A stretch of DNA of 64,000 nucleotides from an uncultured SAR86 cluster bacterium (GTDB lineage Bacteria > Pseudomonadota > Gammaproteobacteria > Magnimaribacterales > AG-339-G14), in the NCBI GenBank assembly GCA_902570035.1, contig CACFWO010000001.1, positions 124,001 through 188,000 of the forward strand, given 5' to 3'. The position numbers and the translations under genes are program-made. Shown one piece after another: positions 1 through 64,000 of the stretch. Positions within the stretch are counted from its first letter, which is position 1. Each line of letters begins with the position of its first letter. The notes under the pieces are model-generated. The model had not been told where the DNA came from, ran no database searches, and saw only the letters and a program-made list of their open reading frames with translations.

Positions 1-731
1 CTGAGATAGACTCTGCCCTTTCCAGTTTTTGCTGCTTCTATAAGGCCAGCTCTTCCATTAATGAACCCGCCAGTTGGAAAATCTGGACCAGGTAAAATCT
101 CTAAAAGGGAATCAATATCAGCATCCGGATTATCAATAAGCAACAAGCATGCTTCTATAGACTCAGTTAAATTATGAGGAAGCATGTTTGTAGCCATGCC
201 TACTGCAATTCCAGATGAGCCGTTAACAAGAAGATTTGGGATTTTTGTAGGAAGAACTTCAGGCATTAACTCAGTGCCGTCATAATTTTCCACAAAATTA
301 ACTGTACCTTTATTTAAATCTCCAAGTAGTTCATGAGCAATTTTTGAAAGTCTGACTTCGGTATATCTCATTGCTGCAGGCGGATCTCCATCCATAGATC
401 CAAAATTTCCTTGGCCATCAACTAAGGTATAACGAAGAGCAAAGTCTTGCGCCATTCTAACAAGTGTGTGATAAACGGCAGCGTCTCCGTGAGGATGATA
501 TTTACCTATGACGTTACCAACTATTCTTGCTGACTTTTTATAAGCCCTATTCCAATCATTGCCCTCTACATTCATGGCAAATAATGTTCTCCTATGAACT
601 GGCTTTAGCCCATCTCTAGCATCAGGCAATGCTCTTCCTACAATTACGCTCATTGCGTAATCCATATAGGAAGATTTAAGCTCTTCCTCAATACTTATAG
701 TGGAATCTTTATCGTCAAAAATGTCAGTCAT
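1..731 (-). CDS. gyrA: DNA gyrase subunit A, N-terminal part (runs off the window)
   Basis: This is the breakage-reunion subunit of DNA gyrase, which introduces negative supercoils using ATP together with GyrB. About 243 N-terminal residues are visible; the rest lies beyond base 1. The start is ATG at 729-731. The catalytic tyrosine is residue 123 in AAMRYTE, and the GyrA-specific stretch VDGQGNFGS fits GyrA better than ParC. The quinolone-determining loop reads [11 protein letters not shown], so the E. coli Ser83 and Asp87 positions are Ala84 and His88 here, which is unusual. pntB lies 93 bases upstream on the same strand, and that gap holds a good extended -10 promoter. The family assignment is close to certain. 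Confidence 0.97.
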
Positions 732-788
732 TCAATAAAATGATACTAAGAAAAATCAATAGAAAAATAAGCTTAAAATACTGGACAA

Positions 789-797
789 ATTATAGCA
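789..797 (-). promoter_or_regulatory. Extended -10 promoter for gyrA
   Basis: Read on the minus strand this is TGCTATAAT, a perfect -10 hexamer with the TGn extension. It lies about 58 bases upstream of the gyrA ATG. No convincing -35 box is visible, which is usual for extended -10 promoters. The position suggests gyrA can be transcribed independently of the pnt genes. Confidence 0.5.
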
Positions 798-824
798 TTT
801 CTAACGTATTTTTAGGGGTTTATT

Positions 825-2255
825 TTACGACTTAAACTCAGAAACTAAGCCACTTACAGACTCTTTTGCATCACCAAAAAGCATACGAGTATTTTGTTTA
901 AAAAATAAACTATTTTGTATTCCTGCGAAACCAGAAGCCATGGATCTTTTTAAGACAAAGACTGTTTTAGCTCTATCAACCTCTATGACGGGCATTCCAT
1001 ATATAGGGCTTGATTCGTCCTCTCTAGCATCAGGATTCACAACATCATTAGCACCAATGACAATGCATGCATCTATGGTATCCATAATAGGATTTACATC
1101 TTGAGGCTCGACAAGAACATCGTATGAAACATTTGCTTCTGCTAAAAGTACATTCATATGTCCTGGCATCCTGCCGGCAACTGGATGGATTGCATACTTA
1201 ACATCGCAACCATTATCTTGAAGCAACTCCCCTAACTCCCTTACAGAGTGCTGTGCTTGTGATACAGCCATCCCATAACCTGGAACGATAAGAACTGATG
1301 AAGCAGCTTCTAATATGAGGTAAGAATCTCCAATGTTGATAGGATTTACATCGCCTTGAACCTTTCCTTCACCCGAAGACGAGGAGGAGTCAGTCGCGCC
1401 AAAACCTCCAAAAAGAACGTTAAGCAATGATCTGTTCATTGCCTTACACATTATATTTGTGAGGATTAATCCACTCGCCCCTACTAATGAACCTGCGACA
1501 ATCAATACATTGTTCCCTATTACAAATCCTGCTGCACATGCTGCAAGACCAGAATAACTGTTAAGAAGGGCAATGATTACAGGCATATCAGCACCACCTA
1601 TAGGTATGGCTAATAAAATTCCCAGTAAAAGAGATAATGCTATTAGGAGAATTAATGCATATTGCTCATTAATCCAATCAAAACCAAAAAGAATTTCAGC
1701 GAAGAAAATACCCGAACAAAATTGAAAAAGTAATAGAAGAAGTAATAAAATTACTAATGCAGTGAGAATTTTTTGACCGATAAACAAATAAGGTTTGCCG
1801 GGCATAATTTCTGAAAGTTTCCCAAATGCAATTAAGCTTCCTGAGAAAGTTACCCCACCAATGATAGTTGCGATTCCTATTGCAATCATTGCCACTAGAT
1901 TAGAGGTTGTTAAAGCAAATAATTCTGCAGAGGCAACCAGAAGGCTTGATGCTCCACCGAAGCCATTCAATAAAGCAACTAATTCAGGCATAGATGTCAT
2001 TTTTATTCTTAATGCAGCAATTGCTCCAACTACTCCGCCTCCAATAAGACCTAACAAGATAAATTGAAATGAAACTATTTCTTTGCTTAATAAAGTTACA
2101 ACTACAGCAAGAAGCATTCCTAAAGAAGATACAAAATTTCCTCTTTGAGCTGTATCGGGTGAGCTCAACATTTTCAAACCAAATATAAATAAAACCGAAG
2201 CTAAGATATAACTTAGGTTGATAAAAGTATTATTCTGAAAGACTTCTAAAATCAT
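825..2255 (-). CDS. pntB: NAD(P) transhydrogenase subunit beta
   Basis: This is the beta subunit of the proton-translocating transhydrogenase, which moves hydride from NADH to NADP+ using the proton gradient at the inner membrane. It has 476 residues. Residues 1-280 form a run of hydrophobic helices (domain II). A Ser-rich linker lies near 288-298, followed by the NADP-binding domain III, with VPGYGMA at 324-330, GRMPGHMNVLLAEA at 361-374 and IGANDVVNPDA at 400-410. The start overlaps the stop of the small alpha subunit by 4 bases, so the three pnt genes are probably translationally coupled. The length is normal for the family. Confidence 0.97.
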   Translation of the reverse strand: MILEVFQNNTFINLSYILASVLFIFGLKMLSSPDTAQRGNFVSSLGMLLAVVVTLLSKEIVSFQFILLGLIGGGVVGAIAALRIKMTSMPELVALLNGFGGASSLLVASAELFALTTSNLVAMIAIGIATIIGGVTFSGSLIAFGKLSEIMPGKPYLFIGQKILTALVILLLLLLLFQFCSGIFFAEILFGFDWINEQYALILLIALSLLLGILLAIPIGGADMPVIIALLNSYSGLAACAAGFVIGNNVLIVAGSLVGASGLILTNIMCKAMNRSLLNVLFGGFGATDSSSSSGEGKVQGDVNPINIGDSYLILEAASSVLIVPGYGMAVSQAQHSVRELGELLQDNGCDVKYAIHPVAGRMPGHMNVLLAEANVSYDVLVEPQDVNPIMDTIDACIVIGANDVVNPDAREDESSPIYGMPVIEVDRAKTVFVLKRSMASGFAGIQNSLFFKQNTRMLFGDAKESVSGLVSEFKS

Positions 2256-2527
2256 TTTTTCTTAAACATTCTAAGCATTCTATTGGTGACTAGATATCCA
2301 CCAACAACATTAAGGCTTGCCAAGAAAACAGCTATTGTGCCTAAGGTAATAGTTATACTTGAAGAGTCACCCCCCGAAGATAAAATTGCTCCAACAAGGG
2401 TAATTCCTGAAATCGCATTAGCACCGGACATCAATGGGGTGTGAAGAGTAGATGGAACCTTATTAATAAGCTCAAAACCCAAAAATATTGAAAGGACAAG
2501 GACAAACAGTAGCAGCATCATTTCCAT
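2252..2527 (-). CDS. pntAB: NAD(P) transhydrogenase subunit alpha, membrane part (alpha-2)
   Basis: This is a small membrane subunit of 91 residues with three to four hydrophobic helices. It corresponds to the C-terminal membrane domain of E. coli PntA, encoded here as a separate gene as in three-subunit transhydrogenases of the Rhodospirillum type. The fragment TPLMSGANAISG is typical. It lies 4 bases after the large alpha subunit and overlaps pntB by 4 bases, so the order is alpha-1, alpha-2, beta in one operon. Confidence 0.93.
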   Translation of the reverse strand: MEMMLLLFVLVLSIFLGFELINKVPSTLHTPLMSGANAISGITLVGAILSSGGDSSSITITLGTIAVFLASLNVVGGYLVTNRMLRMFKKK

Positions 2528-2531
2528 TAAA

Positions 2532-3650
2532 TTATCTCCTTAGAATTTCTGATATGTAATTACCATCTTTAGTAACTATGCAGCTTTTTAAAATTTCATC
2601 TGATTCATCTAATTCGAGTTTTTTAGTATCTTTATCCCAAAACTCTTCAATTAAATTATAGATATTGTTTGCATATACTTGAGTGGAATGTTCCGGAACA
2701 TACCCTGGAAGATTTTCATGCCCTATTATTTTCACCCCATTTTTTTCGATAGTCTCGCCTAAGACAGAACCTTCGACATTTCCACCTGAGGTGACAGCCA
2801 TATCAACGATGACGCTTCCCGGCTGCATATTAGAGATCATATCTTCAGATAAAATTCTGGGAGCTGGCTTACCAAAAACTTGTGCCGTAGTTATTACAAT
2901 ATCTGAGTATCCACAAACCTTTTTCATTCCTTCTCTTTGTAACTCTAATTGTTTCTCTGTTAATTCTTTAGCATAGCCTTGATCAGTCTCTTCAGTTTCA
3001 CCGATATCTATTTTTATAAATCTTGCACCTAGAGACTTCACTTGTTCTTCAACTGCTGGTCTGGTATCGAATGCTTCAACGCGAGCTCCAAGTCTTTTTG
3101 CAGTCGCCATAGCTTGAAGTCCTGCAACTCCAACACCAATTACAAAAACTCTTGCGGGAGAAATTGTTCCTGCAGCTGTCATCATCATTGGCATTGCTTT
3201 ATTCATTTCAGATGAGGCCAACATTACTGCTGAATACCCTGCTAAATTAGCTTGGGATGATAATGCATCCATTTTTTGAGCTCTTGTGATTCTTGGAATT
3301 AATTCCATACTGATAGAAATGATCTTTCTTTGTTTTAGCTTCTCTAAAAATTCTTTTTCATTGAACACATCAAGAAAACTTATAGTTAAAGTATTTTCAG
3401 AAACTGAATCTAAGTCTGATAAAGGTAAATGATTTACTGAGGAAATAATTTCTGAATTGGATAAACCCTCTGATCTAGATTCGTTTTTACATCCCATATC
3501 TTCTAAATCTTGATCTGCGATGTCTATCTTTTGAGCGACTCCTGATTCAAACGAAACATCTATTCCTAGATCGATCAACTTCTGAGCAGAAGCAAGATCC
3601 AGAGCAGATCTTGTTTCTTTTTCAGATTCTTTTGGAAAGAATATTTTCAT
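2532..3650 (-). CDS. pntAA: NAD(P) transhydrogenase subunit alpha, NAD-binding part (alpha-1)
   Basis: This is the soluble domain I of proton-translocating transhydrogenase (372 residues), which binds NAD(H). It belongs to the alanine dehydrogenase/PNT family. The N-terminal KIFFPKE block and the Rossmann motif GVGVAGLQA at 172-180, followed by EAFDTRP, are visible. It is the first gene of the pnt operon and is divergent from ubiG across a 121-base gap. A TAAAAT hexamer lies only 5 bases before its ATG and could be a -10 box giving a very short leader. Confidence 0.95.
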   Translation of the reverse strand: MKIFFPKESEKETRSALDLASAQKLIDLGIDVSFESGVAQKIDIADQDLEDMGCKNESRSEGLSNSEIISSVNHLPLSDLDSVSENTLTISFLDVFNEKEFLEKLKQRKIISISMELIPRITRAQKMDALSSQANLAGYSAVMLASSEMNKAMPMMMTAAGTISPARVFVIGVGVAGLQAMATAKRLGARVEAFDTRPAVEEQVKSLGARFIKIDIGETEETDQGYAKELTEKQLELQREGMKKVCGYSDIVITTAQVFGKPAPRILSEDMISNMQPGSVIVDMAVTSGGNVEGSVLGETIEKNGVKIIGHENLPGYVPEHSTQVYANNIYNLIEEFWDKDTKKLELDESDEILKSCIVTKDGNYISEILRR

Positions 3651-3771
3651 TTCAAATTTTAAGCAAAAAATTAAGAATTAATTTTAAACAAAGTATTAAG
3701 CTTAATATAAATGAAGCTTTAACTTTTTTTTACAATGTAATTCAATATACTTATCTCAGATTGTCAGAAAT

Positions 3772-4464
3772 ATGAATATCGATCAAGCAGAAAAAGATAA
3801 GTTCAATAAAATAGCAGAAGAGTGGTGGGATCCTTCTGGAAAATTTGCACCTCTTCACAAAATTAATCCTTTACGTTCGAATTACATTAATAACAAAAAA
3901 ACCGTAAATAATTTAGAGGTCCTTGATGTTGCTTGTGGCGGTGGATTATTAGCAGAAGCTTTGTACGATTTTGGAGCTCTAGTCACAGGAGTTGATATAT
4001 CAGAAGTTGCAATAGAAACAGCGAAACTTCATGCTTCAAAAAACAACAAGGACATAAGCTACATTCTTGGAGAAGCTGAAAGCTTGCTTCTTGATAAAAA
4101 AGCTTTTGATGTCGTTTCTTGTCTTGAAGCTATAGAACATGTTCCCAATCCTGAATTGCTCGTGAAGACTTGCTCAGATTTATGTAAACCGGGCGGCGAA
4201 GTATTTTTTTCAACTATTAATAGAAATCCAAAATCCTTTCTTTTTGCAATTATTGGTGCTGAATACATTCTTAATTTATTACCCAAAGGCACTCATGATT
4301 TTAATAAGTTCATAAAACCTTCAGAACTTCATGATTTTATGACAAGGTCGGGGTTAGAAGTTAAAGAAATAATTGGAATGAGCTACAACCCACTTTCAGG
4401 CAACTATTGGTTAGGTGATGATGTTACAGTTAACTATTTAGTTCATGCTCATAAACCACAGTGA
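3772..4464 (+). CDS. ubiG: Ubiquinone biosynthesis O-methyltransferase UbiG
   Basis: This enzyme catalyses both SAM-dependent O-methylations of ubiquinone synthesis. It has 230 residues, close to the family norm. The N-terminal signature F-KIA-EWWDP-GKF-PLH-INPLR is diagnostic of UbiG, and the SAM motif LDVACGGGLLAEAL lies at 50-63. The next gene starts 20 bases before this one stops. The ubiG-mupP order near gyrA matches Pseudomonas. Its own promoter must lie in the 121 bases before it; AT-rich TACAAT and TATACT boxes occur there, but none stands out. Confidence 0.96.
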   Translation: MNIDQAEKDKFNKIAEEWWDPSGKFAPLHKINPLRSNYINNKKTVNNLEVLDVACGGGLLAEALYDFGALVTGVDISEVAIETAKLHASKNNKDISYILGEAESLLLDKKAFDVVSCLEAIEHVPNPELLVKTCSDLCKPGGEVFFSTINRNPKSFLFAIIGAEYILNLLPKGTHDFNKFIKPSELHDFMTRSGLEVKEIIGMSYNPLSGNYWLGDDVTVNYLVHAHKPQ

Positions 4465-5104
4465 TATAGACCTGTACCTCTTTGATTTGGATGGCACCAT
4501 TCTGGATACTGCTAAAGAGTTTCATATGTCTCTTAATTTTTTGCTTCAGCAAAAGGAGTTTATTGAAAAAGAATTTTCATCTGTAAGGCAAATTGTTTCT
4601 GAAGGTGCTGGAGCCTTGATTTCACTTGGATTCTCAATTTCAGATAGTGATGGCAATTTCGAAATTCTAAGAAAAGAGCTTATTGAGGAGTACGAAAAAA
4701 TATGCACTGACTCCAAAACATTTGAAGGCTTTGAAGAACTCATAAAATTCATCAAAGATAATAATAAAAAGTGGGGGATAGTTACAAATAAACCTAAATT
4801 CCTCACTGATAAAATCTCAAATTTTTATAAATGGGATGAAATGGCAGATATAGTTATCTCTCCAGAAGATGCTGAGAACAGACGAAAACCCGATCCAAGC
4901 GGTATAAATTTAGCCATGAAGAAGTTAAATTGTTCTCCTGAAAATACTCTTTTTTTTGGGGACCATTTCAAAGATTTCGAGGCATCAAAACGTGCGAAAA
5001 CCTCATTCATATTTGCAGAATATGGCTATCATAATAGCTCCATTAAAGATGAGGATTTAAACGATGTTGTTAAAATTAAATCCCTAAGAGAGATTTTTGA
5101 TTAA
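4445..5104 (+). CDS. mupP: HAD phosphatase, probably MurNAc-6-phosphate phosphatase MupP
   Basis: This is a HAD-superfamily phosphatase of 219 residues. The nucleophile motif DLDGT is at 14-18, then a VTNKP block and GDHFKDFEASKRA as the late acidic motif. The position directly after ubiG and near gyrA matches Pseudomonas MupP, which dephosphorylates MurNAc-6-phosphate in peptidoglycan recycling. Blocks such as FEG--EL, WGIVTNKP and GDDLRD-E-like spacing also fit. Annotators may call it Gph (phosphoglycolate phosphatase). The ATG at 4445 overlaps ubiG by 20 bases, and the 3' end overlaps convergent rluB by 21 bases. Confidence 0.8.
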   Translation: MLINHSDIDLYLFDLDGTILDTAKEFHMSLNFLLQQKEFIEKEFSSVRQIVSEGAGALISLGFSISDSDGNFEILRKELIEEYEKICTDSKTFEGFEELIKFIKDNNKKWGIVTNKPKFLTDKISNFYKWDEMADIVISPEDAENRRKPDPSGINLAMKKLNCSPENTLFFGDHFKDFEASKRAKTSFIFAEYGYHNSSIKDEDLNDVVKIKSLREIFD

Positions 5105-5809
5105 GTTATCAATTTCTTTTTGGCTCAGTTCCTTATATGACCCCTGCTTTAACGTAGAGGGTAAAAAAATATTTGCGTATCTTACTCTCTTGAGGCGACT
5201 TACTTCGTAGCCTAATGCATTCCATAGCTTTCTGACTTCTCTATTTTTTCCCTCTTGTATGACAAGAGCAAACCAAGAGTGGGATTTGGTTATCCTGCCT
5301 TCAACTAAATCATTAAATTTCATTCTATTTCCATCAATTTGAATACCTTTTTTTAATTTTTCTATATCAGCTGGTTCAACTTCTCCCCTTATACGAGCAA
5401 TATATTCTCTATCAAGCATTGATGAGGGATGCATTAGTTGATTGGCAACTTGCCCATTATTTGTAAGCAAAAGAAGGCCTGAGGTGTTTAAGTCCAATCT
5501 ACCTACTGATATCCATCTGAAGTTTTTTTCAGGTGGCAACAAATCAAATATTTTTTTCTTAGGGCTTTTTTCTGATCTAGTGCATTCAAACCCTTCAGGT
5601 TTATTTAAGGCTAATATTTTTAACTTATTATTAACATTTAGAGTAATTTTTTTTCCATCAAGGAAAATTTGATCATCTCTTGAAATTTTCTCTCCGAGCT
5701 TGGCCAGTCTGTCGCCAACAAAGATTCTTTTTTCTTGAATGAACTTTTCTATCTGCCGTCGAGATGCGATGCCTGAATCGGAAAGAACCTTTTGGATTCT
5801 TTCTTTCAC
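5084..5809 (-). CDS. rluB: 23S rRNA pseudouridine synthase RluB (2605-type)
   Basis: This is an RsuA-family pseudouridine synthase of 241 residues. An N-terminal S4 RNA-binding domain (about 1-60, RIQKVLSDSGIASRR) is followed by the catalytic block GRLDLNTSGLLLLTN, with the nucleophilic aspartate at 106. The late block EGKNREVRKLW is typical of RluB/RluE-type enzymes. The start is GTG and overlaps the scpB stop in a GTGA junction, which implies coupling. The neighbours scpB and scpA are common partners. RluB is the best fit; RluF or RsuA are less likely. Confidence 0.9.
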   Translation of the reverse strand: MKERIQKVLSDSGIASRRQIEKFIQEKRIFVGDRLAKLGEKISRDDQIFLDGKKITLNVNNKLKILALNKPEGFECTRSEKSPKKKIFDLLPPEKNFRWISVGRLDLNTSGLLLLTNNGQVANQLMHPSSMLDREYIARIRGEVEPADIEKLKKGIQIDGNRMKFNDLVEGRITKSHSWFALVIQEGKNREVRKLWNALGYEVSRLKRVRYANIFLPSTLKQGSYKELSQKEIDNLIKNLS

Positions 5810-6405
5810 TGAATTATCTCATTTCCCTCAATGGAATTTTGGTCTGGATCCTCCAAAGGTAATGGCATGGTAGATTCAGTAGAAATATTTATTTCAGGTA
5901 AAGAAGGCAAATCCGATAGTTTCTTGAGCCCTAAGTCGTCAAGAAACTCTTTTGTAGTCCCTAGCAAACTTGGTTTTCCAGGAACATCTCTAATACCGAC
6001 AACTTTAATCCATCCCTTTTCAAATAAATTCTTAATTAAATTACTGCTTACTGAAACTCCTCTAACTTCCTCTATCTCGCTTCTTGTTATAGGCTGCTTG
6101 TAGGCTATCAAGGTTATCGTCTCCATTAACGCTCTGGAATATCTTTGATTCTTCTCTTGCCAAATTTTAGCAATGTAAGGAGCATAAGCTTGATCAACCT
6201 GAAGTCTAAATCCACTTGCAACTCTAGATAAAGTAAAAGAATTATTTTGAGAATTTTGCTCAATCAAATCTAAAGCGTCTTTAAATTCTGAATGAGATGG
6301 TTTTTCTTCTTCGTCGAATAGGTTAGTGATCTCTTTTTCGCTTAAAGGTCTGCCAGACGAAAGAAGTATAGCCTCAATAATTTTTGAAAGTGTGATCGTA
6401 TTCAT
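5806..6405 (-). CDS. scpB: Segregation and condensation protein B
   Basis: ScpB is the winged-helix partner that joins ScpA and SMC in the chromosome condensation complex. It has 199 residues, with paired winged-helix domains. Typical blocks are EAILLSSGRPLSEKEI near the N-terminus, ETITLIAYKQPITRSEIEEVRG in the middle and LGTTKEFLD in the second domain. It immediately follows scpA with no gap, as expected for partners, and overlaps rluB by 4 bases. Confidence 0.95.
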   Translation of the reverse strand: MNTITLSKIIEAILLSSGRPLSEKEITNLFDEEEKPSHSEFKDALDLIEQNSQNNSFTLSRVASGFRLQVDQAYAPYIAKIWQEKNQRYSRALMETITLIAYKQPITRSEIEEVRGVSVSSNLIKNLFEKGWIKVVGIRDVPGKPSLLGTTKEFLDDLGLKKLSDLPSLPEINISTESTMPLPLEDPDQNSIEGNEIIQ

Positions 6406-7251
6406 TTAGTGGACGCCTGTAATTTTTTTTGAAAGATGAATTTTTCCGAAAGGTTCGTTTTGAATCCCTTTTATTAGCGAATCTTTAAGCAACTCCATGA
6501 TTGCTAACAAGACAACTGCAACGCCCATCTTTCCTTCTGATTTCTTTATCAAGTCATTGAAAGCTATCAAGTCACTTTGTTGGAGTAATTCAAGAATTTC
6601 GATCATCCTTTCCCTTGTAGAAAGTTCTTCAAAATCAATAACATGACTTTTATTAAGACTTATTCTTTCTTTAAGCTCATTAAAAATAAGCACTAAGTCT
6701 GTTCCGGTAATTTTTGGTTTTTCTTTTGATGCTTCAAATTCAGGTTTTGCTGCACTAGCGAGATAAAAATCTCTGTTTACCATTGGAATATCATTTAAGC
6801 TTTCAGATGCTTTTTTGTATCTCTCGTATTCTTGAAGTCTTCTAATTAATTCTGATCTCGGATCGTCTTCTATCTCATCATCTTCGGATAGTGAAGGTAG
6901 CAAAATCCTAGATTTTATTTCTGCAAGATAAGCAGACATGACTAGGTATTCACCAGCCAAATCAAACTGAAGTTCTTCCATGAGGTTTATATATGAAATA
7001 TATTGATCAGTAATTAAAGAAACATCTATGTTGGCAATATCAAGGTTCTGCTTTTTAATAAAATACAAAAGGAGGTCTAACGGGCCTTCAAATGAATCTA
7101 AAAATATTCTTAGAGAATTAGGTGGGATGTATAAATCTTCAGGAAGGTCAGATATATTCTCGCCTTGCAATTTTAGAGGCAATTCTTGTTGTTCAGCTTT
7201 ATTGATGTCTTTTATTGTGTCCACAGCTGTTTTGAGCGAATTATAGCTCAA
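6406..7251 (-). CDS. scpA: Segregation and condensation protein A
   Basis: ScpA is the kleisin that bridges the SMC heads in chromosome condensation. It has 281 residues from a TTG start at 7249-7251. The core begins near residue 47 with LRIFLDSFEGPLDLLLYFI and includes EYLVMSAYLAEIKSRILLP. The N-terminal 45 residues are not conserved. A GTG at 7222-7224 could be the true start, because a perfect TATAAT lies inside the first codons and could be a -10 box. The next gene is scpB with no gap. Confidence 0.93.
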   Translation of the reverse strand: MSYNSLKTAVDTIKDINKAEQQELPLKLQGENISDLPEDLYIPPNSLRIFLDSFEGPLDLLLYFIKKQNLDIANIDVSLITDQYISYINLMEELQFDLAGEYLVMSAYLAEIKSRILLPSLSEDDEIEDDPRSELIRRLQEYERYKKASESLNDIPMVNRDFYLASAAKPEFEASKEKPKITGTDLVLIFNELKERISLNKSHVIDFEELSTRERMIEILELLQQSDLIAFNDLIKKSEGKMGVAVVLLAIMELLKDSLIKGIQNEPFGKIHLSKKITGVH

Positions 7252-7259
7252 TTGCCTTC

Positions 7260-7283
7260 AAAAGCACAAAATGTAGTGCTTTT
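7260..7283 (-). terminator. Possible intrinsic terminator after nadE
   Basis: An inverted repeat with AAAGCAC and GTGCTTT arms surrounds an 8-base loop. It lies about 15-38 bases after the nadE stop on the minus strand and just before the scpA start. The run of T on the minus side is only four long; the plus side has six. The arms are short, so it may only attenuate read-through into scpA. Confidence 0.4.
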
Positions 7284-7297
7284 TTCTAACAATAACC

Positions 7298-8899
7298 CTA
7301 TATATTGGGTTTCCATGAATTGGTAATAGGATATCTTCTACCCTTGTCAAAATTTCTATCAGATATTTTCACTCCCAATGGAGCCTGTCTTCTCTTGTAC
7401 TCATTAAAATCAATAAGTCCGATTATTTTTTCTACAGTCTTCTCATCAAAACCTTCTTGAATTATCTCTTTTGCGGAAAAATCCTTTTCTACGTAAAGCT
7501 CTATTATTGGATCCAATATTTCATAATCTGGCAGGGAATCAGAATCTTTTTGATCTGGAGCTAGTTCAGCGCTTGGGGGTCTCGTAATGATTCTTTCTGG
7601 AATCACTTCATTTAATCCATTTCTATATTTTGATAGTTCATAAACCAATGTCTTTGACACATCTTTTAAAACTGCAAATCCTCCTGCAGTGTCACCGTAT
7701 AAGGTCGAGTAGCCAACTGCAGTTTCACTTTTATTTCCTGTTGTGAGAACTAATAAACCGTCTTTATTTGAAATTGCCATCAGAGTGACTCCTCTAATTC
7801 TTGACTGCAAATTTTCTTCGGTTTTATCAATTTTTTTATTATTAAAAATTTCAGAAAGCTTGCTCATATGAGCGTCAAAAACCTTCTCTATTGGGATTTC
7901 TTGATGATTAATTTTTAAATTCTTTGCCAAAAGCGCAGCGTCATTAATGCTAATATCTGCAGTATATTTAAAAGGCATCATGATCGTTCTAACTTTATCT
8001 GAACCAAGAGCATCTGTTGCAATCGTTGCTGTCAAAGCAGAGTCAATACCACCGGATGAACCAATTAGCACTCCTTTGAAGTTATTTTTTTCTACGTAGT
8101 CCTTCGTTGCTAGGACTAATGAATCATAAAGATCTTTCAATCTGTTTGATGTTTTTTCTTTGATTGAACTTTTATTTATTTCTTCATGATTAAATTGAAT
8201 AGAGTCAGTCGCAAAGCTTTTAAGTTCAATAGTCACATCCCCTTGCTTATTGATTACTGAGGAAGTGCCATCAAAAACCAGTTCATCTTGTCCTCCTGTT
8301 TGATTTACGTAAATCAAAGGAATGTTTAACTTTTCAGAAACCTTGGTAAAAACATTGCCTCTCTCTTCTTTCTTGCTGGTGGTGAATGGCGAAGCACTCA
8401 GATTTATGAGAAGGTCTACATTATTTTCTTTTTGCAAATCTATAAATCCTTCATCCCAAATGTCTTCACAAATTGAAAGTCCAATTTTGAGATCATTTAA
8501 TTGAAAGAAGTTCTTGGAGCTGCCATTAGAAAAATATCTCTTTTCATCAAATTCAATATAGTTTGGAAGAACATGTTTATCGTAGATTTGAATGATTCCA
8601 GACTTATCGATTAAAGCAGCAGAATTGTATCTTTTGCCATCTTTCTTTGTTGGCAGTCCTATTAAAACTTTTGATTTGTTTATTGATGATGACAAATTTT
8701 CAACACTTTTTTGTGCAGAAATAAGAAAATCTTCTCTCAATAATAAATCTTCAGGAGGATAACCTGTAATAAATAGCTCACTAAATACAATGAGATCTGA
8801 ACCAGATGATTCAAATTTCAAAATGTAATCTCTTGCTATAGAAGTATTACCTCTTATATCACCAACGATGGGATTTTCCTGTACTAGAGAAATTTTCAC
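7298..8899 (-). CDS. nadE: Glutamine-dependent NAD+ synthetase
   Basis: This enzyme makes NAD+ from deamido-NAD+, ATP and glutamine. It has 533 residues. The N-terminal nitrilase-type glutaminase (about 1-245) has the triad Glu41 (FSELF), Lys108 (YDKHVLPNY) and Cys144 (SICEDIW). The C-terminal synthetase has the PP-loop SGGIDS at 282-287. The start is GTG at 8897-8899 and no in-frame ATG is nearby. It is divergent from the DAHP synthase across 66 bases. Confidence 0.96.
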   Translation of the reverse strand: MKISLVQENPIVGDIRGNTSIARDYILKFESSGSDLIVFSELFITGYPPEDLLLREDFLISAQKSVENLSSSINKSKVLIGLPTKKDGKRYNSAALIDKSGIIQIYDKHVLPNYIEFDEKRYFSNGSSKNFFQLNDLKIGLSICEDIWDEGFIDLQKENNVDLLINLSASPFTTSKKEERGNVFTKVSEKLNIPLIYVNQTGGQDELVFDGTSSVINKQGDVTIELKSFATDSIQFNHEEINKSSIKEKTSNRLKDLYDSLVLATKDYVEKNNFKGVLIGSSGGIDSALTATIATDALGSDKVRTIMMPFKYTADISINDAALLAKNLKINHQEIPIEKVFDAHMSKLSEIFNNKKIDKTEENLQSRIRGVTLMAISNKDGLLVLTTGNKSETAVGYSTLYGDTAGGFAVLKDVSKTLVYELSKYRNGLNEVIPERIITRPPSAELAPDQKDSDSLPDYEILDPIIELYVEKDFSAKEIIQEGFDEKTVEKIIGLIDFNEYKRRQAPLGVKISDRNFDKGRRYPITNSWKPNI

Positions 8900-8965
8900 T
8901 GTATATTTAGATTAAAACCTTTAAATTGAAGAGATTATATATAAAATGCTTTCACTAAAAGAATT

Positions 8966-10036
8966 ATGCAATATTTAACAGACAATACCAGGATTAAAGG
9001 GCTTTTGGAGGTCATACCTCCAATCAAGCTAATTGATAAGTTACCCCTGTCTTCAAAAGCATCAAAGCTGGTTTACGAATCAAGAAATGAACTATCCTCA
9101 ATTCTTAAGCAAGAAGATGACCGTTTATTAGTTGTAGTAGGTCCTTGTTCCATTCATGACCCAAAAGCTGCCATAGAATATGCAAAAAAATTAAAGCCGC
9201 TTGCTGATGATTTATCGAAAGAACTCAAAATAGTTATGAGGGTTTATTTTGAAAAACCTAGAACTACAATTGGATGGAAAGGTTTGATAAACGATCCAGA
9301 TATTGATAACAGCTTCAACATAAATAAAGGACTAAAAACTGCCAGAAAACTTCTTTTAGAAATAAATGAATTAGGATTGCCTGCAGGTACAGAATATCTC
9401 GATATTATCACTCCGCAATATATCTCAGATTTAATATCTTGGGGAGCTATTGGAGCTAGAACCACTGAGAGTCAGATTCATAGAGAGTTAGCTTCTGGGT
9501 TATCTTGTCCTGTTGGATTTAAAAACAGCACTAATGGCTCAGTAAAAGTAGCTATTGATGCTCTGAAGGCCGCTAGTCATTCACACATCTTTTTATCCAT
9601 TACCAAAGAGGGTAAATCGGCTATCTTCAACTCAGCGGGTAATGAAGATTGTCATGTGATCCTTAGAGGGGGAAGCGAACCTAATTACAAAGACAAAGAC
9701 ATAAAAGAAACATCAAAAATACTTAAAGAAAATGGATTAATAGATTCTGTCATGGTTGATATGAGTCATGGGAATAGCAGCAAACAGTTCAAAAAACAGT
9801 TGATTGTAAATCAAGACCTTTGTAACCAGATATCATCTGGATCTAAAAATATCATTGGAGTCATGATTGAAAGCAATTTAATTGAGGGAAACCAAAGCTC
9901 CGATAATAAAAATAATCTCGAATACGGTCGAAGTATCACCGATGCTTGCGTTGGCTGGGAAGATACAGAAATTATGCTGAATTTGCTTTCAAGTGCTGTC
10001 AAAAATAGAAGACAGAATATGAAGGTTTCAGCATAA
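8966..10036 (+). CDS. aroG: 3-deoxy-7-phosphoheptulonate (DAHP) synthase, class I
   Basis: This enzyme condenses phosphoenolpyruvate and erythrose-4-phosphate in the first step of aromatic amino acid synthesis. It has 356 residues, typical of the AroG/AroF/AroH family. Visible blocks are VVVGPCSIHDPKAA, MRVYFEKPRTTIGWKGLINDP, GARTTESQ-HRE-ASGLS, GFKN-TNGS and DMSHGNS. Which amino acid feeds back on it cannot be told from sequence alone. The DnaT-like gene follows with no gap. aroK and aroB lie 41 kb away in the same window. Confidence 0.95.
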   Translation: MQYLTDNTRIKGLLEVIPPIKLIDKLPLSSKASKLVYESRNELSSILKQEDDRLLVVVGPCSIHDPKAAIEYAKKLKPLADDLSKELKIVMRVYFEKPRTTIGWKGLINDPDIDNSFNINKGLKTARKLLLEINELGLPAGTEYLDIITPQYISDLISWGAIGARTTESQIHRELASGLSCPVGFKNSTNGSVKVAIDALKAASHSHIFLSITKEGKSAIFNSAGNEDCHVILRGGSEPNYKDKDIKETSKILKENGLIDSVMVDMSHGNSSKQFKKQLIVNQDLCNQISSGSKNIIGVMIESNLIEGNQSSDNKNNLEYGRSITDACVGWEDTEIMLNLLSSAVKNRRQNMKVSA

Positions 10037-10948
10037 ATGTCAGGGAAAAAATACTCTTTCTCAAAAGAAATTGCAGAATCTCTTGGAATTACTGAAGCAA
10101 TAATCCTAGACTTTTTCCAAAACAATCGAGAAAACTTTTCCTTGAGTATTCTGAAGGATGAGTTTAGGTTCTTGGAAGTTTCGCAAATAGAAAATTCTTA
10201 TCAAAAACTTGATAATTTAGGCCTTTTCAACAATATTCCTGCCAAGGACAATGCTTCCAATCCAGATGAGTCCATGAATTTTTACCCTAGTGAAGATTTA
10301 GTTAAACAAGCATGCAATTTAGGAATCAAAGAGGATTTTTTAGGAGATCAGCTACCAAGTTTTAATTTATTTTGGAAAGGAAAAGATTTAAAGCCGCATT
10401 TAAAAGAGTCAAAATTTCTTCAATACGCTTTGAAAAATTGGAGAGAAAAGGAAAAAATTGAATATCAAGAATCGAAGAAAGTTCTAATAGATAATAACTG
10501 GCAGCCCTCAGAGGATGCTAGGTCAATTCTTAAAGGTTTAGAAATAGGTGATTCTTTCATTGAAAGCCTTCTGCCGGAGTTTATTTTATTTTGGAAAGAA
10601 AAAAGGATTAAATCCAATTCTTGGAATTCCACTTTTTTAAATCATGCAAAAAAACAGTGGGCTAGAAAAAACTTTAAGCTTGATAGCGATAAAGAAGATC
10701 AACCTATGTCAAAAGATTGGTTACCCAGCGACGATTGCATAAAGGTTTTGGAGGTAACAAATATTCCAGTTGATTTCATAGAATCAAAAATACCCGAATT
10801 TAGACTTTATTGGATTGATGCGGGAGAAATTTCTCCTAACTGGAACAATAAATTTATAAACTTTATAAAAAATTCTTGGGAAAAGGATTCAAAAAAAAGT
10901 TCCAACATATTGGAAAGGCTTGTTAATACAGAATGGGCGAAAAAATAA
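10037..10948 (+). CDS. DnaT-like protein with three DnaT C-terminal-type repeats
   Basis: A 303-residue protein likely to act in replication restart or helicase loading. After a helical N-terminal region (1-70) there are three copies of the DnaT-type single-stranded-DNA-binding module, at about 80-137, 154-211 and 227-282. Each has a W/Y-x-PS-D start, a middle with PEF or PSF followed by L/Y-FW or YW, and a WN--F--H/F-K--W end. E. coli DnaT has a single such module. Its gene overlaps by 16 bases a lambda P-like loader, which supports a joint role. Function is inferred from domain and neighbour. Confidence 0.8.
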   Translation: MSGKKYSFSKEIAESLGITEAIILDFFQNNRENFSLSILKDEFRFLEVSQIENSYQKLDNLGLFNNIPAKDNASNPDESMNFYPSEDLVKQACNLGIKEDFLGDQLPSFNLFWKGKDLKPHLKESKFLQYALKNWREKEKIEYQESKKVLIDNNWQPSEDARSILKGLEIGDSFIESLLPEFILFWKEKRIKSNSWNSTFLNHAKKQWARKNFKLDSDKEDQPMSKDWLPSDDCIKVLEVTNIPVDFIESKIPEFRLYWIDAGEISPNWNNKFINFIKNSWEKDSKKSSNILERLVNTEWAKK

Positions 10949-11520
10949 AAATTCCAAATAATCATATAGAGTTGGTTAATCTAATTTTTGCTCAATTGGA
11001 AATTACTTATCACAATCAATTTCATAAAGCTTTTAAGGATGAAGTTAGTTTAAATTTAGCAAAGCAATTGTGGCTCAAAAAATTAGAAATCTTCTCTTTG
11101 GATTTGATATTCGAAGCAATTGATGAATTGACTTCAAAATCAAAATTTCTTCCGTCGCTGAGTCAAACATTAGAAGAAATTAAAAGTCATTACTTAAAAA
11201 AAGAGGGAATTCAGTCTATTGAATCTGCTTTTGCTGAGGCCTGTTTAGGGTCAGATGAACCTGAAAATTTCAAATGGTCACATCCTTTGGTATATGAAAC
11301 GGCTAAAAACTTTGGGTGGGCTGATCTCAGGCGCTCTGAAGAAAGAATAGGTTTTGAAAAGTTTCAGGCTCTAATGTCCGATTCGATAAAGGACTATCTC
11401 AGCGATGCCAGCAATTTTTATCTTCCAAAAATAAAAGCATTAAAAGAAAGTAAAACTAATTTGTCTCAAGAAGAACAAATTCACCGTCTTGAAAAATTAA
11501 AAGAGAAGCATTCAAATTAA
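10933..11520 (+). CDS. Lambda P-like replicative helicase loader
   Basis: A 195-residue protein whose middle (about 13-95) resembles the phage lambda P family. The pattern includes L-N-IFAQL near the start, then a QLW---L--F block, then KFLPS--Q (lambda P has RPFLPSPGQF). Lambda P binds DnaB and loads it at an origin. No phage structural or lysis genes surround it, so this looks like a resident chromosomal loader that works with the upstream DnaT-repeat protein. A C-terminal Gln/Glu/Lys-rich tail ends the protein. Confidence 0.75.
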   Translation: MGEKIKIPNNHIELVNLIFAQLEITYHNQFHKAFKDEVSLNLAKQLWLKKLEIFSLDLIFEAIDELTSKSKFLPSLSQTLEEIKSHYLKKEGIQSIESAFAEACLGSDEPENFKWSHPLVYETAKNFGWADLRRSEERIGFEKFQALMSDSIKDYLSDASNFYLPKIKALKESKTNLSQEEQIHRLEKLKEKHSN

Positions 11521-11526
11521 TTATTG

Positions 11527-11559
11527 ACATGCTTACTGTCATAAGATAAAAAAGCATGT
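11527..11559. repeat. Inverted repeat upstream of the RND operon
   Basis: Perfect 7-base arms ACATGCT (11527-11533) and AGCATGT (11553-11559) are separated by 19 bases. The left arm overlaps a TTGACA hexamer at 11524-11529. There is no T run, so it is a poor terminator; an operator or an mRNA hairpin is possible. Chance occurrence is not excluded. Confidence 0.3.
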
Positions 11560-11574
11560 AATGAATAGCTAAGT

Positions 11575-11583
11575 TGATATAAT
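11575..11583 (+). promoter_or_regulatory. Extended -10 promoter for the RND efflux operon
   Basis: TGATATAAT is a perfect -10 hexamer with the TGn extension, 24 bases before the ATG of the adaptor gene. The predicted leader is about 18 bases. A consensus TTGACA lies at 11524-11529 but is too far away to pair with this -10 box. Confidence 0.5.
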
Positions 11584-11607
11584 CCCTTTCGTCTCCATAT
11601 TAAACAC

Positions 11608-12678
11608 ATGAAATTTTTAAGCTCAATCTTAAAATCGATACTTTCGATTTCTAACCTACAATCTGCAGGAATCTTTTTATTTTTTGCATCGATCTGGATG
11701 ATTTCAGGTTTTTTTGTGGAAAAAGAAATTCCTACCAAGCAAGTTGTCATTGAAGAAACCACTGTCAGAGTGATGAAACAATCTGCTCAGCCTTTCGCTA
11801 GAAATATTGTTTTGAAAGGTTCTGCAGAAGCAGATAAAAATGTTCAATTAAGAGCGGAGACTTCAGGTCAAGTCATTGGCCTTCCAGTTGCTCAAGGAAA
11901 ATTTGTCAAAAAAGGTAGTCCAATATGCCAAATTTTTGTTGGGGATAAAGACGAAGTAGCAAAGGAAGCTTCTTTGAATTACGAAACTGCAAAAAAATTA
12001 TTTGATGAAGGACTTTATTCGAATAGCCAGCTGCAAGCTGCAAAAGGAAGGTACGAAAAAGCTTTTCAGGATCTAGACTTTGCATCTGTAAAAGCTCCTT
12101 TTGACGGAATAGTGGACAGGATTGATCTGGATGTAGGAGACTTTCTGCCAAGACAAGGTATTTGCGCAACTGTATTAGATCTTAATCCAATTCTTATTTC
12201 GGCAGAGATTTCTGAAAATGATATGTCAGAAATTTCTCTCGATTCTAAAGCGAAGATTGAATTAAATAATGGAAAAGTTTTTGAAGGAGATGTTAAATTC
12301 ATTTCTTCATCAGCCAACCCAGTCACTAGAACGTTTAGAGTAGAAATTTCAGTTCCCAACCCAGAGTCTGAAATAAAAGATGGGATGACTTCTGAAGTAA
12401 CTCTTAAGGGTACAGAAAGATTGGCTCATTTGGTACCAGCTTCAGTTTTGCGTTTAGATGTTAATGGCGATTTAGGTATTAGAACCATTGATGAGGATGG
12501 CTTAGTTGCCTTTAAATCAATTGAACTAATTGAAGACACCAGCTTTGGAGCATGGATAACTGGTCTTGATACTATTTCAACAATCATAACAGTTGGGCAA
12601 GATTACGTATCCCAAGGAGAAAAAGTAGGTATAGCTTTAGATAGCAGATTTACGGATTCTAATGAAAGGATTAATTGA
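11608..12678 (+). CDS. RND efflux periplasmic adaptor (membrane fusion protein)
   Basis: This is the adaptor of a tripartite efflux pump, anchored in the inner membrane by one N-terminal helix (about 20-37) and extending into the periplasm. It has 356 residues. The lipoyl-type half motifs (SGQVIGLPVAQGKFVKKG and KAPFDGIVDRIDLDVGDFL) flank a short hairpin, which is followed by beta-barrel regions. It overlaps the permease gene by 17 bases. No outer-membrane TolC-like gene is nearby. The substrate cannot be predicted. Confidence 0.92.
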   Translation: MKFLSSILKSILSISNLQSAGIFLFFASIWMISGFFVEKEIPTKQVVIEETTVRVMKQSAQPFARNIVLKGSAEADKNVQLRAETSGQVIGLPVAQGKFVKKGSPICQIFVGDKDEVAKEASLNYETAKKLFDEGLYSNSQLQAAKGRYEKAFQDLDFASVKAPFDGIVDRIDLDVGDFLPRQGICATVLDLNPILISAEISENDMSEISLDSKAKIELNNGKVFEGDVKFISSSANPVTRTFRVEISVPNPESEIKDGMTSEVTLKGTERLAHLVPASVLRLDVNGDLGIRTIDEDGLVAFKSIELIEDTSFGAWITGLDTISTIITVGQDYVSQGEKVGIALDSRFTDSNERIN

Positions 12679-15600
12679 TTTTTTTGTAGATCGATACAGA
12701 ACTACCTTAACAATGATGTTCCTCGTTTTAACGTGGGGCATTTTTTCTTATGGCCAAATTCCTAATGCCTCCGAACCAGATATAGATGTTCCCTTTGTGA
12801 TGGTCAGCACCTTTTACGAAGGTGTTTCACCAGAAGATGCAGAAAGACTCATATCGAGACCGCTAGAGAAAAGACTTTTAACAGTAGATGATGTTAAAGG
12901 AGTTCAATCTTATAGTAGATTGGATTTCTCTACTGTGATCGTTGAGTTCCCCAATGATTTTGATCCAGACATCGCAAAAACAAATGTCCGAGATGCTGTA
13001 GATGAAGTAGCTTTTAAATTACCTACTGATGCTGAAGAGCCAATGGTCAGTAACTTTAATTTTTCAAGATTCCCAATAATGCGAGTAAATCTTGTATCTA
13101 ATGAATTATCAAAAAGAGAACTTAACTATATTGCTAAAGATTTAAGATCAGATGTTGAAAGTATCCCGCTCGTTCTTGAAGCAAATTTGGCTGGGGTTCC
13201 AGAAGACCTTCTAGAAGTAGAAGTTGATAGAACTAGATTAGAGAGTTTCGGTATAACAGCGCAAGATTTTTATAATGCAATCTCTCAAAATAATAGGGTA
13301 ATTCCTGCTGGTTTAATAACAACAGGCACTGGCACATTTGCAGTTAAAGTTCCTTCGATTTTTGAAGATGTCAGTGATGTAAGAAAAATTCCACTTATTA
13401 AAAGAGGAAACGCTGTAATAAGAATAGAAGATGTAGCTGAGATTCGAAGGTCCTATAAAGATCAAGAAACTTATGCAAAGGTCAATGGCAAGAATACCGT
13501 TGCCATAGAAGTTGTGAAAAGAACTGATGCCAATGAACTCGATGCAGTCGAAGCCATTAATAAACTTTTGGATCAGAAAAAAGAACTTTATCCTCCTTCT
13601 CTTGAAATAGTCATTACAGAAGATAGAACTGCCTGGAATACGGTTATGTTGGAAGAACTTATGGGTAACGTAATTACTGCCCTAGTGTTAGTAATGGCAG
13701 TTGCCTTGGCTACTATGGGTGTTAGATCTTCATTAATGGTCGGCGCTGCAATCCCACTGTGTTTCTTCTTTGGAATGATAATTCTAAATGCATATGGAAC
13801 ATCATTTAACTTTTTAGTCTGTTTTGGAATACTGATTTCATTGGGAATGCTGATTGATGGAGCTGTAGTTGTAATTGAATTTGCCGATAGAAAGATGGCA
13901 GAGGGATTGGACAAAACAACAGCTTATAAACTAGCTGCAAGAAGGATGTTTTGGCCAGTGATAGCATCTAATCTGACGACTTTGGCTGCCTTTTTTCCGC
14001 TCCTTTTTTGGGACTCTCTTTCTGGAAGCTTCCTGAGAACTCTTATTGTCACAGTATTTGCAGTTTTGGGAGGTTCGCTAATCTATGCTCTTCTGTTTAC
14101 TCCGGCCATGGGATCTTTGTTTGGAAGTATTGGTAATAGAAGCCAAGAGTCAATACAAAACACCTCAAAGTTAGAAAACGGAGATCCCACAGAGCTTCCT
14201 GGAATAACTGGTGCTTATGCTAGATCATTGGACTTTATTCTTTCTAGGCCTATTCAAGTATTGTTCTTTGTTATCCTGCTTGTTTATACAATCTTTCTTC
14301 TGCAGGCAAGACATGGTGCCGGCTCAACTTTTTTTGCTGAGGGTGAACCAACCTTCGTCAGTGTAAATGTTGAAGCCAGAGGAAATTTAAATGCTAATGA
14401 AAAATTAGAACTCATTGAGCAGATTGAAGATGAACTTGTTCAAATTCCAGAAATTATAAAGTTATCAACCTTTACAGGTGGAAACTCTGCAGGAGATCCC
14501 AGAAGTAGAGGCTCGTCTGACGGTATTGGTGGATTTATGGTCGAGCTTGCATTTCTTGAAGAAGATGAAATTATTGGAGGTCTTAATGGCTATCAAGTGC
14601 TAGATCAGATCAGAGAAATAAGCAAAGAATTTCCGGGCCTTAAGTTTAATGTAAGAAGAGAAGAAGGAGGACCACCTATAGATGCTCCAATTGAAATTGA
14701 TATATCAGGACAAAATTCCAGAGTTGTTTACGAAGCTACTATAGCTCTTGAAGAGTTCATGAAGTCTTCAATTGATGGAGTAGATAACGTTAAAACAACA
14801 ATTCCAGTAAGAAAAATTGAATGGGCAATAGATATTGATAAAGAAAAAGCTTCGTTGTTTGGGGTCTCAACATCTGAAATTGGAGCGGCTGTTCAATTTG
14901 TCACAAATGGCCTCAGACTTGGCGAATATAGACCGGAAGACGTTGAAGATGAAGTCGAAATAAGAGTTAGATATCCTGAGTCTGAAAGAAGGCTAGATCA
15001 ACTTGGAGAATTAAATATTCCTACTCGAGAAGGATTGATGCCTCTTAGTAGTTTTGTTGAGGTGGTTCCAAAACTCGATGTTCCTTCAATAAGAAGAGTT
15101 GATGGGGAAAGAGCTTATACAGTAACAGCCGATTACTTGGAAAATGCAGTTCCTTCGAACGTGATTTCTCAGATTAATACTTGGATAGATGAAAATATCG
15201 AATTTAATCAAATTAGTTTTAACTTTGGTGGAGAGCAAGAGGAAACCGAAGAAGCTGCTGCTTTTTTTGCAACGGCTGGAATGATCTCAATTTTCCTTAT
15301 GGCTATGCTTCTTGTTACTCAATTAAATAGTTTTTATCAGGCTTTTGTCATTGTATTTGCCATAGTTCTGTCAACTGCGGGCGTACAATTAGGCTTGTTA
15401 GTCACTCAGTCACTTACCAGTGTTTTATTTACTGGATTATCAGTTGTGGCGTTAGCTGGAATCGTTGTCAATAACAATATTGTGCTTGTTGACACTTATA
15501 ATGTTTTAAAGAGAAACTCCATAAATTTAAAAGAGAAAGATATCCTTATAAGAACCTGCGCGCAGAGATTAAGGCCTGTCTTTTTGACCTCCTTCACTAC

Positions 15601-15847
15601 TGTAGTTGGTTTATTGCCTCTCGCTAGCAGTATCGGTGTAGATTTTATTACAAGAGAAATTGGTGTTGGCGGAAGAGTAGCTATTTACTGGCAACCCCTT
15701 GCCTTTGGCTTAGTTTGGGGCTTGTCTTTTGCTACTATACTAACTCTCTTTGTTACCCCAGCATGGCTAATTTTGCCTTCGAGACTGAGGGAAATCTTTT
15801 CAAAATTTGAAATGTTCAGTAAAAAAGTAAATGTCCAGCAACAATAA
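12662..15847 (+). CDS. RND efflux permease, HAE1-like
   Basis: An inner-membrane proton-driven exporter of 1061 residues with the usual duplicated layout of a first helix, periplasmic loop, cluster of helices, large second loop and final helices. The TM4 region reads GMLIDGAVVVIE, so only one of the two AcrB aspartates (D407/D408) is kept, at residue 399. The TM10 region reads GIVVNNNIVLVD, lacking the AcrB lysine. This places it in a non-AcrB subgroup. It overlaps the adaptor (17 bases) and xseB (17 bases). Confidence 0.93.
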   Translation: MKGLIDFFVDRYRTTLTMMFLVLTWGIFSYGQIPNASEPDIDVPFVMVSTFYEGVSPEDAERLISRPLEKRLLTVDDVKGVQSYSRLDFSTVIVEFPNDFDPDIAKTNVRDAVDEVAFKLPTDAEEPMVSNFNFSRFPIMRVNLVSNELSKRELNYIAKDLRSDVESIPLVLEANLAGVPEDLLEVEVDRTRLESFGITAQDFYNAISQNNRVIPAGLITTGTGTFAVKVPSIFEDVSDVRKIPLIKRGNAVIRIEDVAEIRRSYKDQETYAKVNGKNTVAIEVVKRTDANELDAVEAINKLLDQKKELYPPSLEIVITEDRTAWNTVMLEELMGNVITALVLVMAVALATMGVRSSLMVGAAIPLCFFFGMIILNAYGTSFNFLVCFGILISLGMLIDGAVVVIEFADRKMAEGLDKTTAYKLAARRMFWPVIASNLTTLAAFFPLLFWDSLSGSFLRTLIVTVFAVLGGSLIYALLFTPAMGSLFGSIGNRSQESIQNTSKLENGDPTELPGITGAYARSLDFILSRPIQVLFFVILLVYTIFLLQARHGAGSTFFAEGEPTFVSVNVEARGNLNANEKLELIEQIEDELVQIPEIIKLSTFTGGNSAGDPRSRGSSDGIGGFMVELAFLEEDEIIGGLNGYQVLDQIREISKEFPGLKFNVRREEGGPPIDAPIEIDISGQNSRVVYEATIALEEFMKSSIDGVDNVKTTIPVRKIEWAIDIDKEKASLFGVSTSEIGAAVQFVTNGLRLGEYRPEDVEDEVEIRVRYPESERRLDQLGELNIPTREGLMPLSSFVEVVPKLDVPSIRRVDGERAYTVTADYLENAVPSNVISQINTWIDENIEFNQISFNFGGEQEETEEAAAFFATAGMISIFLMAMLLVTQLNSFYQAFVIVFAIVLSTAGVQLGLLVTQSLTSVLFTGLSVVALAGIVVNNNIVLVDTYNVLKRNSINLKEKDILIRTCAQRLRPVFLTSFTTVVGLLPLASSIGVDFITREIGVGGRVAIYWQPLAFGLVWGLSFATILTLFVTPAWLILPSRLREIFSKFEMFSKKVNVQQQ

Positions 15848-16073
15848 AAAAAAATCACTCAATTTTGAATCTACTCTCAGTGAAATAGAGAAAATTATCG
15901 AGAGCTTAGAAGAAGGAAACTTATCTTTAGAAGATTCAATAGAAGCTTATGAAAAAGGCATTTCTTTAACTAAAACTTGTCAAAAGATGCTCTCGGATGC
16001 AGAACTAAAAATTAAAAAATTATCCTCTAAAGAAGGAGAAGATGTTTCTTTTGAGGATATATCAAATGATTGA
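15831..16073 (+). CDS. xseB: Exodeoxyribonuclease VII small subunit
   Basis: XseB is the small subunit of the single-strand exonuclease XseAB. At 80 residues with the core FESTLSEIEKIIESLEEGNLSLEDSIEAYEKG it matches the family well; the xseA partner is not in this window. Its start overlaps the RND permease and its end overlaps ispA, in the common xseB-ispA-dxs order. Confidence 0.95.
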   Translation: MSSNNKKKSLNFESTLSEIEKIIESLEEGNLSLEDSIEAYEKGISLTKTCQKMLSDAELKIKKLSSKEGEDVSFEDISND

Positions 16074-16959
16074 TGATTTATTTTTTCTAGAGAGAAATCA
16101 AAAAAGAATTGAAAAAGCTCTTAACAAAGCTTTGCCTGCGAGAGATTTTTCAAACATTACAGAAGCAATTCATTATTCTGTTCTGGATGGTGGAAAAAGA
16201 ATAAGGCCGCAACTGATATATCTTGTAGCTGATTCCCTTAATTTGAATCTAAAAGATGAAACCATTGATGCTATGGCAGCATCTGGAGAACTTATTCACT
16301 GTTACTCTCTGATCCATGATGATCTGCCTGCTATGGATAACGATGATTTGAGAAGAGGTAAACCTTCTTGCCATATAAAATTTGGTGAGGCCTCAGCTAT
16401 TCTTGCTGGTGATGCTATCCAACCCTTAGCCTTGGAAATAATTACTGACATTAATGATCCTAATTTATCTGCTGAAACAAAAATTAAAATTATTAGTATT
16501 TTTTCGAAGGCTTGTGGACCCTTTGGAATGGTAGAAGGTCAAAATAGAGATATTAAATCTGAAAATATTGATATCTCTCTTAAAGAACTGGATATGATTC
16601 ATGTTCTAAAGACAGGCAAATTAATTTCTGCCTGCGTTCATGCCACTTGTCTTTTAAAGGAAGATTTACCTGATCATAATATGAAATCATTCATTAGGTT
16701 TGCAGAGTGCATTGGTCTAGCTTTTCAAATAAAGGATGATATTTTAGATTGCACGTCGTCAACTGTAGACTTGGGCAAACCAGCGCATTCCGACGAAAAT
16801 TTAAAGAAAAATACTTACCCGAAATTAATTGGAATTGAAAAATCCCATTCTAGAGCCCAATCCTTATGCAATGAAGCAATTCAGTGTTTAAAATCTCTCC
16901 CTTACAATACTGAAAAGCTAATTAAATTATCAAAATTTATAGTTGAGAGAACAAATTAA
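16066..16959 (+). CDS. ispA: Farnesyl/geranyl diphosphate synthase
   Basis: This short-chain prenyl transferase builds geranyl and farnesyl diphosphate from IPP and DMAPP. The first aspartate-rich motif DDLPAMDND is at 85-93 and the second, KDDILD, follows about 140 residues later. The ATG at 16066 overlaps the xseB stop and begins MIDDLFFLERN. An upstream in-frame ATG at 16042 would add eight residues inside xseB and is less likely. From 16066 the protein has 297 residues, normal for IspA. Confidence 0.95.
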   Translation: MIDDLFFLERNQKRIEKALNKALPARDFSNITEAIHYSVLDGGKRIRPQLIYLVADSLNLNLKDETIDAMAASGELIHCYSLIHDDLPAMDNDDLRRGKPSCHIKFGEASAILAGDAIQPLALEIITDINDPNLSAETKIKIISIFSKACGPFGMVEGQNRDIKSENIDISLKELDMIHVLKTGKLISACVHATCLLKEDLPDHNMKSFIRFAECIGLAFQIKDDILDCTSSTVDLGKPAHSDENLKKNTYPKLIGIEKSHSRAQSLCNEAIQCLKSLPYNTEKLIKLSKFIVERTN

Positions 16960-16965
16960 AATAGA

Positions 16966-18834
16966 GTGAAAGTATTTGATTCCATTCCAGATAAATGTCC
17001 TGAAACTCCTTTACTAGATAGAGTAAATTCACCTTCAGACTTAAAACAGCTAAAGGAAAATCAATTGGAAGAGTTCTGTAACGAACTAAGAGAGTTTCTT
17101 TTATACACAGTTGGGCAAACGGGTGGACATTTCGGAGCTGGTTTGGGTGTTGTAGAGCTTACAGTTGCTCTTCATTATGTCTTTGATTCTCCTAAAGATA
17201 AGATAGTTTGGGATGTTGGTCATCAGACCTATCCTCATAAAATTATTACTGGTAGAAAAAGCTTAATGTCATCTATCAGACAAAAAGATGGTTTGCATCC
17301 CTTCCCTTCAAGAGACGAAAGCATCTTTGACACTTTCGGCGTGGGTCATTCAAGCACTTCTATCAGCGCAGCTCTGGGTATGACAGTAGGTTCGAATGAA
17401 AAAGCTATAGCAGTTATAGGCGATGGGGCCTTAACAGCTGGGATGGCGTTTGAAGCTTTGAGCCATTCTGGCAATCTAAATAAAGACTTATTGGTAATTC
17501 TCAATGATAACAATATGTCAATTTCGAAAAACATTGGTGGGTTATCTAATTACCTAGCAAGAATTTGGTCGAGTCGATGGTACACGCAGATAAGAGAAGG
17601 AGGAAAAATGGCGCTAAGATTGATTCCTTCTGCAAGAAAATTTGCTAGTAAAGCTGAAGAGCACATCAAAGGCATGGTTACGCCTGGAACTTTATTCGAA
17701 GAACTTGGCTTTAATTATGTCGGACCCATGGATGGGCACAACGTCAAGGAAATAATTAGAACTTTAAGAAATTTAAACGATACCTCAGGCCCTAAACTTC
17801 TTCATCTAATTACTAAAAAAGGAAAAGGATTTAAACCTGCAGAGGTTGATCCAATTGGATTCCATGCGATCACAAAAATGGAAAATCCAAACGCATCAAA
17901 GAAGAAAAATGTAGGTATGAAATATTCAGATGTTTTTGGTTCTTGGCTAACTTCAAAAGCAAATGTTGATCCTTCCCTTATTGCAATCACTCCTGCTATG
18001 AAAGAAGGTTCAGGGATGGTTGAATTTGCAGATAAATTCCCATCACGTTTCTACGATGTAGCAATCGCCGAACAACATGCTATGACTTTTGCTGCCGGAC
18101 TTGCCTGTGAAGGGAAAAAGCCTGTTCTAGCTATATACTCTACCTTCTTACAAAGAGCATATGATCAATTAATTCATGATGTAGCAATTCAAAACCTTGA
18201 TCTCTTGATTGCCATAGATAGAGCTGGATTAGTTGGCGAAGATGGGGCAACGCATTCTGGCATATTTGATTTATCTTTCATGAGGTGTATTCCAAACTTG
18301 ATTATTATGACGCCCTCCTCTGAAGAAGAATGTTGGAGGTTATTGGAAACTGGTTATAAATTTGAAGGCCCAGCTGCAGTTAGATATCCCAAAGGCTTTG
18401 GATTAGGAACAGATCTACCAACTGAATTTGAAGAAATTGAGATTGGAAAATCTAAAGAAATTAAATTTTCTGAGACAAATAAAATTTCTATCTTAAGTTT
18501 CGGTTCTATGTTGTCTCTATCAGATGAAATAAGTAAAGATTTAGACGCAAATTTGATTGATATGAGATTCGTTAAACCATTAGATACTTCTTGCATAATC
18601 AAGTGTGCAAATCATTCTGAGCTGATCGTGACTCTTGAAGATAATGTTGTTGCTGGGGGCGCCGGATCAGCCATCAATGAATTTATTGCAGAAGAAAATA
18701 TTAGAGTTAAAACAATTAATTTTGGAATTTCTGATCATTTCCCATCAATCGGAGGGATATCTGAACAGAGAAAAGACTATCAATTAGACAAGGATAAAAT
18801 AGTAAAGAAAATTAAAGAGAGATTAAGTAAGTAA
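16966..18834 (+). CDS. dxs: 1-deoxy-D-xylulose-5-phosphate synthase
   Basis: This thiamine-diphosphate enzyme condenses pyruvate and glyceraldehyde-3-phosphate in the first step of the MEP isoprenoid pathway. It has 622 residues from a GTG start at 16966. Visible motifs are VGHQTYPHKI near 84, the ThDP block IGDGALTAGM at 151-160 with NDNNMSIS at 180-187, and AIAEQHAMTFAAGLA in the second domain. It lies 6 bases after ispA and overlaps the convergent pgpA end by 12 bases. Confidence 0.97.
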   Translation: MKVFDSIPDKCPETPLLDRVNSPSDLKQLKENQLEEFCNELREFLLYTVGQTGGHFGAGLGVVELTVALHYVFDSPKDKIVWDVGHQTYPHKIITGRKSLMSSIRQKDGLHPFPSRDESIFDTFGVGHSSTSISAALGMTVGSNEKAIAVIGDGALTAGMAFEALSHSGNLNKDLLVILNDNNMSISKNIGGLSNYLARIWSSRWYTQIREGGKMALRLIPSARKFASKAEEHIKGMVTPGTLFEELGFNYVGPMDGHNVKEIIRTLRNLNDTSGPKLLHLITKKGKGFKPAEVDPIGFHAITKMENPNASKKKNVGMKYSDVFGSWLTSKANVDPSLIAITPAMKEGSGMVEFADKFPSRFYDVAIAEQHAMTFAAGLACEGKKPVLAIYSTFLQRAYDQLIHDVAIQNLDLLIAIDRAGLVGEDGATHSGIFDLSFMRCIPNLIIMTPSSEEECWRLLETGYKFEGPAAVRYPKGFGLGTDLPTEFEEIEIGKSKEIKFSETNKISILSFGSMLSLSDEISKDLDANLIDMRFVKPLDTSCIIKCANHSELIVTLEDNVVAGGAGSAINEFIAEENIRVKTINFGISDHFPSIGGISEQRKDYQLDKDKIVKKIKERLSK

Positions 18835-19314
18835 TAAATAAAAACAAAAAAACACAAGAAAACTCAAAAATCCTGCAATTAGATCATCTAAAAAAACTCC
18901 AAATCCATTTTTTAAATTTTGGTCTACGTAAGAAATAGGCCAGGGCTTGGCTATGTCAAAAGCTCTAAAAAGTGCAAAACCTATAAGATAAAAAAAGATT
19001 CCATCTGCAATCATACTCACCATGAATAAGGTGAGCAGCATTCCGGCCATTTCATCAGAAACTATTCTTGAGTCATCCTTTATATCTGCATCTCTAGAAG
19101 CAACTATGCATGAAATCAAAAATATTATTAACAAGGAAGTGATGAAAAAAAATAGATGTAAGAGATCATCGATAAAAGCCTCTGCAACAATAAATAAAAT
19201 TAAGGCGAGAGTGGACCCCCAAGTTCCTGGAGCAATTCTAATTAGTCCTGAACCGAAACCTACAGCGATTAAGTGGAAAATGTTCTTTGTGTTAGGAAAA
19301 TTATTTTTTCCCAT
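18823..19314 (-). CDS. pgpA: Phosphatidylglycerophosphatase A
   Basis: This inner-membrane phosphatase removes phosphate from phosphatidylglycerophosphate to make phosphatidylglycerol. The ATG at 19314 gives 163 residues. Family marks are VGFGSGLIRIAPGTWGS near the N-terminus and the acidic block DEMAG, and several hydrophobic segments follow. A longer reading frame with 37 extra residues inside thiL was rejected because it precedes the conserved start. It overlaps thiL by 14 bases, matching the common thiL-pgpA pairing. Confidence 0.93.
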   Translation of the reverse strand: MGKNNFPNTKNIFHLIAVGFGSGLIRIAPGTWGSTLALILFIVAEAFIDDLLHLFFFITSLLIIFLISCIVASRDADIKDDSRIVSDEMAGMLLTLFMVSMIADGIFFYLIGFALFRAFDIAKPWPISYVDQNLKNGFGVFLDDLIAGFLSFLVFFCFYLLLT

Positions 19315-20248
19315 GGTTCCAACCCTTTTTTCTTGGAAATAGTACTTCGTCACTATTGAGAAGATATTTAATTCCACTATTTTTTTTAGTTTGTCCAAGC
19401 AAGGAAATGTTAATTCTGGAGTCATCAGAAAGTTTCATAATTTTCTTATGATATTTTTTATCAGCAGTGAAAATCAATTCGAGGTCATCGCCAAATGTAA
19501 AATCTTCGAGAGATGACTTATCAATTCTAGGAATTTTATCTAGATTGATTACTGCCCCTTGATTACTGGGAATGAGAATTTTCTCCAAATCTGCAATAAA
19601 TCCATCTGAAACATCAATGCATGATGAAGCAAACTGTGAAATGGAATTGGAAATTTCTAATCTCAGCTCAGGAAAAATAAATCTTTTGACATTTTTCTTT
19701 CTGTAAATATTTCTATTACAATTTTTTTTAATTTCTTCCAAACCTTTTCTAGCAAGCCCCAATTCCCCAGTTAAATATATGTTTTGATTATGTTTAGCTC
19801 CAGATCTCGAAAGATGACTGTTTTTCTTTGTTTCTCCAGATACCGAGACAGTCACAGACTTCTGACTTGTTTTTATTAAATCGCCGCCAATTAAAGGAAC
19901 CCTTAATAAGTTTGATACTTTATTTAAGCCTCTTGAGAAGTCATTTATGAATTTCTCATCAAGATCACATGCGAGAGCAACACTAAACCAAAGAGGTCTA
20001 GCTCCCATAGCCGATATGTCGCTGAAGGAGCGAAGTACTGACCTTGTTGCTATAAATTCAGCAGGTAAAGATTTAGGAAAATGAATTCCTTCATAATTTT
20101 GATCAACCGAGTAACAAAGATTATTTGTGCTCTTGAAAACAGCTGAATCATCACCGGAACCCAGAATAAAATTTTTTTTAGATAAAAATTTTGATCCGAT
20201 ATTTTGAAAATATTTTTCAATTAAAAAAAATTCGTCTACCTGTGACAT
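19301..20248 (-). CDS. thiL: Thiamine-monophosphate kinase
   Basis: ThiL phosphorylates thiamine monophosphate to thiamine diphosphate, the cofactor used by Dxs encoded next door. It has 315 residues. The N-terminus DEFFLIEKYF matches the ThiL pattern, GSGDDSAVF is the Asp-rich ATP/Mg motif, and GARPLWFSVAL and GGDL follow. Unusually, the ATG (20246-20248) lies in the loop of a strong hairpin that resembles a terminator for the upstream thiolase. No alternative start lies between it and the conserved DEFFLI block. No Shine-Dalgarno sequence is visible. Confidence 0.95.
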   Translation of the reverse strand: MSQVDEFFLIEKYFQNIGSKFLSKKNFILGSGDDSAVFKSTNNLCYSVDQNYEGIHFPKSLPAEFIATRSVLRSFSDISAMGARPLWFSVALACDLDEKFINDFSRGLNKVSNLLRVPLIGGDLIKTSQKSVTVSVSGETKKNSHLSRSGAKHNQNIYLTGELGLARKGLEEIKKNCNRNIYRKKNVKRFIFPELRLEISNSISQFASSCIDVSDGFIADLEKILIPSNQGAVINLDKIPRIDKSSLEDFTFGDDLELIFTADKKYHKKIMKLSDDSRINISLLGQTKKNSGIKYLLNSDEVLFPRKKGWNHGKK

Positions 20249-20263
20249 TTACAGATAGACGAA
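20223..20263 (-). terminator. Strong intrinsic terminator or attenuator overlapping the thiL start
   Basis: Arms at 20231-20243 and 20251-20263 pair over 13 bases with one mismatch and a 7-base loop. On the minus strand the hairpin is followed at once by eight T residues (20223-20230). It begins 14 bases after the thiolase stop. The thiL ATG (20246-20248) is in the loop and the T run is in thiL codons 7-9. A six-T run also follows on the plus side. Confidence 0.8.
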
Positions 20264-20276
20264 TTTAGCTTTTTTA

Positions 20277-21470
20277 TTAAGAATTGTAGGCTTCAAATAG
20301 ACCAGTGGCACCCATTCCGCCACCAACACACATCGTGACAATACCGTATTTGCCGCCTCGTCTGTTTAACTCCCTAGCGACGTGTCCTACCTGTCTAGAA
20401 CCGGTCATTCCAAAGGGGTGACCAATAGAGATAGAACCACCATTTACGTTGAGCTTTTCAGTAGGTAATCCAAGTGTATCTTTTATGTATACTACTTGAG
20501 AGGCAAAAGCTTCATTAAGTTCCCATAAGTCAATATCTTCGATAGATAAATTGGCTGATTTCAGCAGCTTAGGTATTGAATAAACTGGGCCAATTCCCAT
20601 TTCATCTGGTTGACAACCTACAACGGTAAACCCTCTGAAATAAAGTTTAGGTTCCAAGCCAAGCTCCTTAGCTTTATCTTCGCTCATGACTAAAGTAACA
20701 GATGCACCATCAGATAACTGAGATGAATTACCAGCTGTAACAGAACCGTTTTCAGGATCAAAAACAGGCTTCAAAGATGAAAGACCTTCAATAGTAGTTT
20801 CTGGTCTATTGCAATCGTCCCTATCTACAGTAACTTCTACATCTTTCTCTTCACCAGTTTCCTTGTTGACAAGTTTCATCACTGTATCCATTGGAATTAT
20901 TTCATCATCGTATAAACCGGCTTCCTGAGCTGCAGCAGTTCTTTGCTGACTGGATAAAGCATACTCATCTTGAGCTTCCCTAGTGACATTGTATCTTTTT
21001 GCTACGCACTCAGCTGTCTGGCCCATGGCATGATAAATTCCTGGCACGTCCTCAGCTAACTGCTCGTTTACATACATATGCATGTTAGTTTGGCCTTGAG
21101 TAGTACTTATTGATTCTACTCCTCCTGCCATGATGCAGTCTGAAAAACCACTGGCAACCTGGTTAGCAGCCATTGCGACTGTTTGTAAACCTGATGAACA
21201 GTATCTGTTAACTGTTGTTCCACCAACTTCAATTGGAAGATCTGATAATACTGCGACATTTCTTGCTATGTTATGACCTTGGGCACCTTCAGGCGCTCCA
21301 CATCCTAAAATCATATCTTCTACCATTTCAGGTTTGAGTGATGGATTTCTTTCTAAAAGCGCATTGACTAAGTGAGCAGTCATATTGTCAGCTCTTGTTT
21401 GGTTGAACCCCCCTCTGAAGGACTTTGCTAAACCAGTCCTTACGCTATCAACGATTACTACGTTTCTCAT
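20277..21470 (-). CDS. Acetyl-CoA C-acyltransferase (thiolase)
   Basis: A thiolase of 397 residues that cleaves or forms 3-ketoacyl-CoA in fatty acid degradation or acetoacetyl-CoA metabolism. The acyl-bearing cysteine lies in NRYCSSGLQ, and the other catalytic parts are NEAFA, GHPFG and MCVGGGMG. FadA/FadI versus AtoB cannot be separated here. No fadB-like partner is adjacent. A clear AGGAGA ribosome site precedes the ATG, which is rare in this window. A strong hairpin follows the gene. Confidence 0.93.
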   Translation of the reverse strand: MRNVVIVDSVRTGLAKSFRGGFNQTRADNMTAHLVNALLERNPSLKPEMVEDMILGCGAPEGAQGHNIARNVAVLSDLPIEVGGTTVNRYCSSGLQTVAMAANQVASGFSDCIMAGGVESISTTQGQTNMHMYVNEQLAEDVPGIYHAMGQTAECVAKRYNVTREAQDEYALSSQQRTAAAQEAGLYDDEIIPMDTVMKLVNKETGEEKDVEVTVDRDDCNRPETTIEGLSSLKPVFDPENGSVTAGNSSQLSDGASVTLVMSEDKAKELGLEPKLYFRGFTVVGCQPDEMGIGPVYSIPKLLKSANLSIEDIDLWELNEAFASQVVYIKDTLGLPTEKLNVNGGSISIGHPFGMTGSRQVGHVARELNRRGGKYGIVTMCVGGGMGATGLFEAYNS

Positions 21471-21474
21471 AAAT

Positions 21475-21480
21475 TCTCCT
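21475..21480 (-). promoter_or_regulatory. Shine-Dalgarno site of the thiolase
   Basis: AGGAGA on the minus strand lies four bases before the ATG at 21468-21470. It is one of the few near-consensus ribosome sites in the window, suggesting strong translation. Confidence 0.7.
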
Positions 21481-21594
21481 TAAATTAATTGAACCGTAAA
21501 ATAAAACAAATATAAATTTTACTTATTTTTATTTGACGAAAGCATATACTAATCTAGTTTTTAAGAAAGTATAAGTAATTCTTCCTGCAAATTT

Positions 21595-22248
21595 ATGAAT
21601 AGAAAACAAAGGGCTGTTTTTATTGCTAATAGGTTGCAAGAAATGTATCCCAATCCAAAAGTACCTTTAAATCATAAAAATTCATTTACTCTTCTGATTG
21701 CCGTCTTATTAAGCGCTCAATGCACTGATGAAAGGGTAAATATCGTAACTAAAGAACTTTTTAAAGTTGCTTCTTCCCCAGAAGAGATGCTCTCTCTTGG
21801 CCACGACAAGATATACAACTTCATAAAAAGTTGCGGGCTTGCACCCAAAAAAACTAAGGCGATAGTTGAAACCTCAGAAATATTAATAGATCAACACAAC
21901 TCTAAAGTTCCAAAAGATATAAAGGCATTAGAAAATCTACCAGGGGTTGGGCACAAGACTGCATCTGTGGTTTTAAATCAGGCTTTTGGAATAGAAACAT
22001 TTCCAGTAGATACTCATATTCATAGATTGGCGCAAAGATGGGATCTAACTAATGGAAAATCCGTAGTCCAAACTGAAAAAGATTTGAAAAATCTCTTTCA
22101 TAAATCACTTTGGGGAAAATTGCACATACAAATTATTTTGTACGGCAGACAATTTTGTACTGCCAGAGGATGCGATGGAACCATATGTCTCATGTGCACC
22201 GAATTATTTCCAAAAAGAAAGAAAAAGGTTATAACCAATAAAGCTTAG
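21595..22248 (+). CDS. nth: Endonuclease III (DNA glycosylase/AP lyase)
   Basis: Endonuclease III removes oxidised pyrimidines and cleaves at abasic sites. It has 217 residues. The helix-hairpin-helix LPGVGHKTA carries catalytic Lys121, and FPVDTHIHR carries Asp139. The C-terminal cysteines are at 188, 193, 198 and 201 (C-x4-C-x4-C-x2-C) instead of the classical C-x6-C-x2-C-x5-C, so the iron-sulfur cluster may be bound differently. It is divergent from the thiolase across 124 bases and lies 30 bases before glyA. Confidence 0.94.
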   Translation: MNRKQRAVFIANRLQEMYPNPKVPLNHKNSFTLLIAVLLSAQCTDERVNIVTKELFKVASSPEEMLSLGHDKIYNFIKSCGLAPKKTKAIVETSEILIDQHNSKVPKDIKALENLPGVGHKTASVVLNQAFGIETFPVDTHIHRLAQRWDLTNGKSVVQTEKDLKNLFHKSLWGKLHIQIILYGRQFCTARGCDGTICLMCTELFPKRKKKVITNKA

Positions 22249-22266
22249 AAAATTTGCTGTAGAAGT

Positions 22267-22272
22267 TATAAT
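22267..22272 (+). promoter_or_regulatory. Possible -10 box giving a leaderless glyA mRNA
   Basis: A perfect TATAAT ends six bases before the glyA ATG at 22279. A transcript started from it would begin at or next to the start codon. No Shine-Dalgarno sequence is present, which fits. There is no clear -35 box. Confidence 0.35.
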
Positions 22273-22278
22273 TTGCAA

Positions 22279-23547
22279 ATGTACACAGAAAATTTATCTA
22301 TCCAATCTTTTGATGAAGAACTTTGGAGTTCTTTGGAAAATGAAAAAAAACGTCAAGAAGAACACATAGAACTTATAGCCTCTGAAAATTATACTTCACC
22401 AAGAGTCTTAGAAGCCCAAGGTTCAGTTCTTACAAATAAATATGCTGAGGGATATCCTGGGAAAAGATACTACGGAGGATGTGAATTTGTTGATGTAGCA
22501 GAACAGCTTGCTATTGATAGAGCAAAAGAATTATTTGGAGCTGATTATGCCAATGTACAACCTCATTCAGGAGCAAGTGCTAATGCGGCAGTTTTCTTAG
22601 CTTTATGTGATGCAGGAGATAAGGTGCTTGGAATGAGTCTTGATCAAGGGGGTCATTTAACGCATGGCGCTAAAGTAAATTTTTCTGGAAAAATTTATGA
22701 GTCATTCAGTTATGGTTTGGATAAAAGTGGAGACATCAATTACGACGAGGTGCAAGCTTTAGCTGAGGAACATAAACCCAAAGTTATTATTTCTGGGTTT
22801 AGTGCATTTTCTGGAATTATTAAATGGGATAGATTCAGAGAAATAGCTGATTCAGTTGGAGCTTATTTACTGGCAGATATGTCACATGTATCTGGATTAG
22901 TGGCTGCAGGAATTTATCCCTCGCCAGTACCTTATGCAGATGTTGTTACAACCACAACTCATAAGACGCTTGTAGGTCCTAGAGGTGGACTTATCCTAGC
23001 TAAAGAAAATGAGGATATTCACAAAAAATTAAATTCGGCACTCTTTCCTGGCTCTCAAGGAGGGCCTTTAATGCATGTGATTGCGGCAAAGGCAGTATGT
23101 TTCAAAGAAGCAATGGAGCCTGAATTCAAAGAGTATCAAAATCAAGTTCTTAAAAATGCGCAAAACTTAAGCAAGAAAATAATGGATAAAGGGATAGATA
23201 TTGTCTCAAATGGAACTAACAATCATATGTTCCTAGTCAATCTTGTTAGTAAAGATCTTACAGGAAAGGAAGTTGACCATGCGTTAGGTAGAGCGAACAT
23301 AACTGTTAATAAGAATGCAGTACCAAATGATCCAAAATCTCCTTTTGTTACCTCGGGAATAAGAATAGGAACTCCAGCTGTTACAAGAAGAGGCTTTAAA
23401 GAAGATGAAATGGATATTCTTTCAGATTGGATTTCTAATATAATTTTAGATGTGAAAAACGATAATTTAATAGAAAGCACAAAATCAGAGGTTAAGGATC
23501 TTTGTGCTGCCTTTCCCGTTTATGAATCATCTAAAATTAATCCATGA
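22279..23547 (+). CDS. glyA: Serine hydroxymethyltransferase
   Basis: This PLP enzyme converts serine and tetrahydrofolate to glycine and 5,10-methylene-THF. It has 422 residues from the ATG at 22279; an upstream TTG at 22273 adds two residues and is unlikely. Motifs include [40 protein letters not shown] and the PLP lysine in [14 protein letters not shown]. nrdR starts inside its stop codon region (ATGA overlap), as in the common glyA-nrdR-rib order. Confidence 0.97.
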
Positions 23548-23996
23548 AGTGCCCTTTTTGCTCATACGAAGAAAGCAAAGTAATTGATTCAAGGCTGGTT
23601 GCAGACAGTAGTCAAATCAGAAGACGAAGGGAATGTAATAAGTGTAATGAAAGGTGGACTACTTTTGAGCTAGCAGAACTCCTTATGCCCAAAATCGTTA
23701 AACAAGATAAGTCGAGAGTCCCTTTTGATGAAATTAAACTCAAAGAGGGTATTTCGCGTTCCTTAGAAAAAAGACCAGTAAGTGAAGAAGACTTTGAAAC
23801 ACTAATTGAGCAAATTAAAAGGGATATTAGAGGATTCGGTGAAAGAGAAGTTTCATCAAGAGTTATTGGCGAAACTGTTATGAAGCATTTAAGAAAAATT
23901 GATGAAGTAGCCTTTGTCAGATTTGCCTCTGTATACAGAAGCTTCCAAGATCCGCTTGAGTTTAGTGAAGAAGTAAAAAAACTTTCTAACGATTAA
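23544..23996 (+). CDS. nrdR: Transcriptional repressor NrdR
   Basis: NrdR is the zinc-ribbon/ATP-cone repressor of ribonucleotide reductase genes. It has 150 residues. The zinc ribbon is CPFC near residue 3 and CNKC near residue 32, followed by RWTTFE and an ATP-cone domain. It overlaps glyA by 4 bases and shares one base with the ribD start (TAATG). Confidence 0.97.
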
Positions 23997-25102
23997 TGAA
24001 TAAATCAGCTTTGATGGAAAGAGCTGTTCATTTGGCCTTAAAAGGAAGTTTTACAACTAGAGAAAATCCTAATGTTGGATGTCTTATTTATAAAAGCGGC
24101 ATGATACTCTCAGAAGGATGGCATGTTGCCCCAGGCTCAAACCATGCAGAAGTAAATGCAATTCTCAACGCAGAGTCAAAATTTAAGGATTCGACAAAAG
24201 ATGTCCTTGATGGTAGTTCTTTATTTGTAACTCTTGAACCCTGTTCTACAGAAAAAAGAACACCGCCTTGCACAGATTTAATTCAAAAATATTCTTTTAA
24301 AGAAATTATCTATATGCAAAGCGATCCATCCCAAAAGGGGTCAGATATTTTAAAAGAAAAAGGTTTTGGAATTGAAAGGCTAAGTCTTAATAACTCAGTT
24401 CTAAATAACGGTTTTTTTAAACATTTAGCGGAAGGAAAGCCCTATGTTAGAGCTAAGATAGCTTGCTCTATGGACGGGAAAATTGCTTTTAAAAACAATA
24501 ATGAACAATGGATAACAACTCAAGCATCAAGGAAAGATGGTTATTCATATAGAGCCATATCGGGTGCAATTATTACTGGATCAGGAACTCTAGAGACAGA
24601 CAACCCTCTTCTAAATGTAAGGCTTGAAGAGGCAGTTAATAATCAAGACTTTAAGCAGCCTCTCAAAGCTTTGTTCTCAACAAAATCATACATTGATAGC
24701 AATAAAAAGTTCTTTCAAGATAATTCCAGAAAAATTATTTTTACTAATAATGAAAATTTAGAAATGCAAATCTGTGAAACTTTAAATACAAAGATAGTTA
24801 GGGTTGAATCTGATGCTAATCAAATATCTATTCCTTCGGTACTCAACTACCTTGGCTCTATAAATATTAAAGATGTTCTTCTAGAAGCGGGTCCCAGATT
24901 GATCTCAAGTTTTATTGATTCAAACCTTATTGATGAATATATTTTTTACATTGCGCCTAAAGTTTTAGGGAATAAAGCAAATAGTTTTTATACAAATAAA
25001 AATTTAGGAGGTATATTAAATTCTCCTGATTTAGAAATCGTTGAAGAAAAATCCATTGGAAGAGACCTTAAATTAGTGCTTAGAAAGAAAAATGCCTCTT
25101 AA
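23996..25102 (+). CDS. ribD: Bifunctional riboflavin deaminase/reductase RibD
   Basis: RibD deaminates the pyrimidine intermediate and then reduces its ribosyl side chain in riboflavin synthesis. It has 368 residues. The deaminase zinc site is HAEVNAIL plus LEPCSTEKRTPPC. The C-terminal reductase domain includes RAKIACSMDGKIAF, and VLLEAGPRLISSF lies near the end. It overlaps ribBA by 11 bases. The riboflavin synthase gene ribE, usually found between ribD and ribBA in related bacteria, is absent here. Confidence 0.96.
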   Translation: MNKSALMERAVHLALKGSFTTRENPNVGCLIYKSGMILSEGWHVAPGSNHAEVNAILNAESKFKDSTKDVLDGSSLFVTLEPCSTEKRTPPCTDLIQKYSFKEIIYMQSDPSQKGSDILKEKGFGIERLSLNNSVLNNGFFKHLAEGKPYVRAKIACSMDGKIAFKNNNEQWITTQASRKDGYSYRAISGAIITGSGTLETDNPLLNVRLEEAVNNQDFKQPLKALFSTKSYIDSNKKFFQDNSRKIIFTNNENLEMQICETLNTKIVRVESDANQISIPSVLNYLGSINIKDVLLEAGPRLISSFIDSNLIDEYIFYIAPKVLGNKANSFYTNKNLGGILNSPDLEIVEEKSIGRDLKLVLRKKNAS

Positions 25103-26165
25103 TACTACAAATGAATTACTGTCTGACCTTAAAAAAGGAAAGATGGTTGTGTTAATGGATGATGAAGATAGAGAAAATGAAGGTGATTTAATTTTACCTG
25201 CAGAAAATGTCTCTCCTGAGGCCATTAATTTTATGGCAATGCATGGAAGAGGCCTCATTTGTCTTGCATTAACAGAAGAACATTGCGACAGACTAAAACT
25301 TGATCAAATGGTTAAGACTAATAAGAGTAAGCATGAAACGGCTTTTACAGTTTCTATAGAAGCTGCAAGTGGAATAACAACAGGCATATCTGCCAAAGAT
25401 AGATCAAAAACAATTGAAGTAGCTTCGAACCCTCAAGCTCTAAGTTCAGACATAGTTCAACCAGGGCATATCTTTCCACTCAAAGCAGAAGATGGGGGAG
25501 TTTTGAATAGATCTGGACATACAGAAGCTAGTATTGATCTAGCAAGATTATCAGGATTCCATCCTGCCGCAGTAATTTGCGAGATAATGAATGAAGACGG
25601 CTCAATGTCCAGAAGACCTGATTTAGAGAAATTCTGCGAAAAACATGATCTTAAGATTGGGACAATCGCGGACTTAATTAACTACAGACTGACAAATGAA
25701 AAGTCCATTGAATTAATCAGTGAATCATCTATAAAAAATAAATATGGAGAATTCAACTTTTTTGTTTACAAAGACTCTCTTTTAAATGAAGTTCACTATG
25801 CTTTAAAAATGGGAGAAATAAAGTCATCTCAACCAACCCTTGTTAGAGTCCAACAAATTAATATTAAGCATGATATTTTTAAATCTAATGATTTTGGTGA
25901 GAGATGGTCTCTTGATGATGCGATGGAAAAAATATCTGCTTCTGAAAATGGTTTAATCGTATTAATTAGTTCAGATTTAACTCAGCCTGACGATGATATC
26001 GAAGAAAAAAATGATTCATCAGAATCAGATAAAAGAAGGATAGGTGTTGGTTCACAAATACTAAAAGAGTTTGGCGTATCAAAAATTAGACTCCTTGGCG
26101 CAGAAGCTAAATACCCATCGCTATCTGGATTTGATTTAGAAGTTATTGAATTTATTTCAAATTAA
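25092..26165 (+). CDS. ribBA: 3,4-dihydroxy-2-butanone-4-phosphate synthase with degenerate GTP cyclohydrolase II domain
   Basis: A 357-residue two-part protein. The N-terminal RibB domain (about 1-200) is intact: MDDEDRENEGDL, TEEHCDRL, RSGHTEASIDLARL and CEIMNEDGSM are visible. The C-terminal part (about 210-357) aligns with RibA by position but lacks the zinc-binding cysteines and the usual GTP-binding pattern, so it is probably not an active GTP cyclohydrolase II. A stand-alone RibA would be expected elsewhere. The gene overlaps ribD by 11 bases and ends two bases before ribH. Confidence 0.93.
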   Translation: MPLNTTNELLSDLKKGKMVVLMDDEDRENEGDLILPAENVSPEAINFMAMHGRGLICLALTEEHCDRLKLDQMVKTNKSKHETAFTVSIEAASGITTGISAKDRSKTIEVASNPQALSSDIVQPGHIFPLKAEDGGVLNRSGHTEASIDLARLSGFHPAAVICEIMNEDGSMSRRPDLEKFCEKHDLKIGTIADLINYRLTNEKSIELISESSIKNKYGEFNFFVYKDSLLNEVHYALKMGEIKSSQPTLVRVQQINIKHDIFKSNDFGERWSLDDAMEKISASENGLIVLISSDLTQPDDDIEEKNDSSESDKRRIGVGSQILKEFGVSKIRLLGAEAKYPSLSGFDLEVIEFISN

Positions 26166-26167
26166 TC

Positions 26168-26632
26168 ATGGCTGATTTTAGTAAAACGGAAATTATTATC
26201 GATAAAAAAGATTATTCTAACTGTCGTATTTTAATAGTCTCAACCTCTTGGAATCGAGAGATCATAGATGTCATGCAAAAGGATGCAATTTCTGAACTAA
26301 AAGGGTTCAACGTCAATCATATTGATAGTGTTGAGGTGCCAGGCGCGTTTGAACTATCGCAAGCAGCGGAAAAGTTTATTAGTTCATACGATGCAATTCT
26401 AGCTTTAGGCACCATCATCAAAGGAGAAACTTATCACTTTGAAGTACTTGCTCATGAAACTGCAAGGTCCTTATCTCAGGTAAGTATTTCAAACAAGAAG
26501 CCAGTGATTTTTGGAGTATTAACTACCGATAACGAATTGCAGGCAAAGCAAAGAGCAGAAGTCAAAGGATCTGAGTATGCGAAAAGTCTTCTTATGATGA
26601 TTGACTTATTTTCTAAAGATGCCGCTGTTTAA
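26168..26632 (+). CDS. ribH: 6,7-dimethyl-8-ribityllumazine synthase
   Basis: RibH joins the ribityl pyrimidine to dihydroxybutanone phosphate to form lumazine, the riboflavin precursor. It has 154 residues. Key parts are TSWNREI, VEVPGAFEL, ALGTIIKGETYHFE (with the catalytic His in the following AHE region) and FGVLTTDNELQA. It sits between ribBA and nusB, as in many Gammaproteobacteria. Confidence 0.96.
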   Translation: MADFSKTEIIIDKKDYSNCRILIVSTSWNREIIDVMQKDAISELKGFNVNHIDSVEVPGAFELSQAAEKFISSYDAILALGTIIKGETYHFEVLAHETARSLSQVSISNKKPVIFGVLTTDNELQAKQRAEVKGSEYAKSLLMMIDLFSKDAAV

Positions 26633-27026
26633 AAAAAAGCTCTCCCCCACTAAGACAAGAGAGATTCTTTTACAGGCTCTTTATCAAAAAGAAATATCAG
26701 ATATTTCTAATACTAATTTAATCAATCAATTCAAGAAAGCGTATAGAGAATTTGATATTTCCAACGTAGCCGAAAAATTGAAGGGAATAAATAAAAATAA
26801 TGATTCATTAAATAAAAATATTGCTGATAATTCGAGCATTGAAATTAAGTCAATCGGTGAAATAGAAATTTCAATTCTTCGACAATCTATCTTTGAACTT
26901 GAAAATTCAGATATTGACTATCCAATAGTAATTAATGAGGCTGTAAAGTTAGCCAAAAAATTTGGCCAAGAGGATAGTTATAGATTTATAAATGGCGTAC
27001 TAGACTCTTATATTGCTTCTAAATAA
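26619..27026 (+). CDS. nusB: Transcription antitermination factor NusB
   Basis: NusB binds NusE/S10 and boxA RNA to support rRNA antitermination. The ATG at 26619 gives 135 residues beginning MPLFKKKLSPTKTRE. A further in-frame ATG at 26601 would lengthen it by six residues inside ribH. The core REILLQALYQKEI and the late block VINEAVKLAKKFGQEDSYRFINGVLD are diagnostic. Its 3' end overlaps the convergent purA end by 8 bases. Confidence 0.92.
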   Translation: MPLFKKKLSPTKTREILLQALYQKEISDISNTNLINQFKKAYREFDISNVAEKLKGINKNNDSLNKNIADNSSIEIKSIGEIEISILRQSIFELENSDIDYPIVINEAVKLAKKFGQEDSYRFINGVLDSYIASK

Positions 27027-28302
27027 TATCGTTCTTGAAAATAGTGCTTTCTCTTTCTGGTCCAGTTGAAATGATGTCAACAGATACGCCGCAAACCTCT
27101 TCAATTTTAGAAATAAATTCAATAGCCTCTTTTGGAAAATCATCCAAAGTTTTTAAACCATAAATGGGTTTTTTCCATCCTGATAACTCAATGTATTGAG
27201 GCTTTACGTGATCTAGATTGAGAGATTCCTCAAAGAATTCATCTGAATTATCATAGCTATCGCAAATTTTAATACTTTCCATTCCATCAAAAACATCAAG
27301 TTTTGTAATACAAAGGCTCTTAATGCTATTAGATTGAATAACTTTTTTCATAGCAACAGCATCAAACCATCCGCATCTTCTTGGTCTTCCTGTAGTCGCC
27401 CCTACCTCGCCACCTTTCTTTGCAATATGAATACCAATGTCATCAAACAATTCTGTAGGCATTGGCCCCTCTCCAACCCTGGTAGTATAAGCTTTCACAA
27501 TACCTAAAATATTACTTACCGATAGCGGTCCTATGCCCGAACCTGAAGCAATACCAGCTGCGGATGAATTACTTGAAGTAACATAAGGATAAGTTCCATT
27601 ATCAACATCTAGTAATGCTCCTTGAGCGCCTTCAAAAAGAACCTTCTTTCCATCATTGTTCATTTCTAAAATAAGTTTAGAAATATCTTTCGTCATAGGT
27701 CTCAATCTTTCACCATAACTTAAGGCCTTTTCAAAAGTTTGCTGAAAACTAACCTCTTCAACTGCGAAAAGTTTTTTAAACATAAAATTATAAAAATCTA
27801 AATTTTCTCTTAACTTTTCTTCCAAAATCTTTTCATAAAAACAATCAACCAATCTGATTGCTCTCCTTCCTACTTTGTCTTCATATGCGGGACCTATACC
27901 TCTCCCAGTGGTTCCAATAGTTTTAAATGAATTAGATTTTTCTCTGCATTGGTCAAATTTTTTATGATGATCGAGGATCAGAACACAGGCAGAACTTATT
28001 TTTAATCTATCTTCGACACCTTCTAAAAAAGTATTAGCTTCTGATATTTCCTCAAATAAGTCATTTGGTGAAAGAACCACACCTTTACCAATCAATGAGA
28101 GAGCATCTTTTTCACAGATAGAGGATGGTAGTAGATGAAGAATTAATTTTTTGCCGTTCACAATAAGAGTATGGCCGGCGTTATGACCGCCTTGGAATCT
28201 ACAAGTTGCATGAAAATTTGGGGACAAGAAGTTTACTATTTTTCCTTTTCCCTCATCTCCCCATTGAAGACCGAGAACTGCAAAATTTTGCGTTTTTGTC
28301 AT
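27019..28302 (-). CDS. purA: Adenylosuccinate synthetase
   Basis: PurA uses GTP to join IMP and aspartate, the first committed step to AMP. It has 427 residues. The P-loop-like GLQWGDEGKGKIV lies near residue 11, the GHNAGHT block follows, and TTGRGIGPAYEDK and TTTGRPRRCGWFD-type sequences come later. It overlaps hisZ by 4 bases. The miaA-hflK-hflC-hisZ-purA order resembles Pseudomonas. Confidence 0.97.
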   Translation of the reverse strand: MTKTQNFAVLGLQWGDEGKGKIVNFLSPNFHATCRFQGGHNAGHTLIVNGKKLILHLLPSSICEKDALSLIGKGVVLSPNDLFEEISEANTFLEGVEDRLKISSACVLILDHHKKFDQCREKSNSFKTIGTTGRGIGPAYEDKVGRRAIRLVDCFYEKILEEKLRENLDFYNFMFKKLFAVEEVSFQQTFEKALSYGERLRPMTKDISKLILEMNNDGKKVLFEGAQGALLDVDNGTYPYVTSSNSSAAGIASGSGIGPLSVSNILGIVKAYTTRVGEGPMPTELFDDIGIHIAKKGGEVGATTGRPRRCGWFDAVAMKKVIQSNSIKSLCITKLDVFDGMESIKICDSYDNSDEFFEESLNLDHVKPQYIELSGWKKPIYGLKTLDDFPKEAIEFISKIEEVCGVSVDIISTGPERESTIFKNDII

Positions 28303-29279
28303 TTACTCTGTAATTTTAAAATAGATATTAAATCTATATCAAAACCCATACCCTTTCTTTCTTTTTTATTTGCTTTTGAAAAAGGGGTTTTATACTGTCC
28401 ACCATTTATCAAGGGAACTCCCGTCTTTGGTTGAAAGATAGAAAAAACTATACCAGAGTGATACGAGTAACCAGGAAAATCAACCATATCAATTAAAATA
28501 TTCTTAATTTTATTCTTTTTAAGAATGTCAAAAGATTGTTTAATACTTTTTAATTTTTTAGGATCAATTTTTAATTCCCTGCAAATCAAATTAAGATTCT
28601 TAAATTCCTGCTCATAATCACCAATAATGTCGAGCAGCTTCGATAAGATTGATAAAGTTCTTTTACCTTTACCTTCTTGCTTCAGAAATTCAGATAAATC
28701 ACTTTTTGATCTTGAAGATAAAATATCCTTTAATTTATTTCTTTTATCTAAAGGAAATCTCAGTTTATCCAGTATTTCATCAAGGATAGAAATATCACCA
28801 ATGGTGAGAACATAATCTTTAAGACCTAATTTTTTTAGGGCTCCAGATAAGGCATTAAAAATATCTTCTTTGACACCTGTCTCGCTATCATAAAAAATTT
28901 CTAGTCCAACTTTCATAGTGCTGATTGCTTTTGTAAAAGAGCCAAGTGGTTTTTTTGTAACTTCGCCGTAGTAACAGTATTTTTTATTTTTTTCAGTTAG
29001 AAATCTTCTGTCTATTCTAGCTACCTGTTGTGAAATATCGGGTCTTAAAGCAAGAGATCTTTCCGAGTTTGTATCTGAAAACTGAAAACTCGATCTTGAT
29101 AATTCTTCATTTGCTAGACCTCCTATAAAATCAGAATATTCGACCAGAGGAGTAAAAATGAGATCAAAACCTTTATTTTGAAAATAATCTAGTAACTCAG
29201 TTTTTGTTTTTTCTAAGTTAGTTGAAAGAGGAGGAACGATTTCTTCGACTCCATCCGGGAGATTCCAGAAATCTGACAT
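28299..29279 (-). CDS. hisZ: ATP phosphoribosyltransferase regulatory subunit HisZ
   Basis: HisZ resembles the catalytic core of histidyl-tRNA synthetase but acts as the regulatory subunit of short-form HisG in histidine synthesis. It has 326 residues, shorter than Pseudomonas HisZ (about 395). Visible blocks are LPDGVEEIVPP near the N-terminus, TPLVEY, ALRPDISQQVARI and the dimer-type region YYGEV. Its presence implies that the cell uses short-form HisG. It lies between hflC and purA, with a 4-base overlap with purA. Confidence 0.9.
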   Translation of the reverse strand: MSDFWNLPDGVEEIVPPLSTNLEKTKTELLDYFQNKGFDLIFTPLVEYSDFIGGLANEELSRSSFQFSDTNSERSLALRPDISQQVARIDRRFLTEKNKKYCYYGEVTKKPLGSFTKAISTMKVGLEIFYDSETGVKEDIFNALSGALKKLGLKDYVLTIGDISILDEILDKLRFPLDKRNKLKDILSSRSKSDLSEFLKQEGKGKRTLSILSKLLDIIGDYEQEFKNLNLICRELKIDPKKLKSIKQSFDILKKNKIKNILIDMVDFPGYSYHSGIVFSIFQPKTGVPLINGGQYKTPFSKANKKERKGMGFDIDLISILKLQSK

Positions 29280-29284
29280 ACCTA

Positions 29285-30160
29285 CTAATTACCTTTCGAG
29301 CTATCCAAGTATTTGAAAAAATCGCTGTCAGGGTCAATTAAAAGAACATCTGATTTATTTTTAAAAGCCATTTGATAAGCTTTCAAACTTCTTGTGAATT
29401 CATAAAATTCTGGATCTTCATTGAATGCATCTGCATAAACATTAGCAGCGGTTGCATCACCCTCACCTCTTAATTTTTCAGAAATTTTATACGCATTAGC
29501 TAGAATTATTGTCCTTTCTTTATCAGCTGTAGCTCTAAGTTCTTCAGCTATTTCATTTCCTTGGGCCCTAAGCTCTTGAGCTAACCTCTCACGTTCAGTT
29601 CTCATTCTGTTATAAACTGAGTCGTTAACCTCATTAGGTAATTCAATCTTTTTTATCCTTACATCTATAACTTCAATTCCTAATTCATCCCCAACGGTTT
29701 GGTTAAGATTTGTAGTTAGGTTAGCCATTAGCTCATCTCTTTCACCTGAAACAACCTCTTGAACGCTTCGTGTACCGAATTGGTTTCTTAGACCTTCATC
29801 AGCTCTTTGAGTCAAAAGCGCCCTTAGGGCCGAAAGTTGACCGCCCGATGTAGTGATATAGAATTGCTCATCATCTGTGATTCTCCATTTAACAAAGTAG
29901 TCAACAATCAATCTTTTCTTCTCAGCAGTGAAATATGGTTGAGGCAGATTATCTAGAGTTAACACTCTTTCATCGAATTTTTTTATGGTGTGAAGGATTG
30001 GAACTTTGAAATGTAACCCTGGCTCAATTGAAGAATCAATTATTTCACCAAATCTTAATTTGATAGCAGTCTCTCTATCGGTAACTATGTAGAGTGTATT
30101 AGCAAGGATCACTATTGTGATAACAACTGCTGATACGATAATTAAACCTAGTCTAGTCAT
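29285..30160 (-). CDS. hflC: FtsH modulator HflC
   Basis: HflC forms with HflK the periplasmic SPFH complex that wraps FtsH and limits its proteolysis. It has 291 residues: an N-terminal membrane helix (about 5-24), the SPFH/band-7 domain starting YIVTDRETAIKLRFGEI, and a charged coiled coil ERERLAQELRAQGNEIAEE. The start ATG shares one base with the hflK stop. Confidence 0.96.
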   Translation of the reverse strand: MTRLGLIIVSAVVITIVILANTLYIVTDRETAIKLRFGEIIDSSIEPGLHFKVPILHTIKKFDERVLTLDNLPQPYFTAEKKRLIVDYFVKWRITDDEQFYITTSGGQLSALRALLTQRADEGLRNQFGTRSVQEVVSGERDELMANLTTNLNQTVGDELGIEVIDVRIKKIELPNEVNDSVYNRMRTERERLAQELRAQGNEIAEELRATADKERTIILANAYKISEKLRGEGDATAANVYADAFNEDPEFYEFTRSLKAYQMAFKNKSDVLLIDPDSDFFKYLDSSKGN

Positions 30161-31284
30161 TATCTTCTCTCCTGTCTTTTTCTTATTTCATCTATTACTT
30201 GATCTGTGATATCTCCTATAGAAATATCTTGATCATTACTAGATGATGAATTATTTCTATCTGCAGCGACTGCTGCAGATGCAATTTTATCTAAAGGCAA
30301 GTAAAGGATGTTGTTACCTTCCTGAACATCGATCATAACCTTGGTGCTGTTGTCCATTACAGACTGAACAGCATCTAGATAAAGTCTTTGTCTGGTAACT
30401 TCCGGAGCTTTGGTGTATTCAACAAGCAATTGACTAAAACGAGAAGCTTCACCTTCTGCCTCTGCTATTACTTTGCTTTTATAGCCTTCTGCATCCTGAA
30501 TTGTTCTTTGCGCATCACCTCTAGCTATTGGAACCACCTCATTTGCATAAGTCTCAGCTTGGTTTCTCAATCTGACCTCATCTTCTCTAGCCTTCACAAC
30601 ATCGTCAAAGGCCTCTCTTACTGCATCGGGTGGCTTAGACTCTTTAACGTTGACTGTTACTACTTCTATACCAGTTAGATAATCATTTAATCTTTGCTGT
30701 AATCTTTCTTTAACATCGAATGCAATTTGCTCTCTTCCAGTAGTAAGGACATCGTCCATAATATTGCTACCGACAACATGCCTTAAGGCTGCCTCAGATG
30801 CTTGTGCGAGACTATCGTCGGGTGTTGAAGCTTCTAAAAGATAATTAACGGGATTGGATTTCTTATACTGAACTCCAATTTCAACGATGACGATGTTTTC
30901 ATCCTTAGTTAGCATCGAAGAAGTTGCTGTATGAGTGAATAATTTTTCAGTATTCACAATAGTTCTTGTATCGATAATAGGAGGGTTCCAATGAATACCT
31001 GCTCCTTTGGTGTTAACGTACTCACCAAATCTCATGACAACTGCTTGCTCCTGAGCATCTACAGTATAGATTCCTAAAGCTCCATATAAGATAGCTATGA
31101 CTGCTAAGACAGGTGTAAGAAATTTTCTTGGTTTAAAATCACCGCCACCAGAGCTAGATTTTCTTCCAAATAGAAAACTGAATTGATCTCTAAATTTTTT
31201 TAAAGCTTCATCGATATCAGGAGGACCATCTTTTCCTCCCCAAGGATCTCTTGATCCATTATTTCCGTTGTTATTCCAAGACAT
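30160..31284 (-). CDS. hflK: FtsH modulator HflK
   Basis: HflK is the partner of HflC in the membrane SPFH complex around FtsH. It has 374 residues. A Gly/Asn-rich N-terminus (SWNNNGNNGSRDPWGG) is typical, followed by one membrane helix (about 54-73), the band-7 domain VDAQEQAVVMRFGEY and a coiled coil. miaA lies 37 bases upstream; hfq and hflX, usually between them, are missing. Confidence 0.96.
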   Translation of the reverse strand: MSWNNNGNNGSRDPWGGKDGPPDIDEALKKFRDQFSFLFGRKSSSGGGDFKPRKFLTPVLAVIAILYGALGIYTVDAQEQAVVMRFGEYVNTKGAGIHWNPPIIDTRTIVNTEKLFTHTATSSMLTKDENIVIVEIGVQYKKSNPVNYLLEASTPDDSLAQASEAALRHVVGSNIMDDVLTTGREQIAFDVKERLQQRLNDYLTGIEVVTVNVKESKPPDAVREAFDDVVKAREDEVRLRNQAETYANEVVPIARGDAQRTIQDAEGYKSKVIAEAEGEASRFSQLLVEYTKAPEVTRQRLYLDAVQSVMDNSTKVMIDVQEGNNILYLPLDKIASAAVAADRNNSSSSNDQDISIGDITDQVIDEIRKRQERR

Positions 31285-31321
31285 AAGTCACATTTTAAAG
31301 ATAAGATTGATATAAAGATAC

Positions 31322-32236
31322 TCAATAAGATAAATATTCCAATATTTCATTTTTTGCAGTATCCGCACTTTGAAAAGCTTTCAAGTTAGGTATTTTTTTT
31401 ATCCAAGTTCTCTGATGCTTTGCCAATTTCTTATGGGCAAAATATATTTTTTCAATAAGGACATCCTTTTTAATTATTTTATCTATATGCATAGAAACTT
31501 CTTTGTATCCTGCAGAATTAAAAAGGGGTAATTTGTTAGATTTGTAAATTTTTATTATTTCTTCTACTTCATCAATGAAACCTTTTCTTAACATATTTTC
31601 GACTCTATTTTTTAGATTCTCATCAAAATTTGAACCTTTACCTTTATCAATCACTATAGGGAAAACATTTGAATTAGAATTTTCTTTCCTTTTAAAAAAA
31701 GAACTCATGGGTTTATTTGAAATTTCTAAAACTTCCAAAGCTCTAACCAGTCTTTGAGTATCATTAGGATGAATGTTTTTTGCTGCTTCGGGATCTTTTG
31801 TTTTTAGTCTTTTAAAAGCTACTTCTTTTCCCTTTATATCAATGTCTTGAAGAATCTTTCTTCTGGTATCGGGATCCGACTTAGGAAGATCATCGAATCC
31901 AACAAGATATGAAAAAAAATACATCATCGAGCCACCAACTAAAACTGGTACTTTATTTGACTGGACTGATTTATCGATAGCGCGCTTTAAGTCCTTTAAA
32001 AATTCACCTACGGAATAAACCTCATTAGGCTCTATGATATCGATAAGCTCATGAGGATATTTATTTTGAAGTTCCTTAGATATTTTATTGCTCCCAATGT
32101 CTGCATGTTTATAAATTTGAACGGAATCAACACTTATCAAATCTGCGGATATTTCATCAAAAAGTCTCAGCGATAAATCTGTCTTTCCAGAATTCGTTGG
32201 TCCCAGAATGCAAATGATTGGGGATAAGGTTTTCAA
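31322..32236 (-). CDS. miaA: tRNA dimethylallyltransferase MiaA
   Basis: MiaA transfers a dimethylallyl group to A37 of tRNAs reading UNN codons. It has 304 residues from a TTG start at 32234-32236; no in-frame ATG lies nearby. The P-loop GPTNSGKT is at 12-19, then DSVQIYKHADIGSNK and the LVGGSMMYF block. It is divergent from the acyl-CoA ligase across 79 bases. Confidence 0.95.
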   Translation of the reverse strand: MKTLSPIICILGPTNSGKTDLSLRLFDEISADLISVDSVQIYKHADIGSNKISKELQNKYPHELIDIIEPNEVYSVGEFLKDLKRAIDKSVQSNKVPVLVGGSMMYFFSYLVGFDDLPKSDPDTRRKILQDIDIKGKEVAFKRLKTKDPEAAKNIHPNDTQRLVRALEVLEISNKPMSSFFKRKENSNSNVFPIVIDKGKGSNFDENLKNRVENMLRKGFIDEVEEIIKIYKSNKLPLFNSAGYKEVSMHIDKIIKKDVLIEKIYFAHKKLAKHQRTWIKKIPNLKAFQSADTAKNEILEYLSY

Positions 32237-32315
32237 AATATTTTTAAACTATTGTATTTTGGTTAATTATTATCTAATTTAACACTTCAAACATAAGAAA
32301 ATTTTTGGGGGAAAT

Positions 32316-33935
32316 ATGAACATGCATTTTGCATCTGTTTTTGAAAAAATTTCAAGAATCATTCCGGAAGAACCAGCTCTCGTTTGTGAAGATAAAGTAG
32401 TAACTTGGCGAGAGTACGAAGATCAAGCCGCTAAGTTAGCGAATTACTTAGAGAGCAAAGGTCTTTCTTTTGATTCGAAAGTTGGACTTTACCTTCATAA
32501 CTCAAATGAATACCTCGTAGCTCAATTTGCCACTTTTAAAAATGAGTGTGTTCCCATCAATGTGAATTATCGTTATCAAGAAGATGAATTAATTTACTTA
32601 TTAGATAATGCAGATGCAGAAGCCATTTTTTATCAAGCTTGTTACGCTGACAGAATAAAAGCCATCAAAAATAAACTTCCTAAAATTAAAGCTTTCATTC
32701 AAGTAATGGATGGCAGCGAGGATCTTTTAGAGGGGTCAGATGAGTATTCAGAGATAATTCATAAAGAAGATAAACAAAAAGAGAGAGAAAGATCTGAAGA
32801 GAATTTTTATATGCTTTACACAGGAGGCACAACTGGAATGCCTAAAGGAGTTATGTATAAACAAGGTTTATTTCTTGGCTCAATGATGAAAACAGCTTTT
32901 GCCATGGGTTTTCCTGTTCCTGAAGATCTAGAAGATATTGAGTCATTGATTAAAGAAAAAGCCGCATCTAATGAATTACCTGTCAGTCTTGTTGGATGTC
33001 CTCTAATGCATGGGACAGGAATGTGGTTAGGAGCGTTTTTGCCCCATCTATCCGGTGGCAGTGTTGTGACCATGCCTTCTCTAGGATTTGATCCAGATCG
33101 TTTATGGAGGGAAGTAGAATCTAAAAAAGCTACAAGCGTTGTTATAGTTGGTGATGCATTTGCAAAACCTATGTTGGATTCATTGAACAAAGCTTCAGCG
33201 GATGGTAATGCTTATTCTATAGATAGTTTACAAACAATTATTTCGAGTGGAGTTATGTGGAGCTCTGAAGTAAAAGATGGACTTCTTAAACATAAGGATA
33301 TGGTTTTAATTGATACCATGGGATCAACAGAAGGTGGAATGGGTTCATCAATATCTTCCAGAGACAACCCAGCTAAAACAGCCAAATTTAATATCAATCC
33401 TGGAGTAATTATTGTTGATGATGAAGGTAAAGAAGTTTCGCCTGGCTCCGGTGTTAGAGGAAAAATAGGAACAAGCGGCTTGGTTCCAGAAGGTTACTAT
33501 AAAGATTCTGAGAAATCAGCTGAGACCTTCAAAGAATTTAACGGAATAAGGTATAGCTTTCCTGGAGATTATGCTCTTCTTGAGGAAGATGGATCGATCA
33601 CTCTATTAGGAAGAGGTAGTAATTGCATTAATACAGCAGGAGAGAAAGTTTACCCTGAGGAAGTCGAAGAAGCTCTAAAGCTTAATGCTAGCGTTTACGA
33701 TTGTCTCGTGGTTGGCTTGCCTGATGAAAAATTTGGTCAAAAAGTTGTCGCAGTTGTATCTTCTGAGAAGGATAATGATCCCAGCGAAGCGGAGCTTATT
33801 GCTTTTTTGAAAACAAATTTAGCTGGTTATAAAGTTCCAAAAAGTATTCTTCTTACCGAAGAAGTTAAGCGAGCACCAAATGGAAAAGCTAATTATAAAT
33901 GGGCAAAAGAATTTGCTGATTCTTCTTTAAACTAA
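32316..33935 (+). CDS. Acyl-CoA synthetase (AMP-binding), FadD17/FadD19-like
   Basis: An ATP-dependent acyl-CoA ligase of 539 residues. The AMP-binding signature is YTGGTTGMPKGVMYK, and the C-terminal part has PGDYALLEEDGSITLLGRGS and NTAGEKVYPEEVEEALK. That last pattern resembles the FadD17/19 branch, which acts on medium or steroid-like acyl chains in actinobacteria; the substrate here is unknown. A GGGGG Shine-Dalgarno run (32307-32311) precedes the ATG. A TTGTAT/TAATTT pair with 17-base spacing lies upstream. Confidence 0.88.
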   Translation: MNMHFASVFEKISRIIPEEPALVCEDKVVTWREYEDQAAKLANYLESKGLSFDSKVGLYLHNSNEYLVAQFATFKNECVPINVNYRYQEDELIYLLDNADAEAIFYQACYADRIKAIKNKLPKIKAFIQVMDGSEDLLEGSDEYSEIIHKEDKQKERERSEENFYMLYTGGTTGMPKGVMYKQGLFLGSMMKTAFAMGFPVPEDLEDIESLIKEKAASNELPVSLVGCPLMHGTGMWLGAFLPHLSGGSVVTMPSLGFDPDRLWREVESKKATSVVIVGDAFAKPMLDSLNKASADGNAYSIDSLQTIISSGVMWSSEVKDGLLKHKDMVLIDTMGSTEGGMGSSISSRDNPAKTAKFNINPGVIIVDDEGKEVSPGSGVRGKIGTSGLVPEGYYKDSEKSAETFKEFNGIRYSFPGDYALLEEDGSITLLGRGSNCINTAGEKVYPEEVEEALKLNASVYDCLVVGLPDEKFGQKVVAVVSSEKDNDPSEAELIAFLKTNLAGYKVPKSILLTEEVKRAPNGKANYKWAKEFADSSLN

Positions 33936-34001
33936 TTCACAAAAGATCACTGTAGCTCTAAGGACATAATTAATCAGAAGCTTGAAAGTAAAAAAATATT
34001 T

Positions 34002-34373
<372 letters not shown>

Positions 34374-34417
34374 TTACTATAAAAATTTCAGAAATTGTCT
34401 CAATGTCATGAAAAAAA

Positions 34418-35683
34418 TTAAATTAATTTAAATTTTTCACAGATTTTTTGACTTACGAATTTTGAGGCGCCTCTGCTTTCATTTAACCAAAGATCAATCT
34501 CCTGCCTCAAAGGATCAGAGATAGCTTCCATATTTTCAATTGCATGAGTAATTTCATCTTTATTTGAGACAAATCTTAATAGATCTAAGTCTTCTAACTT
34601 TTGTGAAATCTCCTCAAAGTTGTATGTACTTCTTCCTGAAATAATTGGTTTATGAAAATAAGCTGGTTCGAGAAAATTTTGTCCCCCATGATCAACTAAA
34701 GTCCCTCCAATAAAGACATAATCAGCAATCTCATAAAAATCTAATAGCCGGCCTATTACATCAACTATAGTTACGTCACTCTTATCATTAGGGTTAGAAG
34801 AAATTTCAGTGTAAAAAATGCTAGCTAATTTTTTTTCTTTTAATAATTCTTTAATCTCATTGAACCTTTCTGGATGCCGAGGCGCTAAAACTAAGTGCTT
34901 ATTTGCTTTTTTTAAATCTATGAAACTTTCAATGAGTATTTCTTCCTCTCCGGGGTGTGTACTTCCGCAAACGAATACATATTTTTCCTTGTAATAATTA
35001 ATCTCATGTTCGTTAAAATTTTTTGGAGATGCTGAGTTCGCATCGAACTTAATTGAGCCGGTCACACTCATTGCATCTTCTTTTACTCCAGCTTCATAAA
35101 ATCTTTCAAAATCATTTTTTGATTGGACAAAAGCATGATTAATTTTATTGAAACTACTTTTGAAGAAAAAATTCAGTCTTTGATATTTCTTTAAGGACTT
35201 ATTAGATAGTCTTCCATTAACTAAAACTACCGGTAGCTTAAATTCATTGAAGATATTAATGAGATTTGGCCAAATTTCGGTCTCAACGAGTAAGAGTATT
35301 GAAGGTTTATAAAAGTTAATGAATTTCTTGCAAATAAATTTTAAGTCGAATGGAAAATAAACATGTATTGAATTTTTATTTAGATTTTCTTTTGCTTTTC
35401 TTGCTCCAGTTAAAGTTGTCGTTGATAAAATAAAATTAGGATTTTCTAAGATCTCTTCTAAATCTTGAATTAACTTTAGGGCGACATTCACCTCACCGAC
35501 TGATACAGCATGAATCCAGATTGATTTATTTGAGTTTTTATCTCCTTTAAACAATCCTATCTTTTCCAGAGCTTGAAGTCTTTTTTCTCCGAAAGAACTT
35601 GCTTTTAGTATGTGCCTCACTAAAGCAAAAGGAATTATTAGAAAAATTAAAAAATTGTAAAAAAAGAAAATAAAATGCTCCAA
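34418..35683 (-). CDS. waaA: 3-deoxy-D-manno-octulosonic acid (Kdo) transferase
   Basis: WaaA adds Kdo to lipid A precursor at the cytoplasmic face of the inner membrane. It has 421 residues from a TTG start at 35681-35683. An N-terminal hydrophobic anchor (about 1-22) is followed by IWIHAVSVGEV near residue 54 and typical blocks such as TTLTGARKA, YFPFDL and LVETEIWPNLI. The late block GGTLVDHGGQNFLEPA is diagnostic. It is divergent from the lpxL-like gene across 53 bases. Confidence 0.95.
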   Translation of the reverse strand: MEHFIFFFYNFLIFLIIPFALVRHILKASSFGEKRLQALEKIGLFKGDKNSNKSIWIHAVSVGEVNVALKLIQDLEEILENPNFILSTTTLTGARKAKENLNKNSIHVYFPFDLKFICKKFINFYKPSILLLVETEIWPNLINIFNEFKLPVVLVNGRLSNKSLKKYQRLNFFFKSSFNKINHAFVQSKNDFERFYEAGVKEDAMSVTGSIKFDANSASPKNFNEHEINYYKEKYVFVCGSTHPGEEEILIESFIDLKKANKHLVLAPRHPERFNEIKELLKEKKLASIFYTEISSNPNDKSDVTIVDVIGRLLDFYEIADYVFIGGTLVDHGGQNFLEPAYFHKPIISGRSTYNFEEISQKLEDLDLLRFVSNKDEITHAIENMEAISDPLRQEIDLWLNESRGASKFVSQKICEKFKLI

Positions 35684-35707
35684 ATCTTCGAATTATTCAA
35701 ATGCTAC

Positions 35708-35713
35708 TATAAT
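35708..35713 (+). promoter_or_regulatory. -10 box for the lpxL-like gene
   Basis: A perfect TATAAT lies 23 bases before the ATG at 35737, giving an expected leader of about 17 bases. The divergent spacer is only 53 bases, so this promoter also lies close to the waaA start. Confidence 0.4.
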
Positions 35714-35736
35714 GGGAAAAATTTTAAATGTCTTAA

Positions 35737-36588
35737 ATGCTATATTTATTGAACTTTGTAGAATTTCTCTTTGCAAAATCTGTTGCCTATCTCTTAAGGA
35801 CTTTTGGAAATATAAGAAGGAAAATAGCTGAAAAGAATTTAGAAGTTTGTTTTCCAGAATTAAATGAATCAGATAGATCTAAAATTCTATATAAACATTA
35901 TCTTCGCCTTGGAGCCTCAATTTTTCACAGTCTTAAAGCTTGGGTTCTTGACAATGAAGATTTTAAGAGGCTTCTGATAAATCTTGATGAATTTGATTTG
36001 GATGAGCTCAAAAAATCATCACAAGGTAATCTTATTTTAATCCCGCACACAACAGATTTAGAAATCACAGGTCGAGTAGCAGCAATTATGTTTGATGTGA
36101 ATGCAATGGCAAAAAAACAAAAAGGTAGATTAGTAAATAATTTTATCTTTAGTTCAAGAGATAAGTATTTCAAACAAATTCTCTTCCCAAACGAAGTTTT
36201 AAAATCTATGAGACTATTGCAAAAAGGTGAAAATTTACTGTATTTGCCAGATCAGGACTATGGATATGATCACTCTATTTTTGTGCCGTATTTCAATATA
36301 CCCACATTGACCGTTAAATTTCCTTCAATTGCCAAAAAAAGGGCTGGGTGCAAAATTTATTTCCTTTATCTAGAGGATATAAAAAATAGATATAAAATAA
36401 CTTTAAGGGAAATAGATATGAGTGGTGAAAATCTTTATGAAGACTTAGCATTGCTTAATAAAGAAATTGAAATATGTATCAGAGAACAACCGGAGAGATA
36501 TCTTTGGATACATAGGAGATTCAAACATCGACCTAAAAATACTCAAGATATTTATGATGAGAGCCTCTTACGAAAAAGGCTATATTGA
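35737..36588 (+). CDS. lpxL: Lipid A late acyltransferase (LpxL/LpxM family)
   Basis: This membrane acyltransferase of 283 residues should add a secondary acyl chain to Kdo-lipid A. The catalytic H-x4-E motif is His104-Glu109 in PHTTDLEI. The blocks LLYLPDQDYG and ERYLWIHRRFK are typical of the family. LpxL and LpxM cannot be separated by sequence alone; only one such gene is seen in the window. Its 3' end overlaps panC by 9 bases. Confidence 0.88.
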   Translation: MLYLLNFVEFLFAKSVAYLLRTFGNIRRKIAEKNLEVCFPELNESDRSKILYKHYLRLGASIFHSLKAWVLDNEDFKRLLINLDEFDLDELKKSSQGNLILIPHTTDLEITGRVAAIMFDVNAMAKKQKGRLVNNFIFSSRDKYFKQILFPNEVLKSMRLLQKGENLLYLPDQDYGYDHSIFVPYFNIPTLTVKFPSIAKKRAGCKIYFLYLEDIKNRYKITLREIDMSGENLYEDLALLNKEIEICIREQPERYLWIHRRFKHRPKNTQDIYDESLLRKRLY

Positions 36589-37401
36589 AAAAACAATATT
36601 ATCTATTAGTCTTGTATTTCCAATTTTTGCAGCAGTAGCTAAAACAAAATCACCCTTAAGGCGAGGACTTTCATTTATTGATTCCAAAGACTCTGCATCA
36701 AATAGATCAAAATAAATTACATTGATATTATTTTTTTTAAGGTAATTTATTTTATTTTTTAAGTCTTTTCTCTTAAAACCGTTCTTAAAAATAAGATTTT
36801 TCGTATCTACAAGCGTTGAATATATTTTTGCTGCCTGCATCTTTTCGTTTTCAGTCAGATAATTATTCCTCGAGGACATTGCTAACCCAGAATTTTCTCT
36901 GGCAGTAGGTATGGTTATTAATTTGCATTTGAAATTATGCTTGATGATTAGTTCCTTTATTACGAGGGTTTGCTGAAAATCTTTTTCCCCCATGATGATT
37001 GAATTAGGTTGTATGATTTCTAAAAACTTTCTAATAATTGATGCTACTCCGTTGAAGTGTTCTGGACGATCTATCCCGCAAAGAAAATTGTTATATTTTG
37101 AAGTTTCTTGATGAATTCCATTTAAGAGTTCTTCAGATTTAGGCAGAAAGAGATAGTCACATTCCTTACTTATGAGTTTTAATTTATCTTCCTTTAAAGT
37201 CTTTGGATATGAATCAAAATCTTCATCTTTTCCAAATTGTAGAGGATTAACAAAAATAGAGACTATAACTTCATATTCTAATTTTTTTGCTTCAGAAACT
37301 AATTTCAAATGTCCAGTATGAAGGTTCCCCATAGTTGGAACAAATGCAAGTTTTTTTGAATTTAATGCTTCTAGTTCTTTATTTGATTTTATTATCTTCA
37401 A
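36580..37401 (-). CDS. panC: Pantothenate synthetase
   Basis: PanC joins pantoate and beta-alanine using ATP to make pantothenate. It has 273 residues. The nucleotide motif PTMGNLHTGHLKLV lies near residue 22 and MSSRNNYL comes later. The start is TTG at 37399-37401 and overlaps the panB stop as TTGA, indicating coupling. Confidence 0.96.
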   Translation of the reverse strand: MKIIKSNKELEALNSKKLAFVPTMGNLHTGHLKLVSEAKKLEYEVIVSIFVNPLQFGKDEDFDSYPKTLKEDKLKLISKECDYLFLPKSEELLNGIHQETSKYNNFLCGIDRPEHFNGVASIIRKFLEIIQPNSIIMGEKDFQQTLVIKELIIKHNFKCKLITIPTARENSGLAMSSRNNYLTENEKMQAAKIYSTLVDTKNLIFKNGFKRKDLKNKINYLKKNNINVIYFDLFDAESLESINESPRLKGDFVLATAAKIGNTRLIDNIVFSI

Positions 37402-38213
37402 TCTAAAAAAGTATGCTCTTTTGATGGAAAAATGCCTTCTCTTACCTCATATACATAGGAACTAATTGCTTCTTGAATAGAATTATTTTCAGCAAGGTAA
37501 TCTTTAACAAATTTAGGTTTTGTTGCTAAGGGAGAAATTCCTAGCATATCGTGCAAGACCATAATTTGCCCATCTGTTTTGGGCCCCGCTCCTATACCAA
37601 TTGTTGGTATTGATAAATTATCCACTAAAGAATTTGTTAAAGAATCAGGAATGCATTCAAATAAAATCATTTCGGCTCCCGCATCTTGAAGTTCAATAGC
37701 TTCTTTAAGTATTTTTTTCTTATCCTCTGGATCTCTTCCTTGAACAGAATAACCTCCAATTCTATTTATTGATTGAGGAGTAAGACCAATATGAGCACAT
37801 ATCGGAATGCCTTGCGAGGATAAAGTTTTTGTAATGTTCAACATCCATTGACCACCCTCAATTTTTATTGAATTTGCTCCTGCCTGCATAATCCTAGAAG
37901 CATTTTCAAAAGCGAGATCTTCGGTTGCACAACTCATGAAAGGCATATCCGCCATAATGTGTGCACTCAAGTTTCCTTTTTTTACACATCTCAAATGATA
38001 AATAATATCTTCAACAGAAACCGGAAGAGTTGAATCGTGTCCTTGTATGACCATACCCAAGCTATCTCCAACTAAGATCATCTCGACGCCATTGTCACTT
38101 AAAGTTTTTGAAAGAGTAGCGTCGTAGCAAGTAAGTGCAGAGAATTTAGTTTTATTCTTTTTGTGCTTTCTAAAATTTTCAATTGTAATTTCAGAAGATT
38201 TTACTGCGCTCAT
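37398..38213 (-). CDS. panB: 3-methyl-2-oxobutanoate hydroxymethyltransferase
   Basis: PanB makes ketopantoate from 2-oxoisovalerate and methylene-THF. It has 271 residues. The blocks LTCYDATLSKTL, GDSLGMVIQGHDSTLPVS and AHIGLTPQSINRIGGY are diagnostic. It lies 3 bases after hldE and is coupled to panC by a TTGA overlap. The methylene-THF could come from GlyA. Confidence 0.97.
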   Translation of the reverse strand: MSAVKSSEITIENFRKHKKNKTKFSALTCYDATLSKTLSDNGVEMILVGDSLGMVIQGHDSTLPVSVEDIIYHLRCVKKGNLSAHIMADMPFMSCATEDLAFENASRIMQAGANSIKIEGGQWMLNITKTLSSQGIPICAHIGLTPQSINRIGGYSVQGRDPEDKKKILKEAIELQDAGAEMILFECIPDSLTNSLVDNLSIPTIGIGAGPKTDGQIMVLHDMLGISPLATKPKFVKDYLAENNSIQEAISSYVYEVREGIFPSKEHTFLD

Positions 38214-38216
38214 AGC

Positions 38217-39563
38217 TCAAAAAGAGATTTTATTAATTATATTTGAAGTTGATTTCCCTTTGGCAAGTTTAACTAACTTAATTTGACCTCCATAAGACTC
38301 TACAAATTCCCCGCCAATAACTTGTTCTTTTGTATAGTCTGCTCCTTTTACTAATATATTAGGCTTCAGTTTTTTGATTAATTTCAGAGGATTTTCTTCA
38401 TTGAAAATAATTACTTCGTCAACGTATTTTAATGCTAAAAGAATTTTTTTCCTTTCAGACTGGCCAATTATTGGCCTTTCAGGCCCTTTTAATTTGCTGA
38501 TTGATTTATCAGAGTTAAGACCCACAATTAGCTTATCTCCGTAACTTCTTGCTTCTTTTAGTAAATCTAAATGACCTGAGTGGATAATATCGAAGCAACC
38601 GTTTGTAAAAACAATAACTTGTTCTTTATTACCTTTTGAGGCCTCCAAACTGGTAACCTCTTCTATGCTAACTGTGGAAGTTCCTAACTTAGAAACTGAA
38701 ATTGAAGCTGCTAGATTAGCGAACTCAGCAGCAGAAAAAATATCATTGCCCTCAGACAAGGCTGCACCCAAGGCAGATATCGTTGTATCCCCTGCACCTG
38801 ATACGTCAAATACCTCTTGAGGATAAGCATTTATGAAGTCTCCTATAATTTTTTTATTATATTTTTTGAGAACATACATTCCTTCTGAGCCTAGAGTTAC
38901 TATCAGCGATTCCAAATTCAAATGCTCCAGCATTTTCTTTGCTTTATTTGCTAAATCTCTTTTAGAGCCCACCTTGCCCATAATATTTTCAAATTCAGAT
39001 TTATTGGGAGTAATTAAATTTGCTCCTTTGTACTTTGTAAAATCTTTTCCCTTTGGATCAATTAGGATCTTTTTCTTTAGTTTTTTGGCAGATTGGATGA
39101 GCTTTCTTGCATTAAAAATAGTGCCCTTTCCATAGTCTGAAACTATTATTAAGTCTGTTTTAGCAATATTTTTAATAAATGTGTTAAATGTATTGGTTAG
39201 CTTGCTTCCATGAAAATACTGCTCGTAATCTATCCTTGCTAATTGCTGATTGGAAGACATCAATCTTTGTTTGCAAATGGTTTGAAAACTTTTTTCAGAT
39301 GTTAAATTAAACTTTATTTTTTCTGCCTTTAAATGTTCTTTCAATAAAGAACCAAAATGATCATTGCCAGTAGCGCCAATAAGAAAAGGTTCGATTTCAA
39401 GATGCTTTAAATTATTTGCCACATTCGCTGCGCCACCCAATTGAAACTTAGACTCTTTGAATTTTACAACTGGTACAGGTGCTTCCGGAGAAATTCTTGA
39501 GGATTCTCCGTGGAGATACCAATCGATCATGACATCACCGATTACAGTTATTTTCTTTTTCAT
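38217..39563 (-). CDS. hldE: Bifunctional heptose-7-phosphate kinase/heptose-1-phosphate adenylyltransferase
   Basis: HldE carries out two steps of ADP-heptose synthesis for the LPS inner core. It has 448 residues, slightly shorter than E. coli (477). The N-terminal ribokinase-like domain (about 1-300) has GDVMIDWY, LGGAANVANNL and DVSGAGDTTISALG. The C-terminal cytidylyltransferase-like domain has TNGCFDIIHSGHLDLL near 322. ADP-heptose would feed WaaC, encoded 5 kb away. Confidence 0.96.
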   Translation of the reverse strand: MKKKITVIGDVMIDWYLHGESSRISPEAPVPVVKFKESKFQLGGAANVANNLKHLEIEPFLIGATGNDHFGSLLKEHLKAEKIKFNLTSEKSFQTICKQRLMSSNQQLARIDYEQYFHGSKLTNTFNTFIKNIAKTDLIIVSDYGKGTIFNARKLIQSAKKLKKKILIDPKGKDFTKYKGANLITPNKSEFENIMGKVGSKRDLANKAKKMLEHLNLESLIVTLGSEGMYVLKKYNKKIIGDFINAYPQEVFDVSGAGDTTISALGAALSEGNDIFSAAEFANLAASISVSKLGTSTVSIEEVTSLEASKGNKEQVIVFTNGCFDIIHSGHLDLLKEARSYGDKLIVGLNSDKSISKLKGPERPIIGQSERKKILLALKYVDEVIIFNEENPLKLIKKLKPNILVKGADYTKEQVIGGEFVESYGGQIKLVKLAKGKSTSNIINKISF

Positions 39564-39566
39564 TTT

Positions 39567-40442
39567 TTAATTCAAGATAAAAGATTCTATATCAGAACTA
39601 AGTTGATCGCCCTTTTCCATTGGCAAGAAATGTGAAGCATCGTATGGTTTAAGCCTAAAATTATGTTTTTTTTGGAGACTTTTTCTTGCGCCATCTCCCA
39701 TGGTTGATGCAATTAATGCATAGGGCACGAATACTTTGCACTTTACTTTTTTTACGTATTTCCATGTATCTAACGATGCGGTATTGAAAACTTCTGCCTC
39801 CCAGTGAGGATGACAGCTTAAATAAGCCTTATCCTGTTCAACAATCATTCCTCCATTTAAGTAATCTTGCAAAATATCATCATTCCAGGATTTATAGGCC
39901 CCTCTCCCTTTAAAGTGGTTGAATGCTTCTTGCTTTGATGCAAATTCAAACCTTCTGTTTTTTGCGGCCAACACCATGTGAGAAGTTTTATTCAATCTAA
40001 ATAATTTTTTTAATCTTCCATAAGCAGAAAATTTGGGACCTGGTAAAACAGGATCTATCAAAAATAATCTAGAAATTTCTGAGAACTCTGTTGAAAGCTT
40101 TAACGCAATAATTGCTCCCATTGAATGACCAGAAAAATATAATTCCTTTGAGGAAAATTTTTGAACAAAATCCTTAGCGTCATCAACAAGTGAATTCCAT
40201 GTAGAAAGTTTTCCGGGGTCTGCATTTGCTGAAGATAATCCATGACCTCTTTGATCTAAAGAAATGATTTTGTAATTATCTCCTAATTTTTTTGATAGAT
40301 TGCTTAGAAAATTATTATAAGTTTCTGCATTAAAACCAGTGGCATGAAAGAAAAAGATCAAGTTTTCTGCTGCTTGGTTTCCATGGATCAGATAGGAAAA
40401 ATTTTCTCCTTTTGAATTCGTGTAGACTTCTCTGGTAAACAT
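39567..40442 (-). CDS. Alpha/beta hydrolase of unknown substrate
   Basis: A cytoplasmic alpha/beta hydrolase of 291 residues. The nucleophile elbow GHSMG places the serine at residue 107, the oxyanion region is FFHATGFNAETY, and the C-terminal histidine is in DASHFLP. Family members range from lipases to peptidases, so the substrate is not predictable. Its ATG is only 8 bases from the divergent methyltransferase start. It ends 3 bases before hldE. Confidence 0.8.
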   Translation of the reverse strand: MFTREVYTNSKGENFSYLIHGNQAAENLIFFFHATGFNAETYNNFLSNLSKKLGDNYKIISLDQRGHGLSSANADPGKLSTWNSLVDDAKDFVQKFSSKELYFSGHSMGAIIALKLSTEFSEISRLFLIDPVLPGPKFSAYGRLKKLFRLNKTSHMVLAAKNRRFEFASKQEAFNHFKGRGAYKSWNDDILQDYLNGGMIVEQDKAYLSCHPHWEAEVFNTASLDTWKYVKKVKCKVFVPYALIASTMGDGARKSLQKKHNFRLKPYDASHFLPMEKGDQLSSDIESFILN

Positions 40443-40450
40443 TTTTTAAA

Positions 40451-41068
40451 GTGAACTGGATTAAAAATTTTAATAATCATATAGGTTTCCTTGATTTTTC
40501 TGAAGCAGAAAGACTTTTTGAATTAGCATCAGATGCCTCAAAAAAAGGTCCTTGCCTTGAAATTGGAACTTATTGCGGAAAATCTTCCTTGGTTATTGCT
40601 GAAGCCTGTGCAGCTAATGATACTTTCTTAGTAACAGTCGATCATCATGTAGGCTCAGAAGAGCACCAGCCTGGCGAAGAATATTTCGATAAAAATTTTT
40701 ATGACGAAAGACTCAATAAGTTTAATACTTATCCTGTTTTTAGGTCTTACATTGAGAATTTTCCTCACAAAGAATCTATATTGCCTGCAGTGGGTGATTC
40801 GCAAGAAGTAAGTTCACTCTGGCCAAAAAATTATGAGATTGGTCTTCTCTTCATTGATGGCAGTCACAGCAAAAAATCGGCGTTTTCAGATTTTAAAGCT
40901 TGGAGTGATTTCGTTTGCAAAGATGGTTATTTGCTAATTCATGATGTTTTTCCTGATCCTAATGATGGAGGAAGGCCGCCCTATGAATTATTTGAATATG
41001 CAAAGGAAACAAATCAATATAAATTCATAGAGCTCCACAAAACTTTAGGTATTTTAAAAAAAATTTAG
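40451..41068 (+). CDS. Class I SAM methyltransferase (Methyltransf_24 type)
   Basis: A 205-residue protein with the SAM fold start LEIGTYCGKSSLVIAEA near residue 36, followed by VDHHVGSEEHQPGEEYFD and, near 155-175, HDVFPDPNDGGRPPYELF. The same motif strings occur, from memory, in actinobacterial methyltransferases that sit beside a GT4/toroid cluster like the one here. The start is GTG. It ends one base from the convergent toroid gene. Substrate unknown; a glycan or lipid acceptor is a reasonable guess from context. Confidence 0.78.
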   Translation: MNWIKNFNNHIGFLDFSEAERLFELASDASKKGPCLEIGTYCGKSSLVIAEACAANDTFLVTVDHHVGSEEHQPGEEYFDKNFYDERLNKFNTYPVFRSYIENFPHKESILPAVGDSQEVSSLWPKNYEIGLLFIDGSHSKKSAFSDFKAWSDFVCKDGYLLIHDVFPDPNDGGRPPYELFEYAKETNQYKFIELHKTLGILKKI

Positions 41069-41069
41069 A

Positions 41070-42065
41070 CTACAACTTCTTAAAAAAATCACCTGCCGAA
41101 GTAAATCCATTCAATGCATTCGCAGCGAGAATATATGCTGCTGCAGTCCAAGTAGGTTTTTCAATTGGCCAATATTTCTCATCATCAAAAACATAACCCA
41201 TCCAGAAAATGTTGTCTTTGGGATCTTTTAATTCGCTTATTTTTTCAAAGAGATCCTTAGCTTTTTTTATCTCATCTATTTTATTTAGCGTTATTATTAA
41301 TTCCGATGTTTCGGCTACAGTAATCCAAGGTCTATCGCTGACGCATCTACAGCCAAACTCTTCATTAATAAAAATGTTCCATTTGGAATTAATTTTTCTA
41401 ATAGCTTCTGAGTTATCATAAATTCCTGCCAAAATTGGATAATACCAATCCATACTGTATCTTTCTTTTGAATTCCAATTCCTATCAAATCTAGATGTGT
41501 TGTTTAAAAAAACTTTTTTTAGAGCTGTAAGTGAACTTTCTAGTTGATTAGAATTTTGGCCCAACAAGTCAAAAATTTTTTTATAAGCTTTCAAGCTCAT
41601 AAAGATTGATGAGTTACCAGTTTTTAAGGCGTCGTCCAGCCACTTCCCATTTTCCATAGCCCAAGAGAATTCACCGAAATCAGTTTGTGCTGAGAGAGTA
41701 AATTCAAGAGACTTTTTAAGAGTTGGAAGCAAGTTTTCTAAGAATTTCAAATCTCCATAGCTCTCGTAATTATGTAGTGCTCCAATTGCAATATACGAAG
41801 AGAAGTTTGATTCTTTTCTAGAAGAAATATTTTTATTGTCTTGATACTCTGAATACCATGATCCATCATCCTCTTGATGATCAATGAGCCATTGGAAGCC
41901 TAGCGAAGATTTTTCTTTTTCTCCGAAAACATCCAAAGCCATGCAGCATTCAATATGGTCCCAAGGATCAAGGATTTTATCTTTCTCCGAAGGAATTCCT
42001 CCCCATTCATCTTGACTCTCGGCAATGTATTGCGAAAGATGATTTAACTCAGATAAAGATTTCAA
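41070..42065 (-). CDS. Alpha/alpha-toroid (prenyltransferase/squalene-cyclase-like) protein
   Basis: A 331-residue protein with repeated helical blocks typical of the alpha/alpha toroid fold, often labelled prenyltransferase or glycosidase-like. Marks are WDHIECCMALDVFG, WLIDHQEDDGSWY, SMDWYYPILAGIY, CVSDRPWITVAETSEL and YWPIEKPTWTAAA. No prenyltransferase aspartate motifs are seen, so the label is structural only. The start is TTG. It lies 9 bases after the SAM methyltransferase and is the last gene of the ilvE-waaC-GT4 operon. Confidence 0.72.
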   Translation of the reverse strand: MKSLSELNHLSQYIAESQDEWGGIPSEKDKILDPWDHIECCMALDVFGEKEKSSLGFQWLIDHQEDDGSWYSEYQDNKNISSRKESNFSSYIAIGALHNYESYGDLKFLENLLPTLKKSLEFTLSAQTDFGEFSWAMENGKWLDDALKTGNSSIFMSLKAYKKIFDLLGQNSNQLESSLTALKKVFLNNTSRFDRNWNSKERYSMDWYYPILAGIYDNSEAIRKINSKWNIFINEEFGCRCVSDRPWITVAETSELIITLNKIDEIKKAKDLFEKISELKDPKDNIFWMGYVFDDEKYWPIEKPTWTAAAYILAANALNGFTSAGDFFKKL

Positions 42066-42074
42066 AACTAGATT

Positions 42075-42779
42075 CTAATTTTTCTCAAAATAAATAACCG
42101 TGCTTTTACCGATCAAAGGTTGCAATATTTTTTCTAAAAGTTTTGTGATGAAAGGTTTTTTCATCATATCCCACACTAGAAAGTCATGATATTTATTCAC
42201 TAGGTATGAATTGTCTTGGTTCTTCCAAAATAAGCATTTTAACCACCAATACGGACTATGAAGTGCATGTTCACGATGTTTCTCTATGAATTTACAATTC
42301 CTTTCCTCAATCATTTTTCTAAGTTGCTTGTATTTAAAAATCCTTACATGACCGCCTGGTGTTAATTGGTAATCTTTACTGAGAGACCAGCAAACCCATT
42401 CCGGAAAGAAAGAAGGAACACTCACAGCAATTTTGCCTTTTCGCTTGGTGACTCTAATGATTTCATCAACTGCATAATCAACTTCTGGAATATGTTCTAG
42501 TACCTCTGAGCAAATCAAGTAATCAAAAGTCTCATCGGCAAAAGGAAGTTTTGTGGCATCAGTGCATCCAAAACTGCAACTTTTAGCATCAGATTTTTCA
42601 TCGAATTGTGGAAAATTATCTATTGCTTTTTGAACATCATCTGGATTTAAGTCAAAACCAAAAACATCTAAATTTGCATGCATGTATGCACCAAAACAAT
42701 GCCGACCTTCTCCACAACCAAGGTCAAGAACTTTTGCATTATCTGAAAGATTAAGTTTTTGAATATTTATTGTTTGCAT
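42075..42779 (-). CDS. Class I SAM methyltransferase (Methyltransf_11 type)
   Basis: A 234-residue SAM methyltransferase. The binding motif LDLGCGEGRHCFGAY is near 18-32 and EVLEHIPEVDYAVDEI is the post-II region. A distinctive C-terminal part reads GGHVRIFKYKQLR and later HALHSPYWWLKCLFW, which suggests an interface or acceptor site. The start ATG lies inside the GT4 gene (29-base overlap), so expression is coupled. The acceptor is unknown. Confidence 0.78.
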   Translation of the reverse strand: MQTINIQKLNLSDNAKVLDLGCGEGRHCFGAYMHANLDVFGFDLNPDDVQKAIDNFPQFDEKSDAKSCSFGCTDATKLPFADETFDYLICSEVLEHIPEVDYAVDEIIRVTKRKGKIAVSVPSFFPEWVCWSLSKDYQLTPGGHVRIFKYKQLRKMIEERNCKFIEKHREHALHSPYWWLKCLFWKNQDNSYLVNKYHDFLVWDMMKKPFITKLLEKILQPLIGKSTVIYFEKN

Positions 42780-44010
42780 GACTCTCTATCACTTGATGAT
42801 AAATATTGTCTAGTTTTAAAGCGGCATTGTGCCACGTAAATTTATCTTTAACTCTAAAGATACCTTTGGCTACCATATTTTTTCTTAAATCTTCACAAGA
42901 AAATAATTCATTTACAGCATCAACGATAGCATTTTCATCTCCAGGAATAATAACCTTTCCAGCTTCCCCAACGATTTCCTTTAAAGATCCGCCATCAGAT
43001 ACCAGTGCGGGAACCCCACAAGCCATTGCCTCTGCAGCAGCAAAACCAAAACCTTCATACAAGGAAGGAATAACTACTACATGAGATGAACAATATTGTT
43101 CTCTTAATTCTGAATGAGACAGACCTGATACAAAATTTATATCATCTTTGAGATCTAAACTATTTATGAGTCTTTCTGTATGTCCTTCCTTTCTTATTTT
43201 TCCTAAAACGCTCAATTTAGCTTTTGGATAATTTTTTTTGATTTCTGGAAAAGCTTTGATCATGAAATCTAATCCTTTCATCGGAACGTCAGAGCTAGCT
43301 ATGGATAATATTTTGTAATCCTCATAAGGCTTATCAGAAGGATAAAAGAAACCCAGATCTATGCCGTTGTGAACAACTTCAATACTTTCATCTTTCAATG
43401 AAAAATCTTTAACGACATCTTTCCCAGAAGATTCAGAGGGTACAACAATTTTTTTTAATTTTTTTGCAACCTTTATTTGAGTTGGAATAAATGAGTGCCA
43501 TCTTTTTATAAGAAGTTTTAAGAAAAAATCATTTGTACTTTTTAGCTGAAATTCTAAATCTTTTGTAATTGGGTGATGGATAGTTGTCACTAGAGGAAGT
43601 TTCTGCTGAAGAGAAATAAGTTCTTTGCATAAAGTTTGATTGTCATGGATTACATCAAATTGGCCTGCGTTTTCTTCAATAAATTTCTCCAGTCTTGGGC
43701 CAAATGTATGTGGTTCAGGAAAACCGCCACTGTTTGCGCTAATCCATTCTTTAAAATTATTCAAAGAAAATAATTTTGAAAATTTAACGTCAAGAAACTT
43801 ATTTTTTTTTGAAAATAAATCAAGGCTGGGTATTTTAACTAGTTTGATATCTTTTCTTATTTCCGGATAAGGAGGACCAGAAATAACAGTAACCTCATGA
43901 CCAAGATCAGATAGAGCTCTACTTAGATAGTTTATGTAAATACCTTGACCTCCTGAAGAGGGATTACCTCTGTAAGTTATCAAACCGATTTTTAATTTTT
44001 TCTTATTCAA
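42751..44010 (-). CDS. Family-4 glycosyltransferase of the actinobacterial RGNP-GGQG type
   Basis: A GT-B fold glycosyltransferase of 419 residues. The N-terminus ITYRGNPSSGGQGIYINYL is distinctive, and the C-terminal domain has the donor motif PSLYEGFGFAAAEAMACG. From memory, actinobacterial GT4 proteins share the start and the PYP--R and GGFPEP blocks. It starts with TTG 8 bases inside waaC. In Pseudomonas the next gene after waaC is waaG, so this enzyme sits where an LPS core glycosyltransferase is expected. Substrate unknown. Confidence 0.83.
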   Translation of the reverse strand: MNKKKLKIGLITYRGNPSSGGQGIYINYLSRALSDLGHEVTVISGPPYPEIRKDIKLVKIPSLDLFSKKNKFLDVKFSKLFSLNNFKEWISANSGGFPEPHTFGPRLEKFIEENAGQFDVIHDNQTLCKELISLQQKLPLVTTIHHPITKDLEFQLKSTNDFFLKLLIKRWHSFIPTQIKVAKKLKKIVVPSESSGKDVVKDFSLKDESIEVVHNGIDLGFFYPSDKPYEDYKILSIASSDVPMKGLDFMIKAFPEIKKNYPKAKLSVLGKIRKEGHTERLINSLDLKDDINFVSGLSHSELREQYCSSHVVVIPSLYEGFGFAAAEAMACGVPALVSDGGSLKEIVGEAGKVIIPGDENAIVDAVNELFSCEDLRKNMVAKGIFRVKDKFTWHNAALKLDNIYHQVIESHANNKYSKT

Positions 44011-44959
44011 AACTCTCTTCTTTGAGCATCATAATAATTAGGGAAGGATTTATTTCAGTCATTTCTGATTTCTTTATCACTCTTTGATGATCAAAAACAG
44101 GCCCTACTTTTGAAGGATCCGTAGGCCCAAATAAAAAAATTCCAGATAATCCTAATCCTGCGCATATATGAGTTAGACCTGTGTCGACTCCTATAAAAAA
44201 TGAACACTTATCAAACTCTTCTTTGATCTTATGAAAATTTTCAGTTTCCAACTTAAAGGCTCTAGAATTAATTTTATTTATTTCTTTAAAGAAATTTAAT
44301 TGATTCTCTCCATGGACAGGTACACAAATATCTAAATTGAAATCATTTAAGTGATCGGCTAATTTTTTCCAATAATCTAAGGGATATTCTTTATTTCTCC
44401 TGCTAGACCCATGAACGAAAATAATCTTATTTTTTTTATCTAAGCCTTCTTGCTTAAAACCATAATCATATTCTTTATTTGGCTCATAATTTAAACTTTC
44501 AGCTGCTAATTTTTTCATTCTCATTACTGCATGTTCATCCTTAGTTATTTTTATTCCCTTGTCGTATAAAAATGTTAAAAGCCCTTCTTTTGATGATTTA
44601 AAGTTATATCCAATAAAATTTTTGGAGCTGGAAATTTTTTTTATTTTTGAACCTATGATTTGAGTTCTCATCAATCCTTGAAAATCAATTACAAAGTCAT
44701 AAGTGATATTTTTAAATGATGCATTTATTTCTTCATTCAAATTCTTAAGTCTTTTCACAAAAGATTGATTTTTTGTTTCTCTTAATGAAATTGAAAAGAA
44801 ATTGTCGATAGACTGATTTAATTTTGCTGTGCTGAGAAATGTGCTATCAACTAGAAAATCTACTCTAGATTCAGGGTAATTCTTTTTTATGTCTTCAATG
44901 GCAGGAAAGGAATGAATTATATCTCCCAGCGAAGAGGTTTTAATTATTAAGATTTTCAA
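44003..44959 (-). CDS. waaC: LPS heptosyltransferase I
   Basis: WaaC adds the first heptose to Kdo-lipid A. It has 318 residues. The N-terminal KTSSLGDIIHSFPAIEDI and the C-terminal FIGVDTGLTHICAGLG-type block are diagnostic of GT9 WaaC. The start is TTG and overlaps the ilvE stop as TTGA. The ilvE-waaC-GT order matches the Pseudomonas LPS core locus, except that waaF is missing from it. Confidence 0.9.
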   Translation of the reverse strand: MKILIIKTSSLGDIIHSFPAIEDIKKNYPESRVDFLVDSTFLSTAKLNQSIDNFFSISLRETKNQSFVKRLKNLNEEINASFKNITYDFVIDFQGLMRTQIIGSKIKKISSSKNFIGYNFKSSKEGLLTFLYDKGIKITKDEHAVMRMKKLAAESLNYEPNKEYDYGFKQEGLDKKNKIIFVHGSSRRNKEYPLDYWKKLADHLNDFNLDICVPVHGENQLNFFKEINKINSRAFKLETENFHKIKEEFDKCSFFIGVDTGLTHICAGLGLSGIFLFGPTDPSKVGPVFDHQRVIKKSEMTEINPSLIIMMLKEESFE

Positions 44960-45894
44960 TTATCAGAAATATTAGTCAACCATTCAGGGAATAAAATGTG
45001 ATCCCCTCTTACATGATTAGAGTATTTTGACTGAAGAATCTTGGTAATAGGTCCTCTTTGACCATTTGATATTTTATTTTTATCAACAAACGTTATTGGT
45101 AATACCTCTGCTGCGGTCCCTGTAAAAAAAAGTTCATCTGCTTGAATAACCTCTTCTGGAGAGATGTTCTTCTCAATAACATCAATTTTTTCATTCTTAG
45201 CTAAATCAATGATACTTTTTCTTGTTATACCATTAAGTGATGCTTCAACATCAGGAGTGAATATTTTCCCATCTTTCACCATGAAAAAGTTTTCTCCGGA
45301 ACCCTCAGCAACATTTCCTGCTGTGTCTAACATTAATGCTTCATCAAAGCCTTCTTCAAGAGCTTCATTAAGTGCAACAATAGAATTAACGTAGTTTCCG
45401 TTAACTTTTGATCTCGACACTTTATTCCCTCTTTGTCTTGTGTAACTAGATAGTTTTACTTTGATTCCTTGCTCGTAAAGCTCTGGGGAAAGGTAGCTTG
45501 GCCAATACCAAGCGGCAACAATGCAGTGAACTTTAAGATTATCAGCTCTGAGTCCCAAGCCTTCAGAACCATAAAAGCACATAGGCCTTATATAAGCTTC
45601 ATCTAACTTATTTCTTTTTACGACCTCTATTTGAGCTTTATTTATTTCGTCTTTTGAATAAGGAATTTTTAATTTAACAGTATCTGCAGATTCAAAAAGG
45701 CGATCTGTGTGGTCCTTAAGACGGAAAATCGTTGGTCCTTGCGTGGTAGAATAAGCTCTAACACCTTCGAATACACCTAATCCGTAATGAAGAGTATGAG
45801 TTAAAACATGAACTTTGGCATCTTTCCAGTCAACATACTGGCCATCAAACCATACAACGCCATCTATATTTTCAAGGCCTCTTGAAGTATCCAT
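44956..45894 (-). CDS. ilvE: Branched-chain amino acid aminotransferase
   Basis: This PLP enzyme transaminates leucine, isoleucine and valine. It has 312 residues. The PLP lysine is about 163 in SRSKVNGNYVNS, with HYGLGVFEGVRAY and AGNVAEGSGENFFMV as further marks. It heads the envelope operon by overlapping starts, though its function is unrelated. Its start is only 17 bases from the divergent algC start. Confidence 0.95.
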   Translation of the reverse strand: MDTSRGLENIDGVVWFDGQYVDWKDAKVHVLTHTLHYGLGVFEGVRAYSTTQGPTIFRLKDHTDRLFESADTVKLKIPYSKDEINKAQIEVVKRNKLDEAYIRPMCFYGSEGLGLRADNLKVHCIVAAWYWPSYLSPELYEQGIKVKLSSYTRQRGNKVSRSKVNGNYVNSIVALNEALEEGFDEALMLDTAGNVAEGSGENFFMVKDGKIFTPDVEASLNGITRKSIIDLAKNEKIDVIEKNISPEEVIQADELFFTGTAAEVLPITFVDKNKISNGQRGPITKILQSKYSNHVRGDHILFPEWLTNISDN

Positions 45895-45911
45895 AATTAA
45901 GTTAGAACCAA

Positions 45912-47291
45912 ATGCAAATTAATCAAAATATTTTTAGAGCATATGATATCAGAGGTATTGCATCTGAGGACCTGAGCGATGAATTTGTTATGTCTTTGGG
46001 ATCAGCTTTGAGTCATAAAATTAAAAAATTAGGTTTAAAACAAGTTGTAGTAGCTCGCGACGGAAGATTATCTGGAGCAAGAATTTACTCAGCCTTGATT
46101 AACTCCTTCTTAGATAATGGTGTAGATGTCATAAATGCAGGAATGGTGCCCTCACCTCTACTTTATTTTGCGGTTGAGAAATTCAATACTAAGAATGGAG
46201 TCATGATCACAGGGAGCCACAACCCCAAAGAATATAATGGATTTAAAATAATCTTGGGCGGTAAAACTATTTACGGGCAAGAAATTCAAAATATTAAAAA
46301 CGACATACTTCAAGGCACACACTCGAAAGAAATCCAGAAAGGTAATTTAGAAGAGATAAATATTTTAGATGATTATATTAATGAGCTTAAAAATAATATC
46401 TCATTAAAAAGATCCATGAAGATTTGTCTTGATTGTGGGAATGGTGTTGGCGGGGTGATTGCGCCAAAAGCATTTAAAGCAATTGGTTGTGAAGTTGTAG
46501 AACTTTTCAGCGAAGTAGATGGAAATTTTCCAAATCATCACCCAGATCCTGGTGATCCGAAAAATTTTGAAGATTTGCAGAGCAAAATAATAGAATCAAA
46601 TGCTGATATTGGTATAGCCTTGGACGGTGATGCAGATAGAGTAGGTATTGTTGATAACTCAGGGAAAATTATCTACCCAGATATTCAAATGATTCTGTAT
46701 GCAGGCCAAGTTTTAGAGAAAAATAAAAATGCGACAATAATTTTTGACGTCAAATGTTCTAACATCCTAAAAAAATTCATTGAAGAAAATTCTGGCATAG
46801 CTTACATGTCAAAAACTGGCCACTCATACATAAAGAAAAATCTTTTTGAAAAGAATGCTCTTTTAGCAGGAGAAATGAGTGGGCATATTTTCTTTAAAGA
46901 TAGATGGTTTGGTTTCGACGACGCTATTTATGCTGGAAGTAGAATGTTAGAGATTTTGTCAGAAAAGGAAAAAAATTCATCAGATATTTTTTCTGAACTA
47001 CCTCAAAATTTATCAACACCAGAGATAAATATATCTGTTTCAGATGAAAATAAGTTTTCAATAATAAGTAAACTAATAAAAATACTGGAGAAAGAAAGTG
47101 GAGAGATTAACTCCCTAGACGGAATTAGAATAGATAGAGATTCTTGCTGGGGTCTTATAAGAGCATCAAATACTTCACCAAACTTGGTTTTAAGGTTTGA
47201 AGGAAATTCACCTCAAGATTTGGATGATATAAAAAATGTATTTAAAAAAGCTATTTCAAAAGTGGATAATACGATCAAAGCAAACTTTTAA
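45912..47291 (+). CDS. algC: Phosphomannomutase/phosphoglucomutase
   Basis: AlgC interconverts mannose-6-P/mannose-1-P and glucose-6-P/glucose-1-P for LPS and polysaccharide synthesis. It has 459 residues. The phosphoserine is at 102 in MITGSHNPKEYNGFK, the magnesium loop is LDGDADRVGIVD, and the C-terminal block RASNTSPNLVLRFEG binds phosphate. It shares one base with argB, and algC-argB-slmA matches the Pseudomonas order. Confidence 0.95.
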   Translation: MQINQNIFRAYDIRGIASEDLSDEFVMSLGSALSHKIKKLGLKQVVVARDGRLSGARIYSALINSFLDNGVDVINAGMVPSPLLYFAVEKFNTKNGVMITGSHNPKEYNGFKIILGGKTIYGQEIQNIKNDILQGTHSKEIQKGNLEEINILDDYINELKNNISLKRSMKICLDCGNGVGGVIAPKAFKAIGCEVVELFSEVDGNFPNHHPDPGDPKNFEDLQSKIIESNADIGIALDGDADRVGIVDNSGKIIYPDIQMILYAGQVLEKNKNATIIFDVKCSNILKKFIEENSGIAYMSKTGHSYIKKNLFEKNALLAGEMSGHIFFKDRWFGFDDAIYAGSRMLEILSEKEKNSSDIFSELPQNLSTPEINISVSDENKFSIISKLIKILEKESGEINSLDGIRIDRDSCWGLIRASNTSPNLVLRFEGNSPQDLDDIKNVFKKAISKVDNTIKANF

Positions 47292-48142
47292 TGATCAAAG
47301 ATAGCAAATCTGCAGAATCACTAGCAAAGATCCTAAGTGAGGCCTTGCCTTACATACAAAAATTTTCAGGAAAGATAGTCGTCATTAAGTATGGTGGCAG
47401 CGCTATGAAAGAAAACAAATTAAGGCAAAATTTTGCAAGAGACATCGCTTTGATGAGGCAAATTGGAATATTTCCTGTTCTTGTTCATGGAGGCGGACCT
47501 CAAATTGAAAGAAATTTGAAAAAGCACAATATAAAAAGTGTGTTTATTGATGGACTTAGAAAAACAGATGAAAATTCAATAAAAACTATTGTTAAAACTC
47601 TAAGGGCAGTAAATGGAGATATTGCCGAACTGATCAAAACTTGGGGAGCAAGAACAAAAACATTCAATGACGTTAGAGAGAGTATTCTTATCTGTAAAAA
47701 AATTAAGACAAAGATAGATCTTGGTTTTGTAGGTGACATCACAAAAGTTGATAGTGGTTTGATCAAGAAAAATATTTTTAGTGGAAAAATTCCTGTGATT
47801 GCTCCAATTGGCAGGGACAGATTTGGAATGCATTACAATATTAATGCTGATCATGTGGCTTGCAAGGTAGCTGAAAAATTAAAGGCTGAAAAGATAATTA
47901 TGATGACGGATGTAAAAGGAGTGTTGACAAATACAGGTGAGAAAATATCTGAGATGGATATCAAAAAAGCCAAAAAAATTGCTAAAACCATAAAAGGAGG
48001 AATGCTCCCAAAACTCTCATCTGTGATAAAGAGTCTAGAAAGCGGCGTGAAAAGTGCTCATATCGTTGATGGTAGAGTGCCGCATGCAGTTTTAGTTGAG
48101 ATACTTACAGACAAAGGCATTGGAACTTGGATAACAAAATAA
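47291..48142 (+). CDS. argB: Acetylglutamate kinase
   Basis: ArgB phosphorylates N-acetylglutamate in arginine synthesis. It has 283 residues; KYGGSAM near 35 and VHGGGPQIERNLKKHNI are family marks. The C-terminal part has GGMLPKLSSVIKSLESGV and HAVLVEILTDKGIGTWI. In many bacteria PII binds this enzyme; glnB is also in the window but 13 kb away. It ends one base before slmA. Confidence 0.96.
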   Translation: MIKDSKSAESLAKILSEALPYIQKFSGKIVVIKYGGSAMKENKLRQNFARDIALMRQIGIFPVLVHGGGPQIERNLKKHNIKSVFIDGLRKTDENSIKTIVKTLRAVNGDIAELIKTWGARTKTFNDVRESILICKKIKTKIDLGFVGDITKVDSGLIKKNIFSGKIPVIAPIGRDRFGMHYNINADHVACKVAEKLKAEKIIMMTDVKGVLTNTGEKISEMDIKKAKKIAKTIKGGMLPKLSSVIKSLESGVKSAHIVDGRVPHAVLVEILTDKGIGTWITK

Positions 48143-48143
48143 G

Positions 48144-48728
48144 ATGACCGAAACTCTGACAAATAGACAAATTAATATTATGCAGACTTTAGTTTCCATG
48201 CTTGAAAGTAAGGAACCGATAAAAATTACTACTGCTGAATTGGCAAAACGATGTGAGATAACTGAAGCTGCCATCTATAAACATTTTCCAAGTAAAAGAA
48301 AGATATATGAAGGCTTGGTTGATTTTTGTGAGGAAAATATATTTCCAAGAATATCATCCATCAAAAAAGAAGTTTCCAGTCCGGAGACTCCCTTTAATAT
48401 TTGTACTTTGATATTAGCGTTTTGTGAGAAGAACAAAGGTATTTGTAAAATTTTGACTAGAGAAGTACTTACTCCAGATGAAATAAAAATTGAAGAAAAA
48501 GTAAATCATTTATTTGAAAGATTCGAGCTTGAAATAAAACTTGCCTTCCAAAATTATGAACAATCAAGCAAGGCAAAATTCAACTTAACTCCAACTGATT
48601 CAGCTGGTTTGATCATTTCTATTCTAGAGGGAAAGATTCAAAGCTTTGTAAGATCAAATTTTAAAAGAAAAGTATTGGAAGAATGGAATGAATATTCTTC
48701 AAAATTAATGCTGACAATTTATAAGTAA
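48144..48728 (+). CDS. slmA: Nucleoid occlusion factor SlmA (TetR family)
   Basis: SlmA binds DNA and FtsZ to stop division over the chromosome. It has 194 residues. The helix-turn-helix part ITTAELAKRCEITEAAIYKHFPSKRKIYEGL is close to E. coli SlmA, and the C-terminal LFERFELEIKLAF block also fits. Its position after algC and argB is conserved in Pseudomonas. It ends 5 bases from the convergent mrcA gene. Confidence 0.9.
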   Translation: MTETLTNRQINIMQTLVSMLESKEPIKITTAELAKRCEITEAAIYKHFPSKRKIYEGLVDFCEENIFPRISSIKKEVSSPETPFNICTLILAFCEKNKGICKILTREVLTPDEIKIEEKVNHLFERFELEIKLAFQNYEQSSKAKFNLTPTDSAGLIISILEGKIQSFVRSNFKRKVLEEWNEYSSKLMLTIYK

Positions 48729-48733
48729 TTTAA

Positions 48734-51130
48734 TTAATTTATAAGAAAATCAAAGAAGATATTCTTTTCATCCGGCCTGGCAATTTCTCCAGTGCTTTTA
48801 TTCAATCTGGCTGAAGATAAATTCTTAGGCCTTGGTTGCATTCCTTTATCGATATTGTTCTCAACCTCGGAGACATAATTCATCCAAATAGGTAAAGCAG
48901 TTGTACTACCGAACTCTCTCTCCCCAAGTGGCTTAGGTTGATCGTATCCAAACCAAACTGTTGCTAAGAAGCTATTATTAAAGCCTGTAAACCAAGTGCT
49001 CTCTGCATCATTAGTTGTTCCAGTTTTTCCTGCAAAATCATCTCTGGATAATTTCTTTATATTGCTTGCTGTTCCTCTTTTTGCAGCTTCTATCAAAATG
49101 TCATTAATTACATATGTAATTCTAGGATCAATAATTTCTTCTTCATTATTTTCTTCATTGTATCCATTCCATAATCTTGAAGCTCTTAAATCTAAAGTTT
49201 TAGTTTTTGAGAAATCTAATACTTCTGAGTTAGGAAGAACGATTTTTTCAATGTAATAAGGCTCTATAGATTTTCCTCCATTAGCAATGATAGAAAAGGC
49301 TTTTGCATTTTGTAAAGGAGTAGAACTATAAGATCCCAGAGCCAGAGACAAATCATTCGGAATTTCATCTTCTTGGAATCCATATTTCTGAACATGGCTT
49401 CTTACTTTGTCGATACCTAATTCCTGAAGAAGTCTCACTGAAACTATGTTTCTTGACTGAACCAATGCCTCTCTCAATCTTGTTGGGCCATAGAATCTAC
49501 CGGATGAATTTTTTGGGCGCCAGACATCTTCTAAATTGTCATCTTCAAAAACTATGGGTGCATCGAGGATTATTGAAGATGGGTTATAACCATTTTCAAA
49601 GGCAGCACTATATAAAAAAGGTTTGAAGTTTGAACCAAGCTGAGGTTTTGCTTGAAAAACTCGATTGTAGTTACTTGAATAAAAGTCATATCCACCGACC
49701 AAAGCCAAGATCTTTCCATCCTTTGGATCAAGACTCACGATGCATGATTGAATCTCTGGATATTGGGAGAATTCCACTTTTTCACTGCTTTCATTAATCC
49801 AAACGAGATCTCCAGGAGAGAAGAAATCCGAAAATTCCTGAACCTCTCTATCTATTCTATTTTCATCTATTTTTGGTCTAATCTTCGTACTCAGGTCTTC
49901 TTTAAAAATTCTTATGAGCTCTAAATTAGAATTGATAAGAAATACTACTTGATCTTCTACTGAAAGAAATATGGCAGGGACAAAATCTTTGTATTTTGGG
50001 AGTGACTCATAAAGAGATTCAATCTCCCTAAAAGGATGCTCATCGGTTTTTTCTATTCCATACTCATCAGAAAAATCTATGTCTTGATAAAAAAATTGAT
50101 AGAACACTTCGGACTTATTAAGAAATTTATTTGGGATCAAACTTTCATAATTCTTAGGCTTTCTAAATCCATGTCTACTCTCATAACTCTCTACTCCAGT
50201 TTTAAGGGCTTTGTTGGCAGAAAGTTGATGCTGAGAATTTATTGTTGAATAAACTTCATAGCCATCTTTATATACTCCCTTTCCATAGTTACTAACCATG
50301 TATTTTCTGATTTCTTCTGCCAAATGACCGGCTTCCACATCAGGTTTGATTCCATAATTATCTGCTGTAAGAGGTTCAGATACATTTACCTCATAATCAC
50401 TTTCTGAGATGTAGCCGAGATCTTTCATTCGTTTAAGTATCCAATTTCTTCTATTCAATGCTCTTCTTTTATTTGCCAGTGGGTTCACCTCTGATGGTCT
50501 TTGCGTTGATGCAGCAATCATTGCAAATTGAGCTACAGATAAATCTTGAAGAGGCTTTCCATAATAAATTGAGGAGGCTGCAACAATGCCATAGGCTCTG
50601 TTTCCTAAAAAAACTTTATTTACGTAAAGTTCAAATATTTCCTCTTTTGTTAAGAAGACTTCAAGCATAAAGGCCGTGTAAATTTCCTTTAACTTTCTTT
50701 TGTAGGTTTTTTCTTGAGTAAGCAAATAATTTCTTGCAACTTGCATTGTCAAAGTTCCACCACCGCTGCCTTTTTCTCCCGTAATTACCAACTCACTTAG
50801 CGCTCTAGCAAGAGCAGTAAAATCGATACCCGTATGAGAGAAAAATTCATCGTCTTCAGCTGCAAGATATGCATTAACAAGTCCCTTAGGTATGTCTTCA
50901 AAAATAATTTTAGTTCTATGGATTTCCCCAAATTCAGAGATAAGCTTTCCATCGCTAGTATAAATTTTTAACGGAATTTGTAATTCTGCTTTATCAAGGT
51001 CACTGATTTTAGGTAATTCAGGATAAAGATATATATAAACTCCAAGCGCCATTTGAAATGGAAAAAGAATAGCAATTAAAGATATTAGAAATATCTTTGA
51101 CCTGAATAATGTCTTAAAAAACTTTTTCAT
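48734..51130 (-). CDS. mrcA: Penicillin-binding protein 1A
   Basis: This bifunctional class A PBP polymerises and cross-links peptidoglycan. It has 798 residues. A membrane helix (about 10-32) is followed by the glycosyltransferase domain with catalytic Glu92 in AEDDEFFSHTGID and GSGGGTLTMQVARN. The transpeptidase part has SNFK in LGSNFKPF, the SRN triad and KTGTTND. It is divergent from aroK, with 36 bases between the two starts. Confidence 0.96.
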   Translation of the reverse strand: MKKFFKTLFRSKIFLISLIAILFPFQMALGVYIYLYPELPKISDLDKAELQIPLKIYTSDGKLISEFGEIHRTKIIFEDIPKGLVNAYLAAEDDEFFSHTGIDFTALARALSELVITGEKGSGGGTLTMQVARNYLLTQEKTYKRKLKEIYTAFMLEVFLTKEEIFELYVNKVFLGNRAYGIVAASSIYYGKPLQDLSVAQFAMIAASTQRPSEVNPLANKRRALNRRNWILKRMKDLGYISESDYEVNVSEPLTADNYGIKPDVEAGHLAEEIRKYMVSNYGKGVYKDGYEVYSTINSQHQLSANKALKTGVESYESRHGFRKPKNYESLIPNKFLNKSEVFYQFFYQDIDFSDEYGIEKTDEHPFREIESLYESLPKYKDFVPAIFLSVEDQVVFLINSNLELIRIFKEDLSTKIRPKIDENRIDREVQEFSDFFSPGDLVWINESSEKVEFSQYPEIQSCIVSLDPKDGKILALVGGYDFYSSNYNRVFQAKPQLGSNFKPFLYSAAFENGYNPSSIILDAPIVFEDDNLEDVWRPKNSSGRFYGPTRLREALVQSRNIVSVRLLQELGIDKVRSHVQKYGFQEDEIPNDLSLALGSYSSTPLQNAKAFSIIANGGKSIEPYYIEKIVLPNSEVLDFSKTKTLDLRASRLWNGYNEENNEEEIIDPRITYVINDILIEAAKRGTASNIKKLSRDDFAGKTGTTNDAESTWFTGFNNSFLATVWFGYDQPKPLGEREFGSTTALPIWMNYVSEVENNIDKGMQPRPKNLSSARLNKSTGEIARPDEKNIFFDFLIN

Positions 51131-51154
51131 TTTCTAAAAGATAATTCTAATAGA

Positions 51155-51160
51155 TATAAT
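51155..51160 (+). promoter_or_regulatory. Possible -10 box giving a leaderless aroK mRNA
   Basis: A perfect TATAAT ends six bases before the aroK ATG at 51167, the same spacing as at glyA. The whole mrcA-aroK spacer is 36 bases, so a conventional 5' leader has little room. Confidence 0.4.
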
Positions 51161-51166
51161 GAGCAG

Positions 51167-51673
51167 ATGAACATCTTTCTTGTTGGACCCATGGGATCTG
51201 GAAAATCAAGCTTGGGAAAGAAACTCGCTAAAAGTTTAGATAAAAAATTTATTGATACAGATAAAGAAATTGAGAAAAAAGAAAACAAAACTATTAATGA
51301 GATTTTTGAAAATAAAGGTGAGAAATATTTTAGAGAAAAAGAGAAAGAGTTTTTAATAAATATCCCAAATAGCTTAAATATGGTTATTGCAACTGGCGGA
51401 GGTATCGTTACTGATCAAGAAAATCGTGAGAAATTAAAAGAAAATAGAGTTATTTTCTTAAATGCCTCGGTTGAAAGACAGAGCAAAAGAACATCTAGGT
51501 CTAATAAAAGGCCTCTCTTAAAAAACGTAGACAGGTTGAAAAAACTTGGAGAGCTCTACGATCAAAGGTTAAAGTTTTACAAGGACGTTTCAAATTTCGA
51601 AATCAACGTAGATAAATATAAAAGCAAAGATATTCTTGTGAAAATTATTGAAGAACTAAATGAAAACAATTAA
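51167..51673 (+). CDS. aroK: Shikimate kinase
   Basis: AroK phosphorylates shikimate at the 3-hydroxyl. It has 168 residues. The P-loop VGPMGSGKSSLGK is at 6-18, DTDKEIEKK holds the shikimate-binding aspartate region, and ATGGGIV follows. It overlaps aroB by 14 bases, as in the common aroK-aroB pair. Confidence 0.96.
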   Translation: MNIFLVGPMGSGKSSLGKKLAKSLDKKFIDTDKEIEKKENKTINEIFENKGEKYFREKEKEFLINIPNSLNMVIATGGGIVTDQENREKLKENRVIFLNASVERQSKRTSRSNKRPLLKNVDRLKKLGELYDQRLKFYKDVSNFEINVDKYKSKDILVKIIEELNENN

Positions 51674-52748
51674 ACAATTAAAAGTAAAAACGGCCAGTTC
51701 AAATTATTCCATTTATTTTGGTAATGATTTTATTAAAAGCTTTCCTTTAAAAAAAATATCCAACTCAAAAGAGATTTTTATTATTTTTGACTCAAAAATG
51801 CCTGACTTATCAATCAGGAAAGTAAAGAGTTTCATAAGGAAATCAATGCCGAGTAAATTTGATTCCTTTAAATTTATTGCAAATGAAAAAAATAAATCTA
51901 TCGAGACATCTCAAAAAATTATAGAAAGATTAATTGATTTGAAATTCTCAAGAGATTCATTGATTGTTTCTTTTGGTGGCGGCATAACAACAGATCTCGC
52001 AGGTTTTGTAGCCTCGGTATATCTACGCGGAATTGAAGTTATGCATATTCCAACCACTCTTCTGGCCCAGGTCGATGCTTCTGTGGGTGGTAAAACAGGT
52101 GTTAACAGTAAAAAATTTAAAAATATGATTGGTGCATTTAAGCAACCTGCAGCAGTATTGATTGATACTTATTTTCTAAAATCACTGAGTAAAAGGCATC
52201 TAGCAGCAGGTTACTCAGAAATAATTAAACATGCGCTGATTGAAGATAAAAATCTGTTATCTAAATTAGATAACTTTGATCAGAATATTAAGAAGAAAGG
52301 AAACATTACCGAGTTATCTAACCTCATAAGGATATCAACAAAAATTAAGGCAAATATTGTTGAGCAAGACGAAAGAGAGAAATCAGTAAGAGCTCATCTC
52401 AACTTTGGTCATACTTTCGCACATGCCATAGAAAGCGTTCAATCTTTTAAGGGATTGAACCATGGCGAAGCAGTTGGTGTTGGAATGGTTTGTGCAGCCA
52501 AATTATCCTTATTGTTGGGCAAAATAAATTCACAAGAGTTTGATAAAATTAAGTCGTTAATTAAAAAATTCAACCTACCCACAAAGCTTCCCGCTAATTG
52601 CGAACCTGCGAAGATTCTTAAAGCCATGCAATCAGATAAAAAAAGTAAAGACGCTACTTTAAGATTCATTATTATAGATGGAATAGGAAAGGTTAAAATA
52701 GTTGAAAACGTTGACAAAGAGAAAATCTTAATTAGCTTAAAAATATAA
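51660..52748 (+). CDS. aroB: 3-dehydroquinate synthase
   Basis: AroB cyclises DAHP to 3-dehydroquinate with NAD and a divalent metal. It has 362 residues. Family marks are SFGGGITTDLAGFVAS, HIPTTLLAQVDASVGGKTG, ISTKIKANIVEQDERE and LNFGHTFAHAIE. aroG at 9-10 kb makes its substrate. A 202-base gap follows before gltB. Confidence 0.96.
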   Translation: MKTIKQLKVKTASSNYSIYFGNDFIKSFPLKKISNSKEIFIIFDSKMPDLSIRKVKSFIRKSMPSKFDSFKFIANEKNKSIETSQKIIERLIDLKFSRDSLIVSFGGGITTDLAGFVASVYLRGIEVMHIPTTLLAQVDASVGGKTGVNSKKFKNMIGAFKQPAAVLIDTYFLKSLSKRHLAAGYSEIIKHALIEDKNLLSKLDNFDQNIKKKGNITELSNLIRISTKIKANIVEQDEREKSVRAHLNFGHTFAHAIESVQSFKGLNHGEAVGVGMVCAAKLSLLLGKINSQEFDKIKSLIKKFNLPTKLPANCEPAKILKAMQSDKKSKDATLRFIIIDGIGKVKIVENVDKEKILISLKI

Positions 52749-52800
52749 AAAACATTTTTCTTATAATATAGAATAAAAATTGGTCTTTTTTATTATTTTT

Positions 52801-52809
52801 TGGTATAAA
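52801..52809 (+). promoter_or_regulatory. Extended -10 promoter for the gltBD leader
   Basis: TGGTATAAA is a near-consensus -10 box with TGn extension. A weak -35 (TTGGTC at 52780-52785) lies 18 bases upstream. A transcript from here would start near 52815, just before the riboswitch region. A second TATAAT at 52762-52767 is an alternative. Confidence 0.4.
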
Positions 52810-52859
52810 TAATTAAGTAAGAAATTAACATTCTTCCCTGAGATCTTGGGCTTAAGATC

Positions 52860-52920
52860 AATCGTTCATCCTTGTTTGGGGACGGAAGTAGGTAAAAAAT
52901 CAAACCGAAGGAACGCATCT
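52860..52920 (+). promoter_or_regulatory. Glutamine riboswitch, glnA motif
   Basis: This leader segment carries the blocks of the glnA RNA motif: ATCGTTCATCC (52861-52871), GGACGGAAGTAGG (52880-52892) and ACCGAAGGAACGC (52904-52916). P1 forms from CGTTC (52863-52867) and GAACG (52911-52915), and AGGT pairs with ACC to close the third stem. A separate GATCTT/AAGATC hairpin lies just upstream (52842-52859). Downstream, GGAAGG (52929-52934), the likely gltB ribosome site, can pair with TCTTCC (52832-52837), giving a translational switch. The motif is known mainly from cyanobacteria and marine sequences, where it binds glutamine. It lies 31 bases before the gltB ATG. Confidence 0.85.
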
Positions 52921-52950
52921 TTCTATCAGGAAGGGTGAAGCATTGACTCG

Positions 52951-55900
52951 ATGGTAAAAGGTATAAATAAAAAATTAATAGAGCGTCCAAAAAAGAAAGG
53001 ACTTTATGATCCAGCTAGCGAGAAGGATTCTTGTGGCGTTGGCTTAGTTGCCAACATAAAAGGAATCCCTTCAAGAGAAATCATGGATGATGCCTATCTT
53101 ATCAACTCTAGAATGGATCACAGAGGAGGATGTGGTTTTGAAGAAAACACAGGAGATGGAGCTGGCATTCTTCTTGCTTTACCGGATTCTTTTTTTCAAG
53201 ATCAGGCAAAAAAAATAAATATTAATCTTCCTGATTTTGGTTCTTATGCTGTAGGTAATATTTTTCTGCCCCAGGATCAAAGAGAAAGATCTTTTTGTAA
53301 AAAAATTGTTGAACAAACTATTAAATCAGAAGGACAGAAATTTTTAGGTTGGAGAAAAGTTCCTATTAATCCTAAAAAGGCAGACGTTGGACCTGCTGCT
53401 AGAGATTGTCAGCCTGAGATAGAACAAGTTTTCGTTCAAAAATCAACCAAACTTGATCGGGAAGCTTTTGAGAGAAAACTTTACTTAATTAGAAAAATTT
53501 TCACTAAACGACTCAGATATAATGAAAATTTGAGTCAAGCCTCTTTGTTTTATGCCTGCACCCTTTCATCGAGACTGATTGCTTACAAAGGTATGCTTAC
53601 CCCAGCTCAGCTTTTCCCTTTTTTCCCAGATCTTGAAAATAAAAAATTCGAGACTCATTTGGCAATGGTTCACTCGAGATTCAGTACGAACACCTTCCCT
53701 TCTTGGGATAGAGCTCAACCCAACAGATATATGTGTCATAACGGCGAGATAAACACTTTGAAAGGAAACATGAATCAAATGTATTCTCGACAAGGTCTTG
53801 CGAGAAGTGATTATTTCGGTTCAAAAATTAATAAATTATTCCCCATAACGGAACCAGACTGTTCTGATTCAGGTTCATTTGATAATGTTCTTGAGCTGCT
53901 AATAATGTCAGGTAGAGAACTACCTGAGGCTGCCATGATGATGATTCCTGAAGCTTGGCAAAATGACAATGAAATGAGTCCAGCAAAAAAAGCCTTTTAT
54001 GAGTATTCATCATCATTTATGGAACCTTGGGATGGTCCTGCATCTATAGTTTTCACAGATGGAAATTATGTTGGAGCCGTTTTAGATAGAAATGGACTCA
54101 GACCGAGCAGATTTTATGTAACTGATGACGACAAAGTCATCATGGCTTCAGAGGTAGGAGTTCTTCCTGTTGATCAAGCAAAAGTTTTATCAAAAGGAAG
54201 GCTTCAGCCAGGAAAAATGTTTCTTATTGATTTTGAGGAAGGCAGGATGATTCCAGATGAAGAAATCAAAAACAGGGTCTCAAAAAAACTTCCCTATAAA
54301 GATTGGGTAAAAAATCAAATTATAGATATCCAAGATCTAAAAACATCCAAAACAAAATATAAAACAGACGATCTAATCTCAAGGATGCAGTCTTTCGGTT
54401 ACACCACTGAAACACTTGAGTTCATGTTGCTACCCCTTGTAACTGAGTTGAGAGATCCTCTTGGATCAATGGGAAATGATGCTGCTTTAGCATGTCTATC
54501 TGATAAACCCAGAATGATTTATGACTACTTCAAGCAACTTTTTGCTCAGATTACTAATCCAGCAATCGACTCAATAAGAGAGGAAGTAATTATGTCTCTT
54601 GAATGCCTAATTGGCCCGGAGAGTAATTTGCTCGAATCTTTAGAAGAAAATGCACATAGATTAAGATTGAAGCATCCTATTCTTTCAAATGAAGAACTAT
54701 TTAGCATAAAGAATAACAAAGATTACGGTTGGACTACTAAGACTATCGATATTACATACGAAAGAGGTAGCGGAGCCTCAGGTCTAAAGAAAGCTCTAAA
54801 AAGAATCTGCACTGAGTCAGAGGACGCAATAAAGCAAGGATATTCTTTTGTACTTTTATCTGACAGAAACCTTTCGAAAAGTAGAGTTGCTATAAGTTCA
54901 TTGCTTGCGTGTTCCTCCGTCCATCATCATTTAGTTAGAAAAGAAAAAAGAACACAATTAGGACTAATTATTGAGTCTGGCGAAGCCAGAGAGGTTCATC
55001 ATCACTGCCTACTTATCGGATATGGGGCTGATGCAATAAATCCCTACTTGGCTTTTGAAGTTTTGGAGAAATCTTTAAAAGATCAAATACTGCAAGATAA
55101 AAAATTGAGAAATACCTCAGATTTAGTTAATGCCTATAAAAAAGGAGTTGCTAAGGGTATGTTGAAGGTCATGGCCAAAATGGGAATTTCGACACTTCAA
55201 TCTTATAAAGGTGCTCAAATTTTTGAAGCGGTTGGTTTAGCTGATGAAATAATAGATTTTTGTTTCCCGGGGACTACTAGCAGAGTACAAGGGGTAAACT
55301 TTGAAGTTTTAGCTGAAGAAATAGAGAGAAGGCATGCAATAGGTTTTCCTGAATACGACCAAAATAAAGTATCTGTACTTCCTAATCCTGGAGATTTTCA
55401 TTGGCGTAACGGTGGTGATTCACACATGTGGGATCCAAAATCGATTTCCTCTTTACAACTTGCCTCTCAAGCCAATGACGAGAGTAAATATTGGGAATTC
55501 TCAAATCATGCAAATGAACAGACTACCAAAAACAGTACTTTGAGAGGCCTGATGAAATTCAAATATCCTAAAAAGGGAATTCCTTTGGATCAAGTTGAAT
55601 CTGAAAAAGAAATTGTAAAAAGGTTTGCAACCGGAGCAATGTCACTAGGCTCTATCTCTACAGAAGCTCATGAATCGCTTGCATTGGCAATGAATGAACT
55701 AGGAGGTAAATCGAATACTGGTGAAGGAGGAGAAGATCCTATTAGATTTAAACCATTAAAAGATGGGAGATCTAAAAGATCAGCAATAAAACAAGTAGCC
55801 TCTGGTAGGTTTGGTGTAACTATGTGGTACCTGACTAACTCTGACGAACTTCAGATAAAGATTGCGCAAGGTGCGAAGCCCGGAGAAGGTGGTGAACTTC

Positions 55901-57510
55901 CTGGAAAAAAAGTCGATCAATATATAGCTAAGATAAGACATTCTACGCCAGGCGTTGGACTAATAAGTCCTCCTCCTCATCATGATATCTACTCTATTGA
56001 GGACATAGCTCAATTAATACACGATCTTAAGAATGCTAACAGGAAAGCTAGAATAAGTGTGAAGCTAGTCTCTGAAATTGGAGTAGGAACTATTGCAGCT
56101 GGAGTAGTAAAAGCGAAAACAGATCATCTGGTCATCGCTGGTCACGATGGAGGAACAGGAGCCTCTCCATTAACATCGATCAAACATGCAGGCCTTCCCT
56201 GGGAGCTTGGAATTGCTGAAACACACCAAACTTTGGTGATGAATAATTTAAGATCCAGAGTGGTTCTTCAAACAGATGGCCAGTTAAAGACTGGAAGAGA
56301 TGTTGCTATAGCAGCAATCTTAGGAGCTGAGGAGTTTGGTTTCTCAACAGCACCGCTGGTTACTTTGGGGTGCATTATGATGAGAAAGTGTCACTTAAAT
56401 ACTTGCCCCGTTGGAATTGCTACTCAAGATAAAGATCTAAGAGAAAAATTTAAAGGTAAGCCAGAAAACGTTGTTAATTATCTTTTTATGGTTGCAAAAG
56501 AGCTAAGAATGATAATGGCGAAGTTAGGAATCAAAAATCTCAATGACATGATAGGAAGAGTTGACCTCCTTGAATTAGATAATGCTATCAATCATTGGAA
56601 AAAAGATGGCATTGATTTATCTAATCTTCTTACTCCTGCTGAGAAAGTATTTAAAAACACTGATGTATTTAAAACTCAAGATCAAAATCACAATCTAGAA
56701 AAATCACTTGATCTCAAGCTACTTAAAAAAATCAAGCCATCAATATTAAGTAGAGAGAAAATTACAATAAATCAGAAAATTGGGAACACAAATAGAGTCT
56801 TTGGCACCATTATCTCTAATGAGATCTCTAAAATCTGGGAAAGCAAAGGATTGCCTGAGGATACAATTCACATGAAATTAAATGGATCTGCTGGACAAAG
56901 TCTTGGTGCTTGGACTTGCAGAGGCATGACCATTGAGCTTGAAGGGGATGCCAATGACTATGTTGGTAAAGGACTTTCAGGTGGAAAAATAATCATCTAT
57001 CCGGATAAGAAAAGTAAATTTGTAGCAGAGGATAATATTATTCTTGGAAATGTTGCGCTTTATGGAGCTACAGGAGGGGAAGCATATTTCAGAGGGATAG
57101 CCGCAGAGAGATTTTGCGTAAGAAACAGTGGAGCTAAGGTTGTAGTAGAAGGTATCGGAGATCACGGATGCGAATACATGACCGGTGGAGTGGCAGTAAT
57201 TCTTGGAGATACGGGCAGAAACTTTGGTGCCGGAATGAGTGGAGGAGTTGCTTACGTTTATGATTCTAAAAACTCATTCAAAAGAAAATGCAACACCAGT
57301 ACTTTTGAGTTAGAAAAATTAGAAAATGAGAATGATCTCAAAGAGCTTAAGCAACTAATAAAAAATCATAAGAAATTTACTGGTTCAGCTGTAGCGACTA
57401 GAATCTTAAATGAATGGAATAATTCAATATCAAAATTCGTAAAAGTAATGCCTACTGATTACAAAAGAGTCATGATGGAATTAAATGAAACAAAACTTAA
57501 AGTGAGTTGA
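52951..57510 (+). CDS. gltB: Glutamate synthase (NADPH) large subunit
   Basis: GltB makes glutamate from glutamine and 2-oxoglutarate with GltD. It has 1519 residues, the normal size. After a short propeptide, Cys28 in KDSCGVGLVA is the amidotransferase nucleophile. The central and FMN parts include GEGGEDPIRF, KPGEGGELPGKKV and GHDGGTGASPLTSIKHAGLPWELGI in pieces. The cysteines of the 3Fe-4S cluster are in LGCIMMRKCHLNTCPVG. Expression is expected to respond to glutamine through the upstream riboswitch. Confidence 0.97.
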   Translation: MVKGINKKLIERPKKKGLYDPASEKDSCGVGLVANIKGIPSREIMDDAYLINSRMDHRGGCGFEENTGDGAGILLALPDSFFQDQAKKININLPDFGSYAVGNIFLPQDQRERSFCKKIVEQTIKSEGQKFLGWRKVPINPKKADVGPAARDCQPEIEQVFVQKSTKLDREAFERKLYLIRKIFTKRLRYNENLSQASLFYACTLSSRLIAYKGMLTPAQLFPFFPDLENKKFETHLAMVHSRFSTNTFPSWDRAQPNRYMCHNGEINTLKGNMNQMYSRQGLARSDYFGSKINKLFPITEPDCSDSGSFDNVLELLIMSGRELPEAAMMMIPEAWQNDNEMSPAKKAFYEYSSSFMEPWDGPASIVFTDGNYVGAVLDRNGLRPSRFYVTDDDKVIMASEVGVLPVDQAKVLSKGRLQPGKMFLIDFEEGRMIPDEEIKNRVSKKLPYKDWVKNQIIDIQDLKTSKTKYKTDDLISRMQSFGYTTETLEFMLLPLVTELRDPLGSMGNDAALACLSDKPRMIYDYFKQLFAQITNPAIDSIREEVIMSLECLIGPESNLLESLEENAHRLRLKHPILSNEELFSIKNNKDYGWTTKTIDITYERGSGASGLKKALKRICTESEDAIKQGYSFVLLSDRNLSKSRVAISSLLACSSVHHHLVRKEKRTQLGLIIESGEAREVHHHCLLIGYGADAINPYLAFEVLEKSLKDQILQDKKLRNTSDLVNAYKKGVAKGMLKVMAKMGISTLQSYKGAQIFEAVGLADEIIDFCFPGTTSRVQGVNFEVLAEEIERRHAIGFPEYDQNKVSVLPNPGDFHWRNGGDSHMWDPKSISSLQLASQANDESKYWEFSNHANEQTTKNSTLRGLMKFKYPKKGIPLDQVESEKEIVKRFATGAMSLGSISTEAHESLALAMNELGGKSNTGEGGEDPIRFKPLKDGRSKRSAIKQVASGRFGVTMWYLTNSDELQIKIAQGAKPGEGGELPGKKVDQYIAKIRHSTPGVGLISPPPHHDIYSIEDIAQLIHDLKNANRKARISVKLVSEIGVGTIAAGVVKAKTDHLVIAGHDGGTGASPLTSIKHAGLPWELGIAETHQTLVMNNLRSRVVLQTDGQLKTGRDVAIAAILGAEEFGFSTAPLVTLGCIMMRKCHLNTCPVGIATQDKDLREKFKGKPENVVNYLFMVAKELRMIMAKLGIKNLNDMIGRVDLLELDNAINHWKKDGIDLSNLLTPAEKVFKNTDVFKTQDQNHNLEKSLDLKLLKKIKPSILSREKITINQKIGNTNRVFGTIISNEISKIWESKGLPEDTIHMKLNGSAGQSLGAWTCRGMTIELEGDANDYVGKGLSGGKIIIYPDKKSKFVAEDNIILGNVALYGATGGEAYFRGIAAERFCVRNSGAKVVVEGIGDHGCEYMTGGVAVILGDTGRNFGAGMSGGVAYVYDSKNSFKRKCNTSTFELEKLENENDLKELKQLIKNHKKFTGSAVATRILNEWNNSISKFVKVMPTDYKRVMMELNETKLKVS

Positions 57511-57511
57511 G

Positions 57512-58957
57512 ATGGGAAAAGTAACTGGCTTTAAAGAATTCTCTAGAGAAGTTGAGCCTTACAGGCCAGCCAAATCAAGGGTTTTGGACTTTAAAGAAAT
57601 ATACACTGATCATGACGATAATCTCCTGAATACTCAAGCGGCTAGATGTATGAATTGTGGTGTACCCTTCTGCCAATCAGGTGAAGGCTGTCCTGTATAC
57701 AATTTAATTCCTGAGTGGAATGATTTGGTCTACAACGAGCAGTGGGAAGATGCATTTGATAGGCTTTTCAAAACGAATAATTTTCCAGAAGTTACAGGAA
57801 GAGTCTGCCCAGCAGTCTGCGAAGGGGCTTGTGTTTTAGGTATTACTGAAACTCCTGTAGCCATTAAAAATCTAGAATTTGCAATCGCTGACAAAGGAAT
57901 AAAATCTGGATGGCTTAAGCCTAAAGTTCCAGAAGTCAGAACCAATAGAAAAATAGCTATAGTCGGATCAGGTCCTGCTGGTCTTTCTGCAGCTCAACAA
58001 CTAAATAGCGTTGGCCATTCTGTTGAAGTCTACGAAAGATCTGACCGCATCGGTGGATTAATGATGTATGGAATTCCTAACATGAAACTCGATAAGTCAA
58101 TATTAGATATGAGAATTGAGATTATGGAGAAGGAAGGTATAGTTTTTCACACAAATAATGATATTGGTGCTCCGAATTCACCCTCTCTTGAAAACCTTAT
58201 CAACGAGAATGATTCTGTCCTCCTTACCACAGGGGCTACTAAACCCAGAGATCTAGCCATCCCTGGCAGAGAAGGAGATGGTGTTCACTTTGCCATGGAA
58301 TTTCTTGGCAAAAACACTAAAAGTCTATTAGACAGCAAACTCAAAAATAATAACTTTATCTCTGCTAAAGGTAAGAACGTAATTGTCATCGGTGGAGGAG
58401 ATACTGGAAACGATTGTCTCGGTACCTCATTAAGACACAAGTGCAATAGTCTTCTTAATTTTGAAATAATGCCTGAGCTGCCAAAAGATAGAGCAGATAA
58501 CAATCCTTGGCCTCTTTTTCCTAGAATACATAAAGTTGATTATGGTCATGAAGAATCAATCGAGGTATTAGGAAAAGATCCCAGGGAATATTCAATCTCT
58601 GGAAAAGAATTTTTAAGAGATGAGTCTGGAAAGTTAATAGGAATCAAAACAGTAATGGTTGATTCAGCTTTCAAAGAAATAAAAGGAACTGAAAAAACTT
58701 GGAAAGCAGATCTTATTCTTCTAGCGATGGGTTTTCTGGGGCCAGAAAACTATATCAATCAAGAAGTAGATATAGATCTCGATGAAAAATCTAATTTTAA
58801 GGCAGATCATAATATCCATAAAACCTCACATCCAAAAGTTTTTGCTGCTGGGGATTGCAGAAGAGGCCAATCACTTGTTGTTTGGGCGATAAATGAGGGA
58901 AGAGCCGCTGCGCGAGAAATTGATAAAGAATTAATGGGCTCTACTGCTCTTATTTAG
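57512..58957 (+). CDS. gltD: Glutamate synthase small subunit
   Basis: GltD passes electrons from NADPH through FAD and 4Fe-4S clusters to GltB. It has 481 residues. N-terminal cysteines ([19 protein letters not shown] and [12 protein letters not shown]) bind clusters; FAD and NADPH motifs are [15 protein letters not shown] and [10 protein letters not shown]. It lies one base after gltB, so GltB and GltD should be co-translated. It overlaps the convergent tesB end by 8 bases. Confidence 0.97.
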
Positions 58958-59837
58958 AGTAATCTGAGTCTATCTTTCTCATCAATCCTTCTTGAATAGC
59001 TGAAGCTACCAATACTCCATCCTGCGTATAAACACTCCCTCTGTTGAAACCTTTTGCATTACTTGCGCTAGGGCTATCTGTTACATATAACAACCATTCG
59101 TCCGCTCTAAAAGGTCTATGAAACCACATGGCATGGTCAATACTCGCAGCCATTACTTTTCTGTTCATACCTCCCCAACCGATACCATGCGGAAGTTGTG
59201 CTGTGCTGAGCAAACCAAAATCTGATGCGTACGCTAATATATTTTGGTGAACAAGAATATCATCTGGAAGCTTTCCATTTGCCTTCATCCACGTATGTTT
59301 ATAAGGAGGTTTTTTTTCACTATTTAATGGATTGAATTGCTCAACTGTTCTTAATTCAATTGCTTTCTCTCTAAGAAATCCATCTCTGTACTCTTCAGGA
59401 ATTTTATCCATCATTGACTCTCTTAATTCCCTTTCACTTTTGAGCTCTTCAGGTCCAGGAACATCAGGCATGTCAAATTGATGTTCGAAGCCGCCCTCGT
59501 CCTTTTGAAAAGAAACTGACATATTAAAAATTGCCTCACCGTTTTGAATAGCATCAACTGTTCTCGTTGTAAAACTTCCTCCATCTCTTATTCTTACTAC
59601 TTGATAAACAATCGGGATATCTATTCTTCCAGGCCTTAAAAAATAAGCATGAAAAGAATGAGCATATCTCTCCTCTTCAATGGTGTTATATGATGCACTT
59701 AAGGCTTGGCCTAAAACTTGACCACCGAAGACTCTGCCCCATGCAGTTTTTTCGCATTCACCTCTGTAAAGGTTCTCCTCTAATTTTTCTAAATTAAGAG
59801 TTTGAACTAAATCATCTAAACTTTTTTGTGACGACAT
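58950..59837 (-). CDS. tesB: Acyl-CoA thioesterase II
   Basis: TesB hydrolyses acyl-CoA to free fatty acid and CoA. It has 295 residues built from two hotdog domains. Marks are [14 protein letters not shown] near residue 33, [11 protein letters not shown] and, in the second domain, [21 protein letters not shown]. The gene shares one base with cysE (TAATG). With the acyl-CoA ligase and thiolase in this window it points to active fatty acid turnover. Confidence 0.95.
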
Positions 59838-60622
59838 TAATTTTCCTCAATTGTGTGATCAACTTCAGTGCCAGGAGTTTTTATAGAAGTCTTACCAACT
59901 ACTTTTGCTGGAACACCAGCCACGGTCATGTGTTCAGGAACATCTTCTAAAACCACGCTTCCAGCAGCTATTTTTGCACCTTCGCCTATTTCAACATTAC
60001 CTAAGATTTTAGCTCCTGAACTTATTAAGACTCCCTTCCTTACTTTGGGGTGTCTATCTCCTATCTCTTTTCCTGTTCCACCAAGAGTAACTCCCTGGAA
60101 TATAGAAACATCATCCTCAATCACTGAAGTTTCTCCAATCACTATTCCAGTAGCATGATCAAGCATTATTCCTTTTCCTATAGTAGCTGCAGGATGAATA
60201 TCTACGCCATAAACTTGCGAGGTTCTGCTTTGTAGAAAATAAGATAAAAGAGTTTCTTTTTTCCAATGATAATTAGAGGCCCTATAGGCCTGCAAAGCTG
60301 AGAATCCTTTCGAAAATAAGAATGTCTCCAAAATGGTATTTGTTGCGGGATCTCTGGAAATAACTGCGTTAAGATCTTTTTCAATAGCTTTTGAAACATC
60401 TTTGGTATTAAGGGCCTGCAAAATACTTGGAAGTAATTTTTTTTCAGAAAAAGACCATGCCTGAGATAAATCTCGGGATAATTTTAGGCTAATGGAAGAA
60501 ATAAAATCATCATTAGATAAAACCAAAGACTCCAAAAAGTCTTTATAATCTTCATTGGATTTAATATAGTCCTCGGCCTCAGATTGAAGCTTTGTCCATA
60601 TATTGTTATCTATGGCATTCAT
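59837..60622 (-). CDS. cysE: Serine O-acetyltransferase
   Basis: CysE acetylates serine for cysteine synthesis. It has 261 residues. The N-terminal helical part is followed by a left-handed beta-helix with DIHPAATIGKGIMLDHATGIVIGET in pieces, GVTLGGTGKE and KILGNVEIGEGAKIAAGSVVL. The serine-site histidines lie in the HATG and HPK regions. It is divergent from cobS across 94 bases. Confidence 0.96.
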   Translation of the reverse strand: MNAIDNNIWTKLQSEAEDYIKSNEDYKDFLESLVLSNDDFISSISLKLSRDLSQAWSFSEKKLLPSILQALNTKDVSKAIEKDLNAVISRDPATNTILETFLFSKGFSALQAYRASNYHWKKETLLSYFLQSRTSQVYGVDIHPAATIGKGIMLDHATGIVIGETSVIEDDVSIFQGVTLGGTGKEIGDRHPKVRKGVLISSGAKILGNVEIGEGAKIAAGSVVLEDVPEHMTVAGVPAKVVGKTSIKTPGTEVDHTIEEN

Positions 60623-60671
60623 AAAAAAAAAGAAGTCTAGACGAAGTTAACAAAAAGTCATAGCTATATAT

Positions 60672-60700
60672 TTGAAGTTTTAGGGTATAAAGGATAATAA
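60672..60700 (+). promoter_or_regulatory. Possible promoter for cobS
   Basis: TTGAAG at 60672-60677 and an AT-rich box near 60695-60700 (TAATAA) are 17 bases apart. The -10 match is weak. A start near 60707 would give a leader of about 10 bases before the ATG at 60717. Confidence 0.3.
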
Positions 60701-60716
60701 TTTATAAAAAAATAAT

Positions 60717-61703
60717 ATGACAATTTCAACTTCCCAAAATCTTAGCGCTACTCCAGATATTAAGGTCAGCGTTGGAAACACCTTTGGCTTTGACTCTAAT
60801 CTAGAAGTACCGGCCTTTTCTGAACCAAGTGAATACGTTCCTGCTTTTGATCCCGACTATTGTTTTGACAAAGAGACAACCCTCTCAATTCTTGCAGGAT
60901 TTTCGCATAATCGTCGAGTAATGATTCAAGGTTTGCATGGTTCTGGTAAATCAACTCACATTGAACAAGTTGCTTCTAGATTAAATTGGCCTTGTGTGAG
61001 AATTAACCTAGATAGTCATATCAGTAGATTAGACTTGCTGGGCAAAGATGCAATTGTTATTGAAGATGGAAAGCAATTAACAAAGTTTGTAGAAGGCATA
61101 CTTCCATGGGCAATACAGAATTCGGTTGCGTTAGTTTTTGATGAGTATGATGCAGGAAGACCGGATGTAATGTTTGTCATTCAAAGGGTTCTTGAAGCTG
61201 AAGGAAAGTTAACCTTGCTGGATCAAAATAGGGTTTTAACGCCTAATCCGTATTTTAGATTATTTGCAACAGCAAATACCGTAGGTTTGGGAGATAGTAC
61301 TGGACTTTATCATGGGACGCAGCAGATAAATCAAGGACAAATGGATAGATGGCAAATCGTGTCAGTTTTAAACTATTTAGATGAGGAGCTTGAGCAAAAA
61401 GTTATCCTTTCAAAAGTAAAAGATCTAGATAACAAAGAGGGAAAAGAAACTGTTCTAAATATGATTAGACTAGCTAACTTGACAAGAAAAGGCTTTGAGA
61501 ATGGGGACATATCAACATTAATGTCGCCTAGAACAGTCATTAGTTGGGCAGAAAATTATTCTATTTTTGAAGATTTGGTTAAATCATTCGAGCTGAGTTT
61601 TCTCAATAAGTCAGATGAAACTGAAAGACCAATCATTTCAGAATATTTTCAGAGATGTTTTGGTGCTGAAACCAATAGTTCCATAAGCTCTGAATCCAAT
61701 TAA
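60717..61703 (+). CDS. cobS: CobS, AAA+ subunit of cobaltochelatase type
   Basis: CobS is the AAA+ component of aerobic cobaltochelatase CobNST. It has 328 residues. Walker A is GLHGSGKST at 72-80 and Walker B is LVFDEYDAG near 138. The start EVPAFSEPSEYVPAFDPDY and the block FRLFATANTVGLGD are typical of CobS. No cobN or other cobalamin gene is in this window, so it may be a real chelatase partner encoded elsewhere or a MoxR-like metal-maturation ATPase. cobT follows 3 bases later. Confidence 0.9.
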   Translation: MTISTSQNLSATPDIKVSVGNTFGFDSNLEVPAFSEPSEYVPAFDPDYCFDKETTLSILAGFSHNRRVMIQGLHGSGKSTHIEQVASRLNWPCVRINLDSHISRLDLLGKDAIVIEDGKQLTKFVEGILPWAIQNSVALVFDEYDAGRPDVMFVIQRVLEAEGKLTLLDQNRVLTPNPYFRLFATANTVGLGDSTGLYHGTQQINQGQMDRWQIVSVLNYLDEELEQKVILSKVKDLDNKEGKETVLNMIRLANLTRKGFENGDISTLMSPRTVISWAENYSIFEDLVKSFELSFLNKSDETERPIISEYFQRCFGAETNSSISSESN

Positions 61704-61706
61704 ATT

Positions 61707-63452
61707 TTGTTAGAGAAATCTGATAAACAAACCATAAAGGATGCGCTTGCAGCATCGGCTAAAGCTATTTCTGAAGATACAGAATTGAATGTAAATTTTG
61801 GAATAGAGAACCTTAGACAAAGTTCTTTGCCAGAACCGCTTCAACCAGTTAAAAACTTTAATGATCTCAGAGCGAAGTCTGATCAAGTGGCTCTTATAAA
61901 TAAATATTCAAGTGATAATTTATTCACACATAGAGATGCAAAAGTAAATGAAATCATCAAGGACTTAGACCTTACTAGAGTCGAGCTGCTGGGCTCAAAA
62001 AAATTTCTAGGAGTTTCAAAAAACCTTGAATTTCTTTTTCGTAAAAATATTAATTCTTTGGATGCAAATGAAGACTCTTCTTCTGTAGCTATCTCGCATT
62101 GGTTGAGATCTGAACTTCTCGGACAAGAATTAGGACATCCTGATTCAAAAAAATTTGAGGATCTTTATGAGAAACTCATTTCTTTTCAGGAAAAATACTT
62201 AGGGCAATTAGAAGAGTCTTTAGAAAGCTCGTTGGACTTTTCTAAGGTCATCTTTTCTTTACTAAAAGATCTTGAAATTAGCGTGGATGAGCAACACCCT
62301 GAAGAAGAAAATGATGAGAAAAATGAAGAAGAAAATGAAGATGAGTCCAGCGAAGAAGAAAATCAGGAAGAGGAAGAAGAAACTGACTCAGAGGATGGGC
62401 AAAGTGACGAGCAGGATACTTCTATAGAAGATGAAGAAATGGAAATCGAAGAAGGAGAAATAGATGCTGATGAAGATTCATGGATTGAAAATAGATCAAA
62501 ATTAGAAGAACTTCTTAAAAAAGTTGGGGAACAAGAATATAAAGTTTACACAAAAGATTTTGATGAAGAAGTTAAAGCAGAGGAGTTATGTGACTCTGAA
62601 GAATTAGCTAGATTAAGAGGAAGATTGGATCAATTAATGGAATCCAGTAAAAATGCTATAGCGAAATTAGCTAATAGACTGCAAAGATTATTATTAGCTC
62701 AACAGAATAGATCTTGGGAATTTGACAAGGAGGAAGGTCAGCTGGATCCCAGCAAACTTCACAAAATTATCGTAGATCCTCTTACTCCACTGAGTTTCAA
62801 AATTGAAAAAGACTCAGAGTTTAAAGATACTCTAGTTTCTATTTTGGTAGATAGCTCTGGATCTATGAGAGGAAGATCAATGACTACTGCAGCGATATGT
62901 GCAGATATCATTGGCAGCACTCTTGATCGATGCAACATAAAAACAGAGATTCTTGGATTTACAACTAAGCACTGGAAAGGTGGAGACTCCAGAAAGTTAT
63001 GGTTAGAGCAAGGTAAAATCCCTAATCCAGGGCGCTTAAATGACTTGAGACACATAATCTTCAAACCTGCAGATCAAGCTTGGAGACGGGGACGAAAAAA
63101 TCTAGGACTGATGCTCAGAGAGGGGCTTTTAAAAGAGAATGTAGACGGAGAAGCATTGATGTGGGCTAAAAACAGACTAAACAAAAGACCTGAGCAAAGA
63201 AAAATATTAATGGTTATTTCAGATGGAGCCCCTGTTGATGACAGCACGCTTTCGACAAACTCTACTAATTATCTTGATACTCATCTACGAGACGTTATAA
63301 AAAAAGTAGAAACCGCATCTGAGACGGAACTAATTGCAATAGGTATCGGACATGATGTTACAAGATACTATAAAAAAGCAGTCACCATTCACAGAGCAGA
63401 AGAGTTAGGAGGAGCTATGCTTGATCAATTAACCTCACTGTTTGAAACCTGA
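61707..63452 (+). CDS. cobT: CobT, VWA-domain subunit of cobaltochelatase type
   Basis: CobT pairs with CobS. It has 581 residues from a TTG start at 61707. An acidic linker rich in Glu/Asp at 194-258 leads to a von Willebrand A domain with the MIDAS motif DSSGS at 382-386, typical of chelatase subunits. [12 protein letters not shown] follows. No ATG lies near the start. The gene order cobS-cobT is usual; the absence of cobN nearby is discussed in findings. Confidence 0.9.
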
Positions 63453-63467
63453 TTAAATTGACCCTCG

Positions 63468-63480
63468 GCATTCAAAATGC
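63468..63480 (+). terminator. Weak hairpin after cobT
   Basis: GCATT and AATGC form a five-base stem with a three-base loop, followed by an AT-rich run with five T. It lies 16 bases after the cobT stop. It is too short for a convincing terminator. Confidence 0.25.
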
Positions 63481-63509
63481 TTTAATAAATTTTTAAAAAA
63501 GGTACACAT

Positions 63510-64000
63510 ATGGAAATTGTTAAAAGAAACGGACCACCTGAAGATTTAATATATTTTGATGATGAGCTTCCTCTTGAGGAAAAACATGTACAAGATGTTA
63601 TTGAAATCTTTAATACTCCTTTAACTGGAGCATACAACTGGGATTACACAGTTGCAGAAAATAGAATTAAAAGACTTTATGAATTAGGTAAAGAACTAAA
63701 TTGGAACGGTTCTATTGATTTAGATTGGAGTTACAATCATCCTAAAGATAAGCCTTTAGTTGGTGGAGAATTGTTTGAGCCACCTCACGAACAATTAGAT
63801 GCTTGGAAAAATCTATCTGATGAAGAAAAAATAGAATTTGATAGACACGAAACAGCTGAACTCCTATGTCAGTTTTTGCATGGCGAGCAGGGTGCTTTAT
63901 TAGTTGCCTCACAAATTGCAAGTTGTGCACCAACATATAATGCAAAACTTTATGCTGCTTCACAAACTTTTGATGAAGCAAGACACGTTGAAGTTTTCAA
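63510..64000 (+). CDS. Ferritin-like diiron protein (R2-like), N-terminal part
   Basis: About 163 residues are visible before the window ends. The helical diiron signature includes a glutamate in HGEQGALLVASQ and the DEARH (E-x2-H) motif near residue 158, and an earlier HETAELLCQF helix supplies further ligands. An AAGG ribosome site lies 9 bases before the ATG. The family has oxygenases, oxidases and R2-like proteins of unknown role, so the reaction is not assigned. It follows cobST by 57 bases. Confidence 0.7.
   Translation, partial: MEIVKRNGPPEDLIYFDDELPLEEKHVQDVIEIFNTPLTGAYNWDYTVAENRIKRLYELGKELNWNGSIDLDWSYNHPKDKPLVGGELFEPPHEQLDAWKNLSDEEKIEFDRHETAELLCQFLHGEQGALLVASQIASCAPTYNAKLYAASQTFDEARHVEVF

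Follow-up and report, generated by a model that had tools for sequence, protein, structure and literature searches.

The 5' leader of the glutamate synthase gene gltB in a SAR86 genome very probably contains a class-I glutamine riboswitch aptamer which, judged from its sequence, would sense glutamine, and there is little doubt about either the glutamine-I identity of this RNA or gltB as its target. In a scan of the 64-kb stretch of DNA analysed here (the window, 64,000 nucleotides) with the whole of Rfam, positions 52861-52919 of the plus strand matched RF01739, the glnA motif, with 63.1 bits against a gathering cut-off of 35 and an E-value of 1.3e-11, and the model was covered end to end (positions 1-53 of 53). 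A glutamine riboswitch before gltB had been proposed in a first-pass annotation on the basis of three conserved blocks of the glnA motif; the blocks were found at the positions given there, and the covariance model agrees with the proposal. The aptamer comprises stem P1 (52863-52867 with 52911-52915), P2 (52869-52873 with 52878-52882), the core segment CGGAAGTA (52883-52890) and P3 (52891-52893 with 52904-52906), and the conserved core blocks CGGAAGUA and GAAGGAACG are present around the three stems. No other Rfam family scored above its threshold in the window, where RF01704 (glutamine-II, or Downstream-peptide) did not reach its cut-off, and the window aptamer is the single RF01739 match at E ≤ 0.001 in the 1.14-Mb assembly.

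The gene order at the locus is aroK, aroB (ending at 52748), the aptamer, gltB and gltD, where aroK, aroB and gltD were named from sequence and position. The aptamer lies 32 nt upstream of gltB (52951-57510, plus strand), a nitrogen-metabolism gene that encodes the glutamate synthase large subunit of 1519 aa with GATase_2, Glu_syn_central, Glu_synthase and GXGXG domains. The ORF of the small subunit gene gltD (57512-58957, plus strand) starts after a single base and probably belongs to the same operon. A PII gene said earlier to stand beside gltB is actually located about 18.5 kb away (34002-34370, minus strand), and its product is 60% identical to E. coli GlnK; the Rfam scan of the window found no such motif before glnB, as had also been noted. 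Downstream of the glt genes, a pair of genes at 60717-63452 encodes a CobS-like AAA ATPase and a CobT-like VWA protein.

The host, initially described as a gammaproteobacterium, is now placed in SAR86, and one gltB locus of the same family is 100% identical over 3.9 kb to AG-913-G18. The window genome belongs to genus g1, and the AG-913-G18-like genome to another genus of the same SAR86 family. Inside g1 the aptamer occupies the aroB-gltB gap in seven of nine genomes, the remaining two having no gltB match in one case and a weak, probably partial one in the other; it precedes gltB in all seven congeners with an assembled gltB leader.

Matching stems around the conserved blocks had been claimed from the single sequence, and comparison with relatives bears this out for P2 and P3, in which pairing is kept by compensatory changes. 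From 110 collected aptamer sequences, two of which come from a second gammaproteobacterial order, 92 distinct SAR86 aptamers laid out on the conserved blocks formed the covariation set. Every variable pair of P2 and P3 was paired more often in this set than in any of 500 shuffles, which indicates strong covariation and not a formal probability, since the shuffles ignore relatedness. The third pair of P2 is C-G in 49 aptamers, T-A in 42 and T-G in one, and the second pair of P3 is G-C in 70, T-A in 13 and A-T in nine. P2 varies even within g1 (TCCTT/GGGGA, TCCCT/AGGGA and TCCTT/AAGGA), while P1 was invariant in 92/92 aptamers, gathered by a scan that allowed little P1 variation. At the level of sequence, the comparison demonstrates that the RNA has the sequence and structure features of its class and that selection acts on its stems. 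That the match is degenerate or a chance look-alike, with no function, is extremely improbable in view of the E-value, the invariance of the core while P2 changes compatibly inside the genus, and the position kept by the aptamer throughout g1.

The leader contains several further elements, all on the plus strand. TATAAAT (52804-52810), a possible but weak -10 element, is invariant in the seven congeneric leaders; the promoter scan detected no consensus promoter in the leader. The distal element ATTCTTCC (52830-52837), which is able to pair with GGAAGG in free folds, is likewise invariant in the seven congeners, where it stands beside variable bases, and having no variation it yields no covariation. 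Just upstream of the aptamer is the P0 hairpin GATCTT-GGGCTT-AAGATC (52842-52859), the stem of which is invariant; one loop change occurs, in congener L007. A possible anti-P1 hairpin of the ligand-free state, GAAGGA-ACGCA-TCTTTC (52907-52923), is predicted in the free folds of 7/7 congeners. Finally, in the hairpin CATCTTTCT-ATCA-GGAAGGGTG (52916-52937; -8.0 kcal/mol), CATCTTTCT (52916-52924) and GGAAGGGTG (52929-52937) form nine base pairs directly against P1 and would bury the putative Shine-Dalgarno segment GGAAGG (52929-52934), which is assigned from sequence and precedes the ATG by 16 nt, an unusually long spacing. The loop of this hairpin is ATCA, ATGA, AATA or AGTA in the congeners and the stem is kept. 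In other SAR86 genera, leaders of unrelated small genes repeat this layout with different inner stems (CATCTTTTTAAAAGGAGATG and CATCTTATTGCCAACCGGCAGGAGATG among them), making 14 distinct leader sequences in all. The outer pairs of the hairpin hardly vary in relatives, nor does P1, and both are therefore beyond the reach of covariation.

These elements are best read as translational repression by glutamine, and a gltBD leader riboswitch of this kind is the likely overall explanation of the locus. Plentiful glutamine would bind the aptamer and lock P1, after which the 3' flank CATCTTTCT could base-pair with GGAAGGGTG, the ribosome-binding segment; the resulting hairpin would stack on P1, and translation of glutamate synthase would fall. 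When glutamine is scarce, P1 would open, GAAGGA would pair with TCTTTC, and the ribosome site could be freed. In this way glutamine would feed back on the GS-GOGAT cycle via RNA. In the folds P1 tolerates the abutting hairpin but excludes the anti-P1 hairpin GAAGGA/TCTTTC, and the simplest reading is therefore that bound glutamine favours the buried site. However, the ribosome site is predicted to be buried in the free as well as the aptamer-locked state, since the distal ATTCTTCC is a further possible pairing partner, and the folds therefore do not demonstrate a switch; folding of free versus aptamer-locked leaders, meant to read the sign, gave no consistent change in ribosome-site accessibility. 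Pairing of TCTTCC (52832-52837) with GGAAGG (52929-52934) was the anti-Shine-Dalgarno interaction originally proposed. This interaction exists and does not vary within the genus, but the closer partner CATCTTTCT is better supported because the layout of the local hairpin recurs in other genera.

The sign is unproven, and repression is only somewhat favoured over activation. An ON switch, in which glutamine would raise gltB translation as in cyanobacterial gifB, for instance by keeping ATTCTTCC off GGAAGG, is rather unlikely. It would accord with the behaviour of both tested types of cyanobacterial glutamine riboswitch, which activate expression (PMC6316151), a caveat on the OFF model as well; with the use of glutamine as a substrate by glutamate synthase; and with the genus-wide invariance of ATTCTTCC, which in several congeners is paired with GGAAGG when the leader is folded freely. 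However, the hairpin next to P1 can coexist with P1 and occludes the same site, and the locked folds exchange the distal pairing for this hairpin without freeing the site. Control at the level of translation rather than transcription, as the first-pass annotation had suggested, is strongly favoured: the leader gave no terminator-like hairpin with a T run in the terminator scan, and the ribosome-site hairpin is common to many leaders. Both observations speak against an action of the aptamer on transcription or mRNA stability (attenuation, Rho access or cleavage) instead of ribosome binding. The wide spacing of GGAAGG and the ATG, a further caveat on the OFF model, weakens the ribosome-site argument, and platforms differ in other SAR86 leaders, yet such an action is quite improbable.

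Beyond the window, RF01739 was detected in 95 of 203 SAR86 genomes, with up to seven matches per genome, often in tandem, and in one of about 365 other gammaproteobacteria in an evenly drawn sample outside SAR86. GltB is encoded by 173 of the 203 genomes. Among SAR86, an aptamer before gltB was found only in g1; in other genomes for which both were listed, the coordinates of aptamers and gltB do not coincide, and neither an aptamer nor a remnant was found before gltB at 23 loci of other SAR86 genera. The targets of the SAR86 aptamers include type II and type I glutamine synthetases, a TonB-dependent receptor, a Gcw_chp outer-membrane protein, a circularly permuted ATP-grasp protein, a DUF4177-like small protein, DUF4278-like YRG-repeat proteins and several unnamed peptides of about 50 aa. 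The gltB motif is thus not an isolated oddity and belongs to an order-wide set. Series of two to three aptamers precede genes for TonB-dependent receptors and Gcw_chp outer-membrane proteins (L173, L174, L044, L302 and similar loci), an arrangement that would link glutamine sensing to uptake. In the second gammaproteobacterial order (L166, L168, L321, L342-L355), a genus with genomes of about 1 Mb, to which the single positive of the even sample belongs, has RF01739 in nine searched members, and the one genome inspected, G486, has separate aptamers before gltB and gltD. These positions, like the glutamine synthetase targets within SAR86, count in favour of the riboswitch reading of the window locus.

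In 2010 the glnA motif was linked to glutamate synthase, glutamine synthetase, PII and ammonium transporter genes, its occurrence was given as "Cyanobacteria, marine" and tandem copies were reported (PMC2864571); a survey of 2022 counted 157 doublets and 4 triplets (PMC9481103). A review of 2018 describes glutamine riboswitches as restricted to cyanobacteria, where the main targets are DUF4278 genes, with both riboswitch types activating, and the glutamine synthetase, PII and ammonium-transporter associations as seemingly confined to environmental samples (PMC6316151). These associations were previously known only from unidentified environmental DNA (PMC6316151), and SAR86 genomes now account for associations with glutamine synthetase and glutamate synthase. 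A limited literature search found no report of the motif in SAR86, which is apparently an unreported host for a known motif class. The novelty first ascribed to gltB control is reduced by the listing of glutamate synthase in 2010 (PMC2864571).

The window RNA shares with the reported RF01739 motif its blocks, the P1-P2-P3 architecture, a full-length match and the link to glutamate synthase and nitrogen genes (PMC2864571), and differs in its SAR86 host and in the P1-abutting ribosome-site hairpin, which suggests repression. The Synechocystis gifB (IF17) riboswitch belongs to the same aptamer class, and its association with DUF4278 is also seen in SAR86 relatives; however, it activates a glutamine synthetase inhibitor, whereas in the SAR86 leader glutamate synthase is the target and the opposite sign is predicted. 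RF01704 has the same reported ligand and a similar core and precedes small DUF4278 proteins in picocyanobacteria (PMC2864571, PMC6316151), but the window has RF01739 only. Phage Melnitz and its relatives, also from a streamlined marine heterotroph system, carry a riboswitch of the same aptamer class near ssrA (PMC9004378). Unlike the window aptamer it is located in the phage tmRNA region and not at a host nitrogen gene, and the examined OM43 hosts have none (PMC9004378). Should the switch act in the proposed way, RNA would be the means by which an abundant group of marine heterotrophs senses nitrogen status at GS and GOGAT. The gltB leader offers a directly testable construct, and the relatives add an extra RNA module.

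This module is found in most genomes of the window's family, in one further aptamer that RF01739 scored weakly or missed in the genome scans. A conserved module of about 80 nt, with the arrangement AGGAAAACCT-hairpin-AGCAAGTACC-hairpin-GGGAACGAGACCGA, interrupts P3 of this aptamer. Sequence comparison establishes this composite architecture of a glutamine-I aptamer with a module on P3, apparently a riboswitch undescribed so far. A dedicated model, R1, detected it in 33 of 40 family genomes (matches of at least 89 bits), and members of two other SAR86 families have it as well; the evenly drawn non-SAR86 gammaproteobacteria yielded none. The window's own genome carries a copy outside the window (L412; G000:C5:101189-101328, minus strand), and further loci are L389-L418, L369 and L388. 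Among 30 composite copies compensatory change was seen in P2, the P3 stem and the inner hairpin, in an alignment that was fitted to the model, so that the counts lean towards it; in the hand-made structure of the P3 variant, helix 5 is partly out of register. No other Rfam family covers the P3 module at the loci scanned. That the module is a second sensor forming a two-input gate is speculation.

Wherever it was read, the gene behind the composite aptamer encodes a DUF4278-like YRG protein, and these genes may be considered similar to glutamine synthetase inactivating factors. A DNA pattern detected the composite aptamer in eight viral contigs from IMG/VR, seven of them with nearly one sequence (L421-L428), whereas an earlier, stricter pattern for the P3 module had no match in viral contigs and the YRG peptide had no tblastn match in annotated phage records. 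The presence of the composite aptamer with the YRG-repeat gene in marine viral contigs suggests possible transfer of the unit between host and phage.

A broader and more tentative proposal, less likely than not, is that a glutamine-RNA regulon of SAR86, including the composite and possibly two-input riboswitch, replaces part of the usual protein control. Its members would be gltB in g1 and, elsewhere, type I and II glutamine synthetases, TonB receptors, outer-membrane proteins and small proteins. The type II glutamine synthetase gene of g1 has no RF01739 match in its genome and is followed by genes for an NtrB-like kinase and then an NtrC-like protein, and nitrogen control in g1 looks rebuilt, not simply lost. 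A Sigma54_activat search in g1 gave only weak matches (20-28 bits), located at two places in a 756-aa frame; this frame was rejected as NtrC, the two-place pattern pointing to a protein with two AAA domains (ClpA-like). The NtrC-like protein of the window's genome (L367:3069-3839, minus strand) consists of a receiver and a Fis-type HTH without the AAA+ sigma-54 domain, and a counterpart of this regulator is encoded in a congener at L368:2656-3426.
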